Positions 1 to 64,000 of a stretch of DNA of 64,000 nucleotides are shown here, piece after piece. Each line of letters opens with the position of its first letter. The stretch's first letter is position 1. Made by a program: the position numbers and the translations under genes. Source of the DNA: Candidatus Anaerobutyricum avicola (GTDB lineage: Bacteria > Bacillota > Clostridia > Lachnospirales > Lachnospiraceae); NCBI GenBank assembly GCA_019113845.1, contig DXGQ01000054.1:1-64000 (forward strand), given 5' to 3'. Below the pieces are notes generated by a model. The model saw only the letters and a list, made by a program, of their open reading frames with translations. It did not search any database and was not told the origin of the DNA.

Positions 1-2
1 AT

Positions 3-143
3 GCGCTCGAGATGAAACGAACATTTTGCCATAATCTTAGTGATGAAGTCAGACAGAGATTTGCGGCATACTATCCAGGTAGAAAAACACAGCGGGAAAG
101 GTCGGCGACGACTGGGAGCGCAGGCGTCATGGGAAGGTTATGA
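3..143 (+). CDS. possible 3' end of an unidentified gene (partial)
   Basis: One forward frame is open from the left edge of the window to a TGA at 141-143, giving about 46 residues of a basic peptide. The other two forward frames close within the first 30 bases or so. I recognise no family. A terminator-like hairpin overlaps its stop, which would fit the end of a transcription unit, but the gene could equally have ended before the window begins. Low confidence. Confidence 0.2.
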
Positions 144-202
144 TGCTATTCCCACAATCAGCCTGCCGAGGTGGAGGAGAAGAGCTTCCCGCCTGCGTTT
201 TT
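119..202 (+). terminator. probable intrinsic terminator at the left edge
   Basis: CGCAGGC and GGGAAG, separated by a 5-base bulge, pair with CTTCCC and GCCTGCG. TTTTT follows directly. The loop is long (about 48 bases). It would end the transcript entering from the left and separate it from the DUF2200 gene. Confidence 0.5.
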
Positions 203-334
203 CTATGGCATATACAGCGTTGCAAATCTCGTCTGTTTCCACATCCTCAGATTCTATTAAGATCGCAGTTTCATCTCGACAACCCCATCGACAAATCCCA
301 ATTGAACAATAAAAGCGTCAGGAAAGGAGAAGGA

Positions 335-688
335 ATGGATAATCAAAAAGTATTTGCAATGAGTTTCAGTAAAATATATCTGCTCTATATTCAAAAGGCA
401 GAGCGGAAAAATCAGACAAAAGAAGAAGTGGACGAGATTATATGCTGGCTTACCGGCTATGATCCGGAGAGTCTGCAGGCGCAGATTGACGGAAATGTCA
501 GCCTGCAGACATTTTTTGAGGAAGCGCCGCAGATGAATCCCAATGCGGCGTTGATCAAAGGTGTTGTCTGCGGCGTTCGTGTGGAGGAGATCGAAGATCC
601 GCTTATGCAGAAGATACGCTGGCTGGACAAGCTCATTGATGAGCTGGCAAAGGGAAAGAAGATGGAGAAAATACTGCGTTCCGTTTAA
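335..688 (+). CDS. DUF2200 family protein
   Basis: This encodes a soluble protein of 117 residues that matches, from memory, the small DUF2200 family of unknown function. The recognisable core is the KAERK...[14 protein letters not shown] stretch near residues 16-45. The track starts this ORF at 140, but the upstream part is not protein-like. GGAAAGGAG lies 5 bases before the ATG at 335, which I take as the start. Length is typical for the family. It appears monocistronic: a terminator-like hairpin lies upstream and the next gene is on the other strand. No function can be inferred from neighbours. Confidence 0.8.
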
Positions 689-754
689 CTCCCGGTAAAT
701 TTTTCTTCCTGCAAATTAATGAGAATTCAATTGTCTGTGTCGCTGCCGCTTTAT

Positions 755-1246
755 CTAACCCTTTTCCTCCTCCTCTGCCTGTGCCAGAAAGTCGGCGTTT
801 TTCTCTTTGAGCCGCGGGATGAACAGTCGGGCAAAACGTCCTTTTCCCCGGGTTTTCACATAGAAATAGCCGATGGTGGAAAATAGAATGGCGCCAACGA
901 AGTTGACCAGCAGGTCGTTCATGGTATCAATGAGCCCGATATCCAGATAGCCGCCGAGTCCAAGGCTTTTTCCGTTGACTGCCACGGCCTGAATGTGATC
1001 CACGGGGACGGGGATGTTACTTTTGGTCGGGTCCAGCAGCACGGACTGGAAGGAGTGGATGACGGTATCCTTCTGCATGTCCAGGGAGAAGAAGTTGTCC
1101 ATGGCGAATTCAAAAAACTCCCATACAACGCCGATGGTCATGGAAAAGCAGAAGGCGACAATAGCGAGAAATACCGGAGAGAGTTGAATGGAGAACCGTT
1201 CGCTTCGGTTTAAAATATCCACCAGAGCAAAGCCGATGGCCGCCAT
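755..1246 (-). CDS. multi-pass membrane protein, apparently N-terminally truncated
   Basis: The product has three or so hydrophobic segments, with a conserved-looking VVWEFFEFAMDNF stretch after the second and a charged C-terminus. It resembles a group of uncharacterised Firmicute membrane proteins that I remember as about 230-260 residues, so 163 residues is short. The frame stays open upstream of this ATG with protein-like residues (FPFWDTVLYILNGF). An AAGGAG site (1306-1311) sits 8 bases before a CTG codon at 1295-1297 and 5 before an ATT, while the ATG at 1246 has no good site. The gene may therefore start at a non-standard codon, or be the 3' part of a longer gene that lost its 5' end. 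Function unknown. Confidence 0.6.
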   Translation of the reverse strand: MAAIGFALVDILNRSERFSIQLSPVFLAIVAFCFSMTIGVVWEFFEFAMDNFFSLDMQKDTVIHSFQSVLLDPTKSNIPVPVDHIQAVAVNGKSLGLGGYLDIGLIDTMNDLLVNFVGAILFSTIGYFYVKTRGKGRFARLFIPRLKEKNADFLAQAEEEEKG

Positions 1247-1425
1247 CAGAAAGCCGTTCAGGATGTAAAGTACAGTGTCCCAGAACGGGAAGATCAGAAT
1301 GATATCTCCTTGCTTTCTGTTCTGTCGTAGTTACCGCTTATTATAACGGCAGGATATGCAGAAGGCAAGGAAATGTAATGAAAAAAATAGAAAACAGTCA
1401 TAAAAGGAGAATTAGCGCTGCGCGG

Positions 1426-1896
1426 CTATTCGCTCTGTGAGACATCTGTTTCTTCTTCCTCCTGCGGGAGATGAATCCCTCTCGGCGGGACCGCCGTGGA
1501 GAACACGATCTGCGTCTGGGTGTTGCCGTATTTTTGCAGATGCCCGATAAAGGTGTCCAGTTCCATAGTGCTTGGAAAGGCGACCTTTAACATGATGGAG
1601 TAAAGGCCGGTGACGCAGTTACATTCCAGAACGTTCGGACAGTCCGTAACATAAGGATAAAACTCATCCTTTTGTTTTGGGTCCAGCGTCAGGTTAATGA
1701 AAGCGGTGATGTGGTAGCCTAAGGCCACCGGGTCCACCGTTGCATGATATCCGGTGATGACGCCGCTTTTTTCCAGCCGTTCAATGCGGGTGGAGACGGC
1801 GGGAGAGGATAAGAAGACCTTCTGTGCCAGGTACTTTAAAGGGTATCTGGCATTTTCCTGTAATAGTGAAATAATTTTTTTATCAATTTTATCCAT
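1426..1896 (-). CDS. Lrp/AsnC family transcriptional regulator
   Basis: A 156-residue DNA-binding protein of the Lrp/AsnC type. The N-terminal winged helix-turn-helix (about residues 1-55) reads MDKIDKKIISLLQENARYPL then LAQKVFLSSPAVSTRIERLE. The rest is the RAM/AsnC_trans ligand-binding fold, with the GYHITAFI and TGLYSIMLKV strands. I chose the ATG at 1896 because GGAGG lies 8 bases upstream; the track start 10 codons earlier has no site. Such proteins respond to amino acids or their products. gdhA lies immediately upstream on the same strand, separated by a terminator, so a role in nitrogen or amino-acid control is plausible but inferred. The acidic tail EEEETDVSQSE is unremarkable. Confidence 0.9.
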   Translation of the reverse strand: MDKIDKKIISLLQENARYPLKYLAQKVFLSSPAVSTRIERLEKSGVITGYHATVDPVALGYHITAFINLTLDPKQKDEFYPYVTDCPNVLECNCVTGLYSIMLKVAFPSTMELDTFIGHLQKYGNTQTQIVFSTAVPPRGIHLPQEEEETDVSQSE

Positions 1897-1989
1897 AAAA
1901 ATCAACCTCCGGTAGAGAAACAGCAATAATGCATCCTGAGCAGTAAATTATGTATGATATATCTATGCAGTCTATCTCCTGGTAAACTA

Positions 1990-2033
1990 CAAAAACAAGA
2001 AAAGGAGTATCCCTCAAACAGGGACACTCCTTT
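1990..2033 (-). terminator. gdhA intrinsic terminator
   Basis: AAAGGAGT and TCCCT pair with AGGGA and ACTCCTTT around a short loop. Read on the minus strand the stem is followed by TTTTCTTGTTTTTG, so it ends the gdhA transcript before the Lrp-type gene. Confidence 0.8.
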
Positions 2034-2113
2034 GCGTCGTTGCTATTATATAGTACCTGCCGATATTTGGCAAGTATTTTTACAGATACAATTCCTCAGA
2101 ATTCAGGCAGATC

Positions 2114-3460
<1,347 letters not shown>

Positions 3461-3503
3461 TTAAAATGCATAAATGCTTATTCTGTTTTCTTCAACGCCA
3501 CTT

Positions 3504-3532
3504 ATTATACTATATTGTTTTCTCATAATCAA
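3504..3532 (-). promoter_or_regulatory. gdhA promoter (sigma-A type)
   Basis: On the minus strand TTGATT is followed by a 17-base spacer and a perfect TATAAT. This lies about 55-85 bases upstream of the gdhA start codon. Confidence 0.75.
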
Positions 3533-4021
3533 TAAAAAGAATGGGAAAAACTACAATTTTCCTTAAAAAAATTTCATATCAGGGCAGAAAAATTGGGGTT
3601 TTTAAGGAGAAAGGCAAAAAAAATGATGGTTTATAAATTACTTCCTTCAAAAAAGAAGCGGAAAATGAGAGAAATTCTGAAGAAAATAATGAAATAACAA
3701 TAAAGTTGCGGAAAAAATAGTGTATAAAAATTAAAAAAATAAAGTTTTTCTGCATATAAATGAACTTTTGATAATAAAGATGGGGATTGGAAGAGGAAAT
3801 GGACGGCCGTACAGGTTTGTTTTCGATAAGAATACGAAAGAAATAGATTTGACAGTTTTATGAAAGTAAATCGTGAAAAAAATGTGAAATCAGCAGATTG
3901 TTCACAAAATTATCTCAAATGACTCATAGTATGTACGAAGTAAAATCACCGCAGGCCGACGGGGCTTCCTGTCAGAGGGAGATATCGAAGAGGCGCTGCG
4001 GAAAAATAATGGAGGCTGATT
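3533..4021. other. AT-rich intergenic region between divergent gdhA and ABC operon
   Basis: About 490 bases with no convincing gene and a marked excess of A-runs. It must hold the promoter of the ABC operon: a TTGACA occurs at 3849-3854 but no good -10 follows at 17 bases, so the site is unresolved. A 24-codon ORF (3623-3697) is very Lys-rich and has AAGGAG 13 bases upstream. It may be chance in A-rich DNA. Confidence 0.5.
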
Positions 4022-4975
4022 ATGATTGAAGTGACGAATCTCGTAAAAGATTATGGAAATCATCATGCTGTAAAGGGAATCAGCTTTACAGTCGGAGAGG
4101 GACAGATCGTCGGACTTCTCGGTCCAAACGGCGCGGGGAAGTCCACGACCATGAACATCATGACCGGATATATTTCTTCCACATCCGGCACGGTAAAGAT
4201 CGGGGGATACGATATTCTGGAGCAGCCCTTACAGGCAAAGAAACGTATCGGTTATCTGCCGGAGATCCCTCCGCTTTATGAGGAGATGACGGTGGAGGAG
4301 TATCTGGACTTTGTCTGCAGTCTGAAGGGAATCCGGAAGAAGAAAGACAGGAAGGAAAACATTGATGAGGTATCGGAAGCGGTAAAGATCTCTGATGTGA
4401 AGGGGCGTCTCATACGAAATCTGTCCAAAGGATATAAACAGAGAGTGGGGCTTGCCCAGGCGCTGATCGGTAATCCGCCGCTGCTCATTCTCGATGAGCC
4501 GACAGTGGGACTTGACCCGAATCAGATCATAGAGATCCGCGCGCTCATTAAGAAACTGGGAGAAAAACATACGATCATTTTAAGTTCTCACATCCTGTCG
4601 GAAGTCAATGCCATCTGTGATTATGTGCTGATCATCGACCAGGGAAAACTGGTGGCGGAGGATACGCCGGAACATCTGTCAGAGCATTTTGCGGATAAGA
4701 ACCGGATCTTGCTTTCTGTCAAGGGAGAGCGGGAGCAGATCGAGGAAGCGCTGGAGGCGTCCGAATACATTGCGTCCTATGAAGTGACGGGAGAGTACGA
4801 CGGCGTCCTCGATGTGACTGCGGAGACAGAAGGTACGGAAGATATCCGTGACGCTCTGTTTTTTGAGTTCGCAGATAAAAAACTGCCGATCGTCAAGATG
4901 GAGATGGAGACACTCAGTCTTGAGGAAGTCTTCCTGAAATTAACCGGCAGGGAAGGAGAGGAAGAAGAATCATGA
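4022..4975 (+). CDS. ABC transporter ATP-binding protein (ABC-2/Gld type)
   Basis: The nucleotide-binding subunit of an ABC-2 type exporter, 317 residues. Walker A is GPNGAGKST (about residues 38-46), the signature NLSKGYKQRVGLAQAL lies near 138, Walker B LLILDEPTVGLDP near 155 and the switch His in LSSHILSEV near 190. The C-terminal 90 residues form the extra domain common in GldA/CcmA-like ATPases. GGAGG lies 7 bases before the ATG. It overlaps the permease gene by 4 bases (ATGA), so the two are translated together. The substrate is unknown. Confidence 0.92.
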   Translation: MIEVTNLVKDYGNHHAVKGISFTVGEGQIVGLLGPNGAGKSTTMNIMTGYISSTSGTVKIGGYDILEQPLQAKKRIGYLPEIPPLYEEMTVEEYLDFVCSLKGIRKKKDRKENIDEVSEAVKISDVKGRLIRNLSKGYKQRVGLAQALIGNPPLLILDEPTVGLDPNQIIEIRALIKKLGEKHTIILSSHILSEVNAICDYVLIIDQGKLVAEDTPEHLSEHFADKNRILLSVKGEREQIEEALEASEYIASYEVTGEYDGVLDVTAETEGTEDIRDALFFEFADKKLPIVKMEMETLSLEEVFLKLTGREGEEEES

Positions 4976-5838
4976 GAGCAATCTATAAAAAAGAAATGAG
5001 ATCATATTTTCACTCATTATCCGCCTATTTATTTCTGGCGTTGTTTCTCGCCATTTCCGGCGTGTATTTTTCTGTGATATGCATGTCCTATGGATACACG
5101 GATTACGCGGCGAATATTTACCCGAATATCACGATCATTTTTATTATCATCGTGCCGATCCTAACCATGCGGCTCATGGCGGAGGAGCGCAGGCAGAAGA
5201 CGGACCAGCTTCTTCTCACCGTCCCGGTGCGGGTGACGGGCATCATTCTCGGAAAATATTTCGCGGTGCTCACCCTGCTGCTCGCGGCAGTCATCATTAC
5301 ATTTTTGCAGGCGGCGGTGTTGAGCCTGTACGGGGATGTGAGCTGGATCACCGTGCTCACCGGCGGTCTTGGCTATTTTCTCGTGGGAGCGAGTCTCCTC
5401 GCCATCGGACTGTTCATTTCGTCCATCACGGAAAGTCAGATGATCGCGGCCGGTATTTCTTTCGGCGTGGTTCTGCTCTGCATGCTTCTGCCGAATCTTT
5501 CTGACATCGTGCCGGGAAGAGCAAGATACACTTACATTGTCTGCGGCGCAGTCGTTTTACTGCTGGCCTGGTTTTTCCTGGAACAGACGAAGAGCATCCG
5601 GGTGGGAGCGCTCGTGGCAGTGATCGGGGCGGCTGTCCTGGGAGTTTGCGCCTGGCAGAAACCGGAGATTTTTGATAACGGACTTTCAAAGATCATCGAC
5701 TGGTTTTCCATCATGGCCCGGTTCAATGATTTCTGTTCCGGCATTCTGAACGCTTCTTCTGTTGTGTATTATCTGTCGTTTATCGCGGTATTTCTTTTCC
5801 TGTCTGTTCAGACAATGGAAAAACGCAGATGGAATTAG
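4972..5838 (+). CDS. ABC-2 type permease (GldF-like)
   Basis: The membrane subunit of the exporter, 288 residues with six or so transmembrane segments. The N-terminal MRAIYKKEMRSYFHSL and the loop LTMRLMAEERRQKTDQLLLT are typical of GldF/NosY-like ABC-2 permeases. The start codon overlaps the ATPase stop (ATGA), and the next gene begins 17 bases after its own stop. In Bacteroidetes this family serves gliding; in Firmicutes its role is not established. Confidence 0.88.
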   Translation: MRAIYKKEMRSYFHSLSAYLFLALFLAISGVYFSVICMSYGYTDYAANIYPNITIIFIIIVPILTMRLMAEERRQKTDQLLLTVPVRVTGIILGKYFAVLTLLLAAVIITFLQAAVLSLYGDVSWITVLTGGLGYFLVGASLLAIGLFISSITESQMIAAGISFGVVLLCMLLPNLSDIVPGRARYTYIVCGAVVLLLAWFFLEQTKSIRVGALVAVIGAAVLGVCAWQKPEIFDNGLSKIIDWFSIMARFNDFCSGILNASSVVYYLSFIAVFLFLSVQTMEKRRWN

Positions 5839-5855
5839 GAGGTGGCAGACAGGAT

Positions 5856-7427
5856 ATGAATAAGAAATTTTGGAAAAAAGATCTGAAGAAAAAGAATACG
5901 GAAACAGAAAGAATGCCTGCAGAAGAAAAGGCAGAGAGCAGAGATAAAAAGAAAATGAGCGGAAAGCAGATGTTTAAAAACCGGCATTTTAAGAAAGGGT
6001 TGTTTTCCGCGGTGGCCGTTGCCCTTGTGCTGATCCTTGCCGTGGGCGCCAACGCGCTGATCACCTGGAAGGATTTCAGCGTCGATGTGACGGCCAATCA
6101 GCTGTACTCTCTGTCTGATCAGACAAAAAGTATCGTAAAGGCGCTCGATAAGGATGTCACTTTCTATGTCATCAATGCGGAGTCTGATGTCAATGGCGCC
6201 TATGAACAGATTTTTAATGAATATAAGAAGTTATCTTCGAAGATCCACATTGAATATAAAGACCCGGAGCTGTATCCGAACTTTACGAAAGATTATGTGG
6301 ATGATTCGGAGGAAGTCAGCAATGACAGCGTCATCGTGGTCTGCGGTGACAAGAACCGGTATGTTTCCTCGAATGACTTTATCAGCTACAGCTATGACAG
6401 CAGTTATTCCTATTCCGCAGATGAACTGCAGGTGGAAAAGCTGCTCACCGAAGCCATTAATTATGTAACTTCTGCGGAGACGCCGGTCGTATATACGTTG
6501 AGCGGCCACTCGGAGAAAGATCTCTCCACGGACATTGTCAGCAGCTTTGAGGGGGACAATTACGCGGTCGAGTCCTTAAATCTGCTTTCTGCCGGCGCTG
6601 TGCCGGCAGACTGTGAGATCCTTCTGATCAACGGTGCGCAGACCGATATCACAGAGGAGGAAAAGGCGCAGATTGAAACGTATATGCAAAACGGCGGCAA
6701 GCTGTATGTGTTCCTGGACGCCAGCGTGGATGACCTGCCGCAGCTTTATGCACTGCTTGAAGAATACAATATCGGCGTGGAGCCGAGAGTTGTAGTGGAA
6801 ACGGACAGCAACATGTATACCCAGTATCCGATCTATCTGCTTCCGGAGATCGAGTACTCCGAGGTGACCGATGCCCAGTATGACAGCAATGTTTATATTC
6901 TGGCTCCGAGCGCTAAAGGTCTTAAAGACGTCACGCCGCAGGAGGAAGAAGAGACAGCGGATGGCGCGGAAGAAAGAACCGACGCCGCAGACAGCAGTGA
7001 CGAAGAAGAGGAAACGTACACAGTGACCTCCCTCCTTGCCACCAGCGACGAAGCCTACTCGAAGGTGGACACCGAAAGTTCCACCATCGAGAAAGAAGAT
7101 GGCGATATCGACGGGCCGTTCTCCATCGCCATGGCGGCTTCCGATGATACGGGAGGCCGGGTGATCGTGACCGGATGCAGCAATATGCTGGAGACCTCCA
7201 TTGACTATGCGGTCGGCGGCGCCAACACGGATTTTGTCTTAAACGGAATCAACTATTTAAGTCAGCAGGAAAGTAAAATTTCCATCCGTGCCAAAGATCT
7301 GTCTGTAGATACTGCCATCGTTCCGGCATTCAGCCAGAAAGTGACGCTGGTCGGCTGCGTGTTCGTACTGCCTGTCCTGCTCCTTGCTGCCGGTATTGTT
7401 ATGGCAATACACAGACGGAGACTGTAA
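5856..7427 (+). CDS. GldG-like ABC transporter auxiliary protein
   Basis: A 523-residue membrane-anchored protein. It has a highly basic cytoplasmic N-terminus (about 45 residues, KKFWKKDLKKK), one transmembrane segment (about 50-70), a long extracytoplasmic domain of the ABC_transp_aux/GldG type with the TANQLYSLSDQTKSIVKAL start motif, and a C-terminal transmembrane segment ending HRRRL. A low-complexity acidic insert (EEEETADGAEERTDAADSSDEEEE, broken here for length) lies near residue 370. I chose the ATG at 5856; the track start at 5829 lies inside the permease gene. Third gene of the operon, it probably completes the exporter. Confidence 0.82.
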   Translation: MNKKFWKKDLKKKNTETERMPAEEKAESRDKKKMSGKQMFKNRHFKKGLFSAVAVALVLILAVGANALITWKDFSVDVTANQLYSLSDQTKSIVKALDKDVTFYVINAESDVNGAYEQIFNEYKKLSSKIHIEYKDPELYPNFTKDYVDDSEEVSNDSVIVVCGDKNRYVSSNDFISYSYDSSYSYSADELQVEKLLTEAINYVTSAETPVVYTLSGHSEKDLSTDIVSSFEGDNYAVESLNLLSAGAVPADCEILLINGAQTDITEEEKAQIETYMQNGGKLYVFLDASVDDLPQLYALLEEYNIGVEPRVVVETDSNMYTQYPIYLLPEIEYSEVTDAQYDSNVYILAPSAKGLKDVTPQEEEETADGAEERTDAADSSDEEEETYTVTSLLATSDEAYSKVDTESSTIEKEDGDIDGPFSIAMAASDDTGGRVIVTGCSNMLETSIDYAVGGANTDFVLNGINYLSQQESKISIRAKDLSVDTAIVPAFSQKVTLVGCVFVLPVLLLAAGIVMAIHRRRL

Positions 7428-7477
7428 GGGGAGAAATATGAGACTGCGGCCTCTGTTTTCTTGTGGTTTCCGGTCGT

Positions 7478-8296
7478 TTAACTGATCGGAATAAAGACCG
7501 GCTGCTGCGACCGGTAAAGGGCGTAATATTGAAATCCTGCCTCTGTCAGGATATCCGGCAGTCGGTCAAAGGCGTAGGCGATGTCTTCCGGCCGGTGAGC
7601 ATCGCTTCCGATGGTGATGAGTTCTCCGCCGAGAGCGCGGTAGCGCTTTAAGATCTCCATGTGAGGATTCGGCCACGGAAGCCCTTTTTTCAATCCGGCG
7701 GTGTTGACCTCCAGCGCCTTGCCGTTGTCAATCAAATACCGCAGGATCGGATCCAGGACGTCCGCATACTGCTCATAGTGAAATTCCGGGCGCGGCTGCG
7801 GGATGTAGCGGCAGATATAGTCCAGATGACCGGCGGTCTGAAAGTACGGATAAACAGTGATGTTCTCCAGGATACTCTCGAAGTAGCGGCGAATTCCCTC
7901 TTCCGGTGTGTGCGTTTCAAAAAATACTTTTTCATAAGGGTCCACGCCGTCCACCAGATGGCAGGAGTTGATGATAAAATCGTAGCGTCCGCCGATCTTG
8001 CTGTAAAAGTTGATGAGCGCCGGGCCGGACTGTTTCTGCACGCCCAGCTCGATACCGTGGAGCAGTTCGATCTGCGATGCATATTTTTCTTTCATTTTGA
8101 GAAACATGCTGTAGTAGGCGTCAAAATCCAGCTGAAAATCCAGTCCGTCCTCCGTCACAGGGAAGTCGTGATCGTAGTGCTCCGTGAAACAGAGGGTGCG
8201 AAGACCTCTGTTGATTCCGCCCAGAACCATCTCTTCCATGGAAGCCTCGGAATCTGAGGAGAAAAAACTGTGCAAATGTGTGTCACTTATCAGCAT
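7478..8296 (-). CDS. PHP-domain phosphoesterase, histidinol-phosphatase type
   Basis: A 272-residue metal-dependent phosphoesterase of the PHP superfamily. The metal-binding motifs are visible in order: DTHLHSFFSSDSEASM at the N-terminus, TEHYDHDFP near residue 40, a His in INSCHLVDG near 112, and IGSDAHRPED near the C-terminus. It matches HisJ/HisK-like histidinol-phosphatases, but no other histidine biosynthesis gene is nearby, so the real substrate is uncertain. A GGAG site precedes the ATG. It converges on the ABC operon with only about 50 bases between them. Confidence 0.8.
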   Translation of the reverse strand: MLISDTHLHSFFSSDSEASMEEMVLGGINRGLRTLCFTEHYDHDFPVTEDGLDFQLDFDAYYSMFLKMKEKYASQIELLHGIELGVQKQSGPALINFYSKIGGRYDFIINSCHLVDGVDPYEKVFFETHTPEEGIRRYFESILENITVYPYFQTAGHLDYICRYIPQPRPEFHYEQYADVLDPILRYLIDNGKALEVNTAGLKKGLPWPNPHMEILKRYRALGGELITIGSDAHRPEDIAYAFDRLPDILTEAGFQYYALYRSQQPVFIPIS

Positions 8297-8450
8297 TAAG
8301 ATACTCCTTTCGTGTATGTTATTTATGAATAAAATCAGATTTATCGGTTACTCTATAATAATAGCATAAAATAAGGGAGAATATTTTTCTTTTTTTTATG
8401 CAAATTTTTACTTGAAAAAAAGCCATAAATTAGGTAAAATAGTTAAAGGT

Positions 8451-8479
8451 TTGACATATAAATGCAAATCTTTTATAGG
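8451..8479 (+). promoter_or_regulatory. gap promoter (sigma-A type)
   Basis: A perfect TTGACA is followed by 17 bases and TATAGG, about 65-90 bases upstream of the gap start codon. The untranslated leader is about 57 bases. It probably drives the whole glycolytic cluster. Confidence 0.8.
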
Positions 8480-8542
8480 ATGTGGACAAGAAGTCCTGTT
8501 CCTGAATCTTTAACAATTTCTAAAAACTTAGGAGGAATTATC

Positions 8543-9559
8543 ATGGCAGTAAAAGTAGCAATCAATGGTTTCGGTCGTATCGGTCGTCTTGCTTTCAGAC
8601 AGATGTTTGGAGCAGAAGGTTACGAAGTAGTAGCTATCAATGACTTAACAAGTCCTGAAATGTTAGCTCATCTGTTAAAATACGATTCTTCACAGGGAAG
8701 ATACGCATTATGCGACAAAGTTTCCTACGGTGAAGACTCCATCACAGTTGACGGAAAAGAGATCAAGATCTACAAATACCCGGATGCAAACGATTGCCCA
8801 TGGGGAGAAATCGGTGTTGACGTAGTTCTGGAGTGCTCCGGATTCTACACAAGCAAAGCAAAAGCTCAGGCTCATATCAATGCCGGCGCTAAAAAGGTTG
8901 TTATCTCCGCTCCAGCTGGAAATGACCTGCCTACAATCGTTTACAACACAAACCACGAGACACTGAAAGCTGATGATACTATCATCTCCGCAGCTTCCTG
9001 TACAACAAACTGTCTTGCACCTATGGCAGACGCATTAAACAAATACGCTCCTATCCAGAGTGGTATCATGGTAACAATCCATGCTTACACAGGCGACCAG
9101 ATGACACTGGATGGCCCACAGAGAAAAGGTGACAAGAGACGTTCCCGTGCAGCTGCAGTGAACATCGTTCCTAACAGCACAGGTGCTGCAAAAGCAATCG
9201 GTCTGGTTATTCCGGAATTAAATGGTAAATTAATCGGTTCCGCTCAGCGTGTTCCTACTCCTACAGGATCCACAACAATCCTTACAGCAGTAGTAAAAGG
9301 AAAAGATATCACAGTTGACGGCATCAACGCAGCTATGAAAGCAGCAGCTAACGAGTCCTTCGGTTACAACGAAGACGAGATCGTTTCCTCTGATATCGTT
9401 GGAATGACATACGGTTCCTTATTCGATGCTACTCAGACAATGGTTTGCCAGATCGCTGACGACTTATACGAAGTACAGGTTGTTTCATGGTACGACAACG
9501 AGAACAGCTACACATCTCAGATGGTTCGTACAATCAAATACTTCGCTGAGTTAGCTTAA
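8543..9559 (+). CDS. gap: glyceraldehyde-3-phosphate dehydrogenase
   Basis: Phosphorylating GAPDH of glycolysis, 338 residues. It converts glyceraldehyde 3-phosphate, NAD and phosphate to 1,3-bisphosphoglycerate. The Rossmann start [20 protein letters not shown], an Asp at 34 favouring NAD, the catalytic Cys153 in SAASCTTNC and the [17 protein letters not shown] substrate loop are all present. I use the ATG at 8543, with AGGAGG 6 bases upstream; the 27 extra codons in the track are leader. Codon use is strongly biased (ACA, GTT, GCT, TTA), unlike most neighbours, as expected for a very highly expressed gene. First gene of the gap-pgk-tpiA-gpmI cluster. Confidence 0.98.
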
Positions 9560-9601
9560 TCAAAGACGATCAAAATATAAGAATATATAAGATCCAGACA
9601 T

Positions 9602-9640
9602 GGGTCCGGTCTGTTGGACCGGACCCTGTTTGTGTTATAG
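9602..9640 (+). terminator. hairpin between gap and pgk (partial terminator)
   Basis: GGGTCCGGTC and GACCGGACCC form a perfect 10-bp stem with a 5-base loop, followed by TGTTTGTGTT. The T-tract is interrupted, so partial termination or 3' end protection of gap mRNA is likelier than a full stop. Confidence 0.7.
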
Positions 9641-9656
9641 AGAGGAGATTACACCC

Positions 9657-10847
9657 ATGCTGAATAAAAAATCAGTAGATGATATCAATGTTAAAGGTTT
9701 AAGAGTTCTGGTTCGCTGTGACTTCAACGTACCTCTGCAGGATGGAAAGATCACAGACGAGAACCGTCTTGTCGCTGCACTGCCAACGATCAAGAAGCTG
9801 ATCGCAGACGGCGGAAAAGTGATCCTCTGCTCCCACCTGGGCAAACCGAAGGGAGAGCCGAAACCGGAATTATCCCTGGCTCCTGTAGCAGTACGTTTAT
9901 CTGAATTACTCGGACAGGAAGTAAAATTTGCTGCTGACCCTGAGGTAGTGGGACCAAACGCAAAGGCAGCCGTTGCGGCAATGAAGGACGGAGACGTTGT
10001 ATTATTAGAGAACACCCGTTACCGTGCAGAAGAGACAAAGAACGAGGACAACTTCTCCAAAGAACTGGCTTCTCTCTGTGATGTTTTCGTAAACGACGCT
10101 TTCGGTACCGCTCACAGAGCACACTGCTCCAACGTTGGCGTGACAAAATATGTTGACACAGCCGTTGTCGGATACTTAATGCAGAAAGAAATCGATTTCC
10201 TCGGAAATGCAGTCAACAATCCGGAAAGACCGTTCGTTGCTATCCTTGGCGGTGCGAAAGTTTCCTCCAAGATCTCCGTGATCAACAACCTGCTTGACAA
10301 GGTTGACACTCTGATCATCGGCGGCGGAATGGCTTATACATTTGCAAAAGCACAGGGCAATGAAGTTGGTAAATCCCTTCTGGAAGAAGACTATCTGGAT
10401 TACGCCAACGAGATGGTTGCAAAGGCAAATGAAAAAGGTGTGAACTTATTACTGCCGGTTGACACCGTTGTCGCAAAAGAGTTCAGCAATGATGCTCCTA
10501 GCCGTGTAGTTGAGGGCAGCATGGAGCCGGATGAGATGGGTATGGATATCGGACCGAAGACAAGAGAGATCTTCGCAGACGCTGTTAAGTCCGCAAAGAC
10601 CGTTGTATGGAACGGACCGATGGGCGTATTCGAGATGCCGAACTTCGCAAAAGGAACGATCGCTGTTGCAGAAGCACTGGCTGATATCGATGCAACGACC
10701 ATCATCGGCGGCGGAGATTCCGCAGCGGCCGTTAACCAGCTTGGTTTCGGTGACAAGATGACTCACATCTCCACAGGCGGCGGCGCTTCTCTGGAATTCC
10801 TGGAGGGCAAAGAGCTTCCTGGCGTTGCAGCAGCAAACGATAAATAA
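9657..10847 (+). CDS. pgk: phosphoglycerate kinase
   Basis: Transfers the acyl phosphate of 1,3-bisphosphoglycerate to ADP, giving ATP and 3-phosphoglycerate. It is 397 residues, the normal bacterial length. The N-terminal RCDFNVPL signature, the DAFGTAHR segment, [10 protein letters not shown] and the C-terminal nucleotide loop [13 protein letters not shown] are all present. Start at ATG 9657, preceded by AGAGGAG; the track's 19 extra codons come from the intergenic hairpin. It lies between gap and tpiA in glycolytic order, 18 bases ahead of tpiA. Confidence 0.98.
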
Positions 10848-10865
10848 GAAAAGAGGAAATGTATT

Positions 10866-11615
10866 ATGCGTAAAAAGATTATTGCCGGTAACTGGAAAAT
10901 GAACAAGACTCCTAGCGAGGCTGTTGAACTTGTCAATATGTTAAAACCGCTCTGCGCGAACGATGACGTGGACGTTGTATTCTGCGTACCTGCCATTGAT
11001 ATCATTCCTGCTGTGGAAGCTGCCAAAGATTCCAATATTGCAATCGGCGCGGAAAACATGTATTATGAAGAGAGCGGTGCATACACAGGTGAGATTTCCC
11101 CGGCTATGCTGGTGGACGCCGGAGTAAAATATGTTGTTCTCGGACATTCTGAGAGAAGAGAGTACTTCGGAGAGACCAATCAGGATGTCAACAAAAAGAT
11201 GCTCAAAGCATTTGAACATGGCATCACTCCGATCATGTGCTGTGGTGAGACACTGGAGCAGAGAGAGCAGGGCGTGACCATGGAATTTGTACGTCAGCAG
11301 GTGAAGGAAGGCTTCAATGGCGTGACAGCAGAACAGGCTAAGACAGCTGTGATCGCTTACGAGCCGATCTGGGCTATCGGCACAGGCAAGACTGCTACAA
11401 CAGAGCAGGCACAGGAAGTTTGTGCGGAAGTTCGTAAATGCATCGCTGAGATTTACGATGACGCTACAGCAGCAGCAATCCGTATCCAGTATGGCGGAAG
11501 CGTAAACGCTAAGACAGCACCGGAATTATTTGCACAGGCAGATATCGACGGCGGTCTGGTAGGCGGCGCTTCTCTGAAAGCCGACTTCGGACAGATTGTA
11601 AATTACAACAAATAA
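10866..11615 (+). CDS. tpiA: triosephosphate isomerase
   Basis: Interconverts dihydroxyacetone phosphate and glyceraldehyde 3-phosphate. It is 249 residues, the usual size. Catalytic residues are visible: Lys11 in GNWKMNK, His94 in LGHSERR and Glu166 in [12 protein letters not shown]. The phosphate loop YGGSVNAKT and GGLVGGASL close the barrel. It follows pgk closely, with AAGAGGAAA before the ATG, so the two are almost certainly cotranscribed. Confidence 0.98.
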
Positions 11616-11624
11616 GAATCAATG

Positions 11625-11705
11625 TGGGGGCTGTTGCATGAATATCTGATTTTTCGGGTATTGGCGGCAGCCCCGCTTTGCGCAGTCGGACCGACAGCGC
11701 AGAAG
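11625..11705 (+). other. tandem hairpins between tpiA and gpmI
   Basis: A first stem pairs GGGGCTG with CAGCCCC across a long loop. A second pairs TGCGC-GTCGG with CCGAC-GCGCA around a single base. Neither has a T-run. They may set mRNA stability or processing between the two genes. Confidence 0.4.
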
Positions 11706-11733
11706 AATTCAGATTTTTACAGGAGATTTTATT

Positions 11734-13278
11734 ATGAGCAAAAAACCAACAGTGTTAATGATCTTAGACGGATTCGGATTAAATGACAATCCAAAGGCCA
11801 ATGCGGTTTACGAGGCAAAGACCCCGAATATCGACCGCATCATGGCAGAATATCCTTTTGTAAAAGGAAATGCCAGCGGACTTGCCGTTGGTCTTCCGGA
11901 CGGACAGATGGGTAACTCCGAAGTAGGACATCTGAACATGGGCGCCGGAAGAATCGTATATCAGGAGCTTACAAGAATCACCAAATCCATCGAAGACGGC
12001 GATTTCTTTGAGAACCCTGCTTTTCTTCAGGCAGTGGAGAACTGTAAGAAGAACAATTCCACCCTGCATCTGTATGGTCTCTTATCTGATGGCGGTGTAC
12101 ACAGTCACAATACCCATCTTTACGGTCTGTTAGAGCTGGCCAAGAGACAGGGACTTACCGATGTGTGCGTACATTGTTTCATGGACGGAAGAGATACCGC
12201 TCCGACCTCCGGCAAGGGCTATGTGGAAGAGCTGGTTGCCAAGATGGAAGAGATCGGCGTAGGTCAGATCGCCACTATCGAAGGCCGTTACTATGTCATG
12301 GACAGAGATACCCGCTGGGAGCGTGTGGAGAAAGCATATGAAGCGCTTGTTTACGGTGAGGGCGTAAAAGCCACAGATCCGGTACAGGCTATGGCGGATT
12401 CTTACGCAAACGATGTGACAGATGAATTTATTCTTCCGACTGTCATTGAAAAAGACGGTAAGCCGGTGGGAACCTTAAAAGAAAACGACTCTGTCATCTT
12501 CTTTAACTTCCGTCCGGACCGTGCAAGAGAGATCACCCGTGCGCTCTGTGATCCGGAATTTACAGGATTTGAGAGAAGAAACGGCTACTTCCCGATGACA
12601 TATGTCTGCTTTACAGAGTACGACGCAACCATCCCGAATAAGATCGTTGCCTTCCACAAAGTAGAGATTACCAATACTTTCGGCGAGTTCCTGGCAGCCA
12701 ACGGCTTAAAACAGCTTCGTCTGGCAGAGACAGAGAAATACGCCCATGTAACCTTCTTCTTTAACGGTGGCATCGAGGTGCCAAACGAAGGAGAGGACAG
12801 AATCCTTGTGAAGTCCCCTTCTGTTGCCACTTACGACCTGCAGCCGGAAATGAGCGCTCCGGAAGTAGGGGAGAAGCTGGTGGACGCTATCCGCTCCGGC
12901 AAATATGATGTGATCATCATCAACTTCGCAAATCCGGATATGGTAGGACACACCGGTGTGGAAGCCGCAGCCATCAAGGCGGTCGAGACAGTGGATACCT
13001 GCGTGGGAAATGCAGTGAAAGCCATCGAGGATGTGGACGGTCAGATGTTTATCTGTGCGGACCATGGAAACTGCGAGCAGCTCATTGACTATGAGACAGG
13101 CGCTCCTCTTACTGCACATACGACCAATCCGGTGCCATTCATCCTTGTAAACTACGATAAGGACTACACATTAAGAGAGGGCGGATGCCTGGCAGATATC
13201 GCGCCTACCCTCATCGAGATGATGGGAATGGAACAGCCGGCTGAGATGACAGGCAAATCTCTTCTTATTAAAAAATAA
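11734..13278 (+). CDS. gpmI: 2,3-bisphosphoglycerate-independent phosphoglycerate mutase
   Basis: Manganese-dependent mutase that converts 3-phosphoglycerate to 2-phosphoglycerate in glycolysis, 514 residues. The phosphorylated Ser62 lies in GQMGNSEVGHLNMG. The metal-binding N-terminus ILDGFGLNDN, the phosphatase-like FRPDRAREITRAL, and the C-terminal FANPDMVGHTG and CADHGNCEQL motifs are all in order. GGAG lies upstream of the ATG. It is the last gene of the cluster and is followed by a strong terminator. Enolase, the next step, is encoded separately at 26.2 kb. Confidence 0.98.
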   Translation: MSKKPTVLMILDGFGLNDNPKANAVYEAKTPNIDRIMAEYPFVKGNASGLAVGLPDGQMGNSEVGHLNMGAGRIVYQELTRITKSIEDGDFFENPAFLQAVENCKKNNSTLHLYGLLSDGGVHSHNTHLYGLLELAKRQGLTDVCVHCFMDGRDTAPTSGKGYVEELVAKMEEIGVGQIATIEGRYYVMDRDTRWERVEKAYEALVYGEGVKATDPVQAMADSYANDVTDEFILPTVIEKDGKPVGTLKENDSVIFFNFRPDRAREITRALCDPEFTGFERRNGYFPMTYVCFTEYDATIPNKIVAFHKVEITNTFGEFLAANGLKQLRLAETEKYAHVTFFFNGGIEVPNEGEDRILVKSPSVATYDLQPEMSAPEVGEKLVDAIRSGKYDVIIINFANPDMVGHTGVEAAAIKAVETVDTCVGNAVKAIEDVDGQMFICADHGNCEQLIDYETGAPLTAHTTNPVPFILVNYDKDYTLREGGCLADIAPTLIEMMGMEQPAEMTGKSLLIKK

Positions 13279-13301
13279 GAAAAAGCAACAGGTATTATAG
13301 A

Positions 13302-13397
13302 TAAAAGAGCCTCCGACAGAAAATAAACGGGACGGGCAGGGGCAAGACCCTGGTGTCCCGGAGAGACTTTCCTGCCGGGGGCTTTTTTATTTTTGAT
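13302..13397 (+). terminator. terminator of the glycolytic cluster
   Basis: A nested structure: CGGGAC...GTCCCG encloses AGGG...CCCT, inside an outer imperfect stem that ends CTGCCGGGGGC followed by TTTTTTATTTTT. It ends the gpmI transcript. Confidence 0.75.
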
Positions 13398-13561
13398 ATT
13401 GGGAACACCGAAGGTTCCCTATTGGCACAAAAGGTGCTATAATGCAAAAAGATGTGGGCGAATGACAGCGCCCGGATGCGGCACATATATTTCCGAAGAC
13501 ATTCTTTAAAGGAAGAAAAAAAGTTGTGCCGGCAAACAATTGTAACCAGGAGGGATTGACA

Positions 13562-14431
13562 TTGAAACTTGGAAGAAACGATAAATGCTGGTGCGGCAGC
13601 GGCAGAAAGTATAAATCCTGCCATATGTCTTTTGATAACAGGATCAAAGATTATCAGAACCGTGGATATGAAGTGCCGGATCATCAGATGATAAAGACGC
13701 CGGAGCAGATTGAAGGGATCCGGGAAGCGGGAAAGAGAAACACTATGGTGCTGGATTACATTTCCCCATTTGTGAAGGAAGGCGTGACGACGGAGGAGCT
13801 GGACAGAAGAATCGAGGAATACACAAGAAAGATTGGCTGTATTCCGGCTTGTCTCCACTATCAGGGCTATCCGAAGAGTGTCTGCATTTCCGTGGATGAT
13901 GTGGTCTGCCATGGCATTCCGAGCGAAAAGCAGGTGTTAAAGAGTGGCGATATCGTCAATGTGGACTGTACGACCATCTATAACGGTTATTACGGGGACG
14001 CCTCCCGGATGTTCTGCATCGGGGATGTGCCGGAAGAGAAGCGTAAACTCGTGCGGGTGACGAAAGAGTGCCTTGACCTGGCTCTCGCGGCAGTGCATCC
14101 GTGGGGGACCATGGGCGACATGGGCTATGCCTGCAACACACACGCGGAAGAGAACGGATATACCATCGTCCGGGAGATCGGCGGACATGGCTGTGGCGTG
14201 CATTTTCACGAGGACCCGTGGATCAATCACATCGGTGTGCCGGATTCCGGACTTTTATTTGTGCCGGGCATGACATTTACCATCGAGCCGATGGTCAACA
14301 TGGGCAAGCCGGACGTCTATCAGGATGAAGAGGACGGCTGGACCATCTACACGCAGGACGGCAAGCCTTCCGCCCAGTGGGAGTACACCATCCTTGTGAC
14401 GGAAAACGGAACGGAGATACTCTCTTACTAA
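13562..14431 (+). CDS. map: methionine aminopeptidase with N-terminal SEC-C zinc motif
   Basis: Removes the initiator methionine from new proteins. The first 22 residues are a SEC-C motif, NDKCWCGSGRKYKSCH, a short zinc-binding element also found on SecA. The rest is a type I M24 peptidase. Metal ligands are in NVDCTTIYNGYYGDASR (two Asp), GGHGCGVHFHEDP (His), FTIEPMV (Glu) and QWEYTILV (Glu). I chose the TTG at 13562 because AGGAGGG lies 7 bases upstream and it gives the usual MKLGRND start. The track's GTG at 13526 has a poorer site. The length of 289 residues fits this subfamily. Confidence 0.93.
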   Translation: MKLGRNDKCWCGSGRKYKSCHMSFDNRIKDYQNRGYEVPDHQMIKTPEQIEGIREAGKRNTMVLDYISPFVKEGVTTEELDRRIEEYTRKIGCIPACLHYQGYPKSVCISVDDVVCHGIPSEKQVLKSGDIVNVDCTTIYNGYYGDASRMFCIGDVPEEKRKLVRVTKECLDLALAAVHPWGTMGDMGYACNTHAEENGYTIVREIGGHGCGVHFHEDPWINHIGVPDSGLLFVPGMTFTIEPMVNMGKPDVYQDEEDGWTIYTQDGKPSAQWEYTILVTENGTEILSY

Positions 14432-14525
14432 CCGGGAGCACGATCCTGATGGCATACGATAAGATTCTGGCGATATCATCCGGTGCCGGCAGCAGGATGA
14501 GACGCCGGGGAAAAGAGGTGATGGA

Positions 14526-15434
14526 GTGAACAGAAACAGCGGCGCAAAAAAGAAATATTATTATGCCTTTTTTGACGCAGAGTATACCTGTTTTATGGAA
14601 AAGGATACCTTTTTTGATAAAGAACATGGCGGAGAACTTTTGTCCGTGGGGCTGGTACTTTGTGATAAGAGCTTTAACCTGGTGAGAACCTATTATTCAC
14701 CAATCCATCCGATATATAATGCGAGACTGACCGGATACTGTAAAGAACTCACAGGACTCACACAGAAGGAGATCGACGAGGCTCCCTCTTATGAGGCGGT
14801 TTTTCAGGAGGTCTACCTGCTGCTGCAGGAGTATCCGGTGAAGGAGATATTTACCTGGGGAAACGACGCGCACACGATCCGCCATGATATAGAAAAAAAT
14901 CACCGGTTTGTGGCAAAAAGATTCCGCAAGATCGCCGGACAGCTGCAGGATATCACCCGGAGACTGACAAAGCGTGTCTATGGAAAAGGGATCACGCTGA
15001 GTCTCTCTGATATGAAGTATATCTGCGGGATGGAACATCACACGGCACACAATGCGCTGGAAGACGCAAAAGATCTGTACAGGATCACCCGGTGCTGCCT
15101 GCAGGAGAAGTATGATAAGGAAAAGGCGGCCCGGCTCGAGCAGTACATTCACAGCCGGGATGTCTATCATCAGTATAAGAGATTTAAAAAGCCGCCGGTT
15201 GTGCCCGATGCGCAAAAGCCGGCGCAGCCGGGAGAGAGAGCCGGGGAGAAGAAGGAGACCGGAGAGACGGCAGAAAGAATGTTAAAAGAGATTTCCATGC
15301 AATATATCGATGCGCTGAAAGACTGTTACCGGAGGGCAGATGGCACCTGCCTGCCGGAAATTCTGGCTCTGTGCGACGATATCCGGAGTCTGGTCGGGAT
15401 GGAGGCCAGGGACTGTCCGAAGCTGGAAGAGTGA
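14526..15434 (+). CDS. DEDDh 3'-5' exonuclease (DnaQ/KapD-like)
   Basis: A 302-residue protein whose first 190 residues form an RNase T/DnaQ exonuclease fold. Exo I is AFFDAEYTCF (Asp and Glu), Exo II lies around EIFTWGNDAHTIRHD and Exo III is HHTAHNALEDAKDLYRI (His and Asp). The C-terminal 100 residues are charged, possibly helical, and unrecognised. The GTG start has AGAGGTG 6 bases upstream. It follows the map gene by about 90 bases and may share its transcript. Substrate (RNA or DNA) is not evident. Confidence 0.82.
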   Translation: MNRNSGAKKKYYYAFFDAEYTCFMEKDTFFDKEHGGELLSVGLVLCDKSFNLVRTYYSPIHPIYNARLTGYCKELTGLTQKEIDEAPSYEAVFQEVYLLLQEYPVKEIFTWGNDAHTIRHDIEKNHRFVAKRFRKIAGQLQDITRRLTKRVYGKGITLSLSDMKYICGMEHHTAHNALEDAKDLYRITRCCLQEKYDKEKAARLEQYIHSRDVYHQYKRFKKPPVVPDAQKPAQPGERAGEKKETGETAERMLKEISMQYIDALKDCYRRADGTCLPEILALCDDIRSLVGMEARDCPKLEE

Positions 15435-15463
15435 TTTTTTTGAAGGAAAGAATGCTTTTTCAT

Positions 15464-15536
15464 GCAAAAACGGCAGTGAAAAACAACAAATTCGCAGCGA
15501 AAAATTGTTGCTTTTGCAAAAAGAATGTAGTAGAAT
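15464..15536 (+). promoter_or_regulatory. promoter of the binding-protein gene with overlapping inverted repeat
   Basis: TTGCTT (15508-15513), a 17-base spacer and TAGAAT (15531-15536) form a sigma-A type promoter. An inverted repeat, CAACAAATT (15484-15492) and AAATTGTTG (15502-15510), covers the upstream edge of the -35, with outer arms GCAAAA and TTTTGC. It is a candidate operator. Confidence 0.6.
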
Positions 15537-15548
15537 CGTAAGGAAGAA

Positions 15549-15590
15549 GAAAGGCGTTCTTATAGGATGACTGAAGGATGCCTTTTTTCA
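15549..15590 (+). terminator. terminator-like hairpin in the leader of the binding-protein gene
   Basis: AAAGGCGTTC pairs with GGATGCCTTT (two G-U pairs) and continues into TTTTTT. It begins only about 10 bases after the predicted transcription start, so it looks like an attenuator of the livJ-type gene. It could also end a transcript from the exonuclease gene. Confidence 0.55.
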
Positions 15591-15623
15591 TTATTTTATC
15601 ATTCTTGTAAGGAGGAAGAAAAA

Positions 15624-16853
15624 ATGAAAAAGTTAGTGACAGCAGCCCTTGTTCTCGCGATGACAGTGGGATGTCTGGCAGGCTGTGGCGGTTCCGGCGC
15701 TTCTGAGGAAAAGGATGCCAACGCATTCTACATCGGCGGAATCGGACCGACAACAGGAGCAACGGCGATTTATGGTAATGCGGCAAAGAACGGCGCGCAG
15801 ATCGCTATTGATGAGATTAATGAGGCAGGCGGTATCAACGGTGCGCAGATCGAGTATCGTTTTGAGGATGACCAGAATGACGCGGAGAAATCTGTCAACG
15901 CCTACAACACCTTAAAAGACTGGGGTATGCAGATCCTTTACGGTGCGGTAACAACAGCGCCTAGTATCGCAGTCGCAGATATGACAGCAACGGACAATAT
16001 GTTCCAGATCACTCCTTCCGCATCTTCCACAGATGTGATCGAAGGTAAGACCAACGTATTCCAGGTATGTTTCACAGACCCTAACCAGGGTACTGCATCT
16101 GCACAGTATATCGATGAGCATAATCTTGCCACAAAGATCGGTATCATCTACGACAGCTCCGATCCATATTCAACAGGTATCGAAGATAACTTTGTGAAAG
16201 AAGCAGAGTCCAGAGGACTGCAGATCGTCGCTGAGGAGGCGTTCACCGCCGACTCCAAGACAGACTTCCAGACACAGCTTCAGAAGGCACAGTCTGCAGG
16301 AGCAGACCTGATCTTCCTTCCGATCTATTATCAGGAAGCATCCATCATCCTGCAGCAGGCAAATAACATGGGCTACGCTCCGACCTTCTTTGGTGTGGAC
16401 GGTATGGACGGTATCCTTACAGTAGAGAACTTTGATACTTCTCTGGCAGAGGGCGTTATGCTCTTAACACCATTTGCGGCAGACGCACAGGATGACGCTA
16501 CCGTAAGCTTTGTTACCAAGTATCAGGAACAGTTCGGCGAGACTCCGAACCAGTTCGCGGCGGACGGTTATGATGCGATTTATGCGATCAAGGCTGCTAT
16601 CGAGCAGGCTGGTGTGACACCGGATATGGATGCTTCTGCCATCTGTGACGCCATGAAGACAGCGATGACACAGATTACCGTACAGGGTCTGACTGGTGAC
16701 GAGGGCGGTCTGAAATGGTCTGAGACCGGTGAAGTGAACAAGTCCCCGAAAGCAGTTGTGATCCAGAACGGCGTTTATGTCGGCATGGATTCTGACGCAT
16801 CTGCTGCTACGGAAGCAGCAGCTCCGGAGGCAGATACTGCCGCACAGCAGTAG
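15624..16853 (+). CDS. livJ: branched-chain amino-acid ABC transporter substrate-binding lipoprotein
   Basis: Extracytoplasmic solute receptor for the LivHMGF importer downstream. The 409-residue precursor has a lipoprotein signal with lipobox LAGC at about residue 20, followed by a Ser/Gly linker and the periplasmic-binding type I (Leu/Ile/Val) fold beginning FYIGGIGPTTGATAIYG. The C-terminus has a short Ala/Glu-rich tail. Start at ATG 15624 with AAGGAGGA upstream; the 19 extra codons in the track contain the leader hairpin. A terminator follows, so it is probably made in excess over the membrane subunits. Substrate could be Leu/Ile/Val or another small amino acid or amide. Confidence 0.93.
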   Translation: MKKLVTAALVLAMTVGCLAGCGGSGASEEKDANAFYIGGIGPTTGATAIYGNAAKNGAQIAIDEINEAGGINGAQIEYRFEDDQNDAEKSVNAYNTLKDWGMQILYGAVTTAPSIAVADMTATDNMFQITPSASSTDVIEGKTNVFQVCFTDPNQGTASAQYIDEHNLATKIGIIYDSSDPYSTGIEDNFVKEAESRGLQIVAEEAFTADSKTDFQTQLQKAQSAGADLIFLPIYYQEASIILQQANNMGYAPTFFGVDGMDGILTVENFDTSLAEGVMLLTPFAADAQDDATVSFVTKYQEQFGETPNQFAADGYDAIYAIKAAIEQAGVTPDMDASAICDAMKTAMTQITVQGLTGDEGGLKWSETGEVNKSPKAVVIQNGVYVGMDSDASAATEAAAPEADTAAQQ

Positions 16854-16937
16854 ATTTCTGCAAGACAGATGCGGGAAACGGCTCCCGGAAGAGTCCCTCT
16901 TCTATGAGAAGGATGGGATGACGGAAAAGAGCCCGGA

Positions 16938-16966
16938 AAAGGGCTGCGAAAGAGCAGCCCTTTTTT
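16938..16966 (+). terminator. terminator after the binding-protein gene
   Basis: GGGCTGC and GCAGCCC form a perfect stem with a 6-base loop, followed by TTTTTT. It probably lets only part of the transcription reach livHMGF. Confidence 0.88.
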
Positions 16967-17266
16967 CCTGTTTTCGAAGATGCTGCCTGTAAAAATGTCC
17001 ATCAGGATTCCGTTTTCGGATTTACGTCGAAGAGGTTTCTTAAGGATGGCGGCGGACAGCCGGGTGAGTGTTTCGAAGGATATAATTCCGCAGTCGGAAG
17101 GGCTGTGACCGGAAAGGCATCTCTCAGGATGCGGCTTTCCGGCAGGATTATATTTTTCGGAATGCTTACAAAATGACAGCTTTGACGCAGGAGTAAGCAG
17201 GTTGCAGGTACAGCAGGAGAAAGCTTGTACGGTACAGTTTTTAAGAAAGAAAAAAGAGGTGGAAAG
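16967..17266 (+). other. intergenic region before livH
   Basis: 300 bases without a gene. It holds one hairpin (17112-17141, GGAAAG and GCAT pairing with ATGC and CTTTCC) and no promoter I can defend. livHMGF is therefore either read through from livJ or started by a weak promoter here. Confidence 0.4.
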
Positions 17267-18148
17267 ATGAGTTTTATATCCTATTTACTCAATGGCATCA
17301 GTCTGGGAAGTGTGTATGCCATCATCGCGCTTGGATATACAATGGTGTACGGTATCGCAAAGATGCTGAACTTTGCCCACGGCGATGTCATTATGATCGG
17401 ATGCTACATCGTGTTTACCATGATGACGACGATGGGATTAAACCCGATCGTCAGTATTCTGGCAGCGATTGTCGGATGTACGGTTCTCGGTGTTGTCATT
17501 GAAAAGATTGCCTATAAACCATTGAGAAAGGCTTCGCCGCTGGCGGTTCTTATCACAGCTATCGGTGTCAGCTATTTCCTTCAGAACCTGGCGCTGATCA
17601 TTTTCGGCGCGGACACAAAGTCCTTTACCTCCGTGGTAAACATGGAGCCGATCCGTCTTGCCGGCGGCAAACTGGTGATTTCCGGTGTGACGATCGTGAC
17701 GGTAGTGGCCTGTATCATTATCGTGGCTGTACTCATGGCATTTATCAAAAAGACAAAAGCCGGACAGGCCATGTTGGCGGTTTCCGAGGATAAAGACGCA
17801 GCGCAGCTGATGGGCGTGAATGTCAATCAGACGATCTCCCTCACCTTCGCCATCGGTTCCGGTCTTGCGGCGATCGCCGGTGTGCTTCTGTGTTCCGCAT
17901 ACCCGACGCTCTCCCCTTATACAGGTTCCATGCCGGGTATCAAGGCGTTTACCGCAGCCGTTTTCGGCGGCATCGGTTCTATTCCGGGAGCGTTTATCGG
18001 TGGAATTCTTCTGGGAGTCATTGAGATCCTGGGAAGAGCCTACGTATCTTCTCAGTTATCCGACGCCATCGTGTTTGCTGTGCTCATTCTGGTGCTTCTC
18101 ATCAAGCCGACCGGAATTCTTGGCAAGCCAATTCATGAGAAAGTGTAG
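17267..18148 (+). CDS. livH: branched-chain amino-acid ABC transporter permease LivH
   Basis: First integral membrane subunit of the importer, 293 residues, about eight hydrophobic segments. Family features are the start SYLLNGISLGSVYAIIALGYTMVYG, the NFAHGDVIMIG stretch, the EDKDAAQLMGVNV coupling loop near residue 180 and the AFTAAVFGGIGSIPGAFIGG segment. Start at ATG 17267 with AGAGGTGG upstream. It is followed 12 bases later by livM. Confidence 0.95.
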   Translation: MSFISYLLNGISLGSVYAIIALGYTMVYGIAKMLNFAHGDVIMIGCYIVFTMMTTMGLNPIVSILAAIVGCTVLGVVIEKIAYKPLRKASPLAVLITAIGVSYFLQNLALIIFGADTKSFTSVVNMEPIRLAGGKLVISGVTIVTVVACIIIVAVLMAFIKKTKAGQAMLAVSEDKDAAQLMGVNVNQTISLTFAIGSGLAAIAGVLLCSAYPTLSPYTGSMPGIKAFTAAVFGGIGSIPGAFIGGILLGVIEILGRAYVSSQLSDAIVFAVLILVLLIKPTGILGKPIHEKV

Positions 18149-18160
18149 GTGGAACGCAAG

Positions 18161-19240
18161 ATGAAGAATTTCAGTTTAAAAAATATGAAAAAGACAACAA
18201 AGAATCATTTTATCACCTATGCTATGGTGATCATTGTATTTGCCGTCGTGCAGTTCATGGTTTCCGGCGGTATGATGTCCAGTCTGATGCAGGGACTTCT
18301 GGTGCCGCTCTGTACTTATTCGATCGTAGCGGTGGGGCTTAACTTATGTGTCGGCTATCTGGGCGAGCTCAGTCTGGGACATGCCGGATTTATGTGCGTC
18401 GGTGCGTTTTCCAGTGCATTTTTTACGAGATATATGGAAGATTCCGGCATGAATCCGAATCTTCGTTTTTTGCTGGCGCTGATCATCGGTACGCTGGCAG
18501 CTGCGATATTCGGCTGCCTGATCGGTATCCCGGTGCTCCGTCTCAGGGGCGACTATCTTGCCATCGTGACACTTGCTTTCGGTGAGATCATAAAAAATGT
18601 GATCAACGTTATGTATGTGGGAAAAGACAGTTCCGGTCTGCACATTTCCATCAATGATAATGCTTCCTTCACATTAGATGACACAGGAGATATGATCATT
18701 GACGGCGCCATGGGAATTACGGGAACACCCCGGCAGTCGACCTTCCTGATCGGTATCCTCATCCTTCTGGTGAGCCTTTTTGTGGTATTTAATCTGGTAA
18801 ATTCCCGCAGCGGCCGTGCGGTCATGGCGATCCGTGACAATCGTATTGCGGCAGAGTCCGTAGGGATCAACATCACAAAATATAAGCTGATGGCATTCAG
18901 CATTTCCGCAGCCATCGCCGGAGCAGGCGGCGTTCTCTATGCCCACAATCTGTCCACACTGACAGCGCTCCCGGCAAACTTTGGTTACAATATGTCCATC
19001 ATGATCCTTGTTTTCGTGGTGCTCGGCGGAATCGGAAGCTTCCGAGGCTCCATCATCGCGGCGGTCATCCTGACCATGCTCCCGGAGGTACTCCGTGGTC
19101 TGGCAGATTACCGTATGCTCATCTACGCAATCGTGCTCATTGCGATGATGCTCTTTAACTGGGCGCCGAAGGCCATTGAATGGCGGCAGAGATTCTCTGT
19201 GAAAAAGCTCTTCCATAAACAGGCGAAGGGGGTACAATAA
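18161..19240 (+). CDS. livM: branched-chain amino-acid ABC transporter permease LivM
   Basis: Second membrane subunit, 359 residues, with a basic N-terminus and about nine hydrophobic segments. Typical LivM stretches are GYLGELSLGHAGFMCVGAF, RLRGDYLAIVTLAFGEI, the coupling loop AIRDNRIAAESVGIN and GGIGSFRGSIIAA. Start at ATG 18161, 8 bases after AGGTGG; the track's GTG four codons earlier lacks spacing. It ends 2 bases before livG. Confidence 0.95.
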   Translation: MKNFSLKNMKKTTKNHFITYAMVIIVFAVVQFMVSGGMMSSLMQGLLVPLCTYSIVAVGLNLCVGYLGELSLGHAGFMCVGAFSSAFFTRYMEDSGMNPNLRFLLALIIGTLAAAIFGCLIGIPVLRLRGDYLAIVTLAFGEIIKNVINVMYVGKDSSGLHISINDNASFTLDDTGDMIIDGAMGITGTPRQSTFLIGILILLVSLFVVFNLVNSRSGRAVMAIRDNRIAAESVGINITKYKLMAFSISAAIAGAGGVLYAHNLSTLTALPANFGYNMSIMILVFVVLGGIGSFRGSIIAAVILTMLPEVLRGLADYRMLIYAIVLIAMMLFNWAPKAIEWRQRFSVKKLFHKQAKGVQ

Positions 19241-19242
19241 TC

Positions 19243-20001
19243 ATGGCAATGCTTGAAGTAAAGAACCTGGGTATCTCCTTTGGAGGTCTTCGGGCGGTAG
19301 ATAATTTTGAGATTACAATTGAAAAAGGACAGCTGTATGGTCTGATCGGGCCAAACGGCGCCGGAAAGACCACAGTCTTTAATATGCTGACCGGCGTGTA
19401 CAAGCCGGATGACGGTCTGATCCGCCTGGACGGACAGGATCTGATCGGAAAGAATACCATTGAGATCAACAAGGCCGGTGTGGCGAGAACTTTTCAGAAT
19501 ATCCGTCTTTTCCATGTGCAGACGGTGCTGGATAATGTAAAGATTGGTCTCGCCAACCATTATAAATATTCCACGCTGACGGGAATTCTCCGTCTTCCAA
19601 AATACCGGAAGATGGAGAAAGCCATGGATGAGAAAGCCATGGAGCTTCTGAAAGTTTTTGAGATGGAGGACAAGGCCGGTTATCTGGCATCCAATCTTCC
19701 GTACGGAGACCAGAGAAAGCTGGAGATCGCCCGTGCCCTTGCCACAGAGCCGAAGCTTCTGCTTCTGGACGAGCCGGCAGCCGGCATGAACCCGAATGAG
19801 ACACAGGAGCTGATGGATATGATTCGCTTTGTCCGGGATGAGTTTGACATGACCATCCTGCTCATCGAGCACGATATGAAGCTTGTCTCCGGTATCTGTG
19901 AGGAGCTTACTGTCTTAAATTTCGGTCAGGTTCTGGCGCAGGGTAAGACCAGCGACGTGCTGAATGATCCGGAAGTTATCAAGGCATATCTGGGAGAATA
20001 G
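19243..20001 (+). CDS. livG: branched-chain amino-acid ABC transporter ATP-binding protein LivG
   Basis: One of two ATPases of the importer, 252 residues. Walker A is GPNGAGKTT, the LivG-specific VARTFQNIRLF follows, then the signature-region YGDQRKLEIARALA, Walker B LLLLDEPAAGMNP and the EHDMKLV switch. The canonical LSGGQ is replaced by LPYGDQ, which is usual for LivG. It pairs with LivF 14 bases downstream. Confidence 0.96.
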   Translation: MAMLEVKNLGISFGGLRAVDNFEITIEKGQLYGLIGPNGAGKTTVFNMLTGVYKPDDGLIRLDGQDLIGKNTIEINKAGVARTFQNIRLFHVQTVLDNVKIGLANHYKYSTLTGILRLPKYRKMEKAMDEKAMELLKVFEMEDKAGYLASNLPYGDQRKLEIARALATEPKLLLLDEPAAGMNPNETQELMDMIRFVRDEFDMTILLIEHDMKLVSGICEELTVLNFGQVLAQGKTSDVLNDPEVIKAYLGE

Positions 20002-20015
20002 GAGGAAACAGCAGT

Positions 20016-20726
20016 ATGGCAATGCTTGAAATAAAGGACCTGGAGGTATACTATGGTGTGATTCAGGCCATCAAGGGTATTTCCTTTGAGGTCAATCAGG
20101 GCGAGGTCATTGCCTTAATCGGCGCCAACGGCGCGGGCAAGACTACAACGCTGCAGACGATCACCGGTATGCTTCAGGCAAAAAAGGGACAGATTTTTTT
20201 TGAGGGAAAAGATATCACGAAGGTTCCGGGACATAAGATCGTATCCATGGGTATGGCGCATGTGCCGGAGGGCCGGAGAGTGTTCGCGGACCTCACTGTC
20301 CTCGAGAACCTGAAACTGGGCGCATATACAAGAAAAGACAAGGGAGAAATCGCACAGACCCTGAAGAAGGTCTATGAGAGCTTTCCGAGACTGGAAGAGA
20401 GAAAGAATCAGTCGGCGGGAACCCTAAGTGGAGGGGAACAGCAGATGCTCGCCATGGGACGGGCGCTCATGTCCAAGCCGAGGATCATTCTCATGGATGA
20501 GCCGTCCATGGGACTTTCTCCGATTTTTGTGGAAGAGATTTTTAAGATCATTCAGGATATTTCCGCTGCGGGAACGACAGTACTCCTCGTGGAGCAGAAC
20601 GCGAAAAAGGCGCTGTCCATCGCCGACCGTGCCTATGTGCTGGAGACCGGCAATATCGTTCTGAGCGGAGATGCCAAAGAACTTATGAATAATGAATCCA
20701 TCAAAAAAGCATATCTGGGAGAGTAG
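20016..20726 (+). CDS. livF: branched-chain amino-acid ABC transporter ATP-binding protein LivF
   Basis: Second ATPase of the importer, 236 residues. Walker A GANGAGKTT, Q-loop region ITGMLQ, VPEGRRVF (a LivF hallmark), signature LSGGEQQMLAMGRALM, Walker B IILMDEPSMGLSP and the LLVEQNAKKALSIADRAYVLE tail are all intact. AGGAGG precedes the ATG. It lies 8 bases ahead of the cytidylate-kinase-like gene. Confidence 0.96.
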   Translation: MAMLEIKDLEVYYGVIQAIKGISFEVNQGEVIALIGANGAGKTTTLQTITGMLQAKKGQIFFEGKDITKVPGHKIVSMGMAHVPEGRRVFADLTVLENLKLGAYTRKDKGEIAQTLKKVYESFPRLEERKNQSAGTLSGGEQQMLAMGRALMSKPRIILMDEPSMGLSPIFVEEIFKIIQDISAAGTTVLLVEQNAKKALSIADRAYVLETGNIVLSGDAKELMNNESIKKAYLGE

Positions 20727-20734
20727 GTGATTGT

Positions 20735-21355
20735 ATGGAACATACAGTAATTACGATTGCAAGAAGCTATGGAAGCGGCGGAAGAACCCTGGGCAAGCTT
20801 CTGGCCAAAGAACTGGGGATCCACTGCTATGACAGGGAGCTTCTGCGCATGGCCTCAGAGCAGAGCGGTATCAATGAGGCGCTGTTTGGGCAGGTGGATG
20901 AAAAGATAAAGAGTTCGCCTCTGTTCCGCATCAGCAAAAAGATCTATAAGGGAGAGGTTCTCCCTCCGGACAGTGATGATTTCACTTCCGAGGATAATCT
21001 GTTTAACTTCCAGGCACAGTGTATCAAAGAGCTGGCCAGGACAGAATCCTGCATTATCATCGGCCGCTGTGCGGACTTTATCCTGAAGGATGAGCCGAAT
21101 GTCATCAAGCTGTTTTTCTATGCCTCCAGGGAGGATTGTATCCGGAGAACCATGGCACAAAACGGCGGTACGGAAAAAGACATCATCAAAAAAATTGAAA
21201 AAAGAGACAAATATCGTTCCGATTATTATAAGTACCATACGGGAAGAGACTGGAATGACGCGAGAAATTATGACTTCTGTCTCAACACATCCAGCACAAG
21301 CTATGAGAAGCTGGTAAAGGTTGTGAAAGACTATATCTCCATCTGTACCCGGTAG
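20735..21355 (+). CDS. cytidylate kinase-like family protein
   Basis: A 206-residue P-loop protein of the cytidylate-kinase-like (AAA_26) family. The N-terminus ITIARSYGSGGRTLGKLLAKEL carries the degenerate phosphate-binding loop GSGGRT. Further hallmarks are HCYDRELLRMAS and CIIIGRCADFIL. True Cmk enzymes are about 220 residues with a GPxGxGKS loop, so this is the divergent class whose substrate is not established. It is 8 bases after livF and probably cotranscribed, though a link with amino-acid uptake is not obvious. Confidence 0.85.
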   Translation: MEHTVITIARSYGSGGRTLGKLLAKELGIHCYDRELLRMASEQSGINEALFGQVDEKIKSSPLFRISKKIYKGEVLPPDSDDFTSEDNLFNFQAQCIKELARTESCIIIGRCADFILKDEPNVIKLFFYASREDCIRRTMAQNGGTEKDIIKKIEKRDKYRSDYYKYHTGRDWNDARNYDFCLNTSSTSYEKLVKVVKDYISICTR

Positions 21356-21361
21356 GCGGAT

Positions 21362-21396
21362 TTATGTCCGGAGGCAGAAGATGCGTCCGGACATAA
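21362..21396 (+). terminator. hairpin after the liv operon
   Basis: TTATGTCCGGA and TCCGGACATAA form a perfect 11-bp stem with a 13-base loop, 7 bases after the stop codon. There is no T-run, so it may protect the 3' end or terminate weakly. Confidence 0.5.
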
Positions 21397-21504
21397 GTCT
21401 GGCAGCCTGCGGGAGGCAGTGGAATAAAAAGGAAGGAAACCACAGGGATCGGTGGGGCCGGAAAGAGGAGCCATCGAATGTCAGTTTAGTAGAAGGAGCG
21501 CAAT

Positions 21505-22920
21505 ATGGGCGGAATTTTTGGAGTAGCATCAAAAGAAAGCTGTGTATTTGACCTGTTTTTTGGAATCGATTATCATTCCCATCTGGGAACCCGGCGAGGC
21601 GGTATGGCGGTCTACAGCAAAGAAAAGGGCTTTGACCGTTCCATTCACAATATCGAGAATTCGCCGTTTCGGACCAAGTTTGAGCGGGATGTGAATGAGC
21701 TGTCCGGTTATCTGGGGATCGGCTGTATTTCTGACAATGAACCGCAGCCGCTGCTGGTACAGTCACACCTCGGCAGCTTTGCCATCACGACAGTGGGAAA
21801 GATTAACAATCAGGAAGAACTGGTGCAGAAGGCCTTTGACAATGGCCGTGCCCATTTCCTGGAGATGAGCGGCGGCGGTGTCAATCCGACAGAGCTGGTC
21901 GCCTCTCTCATCAACGAAAAGCAGAGTATATCCGAAGGTATCCGCTATGCGCAGGAGTCCATCGACGGATCCATGAGTATGCTCGTCATGAATGAGCACG
22001 GTATCTTTGCGGCGAGAGACCTGCTGGGGCGTACCCCTCTGTTTATCGGAGAAAAGAAGGAGGGATACTGCATTTCCTTTGAGGATTTTGCCTATGCCAA
22101 TCTGGGATATAAGACCTGCAAGGAGCTGGGACCGGGCGAGGTTGTCTTTGTGCGTCCGGACAGCGTGAAGACGGCGATTCCGGCGGGAGATAAGATGAAG
22201 ATCTGTTCCTTCCTCTGGGTGTACTACGGTTATCCGAACGCCACTTATGAGGGAGTCAATGTGGAAGAAATGCGGTATCGCTGCGGAGAGCTGCTGGCAA
22301 AGAGAGACAATGTGCAGACCGATTACGTGGCGGGCGTGCCGGATTCCGGTATCGCGCATGCCGTGGGCTATGCCAATGAGTCCGGTATTCCGTTTGCAAG
22401 ACCGTTTATTAAATATACACCGACCTGGCCGCGTTCGTTTATGCCGCAGAACCAGTCTAAGAGGAACCTGATCGCCAAGATGAAGCTCATTCCGGTACAT
22501 CCGCTCATCAAGGGAAAGAAACTGCTTCTCATTGACGATTCCATCGTGCGGGGAACGCAGCTCGGTGAGACGACGGAATTTCTCTACGAGAGCGGTGTAA
22601 AAGAGGTACACATCCGTCCGGCGTGTCCGCCGCTTCTGTACGGCTGCAAGTATCTGAACTTTTCCCGTTCCAAGTCGGAGCTTGATCTCATCACCCGCCG
22701 GGTGATCCTGAAGCGGGAAGGCGAGGAGAAGGCCAATGATCCGGAGATTCTGGCAGAATACGCAAATCCGGATTCTGAGAGATATCAGGCGATGCTGGAC
22801 GATATCTGCAAAGAACTGAACTTTACCTCCCTGCGCTACCACCGTCTTGATGATATGATCGAGTCCATCGGTCTGCCGAGAGAGTGTCTCTGTACCTACT
22901 GCTGGGACGGAAAGGAATAG
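21505..22920 (+). CDS. purF: amidophosphoribosyltransferase, divergent Fe-S type
   Basis: Predicted to make 5-phosphoribosylamine from PRPP and glutamine, the first step of purine synthesis. The 471-residue protein has an N-terminal Ntn glutaminase domain, likely nucleophile Cys13 (ASKESCVFDLF) exposed after loss of a 12-residue propeptide, and a C-terminal PRTase domain with the PRPP motif LLIDDSIVRGTQLGE. Four Cys correspond to the [4Fe-4S] ligands of B. subtilis PurF: one in KICSFLWVYYG, one in LLYGCKYLNF and two in CLCTYC. The usual LQHRGQE glutaminase stretch is replaced by HLGTRRGG. It stands alone, away from other pur genes, so it may be a second copy or a variant. Confidence 0.85.
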   Translation: MGGIFGVASKESCVFDLFFGIDYHSHLGTRRGGMAVYSKEKGFDRSIHNIENSPFRTKFERDVNELSGYLGIGCISDNEPQPLLVQSHLGSFAITTVGKINNQEELVQKAFDNGRAHFLEMSGGGVNPTELVASLINEKQSISEGIRYAQESIDGSMSMLVMNEHGIFAARDLLGRTPLFIGEKKEGYCISFEDFAYANLGYKTCKELGPGEVVFVRPDSVKTAIPAGDKMKICSFLWVYYGYPNATYEGVNVEEMRYRCGELLAKRDNVQTDYVAGVPDSGIAHAVGYANESGIPFARPFIKYTPTWPRSFMPQNQSKRNLIAKMKLIPVHPLIKGKKLLLIDDSIVRGTQLGETTEFLYESGVKEVHIRPACPPLLYGCKYLNFSRSKSELDLITRRVILKREGEEKANDPEILAEYANPDSERYQAMLDDICKELNFTSLRYHRLDDMIESIGLPRECLCTYCWDGKE

Positions 22921-23064
22921 ACTGTCACATCGAAAGAGCAGAAGTCCATGCAGGCAATGTAGAGAACAGACTTAATATCGTTATAATTTAATAAAGAAAA
23001 AGTAAGAAAATCGACATTTTCCTACAAAATTCCTCCGATGTGAAAACAAAATTCGTACTTACAG

Positions 23065-23090
23065 TGCTATATTTAATACAACACTAGTGT
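23065..23090 (+). promoter_or_regulatory. aquaporin promoter with palindromic site at the start point
   Basis: An extended -10 element, TGC followed by TATATT (23068-23073), has no clear -35. A perfect 10-base palindrome ACACTAGTGT (23081-23090) lies exactly where transcription should begin. It is a candidate repressor site, perhaps for the TetR-type protein downstream (inference). Confidence 0.45.
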
Positions 23091-23121
23091 ACAACTTATT
23101 TCACAGAAGGAGGAATTTTTT

Positions 23122-23835
23122 ATGACTGCATATCTTGGTGAATTTTTAGGTACCATGCTCCTCGTTCTTCTTGGAGACGGCGTTTGCGCCAACGTGAACC
23201 TGAACAAATCAAATTTCAAAAATGGCGGTCTGGTAATTGTAACAATCGGATGGGGTATGGCAGTACTTCTTCCGGCAGCATGTTTCAGCGGTATCTGCGC
23301 CGCATCTTATAACCCTGCACTGACGATTGCTCTGTGCATCGGTGGTTCTCTGCCATGGTCACAGTGCATCGGCTACATCGTAGCAGAGATGATCGGTGGT
23401 ATTATCGGTGGTATCCTCGTATGGATCTGCTTCAAACCTCAGTTTGATGCTACCGCTGATGAACCGGGAACCATGCTTGGCGTATTCTGCACCGCACCTG
23501 GTGTCAGAAATATTCCATATAACATTTTACAGGAAGCATTTGCAACATTCTGGCTGGTATTTGCCATTCTGGCATTCCCGAACTGTGGTGTTGTTGATGG
23601 CGGTGTTTCCAAATTCTTCGTATTTGCGATCATCGTTTCCTGCGGTATGTCCTTCGGTGGACTGACCGGATACGCTATGAACCCTGCCCGTGATATCGGT
23701 CCTCGTATCGCTCATGCAATCCTTCCTATCAAAGGAAAAGGAGATTCTGACTGGGGATACGCGATCGTTCCTATTTTAGGACCAGTCATCGGTGCAATCG
23801 TTGCCGTATTATTATACATGGCAATTCCGTGGTAG
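23122..23835 (+). CDS. aquaporin / glycerol uptake facilitator
   Basis: A MIP-family channel of 237 residues with six membrane segments and the two half-helices. The NPA boxes read YNPALTIAL (near residue 75) and AMNPARDIGPR (near 190). The Asp after the second box is the mark of glycerol-conducting GlpF-type channels rather than strict water channels. AGGAGG lies upstream of the ATG. No glycerol kinase is nearby. A terminator follows, then a TetR-type regulator. Confidence 0.92.
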   Translation: MTAYLGEFLGTMLLVLLGDGVCANVNLNKSNFKNGGLVIVTIGWGMAVLLPAACFSGICAASYNPALTIALCIGGSLPWSQCIGYIVAEMIGGIIGGILVWICFKPQFDATADEPGTMLGVFCTAPGVRNIPYNILQEAFATFWLVFAILAFPNCGVVDGGVSKFFVFAIIVSCGMSFGGLTGYAMNPARDIGPRIAHAILPIKGKGDSDWGYAIVPILGPVIGAIVAVLLYMAIPW

Positions 23836-23913
23836 AAGAAAACATGCACAGCTGCATGGAAGCTGATTACCCGCATAGCCGGAAAGGTTATTAAAAAATT
23901 CTATACATGAAAG

Positions 23914-23976
23914 ATTTACCCAGAGCAGATATTTTACTGTGAAAGAATGTCCGTCCTGGGTAAATTTGTTTTTTTG
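23914..23976 (+). terminator. aquaporin gene terminator
   Basis: ATTTACCCAG and CTGGGTAAAT pair across a 32-base loop and run into TTTGTTTTTTTG. The 302-base gap 23836-24137 holds this, plus an AT-rich stretch where TTGATA (24019 region) may start the TetR gene. I see nothing else. Confidence 0.7.
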
Positions 23977-24137
23977 TATAAAAACAGAATAAAAAAGCAA
24001 TTATTTCTTATATTTCAAATTGATATAATAAGAATACGATATATATATTATACAGATGATGTGAAAAGGGATACACTGTATGGGAAGAAAAGAGGGATTC
24101 CATTGAACTGACAAAGCAGGAGAGGAGAGAGTGCGAG

Positions 24138-24671
24138 ATGGTAAGCAGAACAAAAGAGAAACTCGCAGAGGCGTTTAAAACAGTGGTATGTCGCAAATCA
24201 TTTGCAAAAACGACCATAGCGGACATCACAAAAGAATGTGGAATGACAAGAGAAAATTTTTATTATCATTTTCGGGATAAATATGACATTTTAAACTGGG
24301 TCTGTCAGAGGCAGCTTGTGGATCACATTCCGGAGAAGGGCAGCAAAAAGACGATGGAGGAATTCATCATTTTTATGGTAAAGAAGATCAATGCCGACTA
24401 TAAATTTTACCGCACAGTCATCCGGGATATCGGCGCGGAACAGGTGCGGAAAACGATACTGCCCTATATCAAAAAGCTCACATACTGGCTGATCGATGAA
24501 ACGCTGGATGATACGGTGTGGAAGATGCGCGAAGAAAAAGAAAACTTTGCCGTGGAATTTTTCTCCGACGCTTTCATCACATTTCTGACAGATTATATGC
24601 TGGAAAATGAAAAAATGGATGAAAAAATGATGATCATGAACTTTCAGTTCCTGTTTACTCAATTTTTCTGA
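24138..24671 (+). CDS. TetR/AcrR family transcriptional regulator
   Basis: A 177-residue regulator with an N-terminal helix-turn-helix (TTIADITKECGMTRENFYYHFRDK, about residues 25-48). The all-helical C-terminal ligand domain resembles the DhaS-like TetR_C group. The ATG start has GGAGAGGAGAG upstream. It overlaps the LysR gene tail to tail by 13 bases. Its target is unknown; the aquaporin gene just upstream is the nearest candidate. Confidence 0.88.
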   Translation: MVSRTKEKLAEAFKTVVCRKSFAKTTIADITKECGMTRENFYYHFRDKYDILNWVCQRQLVDHIPEKGSKKTMEEFIIFMVKKINADYKFYRTVIRDIGAEQVRKTILPYIKKLTYWLIDETLDDTVWKMREEKENFAVEFFSDAFITFLTDYMLENEKMDEKMMIMNFQFLFTQFF

Positions 24672-25546
24672 GTCAGCAATTCAATAAATGTTCTGGCTGC
24701 GATACTAAGCGAGTGAGAGGAGTTTTGCAGCAGGCAGATATCCCGCTTTGGAATGGATTCGTAAAGCGGGATGGAGACGATGCTCTTATCCTGAATGCCA
24801 GGCGCTGTCAGCTTCTCCGGATAAAAACCGACGCCCAGATTGTGCTGGATCAGAAGAAGGATCTGGTCCGTGGTCGCCGCCTCCATCTCTGCGTGGAAAG
24901 AAAGGTTATGCTGCAGGAAAAACAAATGCTGCAGCTGCCGGGTACTCGTATCCTTTCCCAAGGAGATAAACGGCAGATGTGCCACTTCAGAGAGATGGTG
25001 CGTCTCTTCGGCAAGAGAGGCGTACTTTGGTCCACCGATCAGGATGTCCTGGAAGCTGTAGAGAGTCGTCTTGGTGAGCGGTTTCCTTATATTTAATGGC
25101 GAGGCGACCAGAGAAAAGTCCACCAGATGATGAAGAAGCGCATCAATGGCCTGCGGTGCGGAAGTATTCATGATATGCAGGTGAATATGCGGATATTTTT
25201 CATGAAACAGCTCCAGCTTTTCAAGAAGGAACAAATGCAGCGCGATCTCGCTGGTTCCAATGGTGATACCCCCTTCTTTCATGTCTTTTTCTCTTTTTAT
25301 CTTTTCTTCTCCGGCAAGAATCTGTTCATAACCGACGGAAACATAATGGAACAGCGTCTCCCCTTCCGGCGTCAGCGACACACCCCGGTTTGACCGGATA
25401 AAAAGCTGACATCCCAGTTCATTTTCCAGAATATTCATACAGCGGGTGATATTCGGCTGACTGTTGTTAAGAAATGCCGCCGCTTTTGTAAAGCTTTTAT
25501 AGTGGGCGACATAATAAAAAATGCGGTAATAATCTAAGATGATCAT
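24659..25546 (-). CDS. LysR family transcriptional regulator
   Basis: A 295-residue LysR-type regulator. The N-terminal helix-turn-helix reads KSFTKAAAFLNNSQPNITRCMNILENELG, followed by FIRSNRGVSLTPEG. The C-terminal substrate-binding domain spans about residues 90-290. AAGGAGGG lies 7 bases before the ATG. It is divergent from the small secreted-protein gene at 25711, sharing a 164-base intergenic region, the classical arrangement for a LysR regulator and its target. Confidence 0.92.
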   Translation of the reverse strand: MIILDYYRIFYYVAHYKSFTKAAAFLNNSQPNITRCMNILENELGCQLFIRSNRGVSLTPEGETLFHYVSVGYEQILAGEEKIKREKDMKEGGITIGTSEIALHLFLLEKLELFHEKYPHIHLHIMNTSAPQAIDALLHHLVDFSLVASPLNIRKPLTKTTLYSFQDILIGGPKYASLAEETHHLSEVAHLPFISLGKDTSTRQLQHLFFLQHNLSFHAEMEAATTDQILLLIQHNLGVGFYPEKLTAPGIQDKSIVSIPLYESIPKRDICLLQNSSHSLSIAARTFIELLTQKN

Positions 25547-25600
25547 AAAATTCCCTCCTTGTCATAACAAAATAGAATAACAACGATACTATATATATAT

Positions 25601-25629
25601 TTTACATAATGCGTTTTGGAAAGTATAAT
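25601..25629 (+). promoter_or_regulatory. promoter of the small secreted-protein gene
   Basis: TTTACA, a 17-base spacer and a perfect TATAAT. The leader then holds a small hairpin, TGTTTC with GAAACA. The promoter sits in the LysR divergent region. Confidence 0.75.
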
Positions 25630-25710
25630 ACAATTGTTTCAAGGAAACAGGATTTCTTCTTCCTGAAAATTATATAACAGGAAGCATGAAGAAAGAAAGG
25701 GGATTTTATC

Positions 25711-26067
25711 ATGTTAAGGAAAAAAACATTTTTAGCATTTGGAATAATGGCAATGATGTTCGCTGCTTGTCTGGGAAATATGACCATGGTACAGGCGGCC
25801 TCCCTGAGCGGAACGCAGAGTGAACCTTCTCAAACAGAGCAAAGAGCGATGTTATCAGAGTCTAATTTCTTTTGTCCGGGACGTTTAGGACAGGCTGTGT
25901 CCCTGTATGGAACGGGTGATGAATCAAAAAAGACAGCCATTCTTTCCCCGGGAAAGTTTGGTACGATCGGTCATAAAGATAAAAATATGTGGAGTGAGAA
26001 TAAAGGTAAAAAAATCACATGGCTTTCTCCGGGACAGTTTGGAGAAAACGAGACGTATTTATCCTGA
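25711..26067 (+). CDS. small secreted protein with three PG-x-[FL]G repeats
   Basis: A 118-residue protein I do not recognise. Residues 1-30 are a Sec signal peptide (basic start, hydrophobic core, cleavage near VQAA-S). The mature part carries three copies of a short motif: SNFFCPGRLG (51-60), AILSPGKFG (76-84) and TWLSPGQFG (103-111), each preceded by hydrophobic residues and set in Ser/Lys-rich linkers. The first copy holds the only Cys of the mature chain. GAAAGGGG lies upstream of the ATG. A good promoter precedes it and a hairpin that doubles as terminator follows. It is divergent from the LysR gene. The function is unknown; peptide precursor or cell-surface ligand are possibilities only. 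Confidence 0.7.
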   Translation: MLRKKTFLAFGIMAMMFAACLGNMTMVQAASLSGTQSEPSQTEQRAMLSESNFFCPGRLGQAVSLYGTGDESKKTAILSPGKFGTIGHKDKNMWSENKGKKITWLSPGQFGENETYLS

Positions 26068-26116
26068 TAATAAAGAAAAGGAATCATTTCTATCTAAAAT
26101 AGAAGCAGATGCATAA

Positions 26117-27493
<1,377 letters not shown>

Positions 27494-27501
27494 GTATGCT
27501 A

Positions 27502-27565
27502 CGCCACCGTTTGAGAACAGTAAGGTACTTGTTCTCACGGTGGCGATGTCAAATGCCAGCTTTTT
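27502..27565 (+). terminator. eno terminator
   Basis: CGCCACCG and TGAGAACA pair with TGTTCTCA and CGGTGGCG (16 bp, TT bulge). A second short stem TGGC/GCCA follows and leads into GCTTTTTTT. Confidence 0.75.
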
Positions 27566-27755
27566 TTGATACTTTTCGCATTCTCCTCTTTACTTATTGG
27601 AAAATGTATTCTAATATAAGTACATATATTGCCTGAAAACGGAAGGGTGACTGTGGCGTCCGGTCAGGAATGACAGCGACAGCGACCCAAAGAGCCAGGC
27701 AGTGAGGAAAGAGGCGGCACGGGATGTTGCCGCAAAAGGAAGCAGGAGGAAGAAA

Positions 27756-29306
27756 ATGAAACGATATATTGCGATCATACTGGCTGTACTGCTGGCAGTA
27801 TCCATGATGGGCTGCGGACAGTCCGGCGATCTATTCCCGGAGAGTACCGGCGAAGAAGGAGCTGTGCAGACAGCACCGGTAGATGAGAAGGGGATGAAGG
27901 TAGGGTATCTGCTGCCTTCAGGAACCGATACAACAGATACGGAGTCCCGCATCGAGGGGATCCGGCAGATGCAGTATGAGACAGGGCTGAAGGACAGCCA
28001 GATACTGATCCGGACGGATGTGTCAAAAGACGACAGCGCCGCTGCTATTGACGAGATGGTGCGGCAGGGCTGCAACATCATCTTTGCCTGTGACGGCCGC
28101 TATGAGAATACCATGCTGGCGGCAGCGCAGCAGCATCCGGATGTGCAGTTCTGCCAGGAAGACGGAACAAAGGCGAAAAAGAGCGGACTTGCCAACATGC
28201 ATACTTACTACGTCCGTCTCTTTGAAGGATATTACGCGGCCGGTGTGATCTCCGGTATGAAGATCAACGAGCTCTTAAACAGCGGCCGGATCACCAGCGC
28301 GGACTGCATCATTGGTTTTGTGGCCAATGCGGAGGAGCCGGAGACCACCAGCTGTATCAATGCGTTTTATCTGGGCGTGGGTGAAGTATGCTCTCAGGCA
28401 TCCATGCTCGTGCGTTACACGGAGGGAGCCGGCGATTATGACGCCGATGCCAGAGCGGCACAGCAGCTGCTGGAAGCGGGCGCGTCCTTTATGAGTCAGT
28501 TTACCTCCACAACAGGTGTGGCTACCATCTGTGCGGAAAATGATATCCCGATCGTGGGAAATGCAGTCAATATCATTGATGTGGCTCCGAGCGAGGCGCT
28601 GACCTCCGTGGTGGCAGACTGGAGCGTTTACTACACGTATGCAGTCAACTGTCTCCTTCAGGGCACGGCCATCGACACAGACTGGAGTGGCGGCTATGAC
28701 GACGGCGCAGTGATCCTTTCCCAGTTAAATGACAAGCATCTGGCAGAGGGCAGTATTGAGCGCCTGACAGAGGTGGAAAAGGATCTGCGGGACGGCAAAG
28801 CTAAAGTCTTTGACACAGAGAAGTTCACAGTGGACGGAGATTCTCTGGAGACGCTGGCGGAAGATAACGATGATTTTAAAAAGTTCGCGAAGAATATTAA
28901 GGACGGAGAATACAGGGAGTCTGCAAAGCGTTCCGCTCCTTCCATGGATTTCTTTGTGGATGGCATAGAAGAAAGCACCTATGATTATCTTGGTGACGGT
29001 GAAGAGAACGCTGAGACAGACGAGGCGGATTCTGATTCTGACGAGGCTGCCGTAGACAATGAGACCGTCGACGAGGAGAATACAGACGAGGAAGATACTT
29101 CTGACGAGGATGCCGCCGACGAAGGTGATTCTGATGAAGATACCACAGAGGAAGATGACTCCGATGCGGATACTTCTGATGCAGATGATGAAGAGAGCAC
29201 CTCTGATGAGGAAAGTGACACGGAAGAGGATACCGAAGAAGAGAGCGACACGGAGACAAGAGGAGCCGCCGGCCGTTATAACTTTGCGGAAGACAGTGAA
29301 GAATAG
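27756..29306 (+). CDS. BMP family substrate-binding lipoprotein with long acidic tail
   Basis: A lipoprotein (516 residues) with lipobox SMMGC near residue 20 and a basic membrane-protein (BMP/PnrA-like) periplasmic-binding domain over about residues 45-390. Hallmarks are KVGYLLPSG, a long GMKINELLNSG region and DWSVYYTYAVNCLLQGT. Known members bind nucleosides or other small molecules for ABC import, but no permease or ATPase lies beside it. Residues about 410-505 are almost entirely Asp, Glu, Ser and Thr, which other BMP proteins lack. The tail ends RGAAGRYNFAEDSEE. Start at ATG 27756 with AGGAGG upstream; the track start is 18 codons too early. Confidence 0.85.
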   Translation: MKRYIAIILAVLLAVSMMGCGQSGDLFPESTGEEGAVQTAPVDEKGMKVGYLLPSGTDTTDTESRIEGIRQMQYETGLKDSQILIRTDVSKDDSAAAIDEMVRQGCNIIFACDGRYENTMLAAAQQHPDVQFCQEDGTKAKKSGLANMHTYYVRLFEGYYAAGVISGMKINELLNSGRITSADCIIGFVANAEEPETTSCINAFYLGVGEVCSQASMLVRYTEGAGDYDADARAAQQLLEAGASFMSQFTSTTGVATICAENDIPIVGNAVNIIDVAPSEALTSVVADWSVYYTYAVNCLLQGTAIDTDWSGGYDDGAVILSQLNDKHLAEGSIERLTEVEKDLRDGKAKVFDTEKFTVDGDSLETLAEDNDDFKKFAKNIKDGEYRESAKRSAPSMDFFVDGIEESTYDYLGDGEENAETDEADSDSDEAAVDNETVDEENTDEEDTSDEDAADEGDSDEDTTEEDDSDADTSDADDEESTSDEESDTEEDTEEESDTETRGAAGRYNFAEDSEE

Positions 29307-29434
29307 AGACACGGAGGGGAAAAGCGTCTCCGCAGGCAGCAGGAGACGCTCCATCCGTTGATTTTTTGCTTGTATTCCCTGTGGGAATGTGTTATCATGA
29401 TACAAGTTGTGTGTGATGACAGGAGGTGAAGAAG

Positions 29435-29671
29435 TTGATAAGAACAGCAGTGACCATCGTTTTCATCTTAATATGTATTGCGTTAATCGTAGTTGTATTA
29501 ATGCAGGAAGGCAAGTCAGCCGGCCTCGGGGCATTAAGCGGACAGGTAGATTCTTATGTGAGAAAGAATCATGGCCGTACAAGAGAGGGAAAGCTTGAGA
29601 GAGTAACCGTTATTCTCGGTGTTCTGTTTTTCCTGATCGCCATTGGTCTTGAGTTAAAGTTTTTCTTATAG
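29435..29671 (+). CDS. secG: preprotein translocase subunit SecG
   Basis: Small membrane partner of SecYE, 78 residues with two transmembrane segments. The conserved LIVVVLMQEGKSAGLGALSG and a C-terminal GVLFFLIAIGLEL are diagnostic. The track starts at GTG 29426, but that codon overlaps the AGGAGG site. TTG at 29435 lies 8 bases after the site and gives the usual N-terminus, so I use it. It heads the secG-rnr-smpB set, a common Firmicute order, although a terminator separates it from rnr. Confidence 0.93.
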   Translation: MIRTAVTIVFILICIALIVVVLMQEGKSAGLGALSGQVDSYVRKNHGRTREGKLERVTVILGVLFFLIAIGLELKFFL

Positions 29672-29732
29672 AAGACTGACCTGTGGAAAGAGTGACCAAA
29701 GAGAATGTATCACAGCATGTGAAAGTAAAGTA

Positions 29733-29777
29733 CCCCTTTTGCCGGAAGAATTCTGTCCGGCGGGAGGGGATTTTTTT
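29733..29777 (+). terminator. secG terminator
   Basis: CCCC and TGCCGGA pair with TCCGGCG and GGGG around a short loop. TTTTTTT follows. Confidence 0.85.
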
Positions 29778-29837
29778 CATTCACAGGGAACTCCTGCGGC
29801 ATACGTACTAGGATAAAGAACAGGAGATTGATCATAA

Positions 29838-32165
29838 ATGGAAGAGAAAAGAATATTTGAGCAGAGAAAAGAAATGATCCGGAACATGATTTACGATGAG
29901 AGCTATGTCCCTCTCAAATTTAAGGAGATGGCTTATCTTATGCAAGTACCTCATGAAGAGAAAGAAAAGCTGCGGGAGGTACTGCAGGCTCTGCTGGAGG
30001 ATGGCAGTGTGGAATTGACATCCCGGGGCAAATATGTCAAGGCGGCGCAGGAGCATCTGACCGGCGTCTTTACCGCTCATCCGCGCGGTTTTGGTTTTGT
30101 GAGCGTGGAGGGAGAAGACGAGGATATCTTTATCCCCGCTCCTTATGTCAATGGCGCCTTCCACAAGGACATCGTCCGGGTAAAGGTGACCAGAGACGGT
30201 CACGGAGGGGGAAAACGCCGGGAGGGCGTCGTTATAAAAGTACTCAAACGGGGCACAGAGACGCTGGTCGGCACTTTTATGCTGAGCAGATCTTTTGGAT
30301 TTGTCCGTCCGGACGATACGCACTATGGACAGGATGTGTTCATTCCGAAAAAATGCTGCGGAGCCGCCAGAAACAACGATAAGGTGGTGGTACGCCTGCT
30401 GTCCTATGGTTCTGAAGGGAAGAAACCGGAGGGAGAGATCACGGAGATCATCGGAAATGCCGATGACCCGTCCGCGGATATCACTGCGATCGTCCGGGCG
30501 TTCGGAATCCCGGACACTTTCCCGGGAGAGGTCATGCGGGAAGCGCGGTCCATGCCGGACGAAGTCGTCTTTCCAAAGGGCGAGAACCGCACAGATTACC
30601 GCGACCTGCTGACTGTCACCATCGACGGGGAAGATGCCAAAGACCTCGACGACGCCATCACCCTGCGCCGCTGCGACGGCGGCTATGAGCTGGGAGTACA
30701 CATCGCGGACGTGAGCCATTATGTGAGAGAAGGGAGTCCCCTTGACAAGGAGGCGCTTTCCAGAGGAACAAGCGTTTACCTCTGCGACCGGGTCATTCCC
30801 ATGCTGCCGAGAGAACTCTCCAACGGCATCTGCTCCTTAAATGCCGGTGTGGACCGGCTGGCTTTAAGCTGTGTCATGCAGGTGGATACAAAAGGAAATG
30901 TGACGGGTCATAAGATCGTAGAGTCTGTTATCCGCGTGGACAAGAGAATGAGTTACACAGGGGTAAAGGCGATCGTGGAAGGAAAAGACCATCCGGAGGG
31001 AGAGCGGGAGGATATTCGGGAGCTTTGTTTCCTCATGAAAGAGGTGGCGGCCATTCTGAAAGAAAAGCGAAGAAAACGCGGCGCCATCGACTTTGACTTT
31101 CCGGAGTCCAAAATTGTGCTGGACAAGGACGGCTGGCCGACAGATATCCATCCTTATGAAAGAAATGTGGCGACAGATATCATCGAAGACTTTATGCTGC
31201 TCGCCAATGAGACGGTGGCGGAAGACTATTTCTGGCAGGAACTGCCATTTGTATACAGGACCCATGAGGAACCGGATCCGGAGAAAATCGCCCGGCTGGA
31301 CACATTTATCCGCAACTTCGGCTTCTACATGAAGACCGGACGGGAACATTTTCATCCAAAAGAGATTCAGAAACTGCTCTTTTCTCTGGAAGGAGAGCCG
31401 GAAGAAGCCCTGATCAGCCGTCTGGCACTGCGATCTATGAAACAGGCGCGCTACACGACTCTGAACGTGGGACATTTCGGTCTGTCCACCCAGTACTACA
31501 CCCACTTTACCTCGCCGATCCGCCGGTATCCGGACCTGCAGATACACAGGATCATCAAAGAAAACATTCACGGACGTTTAAACCGCAAGCGGGTGGAACA
31601 TTACGAGCAGATCCTCCCGGCCGTGGCAGAGCAGAGCTCCAGGCGGGAACGACGGGCGCAGGACGCCGAACGGGAAGTGGAGAAACTCAAGAAAGTAGAA
31701 TACATGCAGGGCTTTATCGGAGACGTTTTCGACGGCGTTATCTCCGGTGTCACAGCCAAAGGCTTCTTTGTGGAACTGGAAAACACAGTGGAAGGCATGG
31801 TTTCCACCCAGAGCCTGCTGGACGACTACTACCTTTTTGATGAACAGCAATACCGTCTGGAAGGAAAACGCACCGGCCGGGTCTTCACCCTCGGTCAGAA
31901 AGTCCGGGTGGTGGCAGAATCCGCCAATAAGACCATGAAAACCATCGACTTTGTGCTGGAAGAATTCTCCTCTGCCGCCGGCTGGGATGTGCACGGAGAA
32001 GAAATCCGGTTCGACGGCACCGAAGAAGACTGGTACTCTGACGACGAAGAAAACTGGATCCGGACTAAAGACGACATCGCAAAAAATGACTGGCTGGACG
32101 ACGAAGAAGCCGACCGCCTGTTAAGCCTTTACGCAAAAAAAGACATAAAGGAGATCGGGTCGTGA
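29838..32165 (+). CDS. rnr: ribonuclease R
   Basis: Processive 3'-5' exoribonuclease, 775 residues, that degrades structured RNA and helps remove mRNAs after trans-translation. N-terminal cold-shock domains (FTAHPRGFGFVSVEGEDEDIFIP and a second near 150) precede the RNB catalytic domain with EDAKDLDDAITLRR and HIADVSHYV. The core continues through YTHFTSPIRRYPDLQIHR, and an S1 domain (FDGVISGVTAKGFFVEL) comes near residue 640. The C-terminal 60 residues are acidic. GGAG lies before the ATG. It lies upstream of smpB and ssrA, its functional partners. Confidence 0.97.
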   Translation: MEEKRIFEQRKEMIRNMIYDESYVPLKFKEMAYLMQVPHEEKEKLREVLQALLEDGSVELTSRGKYVKAAQEHLTGVFTAHPRGFGFVSVEGEDEDIFIPAPYVNGAFHKDIVRVKVTRDGHGGGKRREGVVIKVLKRGTETLVGTFMLSRSFGFVRPDDTHYGQDVFIPKKCCGAARNNDKVVVRLLSYGSEGKKPEGEITEIIGNADDPSADITAIVRAFGIPDTFPGEVMREARSMPDEVVFPKGENRTDYRDLLTVTIDGEDAKDLDDAITLRRCDGGYELGVHIADVSHYVREGSPLDKEALSRGTSVYLCDRVIPMLPRELSNGICSLNAGVDRLALSCVMQVDTKGNVTGHKIVESVIRVDKRMSYTGVKAIVEGKDHPEGEREDIRELCFLMKEVAAILKEKRRKRGAIDFDFPESKIVLDKDGWPTDIHPYERNVATDIIEDFMLLANETVAEDYFWQELPFVYRTHEEPDPEKIARLDTFIRNFGFYMKTGREHFHPKEIQKLLFSLEGEPEEALISRLALRSMKQARYTTLNVGHFGLSTQYYTHFTSPIRRYPDLQIHRIIKENIHGRLNRKRVEHYEQILPAVAEQSSRRERRAQDAEREVEKLKKVEYMQGFIGDVFDGVISGVTAKGFFVELENTVEGMVSTQSLLDDYYLFDEQQYRLEGKRTGRVFTLGQKVRVVAESANKTMKTIDFVLEEFSSAAGWDVHGEEIRFDGTEEDWYSDDEENWIRTKDDIAKNDWLDDEEADRLLSLYAKKDIKEIGS

Positions 32166-32244
32166 GCCTGTCGTCAGAAAACCGTCAGAACGAATGCAAA
32201 ATCCATCAGAATAAAAACGACGGAAACAAAAAGGAGAGGAAACA

Positions 32245-32715
32245 GTGGCAAAATCAGAAAACATCCGCCTGATTGCGAACAACAAGAAGGCATACCATGA
32301 TTATTTTATAGACGAAAAATACGAGGCAGGCATCGCCCTTCACGGCACCGAGGTGAAATCCCTCCGCATGGGCAAATGCAGCATCAAAGAATCCTTCATT
32401 ACCATCAATCGTGGGGAAGTGCTGATACAGCACATGCACATCAGTCCCTACGAAAAAGGAAACATTTTCAACAAAGATCCCCTGCGCACCAGAAAGCTCC
32501 TTCTCCACAAGGCGGAGATCCGCAAGCTGGAAAATCAGGTCAAGATGAAAGGCTACACCATCATGCCCCTGAAAGTCTACCTGAAAGGCAGCCTGGTAAA
32601 AGTGGAGATCGGCCTCGCGCGAGGCAAAAAACTTTACGACAAACGCCAGGACATCGCCAAAAAAGACGCCCAGAGAGAGGCACAGAGAGACTTTAAGATC
32701 CGGAACTTGGGATGA
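32245..32715 (+). CDS. smpB: SsrA-binding protein SmpB
   Basis: Binds the tRNA-like part of tmRNA and delivers it to stalled ribosomes. It is 156 residues, the usual length, with [22 protein letters not shown], the [15 protein letters not shown] core and the basic C-terminal tail [18 protein letters not shown] that enters the ribosome decoding site. GTG start with GAGAGGAAA upstream. It converges on ssrA, separated by a perfect palindrome. Confidence 0.98.
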
Positions 32716-32743
32716 GCTGGCAAAACAATAAAAACGCTCCGTG

Positions 32744-32779
32744 AGGCTCTTTTTCTTTTCCGGAAAAGAAAAAGAGCCT
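32744..32779. terminator. 36-bp perfect palindrome, bidirectional terminator of smpB and ssrA
   Basis: Each arm is the 18-base AGGCTCTTTTTCTTTTCC or its complement, with no unpaired bases between them. Read in either direction the strand carries T-rich runs. It probably ends both smpB and the converging ssrA. Confidence 0.75.
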
Positions 32780-32802
32780 TGCATAAACAAGACTCTTAAA
32801 AA

Positions 32803-33148
32803 TGGACCTGAGGGGAATCGAACCCCTGTCCGAAAACCTATTCCGCACGGTATCTCCCATCACAGTCTTTATTTTGACATTCCCTCCGTCTGGCGTCTAA
32901 AGACAAACTCCAAACTTCAGTAGCTTCATATTACTTCATACCCGGCAAAGCTTACGGATACGAGTGTCCCACATAATCGGTGCCGGACTCTCAGTCTGTG
33001 GGTCTACTGAGGCCGACAGCTGCAACTTAGGCAGCGTATGCTAAATTATTATCTTCAGCGTTTATATTTAATTCCGAGTTTTAACGTGGTCCCGGACCAC
33101 GGATGGCTGCCCCACGTGCAAAGCCCCCGTCGAAACCAGTACAAGCCC
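32803..33148 (-). ncRNA. ssrA: transfer-messenger RNA (tmRNA)
   Basis: Rescues stalled ribosomes with SmpB. On the minus strand the 5' end GGGCTTG pairs with CAGGTCC at the 3' end to make the 7-bp acceptor stem (two wobbles). The T arm is AGGGG-TTCGATT-CCCCT and the 5' domain holds the typical TGGTTTCGACGGGGG. The discriminator is A at 32803; the CCA end is not encoded. The tag reading frame is at 33059-33027: GCT GAA GAT AAT AAT TTA GCA TAC GCT GCC then TAA. With the alanine from charged tmRNA this gives the degradation tag AAEDNNLAYAA. The resume codon is assigned from the TAAAC context upstream. Confidence 0.95.
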
Positions 33149-33221
33149 GTACTGTTACGAACAGAGCAACAACGCTTTCGCAGTGCTTCTGTATCATTAC
33201 GAATAAAATCGTAGTAAATTT

Positions 33222-33249
33222 ATTATACTGGATAAAACATATTTGTCAA
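33222..33249 (-). promoter_or_regulatory. ssrA promoter, perfect consensus
   Basis: On the minus strand TTGACA, a 16-base spacer and TATAAT. Transcription would start near 33215, leaving a leader of about 65 bases to be removed by RNase P. The -35 lies in the palindrome ATTTGTCAAGACAAAT. Confidence 0.9.
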
Positions 33250-33562
33250 GACAAATTTTACTTATTTTTCCATGTTTTTTATGCCAACACATTTTTTTAT
33301 AGAATACACAAATAAAAAAGAAAAAAATTGTTTTTGTTGCGTATTTTTCACCACATGGAAGAATGAGGATGCTATAATAAAAAATATCTAGAAGAGATAG
33401 CACTTAAGATACTAAAAGATGACACAACCACATTTACTTGTCTGATATAAAAAAAATCAGAAGTTTTTGTCAAAAAGTTGTTGAAAAAACTTCGAAATTA
33501 TTATATTATAAAAAATATGAAAGCGCTGGAACCATAATAGATGGTAGCGGGAGTGATTACGG
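33250..33562. other. AT-rich intergenic region between ssrA and the M56 peptidase gene
   Basis: Very AT-rich. It contains an extended -10 (TGC-TATAAT, 33370-33378) facing right with no gene after it. About 70 bases on, a hairpin (CTGAT/ATCAG) is followed by AAGTTTTTG, so a short transcript is possible. There is no BlaI-type repressor gene, which usually accompanies M56 peptidases. Confidence 0.45.
33481..33509 (+). promoter_or_regulatory. promoter of the M56 peptidase gene
   Basis: TTGAAA, a 17-base spacer and TATTAT, about 55-80 bases ahead of the start codon. Confidence 0.6.
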
Positions 33563-34798
33563 ATGATAACAGTATATTCTTTATTTTGGTCAATTATCAA
33601 TTGTTGTCTGATGGCATTTGTTATATTCCTTCTCAGGACAAGGACGATGCTGATTTCCAAGTACGGCACAGCAGTACTGCGTTTTCTGATCCTGTGTTGT
33701 ATCATCAGGATCCTGCTTCCGGTAGAATTTCCGGAGCACCAGTACATACTGGCAGATAACTTTCTGTACTCATGGATAGTGAAGCACTTCAAGATTGTGC
33801 TGCATCCGGATTTTAAGAGTTTGTTGCTGACATTTCTTATTATCGTGTGGATTTGCGGAAGCCTGTTCAGCGGCTGTCGGCTCCTCTTGAAGTCGAGAAA
33901 AGTACAGAAGATTATCCGGGATAATGCCTGCGTGGAGTTCACGAGAGCCAAAGAGATTCTGGAGACGATCGAGCCAGATTGTCCATTACCGGTTCGTCTC
34001 TGTTCCGGGATTTCCGTTCCCGTGTTGGCAGGATATCTTCATCCGGCGATTTATTTTCCGGAGTATCCTTATAGCGACGAGGAACTTCGTTATGTGCTGT
34101 TTCACGAACATGCGCATTGGAAGAGGAAAGATATCTGGAAGAAGCTGATCATGAATATCATCTGCATTCTGGTCTGGTGGAATCCTGCAGTTTACATTAT
34201 CCGAAGAGAGTTGTCTCAGTTGCTCGAGTTCCGCTGTGATAAGACGCTGGCAAAGGATCTGGACGACTTTGAGATTGTCGGTTATCTGAATCTTCTGATG
34301 GTCAGTTACGAGCGGGCGAAGAATCCGCTCATCAAAACAAACCTGTACACCATCGAGTTTGTAAACACAGGAAAGCAGTACACGATCATGCAGAGATTTG
34401 ACTTGTTGTTAGACAGGCATACCGTCACCTCACACAGATTGCTGCCGCAGATGGTGATCGTGCTCTTGGCACTTTTGTGGATGTTCTGTTCGTATTACTT
34501 TATTTGGCAGACGAATTACTATGCATCAGAAAGGGAAATTCAAACTGAGGATGTATTACGACAACCTGTAGTTGAATCTTCCAATAATGATAATGCTTAT
34601 CTTCAAGAACAGGTAGATGGTTCATATATATTTCATTTTAGAAGTCATGCATTAGAAGTTTCGAAAGAAGATGTAGAGGCTGGTTTATATGAATATTATC
34701 CAGTTATTGAATATGAAAAAGATAAGAACATATTTTTCGAGTTCGTAGACCAAATAAAAGAGTATATAAATATTTTTTTCATAAAGGAGGATGATTAG
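33563..34798 (+). CDS. BlaR1-like M56 family membrane metallopeptidase
   Basis: A 411-residue membrane zinc protease of the BlaR1/MecR1 type, which normally senses an outside ligand and then cleaves a repressor. Transmembrane segments lie near residues 5-24, 38-54, 86-104 and 296-316. The zinc site HEHAH (181-185), followed by WKRKDIWKK, and the third ligand region LLEFRCDKTLA (221-230) are intact. Instead of a penicillin-binding domain, the outside part is only about 95 residues, unrecognised and acidic. Base composition drops from about nucleotide 34510, where that domain begins. No BlaI gene is present. The stop lies 2 bases before the next gene, with the ribosome binding site inside this ORF, so both are translated together. 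Confidence 0.85.
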   Translation: MITVYSLFWSIINCCLMAFVIFLLRTRTMLISKYGTAVLRFLILCCIIRILLPVEFPEHQYILADNFLYSWIVKHFKIVLHPDFKSLLLTFLIIVWICGSLFSGCRLLLKSRKVQKIIRDNACVEFTRAKEILETIEPDCPLPVRLCSGISVPVLAGYLHPAIYFPEYPYSDEELRYVLFHEHAHWKRKDIWKKLIMNIICILVWWNPAVYIIRRELSQLLEFRCDKTLAKDLDDFEIVGYLNLLMVSYERAKNPLIKTNLYTIEFVNTGKQYTIMQRFDLLLDRHTVTSHRLLPQMVIVLLALLWMFCSYYFIWQTNYYASEREIQTEDVLRQPVVESSNNDNAYLQEQVDGSYIFHFRSHALEVSKEDVEAGLYEYYPVIEYEKDKNIFFEFVDQIKEYINIFFIKEDD

Positions 34799-34800
34799 TT

Positions 34801-35043
34801 ATGAAAGTAATGAAACGAATAATCATTGGTATAATGGCTGGAACAATGGCTTTTTCAGCGATGCCTGCTACTATACCGGCATTGTTACAGATGCCAGCAG
34901 CAGTGGAGGCGGCAGAAATTGAACCAAGAGCAGATGTGGTTTATTGGATTTATAGGGAATTGGCAGATGGTACACTTCAGAAACGTCGCTGGAATGCAAC
35001 TAGAGGTTATTGGGTAGATCCACATTGGATTACAGTTGTATAA
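34801..35043 (+). CDS. small secreted Trp-rich peptide, partner of the M56 peptidase
   Basis: An 80-residue precursor. Residues 1-38 form a long Sec signal (KRIIIGIMAGTMAFSAMPA, likely cleavage after VEAA). The mature part is about 42 residues with four Trp in the last 33: VYWIYRELADGTLQKRRWN then TRGYWVDPHWITVV. I recall similar small W-rich exported peptides in other Clostridia but no described function. AAGGAGG lies 10 bases before the ATG, within the end of the peptidase gene. A strong terminator follows, so the two genes form a closed unit. It could be the ligand, substrate or effector of the peptidase; this is inference. Confidence 0.75.
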   Translation: MKVMKRIIIGIMAGTMAFSAMPATIPALLQMPAAVEAAEIEPRADVVYWIYRELADGTLQKRRWNATRGYWVDPHWITVV

Positions 35044-35056
35044 TCTTGAAAAGAGC

Positions 35057-35102
35057 TTAAGAGAGGAGATTAGCTTTTAGATAATTTCCTCTCTTAATTT
35101 TT
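35057..35102 (+). terminator. terminator after the secreted peptide gene
   Basis: TTAAGAGAGGA and TCCTCTCTTAA form an 11-bp stem followed by TTTTT. Confidence 0.88.
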
Positions 35103-35143
35103 AGCTTTATAATGTGTCAATTTTTTAATTTTGTTAAATCATT

Positions 35144-35150
35144 ATATTAT
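35144..35150 (+). repeat. left target-site duplication of the IS element
   Basis: ATATTAT directly abuts the left inverted repeat. The same seven bases abut the right end at 37003-37009. Confidence 0.75.
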
Positions 35151-37002
35151 GAGTTGCCCGACAAATGGGCAACTAACAGCACTTTGAAAACTTAACACAT
35201 TAACCTCAAATATAGTATAATGGAGACAGATTTTAAACGGGGAGTGTACAACAAATGTCATTTGCTACAAATCAATCACAACAGATTAGTCTCTTTGATG
35301 CTACTGCAAATCTTACAGATCGTGAAAAGCGGTTGTTGGAGAAGTCCTGGGCGAAATATTTTGCAGAGAACATATTTCCAGAAATAGATGAAGCACCTTT
35401 TTCTGTGCTTTACAGCGACCGTCCTTCCAGACATAATACCCCAGTGAATGTAATCATTGGAGCATTGATACTGAAAGAAATCTTTGGGCTCACGGATGAA
35501 GAAATTGTGGAAACTCTTCCGTTTGATATCCGTTATCAGTATGCCCTGCATACAACCAGCTTTGAAGAACAGCCGCTGAATGACCGTACGCTTGGAAGAT
35601 TTCGTGCCAGATGCAATTCCTATGAGGAAATGACAGGCATAGACCTTATTCATGACTGTATTATGAAACTGTCTTCGAGCATGGCTACTATGATGAAGCT
35701 GAATACGGGAATGCGCCGCATGGATTCTCTGATGGTAGCTTCTAATATAAAGAAAATGAGCCGTTTGGAACTTCTGTACACCTGTGTAGCTAATCTTGCC
35801 AGGTTGATGAAAAAGCTTGAAGATTCGGCATTGCCAGAAGGACTGCTTCACTATACGGAAGATGATGACCATAACAGGGTGCTTTATCATAACCGCAGTG
35901 AAGACACTGACTCCAAAACGGATCAAATATTAAAAGATGCGGTGTTTATCATTTCTGCCTGTGGCAGCCGTTATGATGAATACAGTGAATATCAGCTTTT
36001 GATCCGTGCCATCAGTGAACAGACAAAATCTGACGATGATGGTAACCTGACGCTTAAGAGTGCGCATGATGGTATGGATTCAAAAGTCATGCAAAATCCT
36101 GCGGATCCAGATGCTACCTATCGTAAGAAGGCGGGTACGGAATACAGAGGATATATCGCCAATGTTGTAGAAGTGGCGGACGATAACCATAACAGCATTA
36201 CAGTTGACTATCAGTATGAGAAGAATACCTATAGCGACAGTCAATTTCTTAAAGACTATATTGAGCAACAGCCGGAGGATGGAGCACATGCCATACTCAC
36301 AACAGATGGCGGATACTGCGGAATGGAAAACAGCCAGCTTGCGAAAGATAAGAACATAACCTTAGTTACTACCGACCTTAAAGGAACCGAAGTCAGTGAT
36401 CACTGGGCAGATTTTGAACTCAACGAAGACGGTACAAAACTGTTAAAGTGCGCAGCCGGCCACGAACCCAAAAGCAGCGTCTATGACAAAAATACACAGA
36501 AATGTAAAGCATCATTTCCTCTGACTACGTGCAAAAATTGCGCTTATTATAACCAGTGCCACCCAACAGAACACAAACGCGTTGCCACCATTAAAATAGC
36601 GATGCGTACAGCATTTCATGCCAGACAGCAACGTTTCTTGAAAACGGAAGACTTTAAAACATTAGCGCATTTCCGAAACGGGATAGAAACGGTTCCTGCG
36701 GTACTTCGTAGCAGACACCATGTCGATAGGATGCCAGTCCGTGGCTATATCAAAACAAAACTATTCTTCGGCTTTAAAGTTGCCGGAATGAATGCCCGAA
36801 AACTGATCAGATATCTGACCGGTTTAGTTAAAGTCGCCACTTATCCGGAAATAGCCTGAAAATCATATAGAAAATCAGCATATCCGTATGGAGAAAATAC
36901 CCTCTAGGGAGTAAAGTGATTATTTTTGAAGCTAATGTGTTAAGTTTTCAAGGTGCAAATAAAAAAAGGTTACTATAAATCACCCGATTTGTCGGGCAAC
37001 TC
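35151..37002 (+). mobile_element. IS1182-family insertion sequence, complete (1852 bp)
   Basis: Terminal inverted repeats start GAGTTGCCCGACAAAT at both ends (35151-35166 and, inverted, 36987-37002). A second inverted pair of 24 bases, GCAC(T/C)TTGAAAACTTAACACATTA, lies further in at 35179-35202 and 36933-36956. One transposase gene fills the interior. ATATTAT is duplicated at the borders, so insertion is recent enough for the 7-bp duplication to remain identical. It landed in AT-rich DNA after the peptide-gene terminator and breaks no recognisable gene. Confidence 0.92.
35255..36859 (+). CDS. IS1182-family transposase
   Basis: DDE transposase of 534 residues that catalyses movement of the surrounding element. 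The N-terminal DUF772-type region includes FSVLYSDRPSRHNTPVNVIIGALILKE and FDIRYQYALHTTSFEEQPLNDRTLGRFRAR. The catalytic core follows (residues about 250-480), with DGGYCGMEN and a Cys-rich stretch TTCKNCAYYNQCHP. The C-terminal HVDRMPVRGYIKTKLFFGFK is typical. The reading frame is intact, so the element may be active. Confidence 0.95.
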   Translation: MSFATNQSQQISLFDATANLTDREKRLLEKSWAKYFAENIFPEIDEAPFSVLYSDRPSRHNTPVNVIIGALILKEIFGLTDEEIVETLPFDIRYQYALHTTSFEEQPLNDRTLGRFRARCNSYEEMTGIDLIHDCIMKLSSSMATMMKLNTGMRRMDSLMVASNIKKMSRLELLYTCVANLARLMKKLEDSALPEGLLHYTEDDDHNRVLYHNRSEDTDSKTDQILKDAVFIISACGSRYDEYSEYQLLIRAISEQTKSDDDGNLTLKSAHDGMDSKVMQNPADPDATYRKKAGTEYRGYIANVVEVADDNHNSITVDYQYEKNTYSDSQFLKDYIEQQPEDGAHAILTTDGGYCGMENSQLAKDKNITLVTTDLKGTEVSDHWADFELNEDGTKLLKCAAGHEPKSSVYDKNTQKCKASFPLTTCKNCAYYNQCHPTEHKRVATIKIAMRTAFHARQQRFLKTEDFKTLAHFRNGIETVPAVLRSRHHVDRMPVRGYIKTKLFFGFKVAGMNARKLIRYLTGLVKVATYPEIA

Positions 37003-37009
37003 ATATTAT
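37003..37009 (+). repeat. right target-site duplication of the IS element
   Basis: ATATTAT, identical to 35144-35150, directly after the right inverted repeat. Confidence 0.75.
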
Positions 37010-37090
37010 ATAATAATTATTTTTAGTTTTGAGTAGATAACGTTTAACTGGATTATTATTCTATTTTCTTTTCTCCCCTCCACTTTACAA

Positions 37091-37119
37091 TTGACAAACC
37101 TTTCCCCGTATATAATAAT
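37091..37119 (+). promoter_or_regulatory. promoter upstream of the phosphopantetheinyl transferase gene
   Basis: A perfect TTGACA is followed by overlapping -10 choices: TATAAT at 14 bases or AATAAT at 17. The right-hand IS border lies about 90 bases upstream. Confidence 0.55.
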
Positions 37120-37187
37120 ACAGGCATGGCATACAACGTATATTATCAATAAAGAATGCGAATAAAAGAATGTGAAAGGAACTGAAC

Positions 37188-37268
37188 ATGGCAATGATCA
37201 GGAGAAAGAGTGATAAATTGGACGGAGGGGTGCTGCAGTCAGAAAAGGCAGCGCTGACCGGAAGGTGA
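37188..37268 (+). CDS. 26-codon leader ORF overlapping the next start (coupling peptide)
   Basis: Starts MAMIRRKSDKLDGG and ends LTGR. AAAGGA lies 7 bases before its ATG, a good site. Its TGA overlaps the GTG start of the transferase gene (GTGA). That GTG has GGAAGG touching it, too close to work well alone. The short ORF may therefore serve to bring ribosomes to the next gene. The peptide itself resembles nothing I know. Confidence 0.4.
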   Translation: MAMIRRKSDKLDGGVLQSEKAALTGR

Positions 37269-37912
37269 CGGGCAGAGAGCCGGTGCGTCTGTATTTGATG
37301 GGGACGCGGGAGCTGGAAGACCCGAGAGAGCACCCGGAGTGGGCAGAGCTGCTGCCGGTGGGGCGGTGGAAGAAGGCGATTTCGCTGCTGCAGCCGGAGG
37401 ACAGAAAGAACAGTGCCGGGGCGGGATGGCTGCTGCGGTATGTACTTTGGGAGGAAGGAGTTTCGCCGGAGGCGCCGGTCCGGTATGGGGCGCACGGGAA
37501 GCCGTATTGTGACGGAATGCATTTTAATCTGTCGCATTCGGGGGAGTATGTCCTCTGCGCTGTGGGGGAGCGGGAGATCGGCTGTGATATACAAAAGATC
37601 ATGCCCTGCCGTCCGGCCATGGTGCGCCGGTTTTTTTCTCCGGAGGAGCAGGAGTACATTTTCTCTGTGGAAGGACGGGAGAGAGATATCCGCTTTATCA
37701 CGATCTGGAGTCGGAAGGAAAGTCTGTTAAAGAGGACGGGCGAGGGACTGACAAGAGATTTGCGGCAGGTTTGCTGTCTGTCCGGCGAGGGCTTTTATGA
37801 TACGCAGTGCGGGGAGTACAAGATCTGTGTCTCCTGTGAGCGGGCGGAGGATGCCGGGGAAACGTGTGTCCGCCTGATCCTGGTGGACGCCTGTCTGGCT
37901 GTCGCCCGGTGA
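37265..37912 (+). CDS. 4'-phosphopantetheinyl transferase superfamily protein (Sfp-like)
   Basis: Attaches the phosphopantetheine arm of CoA to carrier proteins. The 215-residue, single-chain form is of the Sfp/Gsp class. Key motifs are GKPYCDGMHFNLSHSGEYVLCAV, EIGCDIQKI (magnesium-binding Asp) and FITIWSRKESLLKRTGEGL (the WxxKEA-like motif). No carrier-protein, polyketide or peptide synthetase gene is nearby. Start at GTG 37265 is tentative, see the leader ORF. Confidence 0.88.
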   Translation: MTGREPVRLYLMGTRELEDPREHPEWAELLPVGRWKKAISLLQPEDRKNSAGAGWLLRYVLWEEGVSPEAPVRYGAHGKPYCDGMHFNLSHSGEYVLCAVGEREIGCDIQKIMPCRPAMVRRFFSPEEQEYIFSVEGRERDIRFITIWSRKESLLKRTGEGLTRDLRQVCCLSGEGFYDTQCGEYKICVSCERAEDAGETCVRLILVDACLAVAR

Positions 37913-38060
37913 CAGACGGGGACGGGGCGCGAAAGAGGGCGTATCCGAGGAAGCTGATTGACAATTGCTGGGGAATGCAATATAATTTTGTTGTATTTGC
38001 AGACGGATCAAGAGCCGCAGATACCCATGCACAGGAAACAGTTGTCAGGAGGACAGGATA

Positions 38061-38723
38061 TTGGAACAGTCAAAAATTGACGCCATGATGGATGGCAGGA
38101 CACTCACCAAAGAGAATATTTTAAATATGTATCAGATGGTTCAGGATGCTTCGGATACGGAGGAGAAAAAGAATGTGATGAAGCATTCCGTTTTTTTTGT
38201 CGGACAGCTTCCGCTGAAGGAGAATCATGTCGTGGATGTTGCCCGGACGGAACGGATCGTGAATACGACGGTGCCGTTGGAAGAACTTTCCACATATATG
38301 AAGTATCTGTTGGAGGGACTGGCGACCCAGACTCTTCTTTTAAAGAAGGAAGACGGCTCGTATGCGGTGAACACCAAGTATGAGAAGACGGTGGTGAAGG
38401 CCAGAAAGATCGCGAGGGCGTACCAGCTGGAACAGGAGAAGGCAAAGGAGGAAGCTCTGCCGAAGGCGAAGAAAATGTACCAGATGGGGACGAAGTATTA
38501 CCACTCCGGACAGTATACGGAGGCCGCCGCCTGTTTTTTAAATGCGGTGGAGATGGCGGATTATCGGATGGCTTGTTACAGTCTTGCCCTGCTGTATAAA
38601 GAAGGAAAGGGCGTGGACGCGTCTCTGCCTGAGGCGCTTTATTATGCCAGAAAGGCTATCGTGCAGGGCGGTGTCATTGCGGAGCCGCTGGAAAGAGAGA
38701 TCCTTGAAGAGCTCAGGGCATGA
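38061..38723 (+). CDS. Sel1/TPR-repeat protein of unknown function
   Basis: A soluble 220-residue protein. The first 120 residues are unrecognised. A helical, Lys-rich linker (KARKIARAYQLEQEKAKEE) then leads to a TPR/Sel1 region of about 80 residues: AKKMYQMGTKYYHSGQYTEAAACFLNA and YSLALLYKEGKGVDASLPEALYYARKA. Such repeats bind other proteins. TTG start, 8 bases after AGGAGG. The next gene follows about 80 bases on, so the two may be cotranscribed. Confidence 0.7.
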   Translation: MEQSKIDAMMDGRTLTKENILNMYQMVQDASDTEEKKNVMKHSVFFVGQLPLKENHVVDVARTERIVNTTVPLEELSTYMKYLLEGLATQTLLLKKEDGSYAVNTKYEKTVVKARKIARAYQLEQEKAKEEALPKAKKMYQMGTKYYHSGQYTEAAACFLNAVEMADYRMACYSLALLYKEGKGVDASLPEALYYARKAIVQGGVIAEPLEREILEELRA

Positions 38724-38805
38724 GAGAGGAAAATGGGGAAGGAGTTCCCCGATATTTAGCAAAGAAAACAGCCGATAAAGGCGGGAAGAAAGGAATAACA
38801 ACGAT

Positions 38806-39933
38806 ATGAGAAAAAAAGTATTTGCGGTCAGCCTGGCGCTGGCTCTGGCAGCGGCCATGATGGGCGGTTGTGGAAACAGCAAAGAGAACGATACAGCACA
38901 GGAGCAGACAACGGAGGCACAGACACAGACCCAGTCCACACCAACGGTGGATTACAGCCAGGGTCTGAACGAGGACGGCACATTGGCCGGTGAAAATAAC
39001 GGCGATTATGTGACGCTCTGTGATTATTCTGCGATCGAGATCCCGGAGAGTGAGATCGCCGTGGAGGAGAGCGAGGTGGACACCGAGGTGGATGCTCTTC
39101 TGGAGAATTACCAGACAGAGAAGCAGGTGAAAGACCGGGCGGTGAAAGACGGCGATGTGGTCAATATCGACTATGTGGGTACCATAGACGGGGAAGAGTT
39201 TGACGGCGGCAGCGCGGAGGGAGCAAACCTGACCATCGGATCGGGTTCCTTTATTGATGATTTTGAGGAGCAGCTGATCGGACACAAGCCGGGCGAGGAA
39301 GTGGAAGTCAATGTGACATTCCCGGATGATTATGCGTCTGAGGATGTAGCCGGAAAGGATGCAGTCTTTACAGTGACCCTGAATTATATCAGCGAGACAG
39401 AGCTTCCGGAACTGAATGATGATTTTGTCAAAGAAAATCTGCAGGAAGCTTACGGCTACACTTCCGTGGATGATCTGCGGACGAAGATCCGGACCAATCT
39501 GGAAAATAATAAGAAATACAATTATGTCTGGTCTTATATGATGGATAACTCTACTTTTGAGGAGATTCCGGAAGAACTGGTGAATCCGCAGCTTGATGTG
39601 ATGATTGACGGTCTGGAGGCGAGTCTTTCCCTGCAGGGCGCGACACTGGAAGATTATCTGACCAGCAGCGGATATGAAGATGAGGAGGCCATGAGAGAGG
39701 CTTACTATGCCGACTGTGAAACCATGGTCAAGACTTATCTGATCGCGGACAAGGTGGCCAAAGAGCAGAACCTGGAGGCGACCGATCAGGAAGTCACCGA
39801 CTACTTTAAAGAGTTCTACAACACCGACAACTATGACAGCTATGTGGATTATTACACAAGACCATACATCAACCGGACCGTATTGAATAACATTGTGACG
39901 GAGACATTGGCAGATATGGCGCAGGTTGGATAA
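38806..39933 (+). CDS. extracytoplasmic lipoprotein with trigger-factor architecture (FKBP-type PPIase)
   Basis: A 375-residue lipoprotein with lipobox MGGC (Cys at about 22) and a Thr/Gln-rich linker (to about 50). Residues about 100-190 form an FKBP peptidyl-prolyl isomerase domain (DGDVVNIDYVGTIDGEEFDGG then FIDDFEEQLIGHKPGE and VTFPDDYASEDVAGKDAVFTV). The C-terminal helical region resembles the trigger-factor chaperone arm (LPELNDDFVKENLQEAYGYTSVDDLRTKI, broken here). Cytoplasmic trigger factor also has a ribosome-binding domain, absent here. It probably folds exported proteins at the outer face of the membrane. The ribosome binding site of the pyrH gene follows its stop closely. Confidence 0.85.
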   Translation: MRKKVFAVSLALALAAAMMGGCGNSKENDTAQEQTTEAQTQTQSTPTVDYSQGLNEDGTLAGENNGDYVTLCDYSAIEIPESEIAVEESEVDTEVDALLENYQTEKQVKDRAVKDGDVVNIDYVGTIDGEEFDGGSAEGANLTIGSGSFIDDFEEQLIGHKPGEEVEVNVTFPDDYASEDVAGKDAVFTVTLNYISETELPELNDDFVKENLQEAYGYTSVDDLRTKIRTNLENNKKYNYVWSYMMDNSTFEEIPEELVNPQLDVMIDGLEASLSLQGATLEDYLTSSGYEDEEAMREAYYADCETMVKTYLIADKVAKEQNLEATDQEVTDYFKEFYNTDNYDSYVDYYTRPYINRTVLNNIVTETLADMAQVG

Positions 39934-39958
39934 CAAAAGAAGAGAGCAGGAGGGCCAG

Positions 39959-40672
39959 ATGAAAGATTTAAAAAGTTTACACCGTGTATTATTGAAACTC
40001 AGCGGAGAGGCGTTGGCGGGAGAGAAGAAAACCGGATTTGATGAGGCGACGGTGCTTGATGTGGCAAGACAGGTTAAGCAGGTGGTGGATTCCGGTGTTC
40101 AGGTAGCCATCGTCATCGGCGGCGGTAATTTCTGGAGAGGAAGAACGAGCGAAAATATGGACAGGACAAAGGCGGACCAGATCGGGATGCTCGCCACTGT
40201 CATGAACTGTATCTACGTGGCGGACATGTTCCGGCATGTCGGCATGAAGACGAAAGTGTACACACCATTTACCTGCGGCGCGTTCACGGAACTGTTTTCC
40301 AAAGATGACGCTGTGGCGGAACTGAATAAAGGTACGGTGACTTTCTTTGCCGGCGGAACCGGCCATCCGTATTTTTCCACAGATACGGCGACAGCGCTAC
40401 GCGCCATTGAGATCGAGGCGGATGCCATCCTGCTGGCAAAGGCCATCGACGGCGTCTATGACAGCGATCCGAAGGTGAATCCGAACGCAGTGAAGTATGA
40501 TGAGATCTCTCTGGATGAGGTGCTGGCGAAAAAGCTTGGCGTCATTGACCTGACGGCGACGATCATGTGTCTGGAAAATAAGATGCCGCTGGTTATTTTC
40601 GGGCTCAATGAAAAAGAGAGTATCGTGGCAGCGATGGATGGTCGTTTCAATGGAACATATGTGACGGTCTGA
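39959..40672 (+). CDS. pyrH: UMP kinase
   Basis: Phosphorylates UMP to UDP. It is 237 residues, hexameric amino-acid-kinase fold. Typical segments are RVLLKLSGEALAGEKKTGFD, IVIGGGNFWRGR, DQIGMLATVMNCIY, GGTGHPYFSTDTATALRA and VYDSDPK. Start at ATG 39959, 5 bases after GGAGG; the track's TTG start overlaps the preceding gene. It opens the block pyrH-frr-uppS-cdsA-dxr-rseP-ispG, normally preceded by rpsB-tsf, which are absent here. Confidence 0.97.
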   Translation: MKDLKSLHRVLLKLSGEALAGEKKTGFDEATVLDVARQVKQVVDSGVQVAIVIGGGNFWRGRTSENMDRTKADQIGMLATVMNCIYVADMFRHVGMKTKVYTPFTCGAFTELFSKDDAVAELNKGTVTFFAGGTGHPYFSTDTATALRAIEIEADAILLAKAIDGVYDSDPKVNPNAVKYDEISLDEVLAKKLGVIDLTATIMCLENKMPLVIFGLNEKESIVAAMDGRFNGTYVTV

Positions 40673-40687
40673 ACGTCTGGAAAAGCG

Positions 40688-40716
40688 TTGACAAAACTGT
40701 GCGATTGATGTAAATT
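40688..40716 (+). promoter_or_regulatory. promoter before frr
   Basis: TTGACA, a 17-base spacer and TAAATT lie between pyrH and frr. The downstream genes can therefore be expressed independently of pyrH. Confidence 0.65.
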
Positions 40717-40796
40717 ATGTGTATACTTAAAGCCACATTTTTCGATGGGAGAGATGCTGGCACAGAATGGAAAAACAGGATGCAGGAGGTTACATT

Positions 40797-41342
40797 ATGA
40801 TAGAAAAATATACGGAGAAGATGCAGAAGTCCGTGGATAATCTGGAGAAAGAATATAATTCGATCCGGGCAGGAAGGGCGAACCCGCATGTTCTCGATAA
40901 GATCAAGGTAGACTATTACGGAACACCGACACCGCTTCAGCAGGTAGGTAATATCTCGGTTCCGGAACCGCGTATTCTTTGTATTCAGCCATGGGAGACT
41001 TCTCTTCTCAAGTCCATTGAGAAGGCGATCCAGCAGTCCGATGTGGGTATCCATCCGACGAACGACGGTAAGATGATCCGTCTGATCTTCCCGGAACTCA
41101 CGGAGGAACACAGAAAAGAGCTGGTGAAGGATGTGAAGAAGAAGGCTGAGGGAGCAAAGGTTGCGATCCGTAACATCAGAAGAGACGCCAATGATTTCCT
41201 GAAAAAGGCGAACAAGAACGGCGACATTACGGAAGATGAACTGAAGACAGAGCAGAACAAGGTTCAGAAAGAGACAGATAAGTACATTAAAGTCGTTGAT
41301 GAGGCGATGGATAAGAAGTCACAGGAGATTCTGACAGTGTAA
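40797..41342 (+). CDS. frr: ribosome recycling factor
   Basis: Splits post-termination ribosomes together with EF-G. It is 181 residues with the three-helix-bundle/beta-sandwich layout. Hallmarks are EYNSIRAGRANPHVLDKIKVDYYG, ISVPEPRILCIQPWE and RNIRRDANDFLKKANKNGDITEDE. Start at ATG 40797, 7 bases after AGGAGGT; the track's 10 extra codons are leader. A terminator follows. Confidence 0.98.
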   Translation: MIEKYTEKMQKSVDNLEKEYNSIRAGRANPHVLDKIKVDYYGTPTPLQQVGNISVPEPRILCIQPWETSLLKSIEKAIQQSDVGIHPTNDGKMIRLIFPELTEEHRKELVKDVKKKAEGAKVAIRNIRRDANDFLKKANKNGDITEDELKTEQNKVQKETDKYIKVVDEAMDKKSQEILTV

Positions 41343-41396
41343 GAGTTATCTGCTGCAGTCCTTGTTTTGAGCATGTGGATGGAGAAAGCTTTTTCG

Positions 41397-41439
41397 AAAA
41401 CCAGGCAGCCGGGATGACTGGCTTCCTGGTTTTTCTTTT
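41397..41439 (+). terminator. terminator between frr and uppS
   Basis: AAAACCAGG and AGCC pair with GGCT and CCTGGTTTT around a 9-base loop, with TTTTTCTTTT at the end. Confidence 0.8.
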
Positions 41440-41538
41440 GACGCGGGAGGCGCTCTTTGCGCGGACAGTGTTCCCAAGGGCAGCATCCCGGGAGGAAGCT
41501 TTCAGACAACAGAGGAGGAGAGAACCGGAGGATAGATT

Positions 41539-42264
41539 ATGGAAAAGGAACTGAATGGAAAGCTGTGCCGGATCCCGGAGCACGTGGCGATCATCCTGGA
41601 CGGCAACGGGCGCTGGGCGAAGAAGCGCTTTCTGCCGAGAAATATGGGACATTCGCAGGGCGCCAAGGTGGTGGAACAGATCTGTGAGGACGCCTGGGAC
41701 CTGGGGATCAAGTACCTGACGGTCTACGCATTTTCCACAGAGAACTGGAGCCGCCCGGAGAAAGAGGTCAGCGCTCTGATGAAGCTTCTTCGGAAGTATC
41801 TGGTGGACAGTATTGAGCGCACGACCAAAAATAATATGCGTGTCCGGGTGATCGGCGAGAAGTCGAGACTGTCGGAGGATATCCGGGAGACCATTGAGAA
41901 GCTGGAGAAAGTGTCGGCGGCCAACACAGGGCTTAATTTTACGATTGCCCTCAATTACGGCAGCCGGGATGAGATGGTCCGCGCCATGCGAAGGATGGCG
42001 GCGGATTGCTGCGCGGATGTGCTGCGTCCGGAGGATATCACGGAAGAGGTTTTTAACTCCTATCTGGATACGAGAGAGCTGCCGGATCCGGATCTGATGA
42101 TCCGCACGAGCGGCGAGCAGAGACTGTCCAACTGGATGCTCTGGCAGCTGGCGTATACCGAGTTTTATTTTACTGATGTATTGTGGCCGGATTTTAACAA
42201 GCAGGAATTAATACGGGCTATTGAGTATTATAATACAAGGGAACGACGATTCGGAGGAATCTGA
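41539..42264 (+). CDS. uppS: isoprenyl transferase (undecaprenyl diphosphate synthase)
   Basis: Builds the C55 lipid carrier for cell wall synthesis from farnesyl and isopentenyl diphosphate. It is 241 residues. The catalytic Asp21 is in AIILDGNGRWAKKR; TVYAFSTENWSRP and LPDPDLMIRTSGEQRLSNWMLWQLAYTEFYF complete the signature. GGAGGA lies upstream of the ATG. cdsA follows after 14 bases. Confidence 0.97.
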   Translation: MEKELNGKLCRIPEHVAIILDGNGRWAKKRFLPRNMGHSQGAKVVEQICEDAWDLGIKYLTVYAFSTENWSRPEKEVSALMKLLRKYLVDSIERTTKNNMRVRVIGEKSRLSEDIRETIEKLEKVSAANTGLNFTIALNYGSRDEMVRAMRRMAADCCADVLRPEDITEEVFNSYLDTRELPDPDLMIRTSGEQRLSNWMLWQLAYTEFYFTDVLWPDFNKQELIRAIEYYNTRERRFGGI

Positions 42265-42278
42265 CGGAGAGGAGAATT

Positions 42279-43088
42279 ATGTTTAAGCAGAGATTAATCA
42301 GCGGGATCATCCTTGTTGTCATTGCGGTCATTACCCTGTACTTTGGCGGGATGCTGACCTTTCTTGTGACGGCGGGGATATCCCTCATAGGAATGTACGA
42401 GTTACTTCGGGTGATCCATGTCGAGAAGTCCGCGCTGAGCGTGACGGCGTATACGGGAGCCATCCTTTACTATATACTGCTTCTTCTGAGTCTGGATCAG
42501 TATATACTGCCGCTCTTGCTGCTCATTCTCATCGTGATGTTTTCCGTGTATGTGTTCACCTTTCCAAAATACGAGATATCCAGCGTGGCGATCACATTTT
42601 TTTCAATCATTTATGTCACAGTAACACTGTCCTGCATTTACAGGATCCGGATCCTGGAGGACGGCGCTTACATGGTCGTTCTCGTGTTCCTGAGCGCCTG
42701 GGGCAACGATACACTGGCCTACTGTGCCGGGCGGCTGTTCGGGCGGCATAAGATGTCGCCGGTGCTGAGCCCGAAAAAGACGATAGAGGGCGCAGTGGGA
42801 GGCGTGATCGGCGCCGGACTTCTGGGTGCGTTCTACGGTCTCATCGCGAGACATTTTATTACGGCGGATTTTAATCTGATCCCGGTATTTGCCATCGTCT
42901 GCGCGGTGGGCGGTCTGATCAGCATCGTGGGCGACCTCGGTGCATCGGCCATAAAACGAAACTACGAGATCAAAGATTACAGCAACCTCATTCCGGGTCA
43001 TGGCGGTATACTGGACCGGTTTGACAGCATTATATTTACGGCGCCGATCATTTATTATTTATTAGTACTGGTGGTAGGATTACAATGA
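42279..43088 (+). CDS. cdsA: phosphatidate cytidylyltransferase
   Basis: Makes CDP-diacylglycerol, precursor of all phospholipids, in the membrane. It is 269 residues with seven or eight hydrophobic segments. The C-terminal signature GDLGASAIKRNYEIKDYSNLIPGHGGILDRFDS is intact. Its stop overlaps the dxr start (ATGA). Cardiolipin synthase, which acts later in the same pathway, is encoded at 53.9 kb. Confidence 0.97.
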   Translation: MFKQRLISGIILVVIAVITLYFGGMLTFLVTAGISLIGMYELLRVIHVEKSALSVTAYTGAILYYILLLLSLDQYILPLLLLILIVMFSVYVFTFPKYEISSVAITFFSIIYVTVTLSCIYRIRILEDGAYMVVLVFLSAWGNDTLAYCAGRLFGRHKMSPVLSPKKTIEGAVGGVIGAGLLGAFYGLIARHFITADFNLIPVFAIVCAVGGLISIVGDLGASAIKRNYEIKDYSNLIPGHGGILDRFDSIIFTAPIIYYLLVLVVGLQ

Positions 43089-44221
43089 AAAAGATAGCGA
43101 TACTGGGCTCCACAGGTTCCATAGGGACACAGACCCTGGATGTGGTGCGGGAGCATAAAGAGGAACTGTGTGTCACGGCGCTTGCGGCCGGACACAATAA
43201 AGAAAGATTAAAGGAACAGATTGCGGAGTTTCATCCGTCGCTGGTGAGTCTCGCCGACGAGAAGCTGGCGTTGGAATTAAAGCACGAGCTTGCCGGAAGC
43301 GGCGTGGAAGTGTTGAGCGGCATGGATGGACTTGTGGCAGTGGCGGGAGCGAAGGAGAGCGATGTGGTCGTCACGGCGGTGGTCGGCATGATGGGGATTC
43401 TTCCGACGATGGAAGCCATCCGGCAGGGAAAAGATATCGCCCTGGCCAACAAGGAGACGTTAGTCACAGCCGGACATCTTATCATTCCCATGGCAAAGGA
43501 GTACGGGGTCTCCATTCTTCCGGTAGACAGCGAGCATTCCGCCATCTTCCAGTGTCTGCACGCATCCAGGCGGCAGGACGTGGATAAGATCCTGCTGACG
43601 GCGTCAGGCGGTCCGTTCCGTGGAAAGACGCTGGAGGAGCTTGAGAAAGTGACGCTGGAGGATGCCCTGAAGCATCCGAACTGGTCCATGGGACAGAAGA
43701 TTACCATTGATTCCTCTACCATGGTCAACAAGGGACTGGAAGTCATGGAAGCCCGCTGGCTGTTCGACGTGGATTATGACCAGATCGAGGTGGTGGTGCA
43801 GCCGCAGAGCATCATTCATTCCATGGTGCAGTTCACGGACGGCGCCATACTGGCGCAGCTTGGCACGCCGGATATGCGGGTGCCGATCGAGTATGCGCTC
43901 TTTTATCCGGAGCGGAGAAGTCTGGCGGGGGACCGTCTGGACTTTGGTTCCCTTAGGAGCATTACTTTTGAGAAACCGGATTACACAGTATTCCGGGGAC
44001 TGTCGCTGGCGCTTGCTGCCGGAAAGGCAGGGGGGACCATGCCGACTGTCTTCAATGCGGCCAATGAGAAGGCAGTGGCGAAGTTTTTAAAGAGAGAGAT
44101 CGGATATCTGGATATCATCCGGTTGATAGAGAAATGTATGGACGCGCATCAGGTGCAGGAAAACCCGTCTCTGGAAGAGATCCTTGCCACGGAGCAGTGG
44201 GTATATTCCTATATCGGGTGA
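43085..44221 (+). CDS. dxr: 1-deoxy-D-xylulose-5-phosphate reductoisomerase
   Basis: NADPH-dependent second step of the MEP isoprenoid pathway. It is 378 residues. The N-terminal Rossmann motif is ILGSTGSIGTQTLDVV. ANKETLVTAG, PVDSEHSAIFQCL and LTASGGPFRG line the metal and substrate site. It overlaps cdsA by 4 bases. ispG, a later step in the same pathway, is three genes on. Confidence 0.98.
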   Translation: MKKIAILGSTGSIGTQTLDVVREHKEELCVTALAAGHNKERLKEQIAEFHPSLVSLADEKLALELKHELAGSGVEVLSGMDGLVAVAGAKESDVVVTAVVGMMGILPTMEAIRQGKDIALANKETLVTAGHLIIPMAKEYGVSILPVDSEHSAIFQCLHASRRQDVDKILLTASGGPFRGKTLEELEKVTLEDALKHPNWSMGQKITIDSSTMVNKGLEVMEARWLFDVDYDQIEVVVQPQSIIHSMVQFTDGAILAQLGTPDMRVPIEYALFYPERRSLAGDRLDFGSLRSITFEKPDYTVFRGLSLALAAGKAGGTMPTVFNAANEKAVAKFLKREIGYLDIIRLIEKCMDAHQVQENPSLEEILATEQWVYSYIG

Positions 44222-44314
44222 GAGAAAAGACGAAAAGATTCTGTGACTGGAACAAGAAAGAATCCTGCTTTGCAGGTCTGTTACCTGTGAGGACAAAATA
44301 GGAAAGGATGAAGC

Positions 44315-45349
44315 ATGTTAAGAATTATTCTGGCAATATTGATTTTCAGCGTGATCGTCATCATACATGAGCTGGGACATTTTCTCCTGGCGAAGAAAAA
44401 CGGAATCTGTGTGGAGGAGTTTGCCATCGGTATCGGGCCGACGCTCTTTGGTATCAGAAAAGGAGAGACGAAATACTCCATCAAATGTCTGCCCTTCGGC
44501 GGCTGTTGTGTCATGCTGGGGGAGGACGGAGAGAGCAGCGACCCGCGAGCCTTTGGAAGCAAGTCTCCGCTGGCGCGGTTTTCTGTGATTTTTGCCGGTC
44601 CGTTTTTTAACTTTATTCTGGCATTTTTGCTGGCCCTCTTTGTGGTGGGCTTTGGCGGAGCGGACCCGGCGGTCGTTGGCACGGTGGAACCGGGAAGCGC
44701 TGCCTATGAGGCGGGGCTTCAGGAGGGAGACCGGATCCTGCGGCTGGATGACTCCCGTATCTACAATTTCCGGGAGATCAGTCTGTATAATTTTATGCAC
44801 ACGGAGAGACCGGAGGTGGAGGTCACCTACGAGCGGGGCGGAGAAAAGCACACCGTAGAGGTGGACCGCCATCTGGAAAATGGATCCTATCTGTTTGGTG
44901 TGACCATGACGGATAACACGGAGGTGGGACCGCTGGGAACGCTCAAATACAGTCTTCTGGAGGTGCGTTACCAGATCAAATCCACATTTTTGAGTCTGAA
45001 ATATCTGGTCAGTGGAAGGGCATCGATGAATGATATGTCCGGACCGGTCGGTATCGTCAATATGATCGGGGATACCTATGAACAGTCCATCGTCTACGGC
45101 ATCGGCGCGGCGGCGCTGAGCCTTACGAGTTTTGCGATCCTGCTGAGCGCCAACCTCGGAGTAATGAATCTTCTTCCTCTGCCGGCGCTGGATGGAGGAA
45201 GACTGCTGTTCATCATCATCGAGATGATACGGAGAAAGAAGATAGACCCGGATAAGGAAGGCATGGTCCATTTTGCGGGGCTTGTCATTCTGCTGGCTTT
45301 CATGGTATTTGTCATGGCCAACGACATCCGAAATATTTTTATGACATAA
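44315..45349 (+). CDS. rseP: site-2 protease RseP/RasP family
   Basis: Intramembrane zinc protease, 344 residues, that cuts anti-sigma factors and signal-peptide remnants. The zinc site HELGHFLLAKKNGI lies in the first membrane segment, and the third ligand motif NLLPLPALDGGRLL near residue 285. A PDZ domain lies between (VVGTVEPGSAAYEAGLQEGDRIL). GGAAAGG precedes the ATG. Confidence 0.96.
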   Translation: MLRIILAILIFSVIVIIHELGHFLLAKKNGICVEEFAIGIGPTLFGIRKGETKYSIKCLPFGGCCVMLGEDGESSDPRAFGSKSPLARFSVIFAGPFFNFILAFLLALFVVGFGGADPAVVGTVEPGSAAYEAGLQEGDRILRLDDSRIYNFREISLYNFMHTERPEVEVTYERGGEKHTVEVDRHLENGSYLFGVTMTDNTEVGPLGTLKYSLLEVRYQIKSTFLSLKYLVSGRASMNDMSGPVGIVNMIGDTYEQSIVYGIGAAALSLTSFAILLSANLGVMNLLPLPALDGGRLLFIIIEMIRRKKIDPDKEGMVHFAGLVILLAFMVFVMANDIRNIFMT

Positions 45350-45367
45350 TGCACATAAGAAAAAAGC

Positions 45368-45470
45368 AAGACTGCTGCGAAAGAAAAACGGAAGGACGGC
45401 TTCCTTTTTGATGAGCGGAAGACAAAGCCGCGCGGAAAGAAAGAACTTCCCATTCTGCGGCAGTCTTTTC
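45368..45470 (+). terminator. terminator between rseP and ispG
   Basis: AAGACTGCTGC pairs with GCGGCAGTCTT (one wobble) and ends in TTTTCTTCT. The long loop holds a smaller stem, GGAAG with CTTCC. ispG may need its own promoter, which I could not place. Confidence 0.65.
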
Positions 45471-45607
45471 TTCTGACTGGTGTACCGTGTGCGAATACAT
45501 TTTCGGGCAGGGAGACTTTTTGTAGAGAAAAAGGCCAACGGTCACAGCCGGTGGCCGCCGGTTTGGAAGCATAAAGACAAGATTTAGGAAGAAAAGGAGA
45601 AGAAGCT

Positions 45608-46663
45608 ATGTATCGAGAACACACAAAAAAGATAAGGATTGGCGACCGCGTGATCGGAGGGGGCAGCCCGATCCTGATCCAGTCCATGACGAACACAAAA
45701 ACGGAGGATGTGGCAGCGACGGTGGCACAGATTCACGCGCTGGAAAAGGCGGGATGTGAGATCGTCCGCTCCACGGTGCCGAATATGGAAGCGGCAAGAG
45801 CGCTGCGCGAGATCAAAAAGCAGATCCATATTCCGCTGGTGGCGGATATTCATTTCGATTACCGGATGGCGATCGCCGCCATTGAAAACGGGGCGGATAA
45901 GATCCGGATCAATCCGGGCAATATCGGTTCCGCAGAGAAGGTGCAGGCGGTGGTCGATAAGGCAAAAGAATACGGCGTGCCGATCCGTGTCGGCGTAAAC
46001 AGCGGTTCTCTGGAGAAAAATCTTATTGAGAAGTATGGAAAGGTGACGGCAGAGGGACTGGTGGAGAGCGCTCTTGATAAGGTAAGGATGATCGAGGATA
46101 TGGGGTATGATAACCTGGTGGTGAGCATCAAGTCTTCCGATGTGCTCATGTGCGTGCGCGCCCACGAGCTTCTGGCGCCGCAGTGTCCGTATCCGCTCCA
46201 TGTGGGGATCACGGAAGCCGGAACGGTCTACTCCGGCAACATCAAATCCGCGTTGGGACTCGGTATCATCCTGCATGAGGGCATCGGCGACACTATCCGG
46301 GTGTCTCTGACAGGCGACCCGGTCAATGAGATCGCGTCGGCGAAGCTGATCCTTCGGACGCTGGGTCTTCGGAAAGGAGGCATCGAGGTGGTCTCCTGTC
46401 CGACCTGCGGACGGACGAACATTGACTTGATCTCTCTTGCCAACGAGGTGGAAAAGATGGCGGCGGAGTTTGACCATCTGAATATCAAAGTGGCAGTCAT
46501 GGGCTGTGTGGTCAATGGCCCGGGTGAAGCGAAGGAAGCGGACATCGGTATCGCAGGAGGCGTTGGGGAAGGACTTCTGATCAAAAAAGGAGAGATCGTG
46601 CGGAAGGTTCCGGAAAAGGAACTGCTCTCCACACTCCGGGATGAACTGGCACACTGGGAGTAA
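45608..46663 (+). CDS. ispG: 4-hydroxy-3-methylbut-2-en-1-yl diphosphate synthase
   Basis: [4Fe-4S] enzyme of the MEP isoprenoid pathway, 351 residues. The N-terminal TIM barrel starts with GGGSPILIQSMTNTKTEDV. The cluster ligands are two Cys in VVSCPTCGRTNIDL and one in GCVVNGPGEAKEADIGIAGG. AGGAGAAG precedes the ATG. In many Firmicutes polC comes next; here addB does, 15 bases on. Confidence 0.97.
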   Translation: MYREHTKKIRIGDRVIGGGSPILIQSMTNTKTEDVAATVAQIHALEKAGCEIVRSTVPNMEAARALREIKKQIHIPLVADIHFDYRMAIAAIENGADKIRINPGNIGSAEKVQAVVDKAKEYGVPIRVGVNSGSLEKNLIEKYGKVTAEGLVESALDKVRMIEDMGYDNLVVSIKSSDVLMCVRAHELLAPQCPYPLHVGITEAGTVYSGNIKSALGLGIILHEGIGDTIRVSLTGDPVNEIASAKLILRTLGLRKGGIEVVSCPTCGRTNIDLISLANEVEKMAAEFDHLNIKVAVMGCVVNGPGEAKEADIGIAGGVGEGLLIKKGEIVRKVPEKELLSTLRDELAHWE

Positions 46664-46678
46664 AGACAGGAGGATGGC

Positions 46679-49600
46679 ATGTCGCTGAGGATTATTACAG
46701 GGGGCAGCGGACAGGGTAAGACGCAGTATGTGCTGGAGGAGCTCATCCGTCTGTCCGAAGAAAATCCACAACAGAATTGTTACATGATCGTTCCGGAGCA
46801 GTTCAGTCTGGAAATGCAGAGAAAGCTGGTGGAGAGTCACCCGCGGCACGGATATTTCAATATCGATGTGCTGAGCTTTTACCGCCTGGCTTACCGGGTG
46901 TTTGATGAATGCGGTTTTCAGCCGCAGGAGATTCTGGAAGATCTGGGGGTCTCCCTGATCCTGCGGAAACTGCTGGCGGAGCATGAGGAAGAGTTCCCGT
47001 TTTTTAAGAGAAATCTTCGCAAAGCAGGCTTTGTTGATGAGTTGAAATCGGTGCTTCTGGAATGCATCGGCTACGGTGTCACGGCAGAGCAGTTGTCCTC
47101 CATGGAAGGAAAGCTGGACGAGTATCCGGGACTTGCGGCCAAATGCCAGGAGATCGGACGGATCTTTGCCTATTTTGATGAGGAAATGTCGAGCCGTTTT
47201 ATGGTGGCAGAGCAGATCCTTGATGTGTTAAGCGAGCTGGTGCCGTCCTCGAAGATGCTCCGGGAGGGTATTTTTTATCTCGATGGTTTTACCGGTTTCA
47301 CACCGGTGCAGCTCACATTTCTGCGGGAGCTTTTGAAAGTTTGTCCGCAGGTACACGTGACCGTCACCATGGATGCGCCGCCTTTTGCGCGGATGCCCGG
47401 TGGGAGCGGCACAGATGAGGAATTATTTTATTTCAGTGAAAAGACCGTACACGCGCTGGCAAAGATCTGCGAGGAGGCCGGCGTAAAGATGGAAGAACCG
47501 GTGTGGCTGCATCACGAGGCACCGCCCCGGTTTCAAAATGAAGAGTTGGCTTTTCTGGAAAAACATCTGTTTCGGGCAGAGAGAAAGAGCTTTGAGAAGG
47601 CAGTGTCTCATCTGCACCTGACTGTGTGCCGCAATCCGGAGGAAGAGGCGGAGTACATTCTTCATCAGGTAGAGCGGCTGGTGCGGACGAAAGGATACCG
47701 TTACCGGGATTTTGCCATTCTGACGGGAAATGTGGAGGAGTATGCCTCTGCGTTCCGGAGAAAGGCGGAGATTTTACAGATTCCTCTGTTTGAGGATGTG
47801 AAGAAAAGAGTCTCCTATCATTCCGGGGTGGAGACACTGCGGGCGCTGCTGCATCTGGCGGCTGCCGATTATTCCTATGAGAGTGTGTTCCGCTATCTGA
47901 AATCAGGCATGTCTGACTTTACCGATGAGGAGACGGACACGCTGGAAAACTATGTGATCTGGGCGGGCATCCGCGGGTATTCCATGTGGAAGAAGCCGTT
48001 TGTGCGAAGGATGAACCGCGTGGAGGAGAGTCGGGCAGAGCGTCTGCAGGTCCTCAGGGAGAAGTTGCTGCAGGAGACGGCAGAGTGTACACAGATCCTC
48101 AGGAACAAACAGCTCACCGTCCGGGAAAAAATGGAGGCGCTCTATGCGGCCATGTGCCGGCTGCGCTATGATGCCAAATTAAAGGAGCTGGCAGAGCGCG
48201 CGCAGGAGGAAGAGGAGTATGTCCGGGAAAAAGAATACCGGCAGCTCTTTTCTCTGATCCTTGCGCTGCTGGATAAGATTGTGGGCATTTTCGGAGAGGA
48301 GCGGCTTCCTCTGGATGAGCTGGTGCAGATCATGGACGCCGGACTGGACGCGCTGGAGCTGGGCGCGCCGCCATTGTCCATGGACGCGCTTATTCTGGGC
48401 GATCTGAAGAGAACCCGTCTTTCGGATATCCGCGTTTTATTTATCGCCGGTGTAAATGACGGAAAAGTCCCGCCTTCCCTGGAAGATAAAGGGATGCTCC
48501 ATGATGAAGAAAAACAGGTGCTCGATGACCGGGGGATCCATCTTTCTCTCTGCCTGGATGAACAGGCGCTGGAGGATGATTTTTATCTGTATCTGGCTCT
48601 CACAAAACCGGAGAGGGAACTGTATTTTACATATGCGCTGCAGGATAGCGGGGGAACCGCGTTAAGTCCTTCTCCGTTTCTGAAAGAATGTCAGAAACTG
48701 TTTCCGATGCTGAAAGAACGCCGCTATCCGGAGGAGGAGCGACGGTATTATTTTAATGAGGCGGACAGTCGGGAGCTTCTGATCGAGGGACTGCAGAAGC
48801 TGAAAAAAGGAGAAGAGCCGGGTATCCCGTTTCGGATGCTCCTCACTTACTGGTATGAGGAAGAGCGGCTTCGGCCGGTGCTCGGTTCTCTCTGGTCGCA
48901 GCGGGACAGGATCTATGCGGACAAAGCGCTGCCGCGGGAACTGATGCAGGAGCTTTTCGGAAAGGAACTGAAGGGCAGCGTCACCCGTCTGGAGCGGTTT
49001 GCGGCATGCCCGTATCAGTATTATTGCATTTACGGGCTGATTCTCCGGGAGAGGGAGGAGTACACGGTGCGCCCGGTGGACCTCGGCAATCTGTTTCACC
49101 GTGCGCTGGAGATGTTCTCCAGACGACTCAGGGAATCGGATTATCACTGGAAGGATATCCCGGAAGAGGTGGCGGACGCATGGCTGACAGAGGCCGTGGA
49201 CCGCGCTGCCGGGGAGGATTCCGGGGATGTGCTGCACAGCTCTGCCAGAAATCAATATAAGGTGCAGGTGGTGGAGCGGATCCTTAAGAGAACCGTGCGG
49301 GTGCTGAAAAAACACCTGGAGAACAGCCATATGGAGCCGGACCGGTTTGAGCTTCATTTCGGGCGGACGGACAAGCTTCACTCCGTACATTTACCGCTAA
49401 AGGACGACAGCCGGATGCAGCTGGAGGGATTTATTGACAGAGTGGATGTCTGTGAGGAGGAAGACCGGATCCTGCTGCGGATCATCGATTATAAGTCCGG
49501 TATGGAGACGTTTGATATCAACGACCTGTACCATGGGCTGCAGATGCAGCTGGTCATCTATATGAATGTGGCCTCGGAGATCTATGAGGCAGAGACCGGC

Positions 49601-50068
49601 AAGGAGGCAGTGCCGGCAGGGATGTTTTACTATAATCTGAAAGACCCGATCCTGAAAGAAGAGGGCGGCGAGGAGGAAATGTACCGGAAAAACTTCCGTA
49701 TGTCCGGCTATGCCAACAGCGACGCCGATATTTTGAATAAGCTGGAGGAAGGACAGGAGAACTTTCTCTCCGCGTCGGTGCGCCTGACAAAAAAGGGAGT
49801 CCCGTACAAGACGGCTGCCGTCATGAACACAGAAGATTTCCATACGATCGGTCGCTATATGCGCCGGAAGATCACGGAGATGGGAGAGGCTATCTACGAT
49901 GGCAGGATTCCGGTCAGTCCTTATAAGAATGAGAAAGGAACGGCCTGCGATTACTGCCCGTATCATTCGGTATGCGGATTTGACGCCCGCATGGAAGAAT
50001 ATGCGTACCGGGATTTTAAAAAGCAGTCGACAGAAGAAGTACTGGAAGCGATCAGGAGGGAAGAGTAA
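46679..50068 (+). CDS. addB: ATP-dependent nuclease subunit B (AddB)
   Basis: Partner of AddA in the helicase-nuclease that resects double-strand breaks and loads RecA. The 1129-residue protein begins with a Walker A-like GGSGQGKTQYVLEEL. The C-terminal nuclease domain has GNLFHRALE, LRIIDYKSGMETFD and the [4Fe-4S] ligands: one Cys in RFAACPYQYY and three in ACDYCPYHSVC. AGGAGG lies before the ATG. The addA start follows its stop immediately, so both are cotranslated. Confidence 0.96.
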   Translation: MSLRIITGGSGQGKTQYVLEELIRLSEENPQQNCYMIVPEQFSLEMQRKLVESHPRHGYFNIDVLSFYRLAYRVFDECGFQPQEILEDLGVSLILRKLLAEHEEEFPFFKRNLRKAGFVDELKSVLLECIGYGVTAEQLSSMEGKLDEYPGLAAKCQEIGRIFAYFDEEMSSRFMVAEQILDVLSELVPSSKMLREGIFYLDGFTGFTPVQLTFLRELLKVCPQVHVTVTMDAPPFARMPGGSGTDEELFYFSEKTVHALAKICEEAGVKMEEPVWLHHEAPPRFQNEELAFLEKHLFRAERKSFEKAVSHLHLTVCRNPEEEAEYILHQVERLVRTKGYRYRDFAILTGNVEEYASAFRRKAEILQIPLFEDVKKRVSYHSGVETLRALLHLAAADYSYESVFRYLKSGMSDFTDEETDTLENYVIWAGIRGYSMWKKPFVRRMNRVEESRAERLQVLREKLLQETAECTQILRNKQLTVREKMEALYAAMCRLRYDAKLKELAERAQEEEEYVREKEYRQLFSLILALLDKIVGIFGEERLPLDELVQIMDAGLDALELGAPPLSMDALILGDLKRTRLSDIRVLFIAGVNDGKVPPSLEDKGMLHDEEKQVLDDRGIHLSLCLDEQALEDDFYLYLALTKPERELYFTYALQDSGGTALSPSPFLKECQKLFPMLKERRYPEEERRYYFNEADSRELLIEGLQKLKKGEEPGIPFRMLLTYWYEEERLRPVLGSLWSQRDRIYADKALPRELMQELFGKELKGSVTRLERFAACPYQYYCIYGLILREREEYTVRPVDLGNLFHRALEMFSRRLRESDYHWKDIPEEVADAWLTEAVDRAAGEDSGDVLHSSARNQYKVQVVERILKRTVRVLKKHLENSHMEPDRFELHFGRTDKLHSVHLPLKDDSRMQLEGFIDRVDVCEEEDRILLRIIDYKSGMETFDINDLYHGLQMQLVIYMNVASEIYEAETGKEAVPAGMFYYNLKDPILKEEGGEEEMYRKNFRMSGYANSDADILNKLEEGQENFLSASVRLTKKGVPYKTAAVMNTEDFHTIGRYMRRKITEMGEAIYDGRIPVSPYKNEKGTACDYCPYHSVCGFDARMEEYAYRDFKKQSTEEVLEAIRREE

Positions 50069-53000
50069 ATGAATTTTACGAGAGAACAGGAGCAGGCGAT
50101 ACGGGTGAGAGACCGGGATATCCTTGTGTCCGCCGGAGCCGGGGCGGGAAAGACCCGGGTGCTGGTCAGTCGCATGGCGGAGATGATCCTGGATGAAGAA
50201 CAGCCCCTGTCTGTGGATGCCTTTCTGGTGATGACCTTTACCAATGCGGCGGCGGAGGAGATGCGGGAGAGGATCACGTCGGAACTTCATACCCGGCTGT
50301 CCCGGGAGCCGGAAAACCGGCGTCTGCGAAAACAGATCCGGATGATGAAACACGCGGATATCTCTACGGTACACAGTTTCTGTAACCGGCTGATCCGCAC
50401 GCACTTTAATGAGGCGGGGATTGACCCTTCTTTCCGTATCGGAGAGGAGGGCGAGTTGTTCCTGCTCCGGCAAAAAGCCATGGAAGAAGTGCTGGAGGAA
50501 GCGTACACAGAGGGAAGAGAATCTTTTCTGCGATTCGTGGAAGCCTACGCGCCGGGGAAAAATGACCGGATGATCGAGACGCTCATTGAGGAGTTCTATC
50601 AGTTCTCCCGGGGATTTCCGGACAGAGAGCAGTGGCTGGCGGCGGTGATGCGGGAACAGGATTTGCTGGAATCGGCGCAGACCATCGGTGAGAGCCGGGC
50701 GCTGCGAAGCATCGTCGGGAAGGCAAAAAGAGAGTTGTCCGCGCTTGCGGAGCAGATCGCGGAAGGCGAGCAGTTCTTTGGGGGAGATACGGAACCGGAG
50801 CGGTTTTTTATGCTGCTGGAGAGAGACAGGGAAACGGTGGAGCGGTTGCTGTCGGCAGAGGGATTTGACGCACTCTGCGACGTCTTTTCCAGGCTGACCT
50901 GCCCGGATCTTCCGAGAGCGAACAAAAAAGAAAAAGAATGGCCGCATCTGGAAGCGATCAAAGCGATTCACAAGACCGTGCGGGAGACACTGTATAAGTT
51001 GCGGGACGACTTCTTTCTCTGGGATACGGAGGAGCTCTGTGCGCAGAACCGGGCGCTTCGGCCGTTTCTTCAGGAACTGGCGACGCTTGCTGTCCGGTAT
51101 GAGGAGCTGTATTTTCAATCCAAAAAAGAGAATAATGTCTTTGACTTTGATGACCTCGAACATATCGCTCTTTCGCTGCTTATCGAATCTTACGATGAAG
51201 AAGGGCGACCGGTGCCGTCCGGCGTGGCAGAGGAATTATCCAGAAAATATAAAGCGATCTTTGTGGACGAGTATCAGGATACCAACCTGGTGCAGGAAGC
51301 GATTATCACGGCCGTCTGCCGGGAGGGACGCAACCATCTGTTTGTGGTCGGCGATGTAAAACAGAGTATCTACCGTTTCCGGCAGGCAAGACCGGATCTG
51401 TTTTTATCCCGGTATGAGAGGTATCGGAGACAAGAAGAGGAAGAAGACACACAGAAAAAGCAGGGGGAAGAGGCGGAAAAAAGCGCTGGCGAAGAAGAAG
51501 GCGTCCGCATTGAGCTTCGGGACAATTTCCGGAGTGTGCCGGGCGTTCTGCATTTTTGTAATCTGGTCTTTGAGAGTCTGATGGACCGGCAGTTTGGCGG
51601 TGTGGATTACACCGGGGAGATCGCTCTGCGGCCGGGACAGGGAGGTCCGATGGAAAAAGAAGAAGAGCAGTCGGAGATGCTTCTTTTGGTAGAAGATGAA
51701 GAAAAAGCACAGCTGGCGGTGGAAGTGAATACGGTTGAGGCTGAGACTGCGTTGATCGCCCGCCGTATCCGGGAACTGTTGGAGGAAGGCTATACGTACG
51801 ATGAGATGGTGATCCTGCTGCGCTCCGGCGCCGGGCGGGCGGAGTTTATGGCGGAGTGGCTGAACCACGCCGGGATCCCGGCTGTCTGCGAGAGTCATAC
51901 CGGATATTTTCAGACCAGAGAGGTGCAGCTCGTTCTCAATTATCTGGCCATTGTGGATAATGTGTATCAGGATATCCCGATGGCATCGGTGCTGCTGTCA
52001 TCCATCGGCGGTCTGACAGAGGAAGAGCTGGCTTCGCTCCGGGTGCTCACCTCCATCCCGACCCGGCAGGAGTATGCCTTTTATGATCTGATAGAGATTT
52101 ATCTGGAGGAGGGAGAAGATGCGGAGCTTCGGAAGAAACTGGCCCGCTTTCAGGAACTGCTTTTGTATTTCCGCCGGAAGAAAAAGGAGTTGCCGCTTCA
52201 CACGCTTTTGTGGGAGATTTATGAGAAAACCGGTATCTTTTATCAGGTACAGATGCTTCCGGAGGGGGAAGCGCGCAAGGAGAATCTTCTGATGCTCTTA
52301 AAAAAGGCGGAGGATTACGAAAAAACGGTGTTTAAAGGACTTTTTTATTTTCTGCGGTACATGGAGCAGCTGCGCACTTATGAGGTGGAGATTGGAAGCG
52401 CGTCCCCACGGGAAGAAGGAAGCGGTATGGTGCGGATCATGACGATCCATAAGAGTAAGGGACTGGAATTCCCGGTTGTCTTCGTCAGCGGTCTGTCCAG
52501 ACAGTTTAATCTGATGGACGGAAACGGCCCCGTGCTGTTTCACCCGGAGATGGGTGTCGGGATGGAATATGTGGACTTATCCGCCCGGACCCACCATGCC
52601 TCTCTCTTAAAAAAGGCGATCCGGGAGCAGATGCGGAAGGAGACGCTGGAAGAAGAACTTCGCATCCTGTATGTGGCGATGACCCGGGCGCAGAGAAAAC
52701 TGATCCTCACGGGGACTGCGAAGGCGGAAAAAATCGAAAAGGCGCAGCCTGCGGGCGGCACACCGGAGCGGCCGGAGAGATCGTCAGAGAAAATCACACC
52801 GGAGCAGAGCGTGACAGAGCCAGGAAAAGGAGATACGCTGTCGTTGGAAAAACGTCTCGCGGCGCGAAGTTTTATGGACTGGCTGCTTCCGCTTCTTCCG
52901 AAACTTCCGGTAAAGAAAGTACATTTCCACGAACTGGAAGGAGAGTTTGGAGAAACGGAGGAGAAAAAAAGACCGCTCTCGCTGGAAGAATATATGCAAA

Positions 53001-53827
53001 AAGAGGAGATGCAGGTGGACATTTCCCCGGTGAAGAAAGCATTTTCTTTTGTGTATCCGCACAGGGAGGCGGCCGGCTGGAAGAGGAAGTATGCCGTATC
53101 CGAATTAAAAAAGCTTTCCATGATGCCGCTGGCAGGAGAGGAAGAAGAAGCGTTGCCAGAAGGAGAAGGGCTTTTGATACCGGGCGGTCTTTCGGGTGGT
53201 ACGGCAGGTACGGCTGCCGCCGCAGAGGCGGTTTTGCCGGAGGTAGAAGTGCCGAAGCCTCGTTTCTTATCTGAGGAAGAACCGGAAGTCGTCGGTGCGG
53301 CCCGGGGAACGATCATCCACAAGATTCTGGAGCTGCTGCCTTTTGGAGAGGTCTGCACAAAAAAGGAACTTTTTGAGGCGCTTGCCCGTATAGAAAAGCA
53401 ATATCCGGATTGTGCCCGCATTTCCATGAAGGCGGTGTACCGTGGTCTGGAGCAGCTTCTGTTTTCAGAAATCGGAGAGAAACTCCGGCAGATGGACCAG
53501 GCAGGCGCGCTCAGAAAGGAGTTGCCGTTTACGGTAGGCCTGCCATCTTCCCTTTTTCATAAGGAGGACAGGGACAGCGCGCAGGAAGAGGAGATGATCG
53601 TCGTGCAGGGAGTCATCGACGCCTGCGGGGAGACGCCGGAAGGACTTTGGCTTTTTGATTATAAGACCGATTACATTTCAGAAGGAGAAGAAGGGCTTCT
53701 TCTTGACCGATATAAGACACAAATGCTATATTATAAGACAGCCCTGGAGCAGATTCTCCGAAAAAAGGTGATACACAGCTATATTTTTTCCTTTTCTCTG
53801 GAAAAATATCTGGAGATTTCCTGGTGA
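50069..53827 (+). CDS. addA: ATP-dependent helicase/nuclease subunit A (AddA)
   Basis: UvrD-like 3'-5' helicase with a C-terminal RecB-type nuclease, 1252 residues. Walker A is VSAGAGAGKTRVLV, motif II AIFVDEYQDTN, motif III VGDVKQSIYRFRQA, motif V MTIHKSKGLEFPVVFV and motif VI LRILYVAMTRAQRKLIL. The nuclease centre is GVIDACGETPEGLWLFDYKTDY. Two low-complexity inserts occur, EEEEDTQKKQGEEAEKSAGE (near 455) and an Ala-rich run near 1050. AGGAGG precedes the ATG. recA lies 6 kb downstream. Confidence 0.97.
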   Translation: MNFTREQEQAIRVRDRDILVSAGAGAGKTRVLVSRMAEMILDEEQPLSVDAFLVMTFTNAAAEEMRERITSELHTRLSREPENRRLRKQIRMMKHADISTVHSFCNRLIRTHFNEAGIDPSFRIGEEGELFLLRQKAMEEVLEEAYTEGRESFLRFVEAYAPGKNDRMIETLIEEFYQFSRGFPDREQWLAAVMREQDLLESAQTIGESRALRSIVGKAKRELSALAEQIAEGEQFFGGDTEPERFFMLLERDRETVERLLSAEGFDALCDVFSRLTCPDLPRANKKEKEWPHLEAIKAIHKTVRETLYKLRDDFFLWDTEELCAQNRALRPFLQELATLAVRYEELYFQSKKENNVFDFDDLEHIALSLLIESYDEEGRPVPSGVAEELSRKYKAIFVDEYQDTNLVQEAIITAVCREGRNHLFVVGDVKQSIYRFRQARPDLFLSRYERYRRQEEEEDTQKKQGEEAEKSAGEEEGVRIELRDNFRSVPGVLHFCNLVFESLMDRQFGGVDYTGEIALRPGQGGPMEKEEEQSEMLLLVEDEEKAQLAVEVNTVEAETALIARRIRELLEEGYTYDEMVILLRSGAGRAEFMAEWLNHAGIPAVCESHTGYFQTREVQLVLNYLAIVDNVYQDIPMASVLLSSIGGLTEEELASLRVLTSIPTRQEYAFYDLIEIYLEEGEDAELRKKLARFQELLLYFRRKKKELPLHTLLWEIYEKTGIFYQVQMLPEGEARKENLLMLLKKAEDYEKTVFKGLFYFLRYMEQLRTYEVEIGSASPREEGSGMVRIMTIHKSKGLEFPVVFVSGLSRQFNLMDGNGPVLFHPEMGVGMEYVDLSARTHHASLLKKAIREQMRKETLEEELRILYVAMTRAQRKLILTGTAKAEKIEKAQPAGGTPERPERSSEKITPEQSVTEPGKGDTLSLEKRLAARSFMDWLLPLLPKLPVKKVHFHELEGEFGETEEKKRPLSLEEYMQKEEMQVDISPVKKAFSFVYPHREAAGWKRKYAVSELKKLSMMPLAGEEEEALPEGEGLLIPGGLSGGTAGTAAAAEAVLPEVEVPKPRFLSEEEPEVVGAARGTIIHKILELLPFGEVCTKKELFEALARIEKQYPDCARISMKAVYRGLEQLLFSEIGEKLRQMDQAGALRKELPFTVGLPSSLFHKEDRDSAQEEEMIVVQGVIDACGETPEGLWLFDYKTDYISEGEEGLLLDRYKTQMLYYKTALEQILRKKVIHSYIFSFSLEKYLEISW

Positions 53828-53884
53828 GAAGAAGCGAAGGGCCGGTAACGGAAGAGACAGACAGAGGAGAGCAGGAGGGACAGT

Positions 53885-55426
53885 ATGAGAAAAATCTTTA
53901 AATATCTGACGCATCGTATGGCCATCGTATCTCTGCTGATACTGCTGCAGATCGGATGGGTGGCGTTTTTATTTATCCGGTTTACCTCTTACAGCCGGAT
54001 GATCTCCGTGGCTTTTCGGATTCTCAGCCTCCTGGTCGTTCTTTATATTATACGAAGATATGATAATCCGGCGGTGAAGCTGGCGTGGATCGTGGTGATT
54101 CTTTTATTTCCGCTGTTTGGCGGGCTTTTGTATCTGTATATCGGCGGGAAAAAGCCTACCCGGAATATGCGCCGGAAGCTGGAAGCCACTCTGCAGGAGA
54201 GCGCCAGATATCTGGTCTTTGACCCGAAGATACAGGAAGAACTCAACAAGACGGACACGGTGGCGGCCGGACAGGTCTACTATCTGGAAAAACAGTCCGG
54301 ATTTCCTGCCTGCCGGGATTCGGAGATCGTGTATTTTCCGTCCGGTGAGGAATGTTTTGAGTCGATGCTTGAGGATTTGAAGAAAGCCGAACGGTATATT
54401 TTTCTTGAATATTTTATCATCGAGGAAGGCATCATGTGGAATTCCATCCTGAAGATCCTCACACAGAAGGTGAAAGAGGGCGTGGACGTCCGCGTGATGT
54501 ACGACGATGTGGGAAGTATTTTTGTGCTGCCGTCCAACTATGACCGGAGTCTGCGGGAGAAAGGCATCAAATGTGTCGTATTTAACCGCTATATCCCGCT
54601 GTTGTCCACCGTGTTTAATAACCGGGATCACAGAAAGATCCTGGTCATTGACGACAAGGCGGCTTACACCGGCGGCATTAATTTTGCCGACGAATATATT
54701 AATGAAAAGCAGAGATTCGGCTACTGGAAGGATAACGGCGTCCGGCTTTCGGGCAAAGCCGTGCACAGTATGACAATGATGTTTCTGCAGATGTGGAACA
54801 CCTTTGCGGCGGATAAACTGGATTATAACCGGTTTCTCTATCGTGAGGAGGCCTATACCAGAAATGTGAAAAAGGACGCGCCGGGCATCATTCTGCCGTA
54901 TTCGGACAATCCGCTGGATTCCGAGGGCGTCGGGGAAAATGTGTATCTGAACCTGATCAACAGCGCGGTGCATTACATTTACTTTTTCACACCGTATCTG
55001 ATCATAGATAATGAGCTGATCACCTCTCTCACGCTGGCGGCGAAGCGGGGAGTGGACGTGCGGATCATCACGCCGGGGATCCCGGACAAAAAGATGGTGT
55101 TTCTGGAGACGCAGTCTTACTATGAGCAGCTGGTGGAAGGCGGCGTGCTGATCTTTCAGTACCGGCCTGGGTTTGTGCACAGCAAGGTGGCGGTCTGTGA
55201 CGACCGGTTTGCCACGGTGGGGACCATCAATCTGGACTACCGCAGCCTGTATTTTCATTTTGAAAACGGCGTCTACCTGTACGAGTGTCCGGCGGTAATG
55301 GACATCAAAGAGGATATTCTGACGGCGCTTAAGGACTGTACCAATATCACAAAGGAACTCTGCCGGAAAAATATGTTTTTTCAGCTGGTACAGGGCATCC
55401 TGCGGATCTTCGCGCCGCTTCTGTAG
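53885..55426 (+). CDS. cls: cardiolipin synthase
   Basis: Phospholipase-D family membrane enzyme, 513 residues, that condenses phosphatidylglycerol into cardiolipin. Two N-terminal transmembrane segments are followed by two HKD motifs: FNNRDHRKILVIDDKAAYTGG and FVHSKVAVCDDRFATVGTINLDYRS. GAGCAGGAGG precedes the ATG. It lies 57 bases after addA and could be read through from it, though the functions are unrelated. Confidence 0.93.
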   Translation: MRKIFKYLTHRMAIVSLLILLQIGWVAFLFIRFTSYSRMISVAFRILSLLVVLYIIRRYDNPAVKLAWIVVILLFPLFGGLLYLYIGGKKPTRNMRRKLEATLQESARYLVFDPKIQEELNKTDTVAAGQVYYLEKQSGFPACRDSEIVYFPSGEECFESMLEDLKKAERYIFLEYFIIEEGIMWNSILKILTQKVKEGVDVRVMYDDVGSIFVLPSNYDRSLREKGIKCVVFNRYIPLLSTVFNNRDHRKILVIDDKAAYTGGINFADEYINEKQRFGYWKDNGVRLSGKAVHSMTMMFLQMWNTFAADKLDYNRFLYREEAYTRNVKKDAPGIILPYSDNPLDSEGVGENVYLNLINSAVHYIYFFTPYLIIDNELITSLTLAAKRGVDVRIITPGIPDKKMVFLETQSYYEQLVEGGVLIFQYRPGFVHSKVAVCDDRFATVGTINLDYRSLYFHFENGVYLYECPAVMDIKEDILTALKDCTNITKELCRKNMFFQLVQGILRIFAPLL

Positions 55427-55597
55427 TTATTGCTGGCAGGGCGGCCCCGCCAGTGTCGGGTCAGAGAAGACAGCAGCGGCACCCCTGCACATGGACGGGG
55501 AATGTCTGCTGATGTCAGGTCAGTGATGGCGGGCAGGGCACTCCCGCATGGACAGGAAGCTGTTCACAATATTTGGATAGATTTAAGAGGAAATGTG

Positions 55598-56377
55598 ATG
55601 AAAACGTATGAAAATTTTGCCCGGGTGTATGATGAACTGATGGATAACGTACCCTATGAAGAGTGGGCGCAGTTTCTTTCGGAGAGACTGTCTGCTTACG
55701 GGATATCCGGCGGGCTTATGCTGGATCTGGCCTGCGGCACCGGAAAGATGACGGCGCTGATGGCAGAGAGAGGATTTGACATGATCGGTGTGGATTCCTC
55801 TGTGGATATGCTGCAGATTGCCAGAGAGCGGGCGGCAGAGGGCTGCCTGTATCTGCTGCAGGATATGCGAGAGTTTGAACTTTACGGGACAGTGGGCGCA
55901 GTCATCTCCGTCTGTGACAGTATCAACTATGTGACGGAGGAAGAAGAACTGCTGCAGGTTTTTTCTCTCGTCAATAATTATCTGGATCCGGGCGGCATTT
56001 TTTTATTTGACTTTAATACGGAGCACAAGTACCGGGATGAGATGGGAGAGAGCGTCATCGCTGAGGACCGGGAAGATGTGAGCTTTATCTGGTATAACGA
56101 TTATGATGAGGAAGAACATTTGAATTACATCGACCTGAGCGTGTTCGTGCAGGAGGACGGCGATCTGTTTCGCAAGTTCGAAGAACAGCATGTGCAAAAG
56201 GGGTACACGCTGGAGCAGATGAAGCGCCTGCTGGAGAAAGCCGGGATGGTGTTTCTGGAAGCCTTTGACGGTTACACGAAAGAAAAAGCCCGCGGGGACA
56301 GTGGGAGGATCGTCATTGCCGCCAGAGAGCAGGGAAAAAAGGCAGAATCTCAGATGGACGGGAGACAGGAGAACTGA
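55598..56377 (+). CDS. class I SAM-dependent methyltransferase
   Basis: A 259-residue protein with a Rossmann methyltransferase fold. Motif I is LDLACGTGKMTALMAERGFDMIGVDSS (broken here at about residues 43-69), and the start reads YENFARVYDELMDNVPYEEWAQFL. It belongs to the group often found near hslO or comE genes in Clostridia; the substrate is unknown. I use the ATG at 55598, with AAGAGGAAA upstream. The 56 extra codons of the track run through GC-rich intergenic hairpins. The hslO gene follows 56 bases later. Confidence 0.85.
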   Translation: MKTYENFARVYDELMDNVPYEEWAQFLSERLSAYGISGGLMLDLACGTGKMTALMAERGFDMIGVDSSVDMLQIARERAAEGCLYLLQDMREFELYGTVGAVISVCDSINYVTEEEELLQVFSLVNNYLDPGGIFLFDFNTEHKYRDEMGESVIAEDREDVSFIWYNDYDEEEHLNYIDLSVFVQEDGDLFRKFEEQHVQKGYTLEQMKRLLEKAGMVFLEAFDGYTKEKARGDSGRIVIAAREQGKKAESQMDGRQEN

Positions 56378-56433
56378 TCGTTCCGGGACATCTGTTTACA
56401 TAAGATAGAAAATTACAGAAAAGAGGTACGATT

Positions 56434-57312
56434 ATGGAAGATTATATTATCCGCGGTATGGCGGCCGATCATCAGGTCCGCTTTTTTGCCGCATATTCGA
56501 AAAATCTGGTGGAGGAAGCGAGAAAACGACACGATACCAGTCCGGTGGCTACGGCGGCGCTGGGACGGCTGCTGACGGCAGGAGCCATGATGGGGACCAT
56601 GTGTAAAAACGACACGGATGTGATAACCATCCAGATCAAGTGCAGCGGTCCGATCGGCGGGCTGGTGGTGACGGCGGACGCCAGGGCAAACGTAAAGGGA
56701 TATGTTTACAATAAGGATGTCATGCTGCCGCCGAGCAAGGCAGGCAAGCTGGATGTGGGAAAAGCGCTGGATCTCGGTGTTCTTACGGTCATCAAGGATC
56801 TGGGATTAAAAGAGCCGTATTCCGGACAGACACATCTGGTTTCCGGAGAGATTGCGGAGGATCTGACCTATTACTTTGCCACTTCCGAGCAGATCCCGAC
56901 GTCCGTGGCTCTCGGTGTTCTGATGAATAAGGACAATACGGTACGGCAGGCAGGCGGATTTATCATTCAGATGATGCCGTTCGCGCAGGAGGAAGTGATC
57001 GCGGCGCTGGAAGCCCGGCTGAAAGAGTTCTCTTCGGTGACCAGTCATCTGGATGCGGGGGAGACGCCGGAGGATATGATGAAAAAGCTGTTTGAGGGCT
57101 TTGATATGGAGATTGAAGATAAGGTGCCGACACAGTTTTACTGCAACTGCTCCAAAGAGAGAGTCTCCAAGGCAGTTATCAGCGTCGGCAAAAAGGACTT
57201 ACAGGAGATGATCGCGGAAGGAAAGCCGATCGAGGTTAACTGTCATTTCTGTAATTCTCACTACACATTTACTGTGGAGGAGATGGAAGAGATGTTAAAG
57301 GCGGCAAAATAA
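56434..57312 (+). CDS. hslO: redox-regulated chaperone Hsp33
   Basis: Holding chaperone that is switched on by oxidation, 292 residues. The N-terminal half starts YIIRGMAADHQVRFFAA and contains GRLLTAGAMMG and KCSGPIGGLVVTADA. The C-terminal zinc switch has four Cys as CNC (FYCNCSKERV) and CxxC (VNCHFCNSHY). AAGAGG lies before the ATG. Confidence 0.97.
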   Translation: MEDYIIRGMAADHQVRFFAAYSKNLVEEARKRHDTSPVATAALGRLLTAGAMMGTMCKNDTDVITIQIKCSGPIGGLVVTADARANVKGYVYNKDVMLPPSKAGKLDVGKALDLGVLTVIKDLGLKEPYSGQTHLVSGEIAEDLTYYFATSEQIPTSVALGVLMNKDNTVRQAGGFIIQMMPFAQEEVIAALEARLKEFSSVTSHLDAGETPEDMMKKLFEGFDMEIEDKVPTQFYCNCSKERVSKAVISVGKKDLQEMIAEGKPIEVNCHFCNSHYTFTVEEMEEMLKAAK

Positions 57313-57368
57313 AACGCCGCCCGTGCGAACCGTTCACAGATACATACATGGAACCTGTGAGCGGCGGC
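57306..57368 (-). terminator. terminator of the small membrane protein gene
   Basis: GCCGCC and TCACAG pair with CTGTGA and GGCGGC. On the minus strand the stem is followed by GTTTTATTTT, so it ends the gene at 57388. It may also mark the end of hslO. Confidence 0.7.
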
Positions 57369-57387
57369 AGGACGGCGGATGCTGCAT

Positions 57388-57660
57388 CTATTCAGCAGCT
57401 TCGCTTTTATGAAGCCTGATCGGAATATAACCGCGGCGAACCTTTGCGGCTGCCTTTTGCGGCTTCTCTTCTTTGACAGGCGGGGCGGCCTCCTCTTCCT
57501 CGAAGTCTTCATCGATGAAATCGAGGTCCGCGTCTTCGTCAAACAGATCCTCTTCCACATAGTCATCGAAGAGGTTTCGCACAAAGCGAAGGAGAAGATA
57601 TCCGCCGGTGAAAAGACCGATGACAACGGCTGCGGTAAAAAATAATTTGGTTTTTTTCAT
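57388..57660 (-). CDS. small acidic single-pass membrane protein
   Basis: A 90-residue protein of unknown function. One N-terminal transmembrane segment (about 7-25) is followed by a very acidic stretch (about residues 32-58, FDDYVEEDLFDEDADLDF). A short basic tail with KVRRGYIPIRLHK comes last. AAGGATG lies upstream of the ATG. The leader holds a strong hairpin, CAGGTAAA and CCGCGG with TTTACCTG (57678-57703). Further upstream are the arms GTGTACC and GGTACAC (57711-57747). It is convergent with hslO. Confidence 0.65.
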   Translation of the reverse strand: MKKTKLFFTAAVVIGLFTGGYLLLRFVRNLFDDYVEEDLFDEDADLDFIDEDFEEEEAAPPVKEEKPQKAAAKVRRGYIPIRLHKSEAAE

Positions 57661-57846
57661 GGTAACATCCTTCCTGTCAGGTAAAACCCGCGGGCTTTAC
57701 CTGTGACTCTGTGTACCGTATCATTCTGCTGAAAGGGAATGGTACACTACACTAGTATTTCCTGTTCCCTATATTCTAATACTTTTTTTTATAAACCGCA
57801 AGAGAAACACTGTGAAAAAGCCTGAAAACAGCCTGAAGGACGAAGT

Positions 57847-57895
57847 TTGAAAGGAAACTTTCCAGTCTGCTATTATTGACGCAGTAAATGCGTCA
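57847..57895 (+). promoter_or_regulatory. thyA promoter with inverted repeat at the start point
   Basis: TTGAAA, an 18-base spacer and TATTAT (57871-57876) are followed directly by TGACGCA-GTAAA-TGCGTCA (57877-57895). This straddles the expected transcription start, so it looks more like an operator than an RNA element. Confidence 0.55.
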
Positions 57896-57909
57896 GGGAG
57901 GAAGAAAAG

Positions 57910-58740
57910 ATGAGTTACGCAGATACCGTATTTATCAACATGTGCAAAGATATCATAGAAAACGGATACAGTACCGAGGGAGAAAAGGTACGCCCGAAAT
58001 GGGAGGATGGCTCCTACGCCTATACACTGAAGCGCTTTGGGATCATAAACCGCTATGATCTCTCGAAAGAGTTTCCTGCCATCACCCTGCGAAAGACGTA
58101 CATTCGCTCAGCCATTGATGAGATCCTGTGGATCTGGCAGAAAAAATCCAACAATGTACACGATTTAAACAGTCATATCTGGGATGCCTGGGCGGATGAG
58201 AATGGCTCCATCGGAAAGGCCTACGGCTATCAGCTGGGAGTGAAACACCAGTACAGGGAGGGGGAGATGGACCAGGTGGACCGGGTGCTCTTTGACCTGA
58301 AAGAGAATCCGTACAGCCGGAGGATCATGACCAATACGTACGTCCACGCAGATCTCCACGAGATGAACCTCTATCCCTGCGCCTACAGTATGACATTTAA
58401 TGTGACGGGCAACAAGTTAAATGCAATCTTAAATCAGCGCTCTCAGGATGTGCTCACGGCGGGTAACTGGAACGTGGTGCAGTATGCGGCGCTCCTCATG
58501 ATGATCAGCCAGGTGAGCGGATTTGAGCCGGGGGAGCTGGTGCATGTGATCGCGGACGCGCACATTTATGACCGCCACATCCCGATCGTAAAAGAGCTTA
58601 TCACCCGTCCGACCTTTGCGGCGCCGAAGGTGACGCTCAATCCGGAAGTGAAGAACTTCTATGACTTTACGGTGGATGATTTCACCATTGAAGGTTATGA
58701 GGCGGGACCACAGGTAAAAAATATACCGGTTGCCGTTTAA
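57910..58740 (+). CDS. thyA: thymidylate synthase
   Basis: Methylates dUMP to dTMP using methylenetetrahydrofolate. The 276-residue protein has the catalytic Cys157 in NLYPCAYSMTFNV, the phosphate-binding YSRRIM, and the folate/dUMP segment NQRSQDVLTAGNWNVVQYA. GGAGGAAG lies before the ATG. folA follows about 110 bases later and regenerates the folate cofactor, the usual pairing. Confidence 0.97.
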   Translation: MSYADTVFINMCKDIIENGYSTEGEKVRPKWEDGSYAYTLKRFGIINRYDLSKEFPAITLRKTYIRSAIDEILWIWQKKSNNVHDLNSHIWDAWADENGSIGKAYGYQLGVKHQYREGEMDQVDRVLFDLKENPYSRRIMTNTYVHADLHEMNLYPCAYSMTFNVTGNKLNAILNQRSQDVLTAGNWNVVQYAALLMMISQVSGFEPGELVHVIADAHIYDRHIPIVKELITRPTFAAPKVTLNPEVKNFYDFTVDDFTIEGYEAGPQVKNIPVAV

Positions 58741-58849
58741 AGAAGTCCGGAAGACTGCGCAGTATCCTGCGCGGCGGATGCAGTATCCAGTATAACGACG
58801 GATCATGGTGTGTCCGGACAGTAAAGAGAGACGATGAGGAGGAAAAAGC

Positions 58850-59350
58850 ATGCATGCGATCGTAGCGGCAGATAAAAACTGGGGCATCGGCAGAAATAAT
58901 GAACTGCTGGTGCGTATTCCCAATGATATGAAAAATTTCCGTCGCCTGACGGAAGGAAATGTAGTTGTGATGGGAAGAAAGACGCTGGAGAGTTTTCCGG
59001 GCGGAAAGCCGCTTCCAAACCGTGTCAATATCGTGTTGACCAGACAGGAAGGGTATGACGGGAAGGGCGCGGTAGTCGTACACAGCGAGGAGGAGCTCAG
59101 AGAAGAGCTGGCGAAATATACGGAGGAGATCTTCATCATCGGCGGGGAAAGTATTTACCGGATGATGCTTCCGTACTGTGAGGACGCTTATGTGACCTGC
59201 CTGGATTACGCCTATGAGGCGGACACCTGGATGCCGGACTTAAACAGAGAGGACGGCTGGGAACTGGCGGAAAGAGGAGAAGAGCAGACCTGCTTTGATC
59301 TCATTTATTATTTTACTACTTATAAAAATACAGCATGTAAAAAGTTTTAG
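58850..59350 (+). CDS. folA: dihydrofolate reductase
   Basis: NADPH-dependent reduction of dihydrofolate to tetrahydrofolate. It is 166 residues, the usual size. The start HAIVAADKNWGIGRNNELL, RIPNDMKNFRRLTEGNVVVMGRKTLESF and FIIGGESIYRMML are canonical. AGGAGGAAA precedes the ATG. It lies between thyA and queF. Confidence 0.97.
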   Translation: MHAIVAADKNWGIGRNNELLVRIPNDMKNFRRLTEGNVVVMGRKTLESFPGGKPLPNRVNIVLTRQEGYDGKGAVVVHSEEELREELAKYTEEIFIIGGESIYRMMLPYCEDAYVTCLDYAYEADTWMPDLNREDGWELAERGEEQTCFDLIYYFTTYKNTACKKF

Positions 59351-59362
59351 AGGAAGAAGATT

Positions 59363-59860
59363 ATGAGTACAAGAACGAAAGAAGAGTTATCCGGCATCTC
59401 GCTCCTGGGCGATCAGAGGACAAAATATCCGCAGGACTATGCGCCGGAGATGCTGGAGACATTTATCAATAAACATCAGGATCATGATTATTTTGTCAAA
59501 TTTAACTGTCCGGAGTTTACCAGTCTTTGTCCGATGACAGGACAGCCGGATTTTGCCACGATCTATATTTCTTATGTCCCGGATGTGCGGATGGTGGAGA
59601 GCAAATCTCTCAAGCTTTATCTGTTCAGTTTCCGCAATCACGGAGACTTTCATGAAGACTGTGTGAATATTATCATGAAGGATCTGATTCGGCTCATGGA
59701 TCCGAAATACATTGAAGTGTGGGGCAAATTTACGCCGAGAGGCGGCATTTCCATCGACCCGTACACCAATTATGGAAGACCGGGCACCCGGTGGGAGGAA
59801 GTGGCTGCGTACCGTCTGGAACGCCATGATCTGTATCCGGAAAAAGTGGACAACCGATAG
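59363..59860 (+). CDS. queF: NADPH-dependent 7-cyano-7-deazaguanine reductase
   Basis: Reduces preQ0 to preQ1 in queuosine synthesis. The 165-residue protein is the short unimodular type. The nucleophile Cys56 and Asp63 lie in [17 protein letters not shown]; the QueF motif [21 protein letters not shown] follows. AGAGGAAGA precedes the ATG, 12 bases after folA, so they are cotranscribed. queC, queD and queE are not in the window, and I saw no preQ1 riboswitch. Confidence 0.96.
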
Positions 59861-59926
59861 ACAGCAAAATAATGATAAAATTCTGTTTGCAGAGTACTGT
59901 CTGAAAAAATGCGAACAAATTTTCGA

Positions 59927-59961
59927 GAACACTTGTTTTGTTTTGGGACGCATGGTATAAT
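59927..59961 (+). promoter_or_regulatory. recA promoter with LexA (SOS) box over the -35
   Basis: GAACACTTGTTT (59927-59938) matches the Gram-positive LexA box GAAC-N4-GTTC with one change. Its right half forms the -35 TTGTTT. A 17-base spacer leads to an extended -10, TGG-TATAAT (59956-59961). A weaker half-match, GAACAAATTTTC, lies just upstream. LexA binding would block RNA polymerase until DNA damage. Confidence 0.85.
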
Positions 59962-60002
59962 AGTTGCACGCGGCATGTGCCGCAGCGGGAGGATATGGAA
60001 TT

Positions 60003-61154
60003 ATGAGCAGTAGAGAAGAAAAGATGACCGCACTCAATAATGCGGTGGCAGCGATTGAGAAGAATTTTGGTAAGGGTTCCGTGATGAAGCTGGGAGACGC
60101 TTCGAATATCCAGGTGGATACGATTCCGACGGGCTCCATCAGTCTGGATGTGGCTCTGGGGGTCGGAGGGATTCCGCGGGGAAGGATCATTGAGATCTAC
60201 GGACCGGAGTCCAGTGGTAAGACGACAGTCGCCCTGCATATGATTGCCGAGGCGCAGAAGAGAGACGGTATTGCCGGTTTCATTGACGCGGAGCATGCGC
60301 TGGATCCGCAGTATGCCAAGAGGATCGGCGTGGATATTGATAACCTGTACATTTCCCAGCCGGACCACGGAGAGCAGGCGCTGGAGATCGCGGAGACGAT
60401 GATCCGTTCCGGCGCTCTGGATATCGTGATCATCGACTCTGTGGCGGCGCTGGTGCCGAAGGCGGAGATTGACGGGGATATGGATGAGCTGCAGGTGGGA
60501 CTGCATGCCCGTCTCATGTCCAAGGCCATGCGTAAGCTCACCGGTGTGATCGACAAGTCCAACTGTGTGGTCGTGTTCATCAACCAGCTCCGTGAGAAGG
60601 TTGGCGTGATGTTCGGTAATCCGGAGACGACCACGGGCGGACGGGCGCTTAAGTTCTATGCTTCCGTCCGGATGGATGTGCGCCGTGTGGAGTCCATCAA
60701 GCAGAATGGAGAGATTGTCGGCAACCATACCCGTGTGAAGGTTGTGAAGAATAAGGTGGCGCCGCCGTTCCGTGAGGCGGAGTTTGATATCATGTTCGGA
60801 CAGGGAATCTCCAGAGAGGGCGACGTCCTTGACCTGGGTGTGAAGGTCGGCGCGATCGCCAAGAGCGGTTCCTGGTATTCCTATGAGGGAGAGAAGATCG
60901 GACAGGGCAGGGAGAATGCCAAGATTTTCTTAAAAGAGCATCCGGATATCATGAAGAAAGTGGAGAATCAGGTGCGTACTTTCTACGGACTGCCGACAGA
61001 TGTGCTGGCGGATGCGCCGGAGAGCGAAGCGGCGGGAGACCGGAACAGTTCCGCCAGAGGAACGGCTGGAAAGAACGCGGCGGATGCCGGCAAAAGTACG
61101 GCTGCAAAGCAGGCCGGAGAGAATCCGTCTGCGGCAGCAGATCCTAAAGCTTAA
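60003..61154 (+). CDS. recA: recombinase RecA
   Basis: Strand-exchange protein and co-protease for LexA. The 383-residue protein has Walker [14 protein letters not shown] near residue 66, the [15 protein letters not shown] region, [14 protein letters not shown] and the DNA-binding loop 2 region [17 protein letters not shown]. Start at ATG 60003, 10 bases after GGGAGG; the track start is 13 codons early. The last 50 residues are Ala-, Gly- and Lys-rich and disordered. In many RecA proteins the tail is acidic. recX follows. Confidence 0.98.
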
Positions 61155-61171
61155 GCAGGACGGGACGTATC

Positions 61172-61798
61172 ATGGAGTATGTGATCCATCTGCAGGAGAC
61201 CGGAAAAAAGAAGATATATGTGGAACCGGAGTACGGGGAAGGCATCTATCTGTATCCGGGTGAGATAAAAAAACAGAAGCTTACGGAGGGCACAGTCATT
61301 TCTGAGGAGACCTTTTTTCGCCTGCGGGAGGAGTATGCCATCCCGCGGGCAAAAAAAAGGGCGCTCGGGATCCTGGTAAAAAGGGACTGTACGGAGAGAG
61401 AACTCAGGGATAAACTGAAGAACTCTCTCAACGATTCCTTCTCCGTGGACAGAGCGATCGACTTTGTGAAGGCGCAGGGATATGTGGACGATGAACGTTA
61501 CGCCGCAGAGTATCTGTCTTACAAAAGAGGAAAAAAGAGTTATCGCCAGATCCGCATGGAACTTATGAGAAAAGGGATCTCCGGCGCGACCCTCGACGCG
61601 TTGTTTGAGGAGGCCGGCGGTCAGACAGAAGAAGATCTCCGGCCGCATGTGTACCGGTATATCCGGAAGTTTCCCGTGCTGGACGCGGTGGCCAGGCAGA
61701 AGACCTGCGCGCATTTTTGCCGGAAGGGATATGCCGCGGGGCTTGTCCGGGAGATTCTGGAGGAGATCGGGTCAGAGGAGGAACAGGCAGAACTCTGA
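61172..61798 (+). CDS. recX: RecX family regulator of RecA
   Basis: Modulates RecA filaments. The 208-residue protein has an N-terminal extension of about 60 residues, then three-helix RecX repeats: RALGILVKRDCTERELRDKL, VKAQGYVDDERYAAEYL and YRQIRMELMRKGIS. It begins 17 bases after recA and so shares its SOS promoter. Confidence 0.92.
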   Translation: MEYVIHLQETGKKKIYVEPEYGEGIYLYPGEIKKQKLTEGTVISEETFFRLREEYAIPRAKKRALGILVKRDCTERELRDKLKNSLNDSFSVDRAIDFVKAQGYVDDERYAAEYLSYKRGKKSYRQIRMELMRKGISGATLDALFEEAGGQTEEDLRPHVYRYIRKFPVLDAVARQKTCAHFCRKGYAAGLVREILEEIGSEEEQAEL

Positions 61799-61965
61799 CG
61801 CGTCCCGCAGGCACCCGGACAGGGACCCGAAGGTGTGAGTATTTCCTTTTGATTCTTAAGAGTAACCTGTCTGTATTTGTAATAAGTTGACAGAAAAGTA
61901 ATCTTTTTAGTGAAAGTATATGTGCAATGTGAATAATAAAAAGAATTTTGCGGCATAGATTTTGC

Positions 61966-61994
61966 TTGACTTTTTATTAAAAAAAGTTTAGAAT
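61966..61994 (+). promoter_or_regulatory. rny promoter
   Basis: TTGACT, a 17-base spacer and TAGAAT, about 90 bases upstream of the start codon. A second TTGACA near 62009 has no clear -10. The leader also holds ACATAAC/GTTATGT arms, and an AGGAG-GTG-CTCCT hairpin (62064-62076) covering the ribosome binding site. Confidence 0.65.
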
Positions 61995-62082
61995 CTAAGT
62001 GTTGTACTTTGACATAACTTATAGACCATATGGGTTATGTTTCCGTATAATGAAAATTAAATAAGGAGGTGCTCCTGTAGAT

Positions 62083-63633
62083 ATGGGTCCAATCACTGTG
62101 ATTGCTGTTCTTATTGCAGTTGTTCTGACTGCTCCGATCTCGGCCGTGATCGCTATGAACTATCGTAAGAAGGTAGCGGAGGCGAAGATAGGCAGTGCGG
62201 AGGAGAAGGCCAGAGAGATCATCGACGATGCTTTAAAGACTGCCGAATCCAAGAAAAGGGAGGCTTTGCTTGAAGCAAAAGAAGAATCCATCAAGGCAAA
62301 GAACGATTTTGAAAAAGAAAGCAGGGAACGCAGAGCGGAGCTCCAGAGATATGAGAAACGTGTCCTGAATAAGGAGGAAGCGGTCGACCGCAAGTCCGAC
62401 ATCCTCGAGAAGAAGGAACAGTCTCTCGCTCACAAGGAGAGTTCGCTTGAGAAGCAAAGAGCAAAGGTTGAGGAGTTGCACGCAAAACGTCTGCAGGAAC
62501 TGGAAAGAATTTCAGGTTTAACCTCTGAACAAGCAAAAGACTATCTGCTTAAAACTGTCGAAGATGATGTAAAACGAGAGATGGCTGTGATGGTGAAGGA
62601 AATGGAAACCAGAGCCAAAGAAGACGCAGCCAAAAAAGCCAAAGAGTATGTCGTCACAGCGATTCAGAAATGTGCGGCAGACCATGTGGCGGAAGCAACA
62701 ATTTCTTTAGTTCAGCTGCCGAACGATGAGATGAAGGGCAGGATCATCGGGCGTGAAGGCCGGAATATCCGTACCCTTGAGACATTGACAGGCGTTGATT
62801 TAATAATTGATGATACTCCGGAAGCAGTCATCTTATCAAGCTTTGATCCGATTCGGAGAGAAGTGGCGAGGATCGCTCTTGAGAAGCTGATTGTAGACGG
62901 AAGGATTCATCCAGCGAGAATTGAAGAGATGGTCGAAAAAGCGAAGAATGAAGTAGAGCAGACCATGCGGGAGGAAGGCGAGGCCGCCGTACTGGAAGTC
63001 GGCGTACATGGCATCCGACCGGAACTGGTTCGTCTGCTTGGCAAGATGAAATATCGGACAAGCTACGGACAGAATGCTCTCAAACATTCCATCGAAGTAG
63101 CACAGTTGGCCGGTCTCCTTGCTGGAGAGATTGGGGAAGATGTACGTTTGGCAAAAAGAGCCGGACTGCTTCATGACATCGGTAAATCCGTTGACCATGA
63201 GATGGAGGGCTCTCATATTTCAATAGGTGTTGATTTATGTAAGAGATACAAAGAATCTCAAGTCGTAATAAACGCTGTGGAATCTCATCATGGAGACGTT
63301 GAACCGACCAGTTTGATTGCCTGTCTTGTACAGGCGGCAGATGCTATTTCCGCTGCGAGACCTGGTGCCAGACGTGAAACATTGGAGACGTATACGACGA
63401 GATTGAAACAGTTGGAAGAAATAGCCGACGCCCACAAGGGTGTTGAGAAGACTTTTGCCATTCAGGCCGGTAGAGAAATTCGAGTAATGGTAGTTCCTGA
63501 ACAGGTAAGCGACGCGGATATGGTTTTACTGGCCAGAGATATATCCAAGCAGATCGAGAACGAGCTTGATTATCCTGGACAGATTAAAGTAAATGTGATC
63601 CGTGAATCCAGATCGGTCGCTTATGCAAAGTAA
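62083..63633 (+). CDS. rny: ribonuclease Y
   Basis: Membrane-anchored endoribonuclease that starts mRNA decay in Firmicutes, 516 residues. An N-terminal transmembrane segment (1-25) leads to a long charged coiled coil (25-200), then a KH domain ([29 protein letters not shown]) and an HD domain ([21 protein letters not shown] near 365). The C-terminus ends [16 protein letters not shown], as in other members. AAGGAGGTG lies 11 bases before the ATG. Confidence 0.97.
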
Positions 63634-63680
63634 TGCCTGAGAAAACAAGACGATGCATACATCGTCAGGATGCATAGAAA

Positions 63681-63730
63681 GGGGTCGCCTTTCACAGACG
63701 GGGAGTCTGTGAGAGGCGGCCTCTTTTTCT
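63681..63730 (+). terminator. rny terminator
   Basis: GGTCGCCTTTCACAGAC pairs with GTCTGTGAGAGGCGGCC (two mismatches) around a short loop, then CTCTTTTTCTTT. Confidence 0.88.
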
Positions 63731-63860
63731 TTCGCCGGGAAAACGGTACCGGGAAAAAGGGCGCCGGGAGTGACTGTGCAGAGGGATATGAAGATCTCCG
63801 GAGAAATCTGTCCCGGGCGGAGAGAAAGAAGCAGGTATAAATACGCTTTTCGTGAATACA

Positions 63861-64000
63861 ATGAATAGCAGAAAGACAAGTGTCAGTATGTCGGGGAGGA
63901 GGAGCGATGCTGCCGCGGGAGAGTGTGTTCTCGCAGAAAGGCGGGAGCGTCTGAAAAATATGTACTATACGATTGAAGGAAAACGTTTTCTCTGTATTCT
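63861..64000 (+). CDS. unidentified ORF, open at the right edge (partial)
   Basis: One frame is open from an ATG at 63861 to the window end, starting MNSRKTSVSMSGRRSDAAAG and reading MYYTIEGKRFLCI just before the edge. A later ATG at 63960 is the more protein-like start but has only a distant GGGAG. A 15-codon ORF in another frame (63907-63954) has a far better site (GGAGGAGG) and could be a leader. I recognise no family. Confidence 0.3.
   Translation, partial: MNSRKTSVSMSGRRSDAAAGECVLAERRERLKNMYYTIEGKRFLCI

Follow-up and report, generated by a model that had tools for sequence, protein, structure and literature searches.

An orphan protein family with a conserved triple SPG motif and a divergently encoded LysR-type partner in a genus of gut Clostridia

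We identified a real, previously undescribed and genus-restricted orphan family of proteins sharing an unusual, conserved triple motif in a 64,000-nucleotide stretch of Candidatus Anaerobutyricum avicola (contig DXGQ01000054.1, here referred to as the window). Its window member, designated SPG protein, is encoded by an ORF of 118 amino acids (25711-26067, forward strand). Because strong conservation in this protein is confined to an eight-residue motif present in three copies, SPG probably delivers or displays short peptides. Our tentative preference is for a LysR-controlled, largely disordered exported precursor that would be cut into three related peptides acting outside the producer.

The three motifs, FFCPGRLG (25867-25890), ILSPGKFG (25939-25962) and WLSPGQFG (26020-26043; all on the forward strand), were located by translation and alignment and follow the general form hh-S-P-G-[KRQ]-[FL]-G. 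Their PG pairs occupy residues 56-57, 80-81 and 107-108. The series described in an earlier note on this DNA, three motifs behind a signal peptide at spacings of 24 and 27 residues, was borne out by translation. In relatives, the first motif reads FFSPGRLG or IFSPGRLG, the second IFSPGKFG or LYSPGKFG, and the third, in the distant relative, WLSPGKFG. The Cys of the first motif is private to the window genome and is replaced by Ser in both close relatives. When the mature sequence was shuffled 1,000,000 times, three occurrences of PG-x-[FL]-G never arose, so the motif triple is beyond chance; the 17-nt DNA pattern of the motif had 7 matches in the 2.87 Mb genome, 3 of which were inside the SPG ORF.

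By inspection, the N-terminus (MLRKK, a hydrophobic stretch and a likely cleavage site between VQA and AS) has the form of a Sec signal peptide covering residues 1-29 (25711-25797, forward strand), and a structural model placed a helix at residues 2-32. The V-x-A site aligned without gaps with that of the homolog in the metagenome-assembled genome SUG271, and removal of the signal peptide would leave a mature protein of ~89 residues. A lipoprotein was rejected, as the lipobox [LVI][ASTVI][GAS]C is not conserved: the FAAC or FSAC that closes the hydrophobic stretch in three genomes has no aliphatic residue at -3, and C20 of the window protein has no positional match in SUG271, in which a Cys is present elsewhere, in the middle of the stretch. 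The gene is preceded by a promoter with an 11/12 match to the sigma-70 type (TTTACA-17-TATAAT, 25601-25629, forward strand), whose hexamers are kept in Eubacterium sp. An11 and CHKCI004 except for one -35 base in An11 (TTTACG), and by a strong Shine-Dalgarno sequence (AAAGGGG, 25696-25702, forward strand) located 8 nt 5' of the ATG and invariant in the upstream comparison between genomes.

Searches of Pfam, NCBIfam, PHROGs and PDB sequences gave only chance-level matches for SPG protein. Homologs with conserved repeats, on whose existence the earlier note had made its interpretation depend, were found by protein and profile searches and were confined to the same genus (4 of 24 genomes), the carriers being a small number of gut bacteria from chicken and pig. 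The proteins of CHKCI004 (loci L002/L008) and of An11, a laboratory isolate (L003/L009), are each 84% identical to the window protein; that of SUG271 (L004/L010) is only 36% identical and has all three motifs in the same order. As three of the four genomes are closely related to each other, the independent evidence amounts to two lineages. In one further genome, the metagenome-assembled G014, the place expected for SPG lies between contig breaks, making its absence there uninformative. An order-wide profile scan (392 genomes) returned only weak matches, most of which covered the signal-peptide portion of the profile; those set aside (L006, L007 and L011-L015) included several in long unrelated frames, and the frames that were read (L006, L007 and L011) had no motif series. 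A two-motif pattern had no match in the other 396 genomes of a family sample (397 genomes), and two unrelated, out-of-context matches in the other 390 of a class sample (391 genomes). We also found no relative in phages, plasmids or viral contigs, and such an origin of SPG was rejected on that basis. Since the order, family and class scans covered samples and the scan of the full contig collection used only two short peptide patterns, SPG may occur more widely than in this genus, metagenomes included.

The possibility that the ORF is not translated, also raised in the earlier note, is disfavored by codon evidence. Among the three close genomes the overall dN/dS was 0.24-0.36, and it was lower in the motifs (0.07-0.21) than in the linkers (0.25-0.48), all ratios being rough because the sequences are short; this argues for translation of the ORF and for selection on its protein product. 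On these values a repeat acting at the DNA or RNA level was also rejected, and Rfam was negative here. An antisense ORF was rejected as well: the reverse frame in SUG271 reads SPNFPGE repeats, yet the window has stops in this frame and no matching reverse ORF of at least 60 amino acids. Judged from codons and alignment, the motifs are the part of SPG that selection sees most. In the four-member alignment, 20 of the 25 invariant columns of the mature region were inside the three motifs, and the linkers had 5 in ~64 positions; the Lys/Ser linkers, to which the earlier note gave weight, are unconserved, and their composition has no visible role. Each slot keeps its own sequence (SPGRLG in slot 1, SPGKFG in slot 2 and WLSPG[QK]FGE in slot 3), and even at 36% identity, with diverging linkers, the distance between motifs remains about 24-28 residues. 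This pattern would also be expected of an intact multivalent tether, a flexible chain whose three short linear motifs attach to a repeated extracellular partner, such as the cell wall, a protein of the envelope, or a component of the host or community, with no need for cleavage. The different selection on motifs and linkers fits such a protein, which would explain slot identity and spacing better than a precursor does. On the other hand, SPG contains no sortase signal, second hydrophobic segment or conserved lipobox that could serve as an anchor, and no partner gene was identified. We regard the tether as possible and rank it slightly below the precursor.

A LysR-type regulator of 295 amino acids with HTH_1 and LysR_substrate domains (24659-25546, reverse strand) is divergent from SPG in all four genomes, and the two genes have a 164-bp intergenic region in common. 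The window neighborhood consists of a PurF-like protein, a MIP-family channel of the aquaporin or glycerol facilitator type (23122-23835, forward strand), a TetR-type regulator with TetR_N and TetR_C_8 domains (24138-24671, forward strand), LysR, SPG and then enolase. Domains and locus comparison place MIP, TetR, LysR and SPG in a four-gene block, which is kept in SUG271 at another chromosomal site with the MIP-TetR pair inverted; the enolase N-terminus of SUG271 was found on a separate contig behind a different gene. In genus members without SPG (G001, G018, G019 and others), enolase directly follows a kinase-like or PurF-like gene. These arrangements show that the block is separable from enolase and that LysR is the constant partner of SPG. 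The 3' side of SPG in SUG271 (L010, 3093-3425) is a contig end without enolase or a convincing ORF, where the assembly may have been interrupted by a repeat.

Regulation by LysR had been considered likely in the earlier note. The pairing stood up in four of four genomes, SUG271 with its different locus among them, and from this arrangement control of the SPG gene by its divergent neighbor is what we infer as most likely. LysR homologs of 42-47% identity in three other genus members (G003, G005 and G018) have no adjoining SPG gene, and in the LysR tree the SUG271 protein is closer to these SPG-less copies than to the window LysR, suggesting that SPG was lost in some lineages or that LysR was exchanged. 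A general class of LysR-paired multi-motif proteins was rejected: for 19 relatives of LysR from other genera, the divergent gene is an unrelated one (by sequence, YoaK-like, adenylosuccinate synthase, phosphoenolpyruvate carboxykinase-like or another), and the LysR family therefore does not predict SPG function.

In three genomes, enolase immediately follows SPG on the same strand. A long terminator-like hairpin (26122-26184, forward strand) directly precedes the enolase ATG in the window and covers its Shine-Dalgarno sequence; it is strong (z of -6.2 in the window; -7.4 was also obtained). Proximity to this hairpin raises the idea that SPG is a mere leader ORF whose translation or terminator controls enolase, which we consider very improbable: the SUG271 gene is not upstream of enolase, selection acts on the motif amino acids, and the same hairpin occurs before enolase in SPG-less G001, G018 and G019, for which reason a leader or attenuator role was rejected. 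The hairpin is kept in genus members despite different upstream genes, also precedes enolase at loci L082, L083 and L084, shows paired stem changes (AAATCC/GGATTT to AATTCC/GGAATT) and has no Rfam match. It belongs to enolase, not to SPG, and may control enolase translation or transcription.

Several other features were observed in the neighborhood. The window encodes a Bmp/PnrA-like lipoprotein (27702-29306, forward strand) with a very long C-terminal tail rich in Asp, Glu, Ser and Thr; the protein has 534 amino acids compared to 438 in the CHKCI004 and An11 loci (L008 and L009), suggesting that the tail was expanded. In CHKCI004, a BlaI-like repressor and a BlaR1-like membrane peptidase (named from sequence; L008, 6989-8796) are located between enolase and this lipoprotein; neither the window nor L009 has this pair. 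A tmRNA (32800-33148, reverse strand; Rfam RF00023, 155.9 bits) is convergent with a 156-amino acid ORF (32245-32715); the position of this ORF after RNase R points to SmpB.

Small size, export and a narrow, patchy distribution (4 of 24 genomes) would suit a precursor whose peptide is antimicrobial or modified in some other way, either a RiPP or an unmodified bacteriocin. This reading appears improbable, as the leader is of the Sec type and not double-Gly, there is no family match, and domains and ORF lists of the four loci revealed no adjoining modification enzyme, immunity gene or dedicated transporter. Neither a RiPP enzyme nor an exporter is located beside SPG, the neighbors within ~4 kb being ordinary genes.

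We favor the peptide precursor over the intact tether, with direct precedent in RRNPPA propeptides, which are 50-120 amino acids long and carry 1-4 peptide copies, the internal ones being cut out by extracellular proteases (PMC11343458). In the proposed route, the polypeptide would be exported by Sec, each motif would likely form a tight turn between hydrophobic residues, and extracellular proteases would cut the chain into three related peptides of ~8 residues, which as free molecules could act outside the producer, e.g., as signals. Motif conservation, the lower dN/dS of the motifs, conservation of LysR and the block, and the absence of a confident fold were counted as support. For the last of these, AlphaFold predicted the signal helix and otherwise no confident structure (mean pLDDT 45), a result compatible with a largely disordered chain beyond that helix but weak as evidence of disorder, since the model was built on four sequences. 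Against the precursor, the slot-specific sequences (RLG, KFG and W..[QK]FGE) and similar spacing would seem needless for free peptides. In addition, no conserved cleavage site flanks the motifs in the four sequences, and no receptor gene adjoins SPG.

A more specific proposal, which we consider unlikely, is a signaling system of gut Clostridia outside RRNPPA and Agr, in which a LysR-controlled precursor releases three distinct, slot-conserved peptides, with an unfamiliar receptor and a link to the small-solute channel and the TetR regulator. To our knowledge, few such peptide signals are known in this bacterial family. Should the motifs be released, these gut bacteria would produce three defined short peptides that can be read from the genome and synthesized, allowing a direct test of signaling; otherwise, SPG is a clean example of an exported, disordered chain on which short motifs have kept their order and spacing. 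The family lends itself well to an inexpensive peptide experiment.

Compared with known systems, SPG resembles the multi-copy RRNPPA propeptides (Phr of phages phi3T and phi105) as a putative Sec-exported precursor with an adjoining regulator gene, and in containing several short, nearly identical peptides with variable linkers between them (PMC11343458). Its motifs of ~8 residues are 24-28 residues apart, whereas the Phr-3T copies are ~20 residues apart from start to start (PMC11343458). With 118 amino acids, SPG is inside one range reported for these propeptides (50-120 amino acids, PMC11343458) and outside another (10-100 amino acids, PMC10075063). The RRNPPA regulator is a TPR receptor of 250-500 amino acids, whereas the regulator facing SPG is of the LysR type, with no TPR receptor of that size adjacent, and a domain search assigned the other neighbors to enolase, TetR and MIP; SPG therefore could not be placed in RRNPPA. 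The RNPP_C profile matched none of 24 genus genomes, but it also missed nearly all control genomes and covers little of the superfamily. Release and re-import of a peptide of 5-10 residues is a further mark of RRNPPA pairs. The missing TPR receptor lowers the probability that SPG is an RRNPPA propeptide, not that it works like a multi-copy propeptide. The AloP proteins of Paenibacillus, which are processed signaling propeptides, are small and Sec-exported, as predicted for SPG; their genes directly follow that of a TPR receptor (PMC7425212), whereas SPG is flanked by LysR and enolase. SPG also resembles systems composed of a LysR-type regulator and a divergent target, in that LysR and its probable target share one intergenic region and the pair is conserved.
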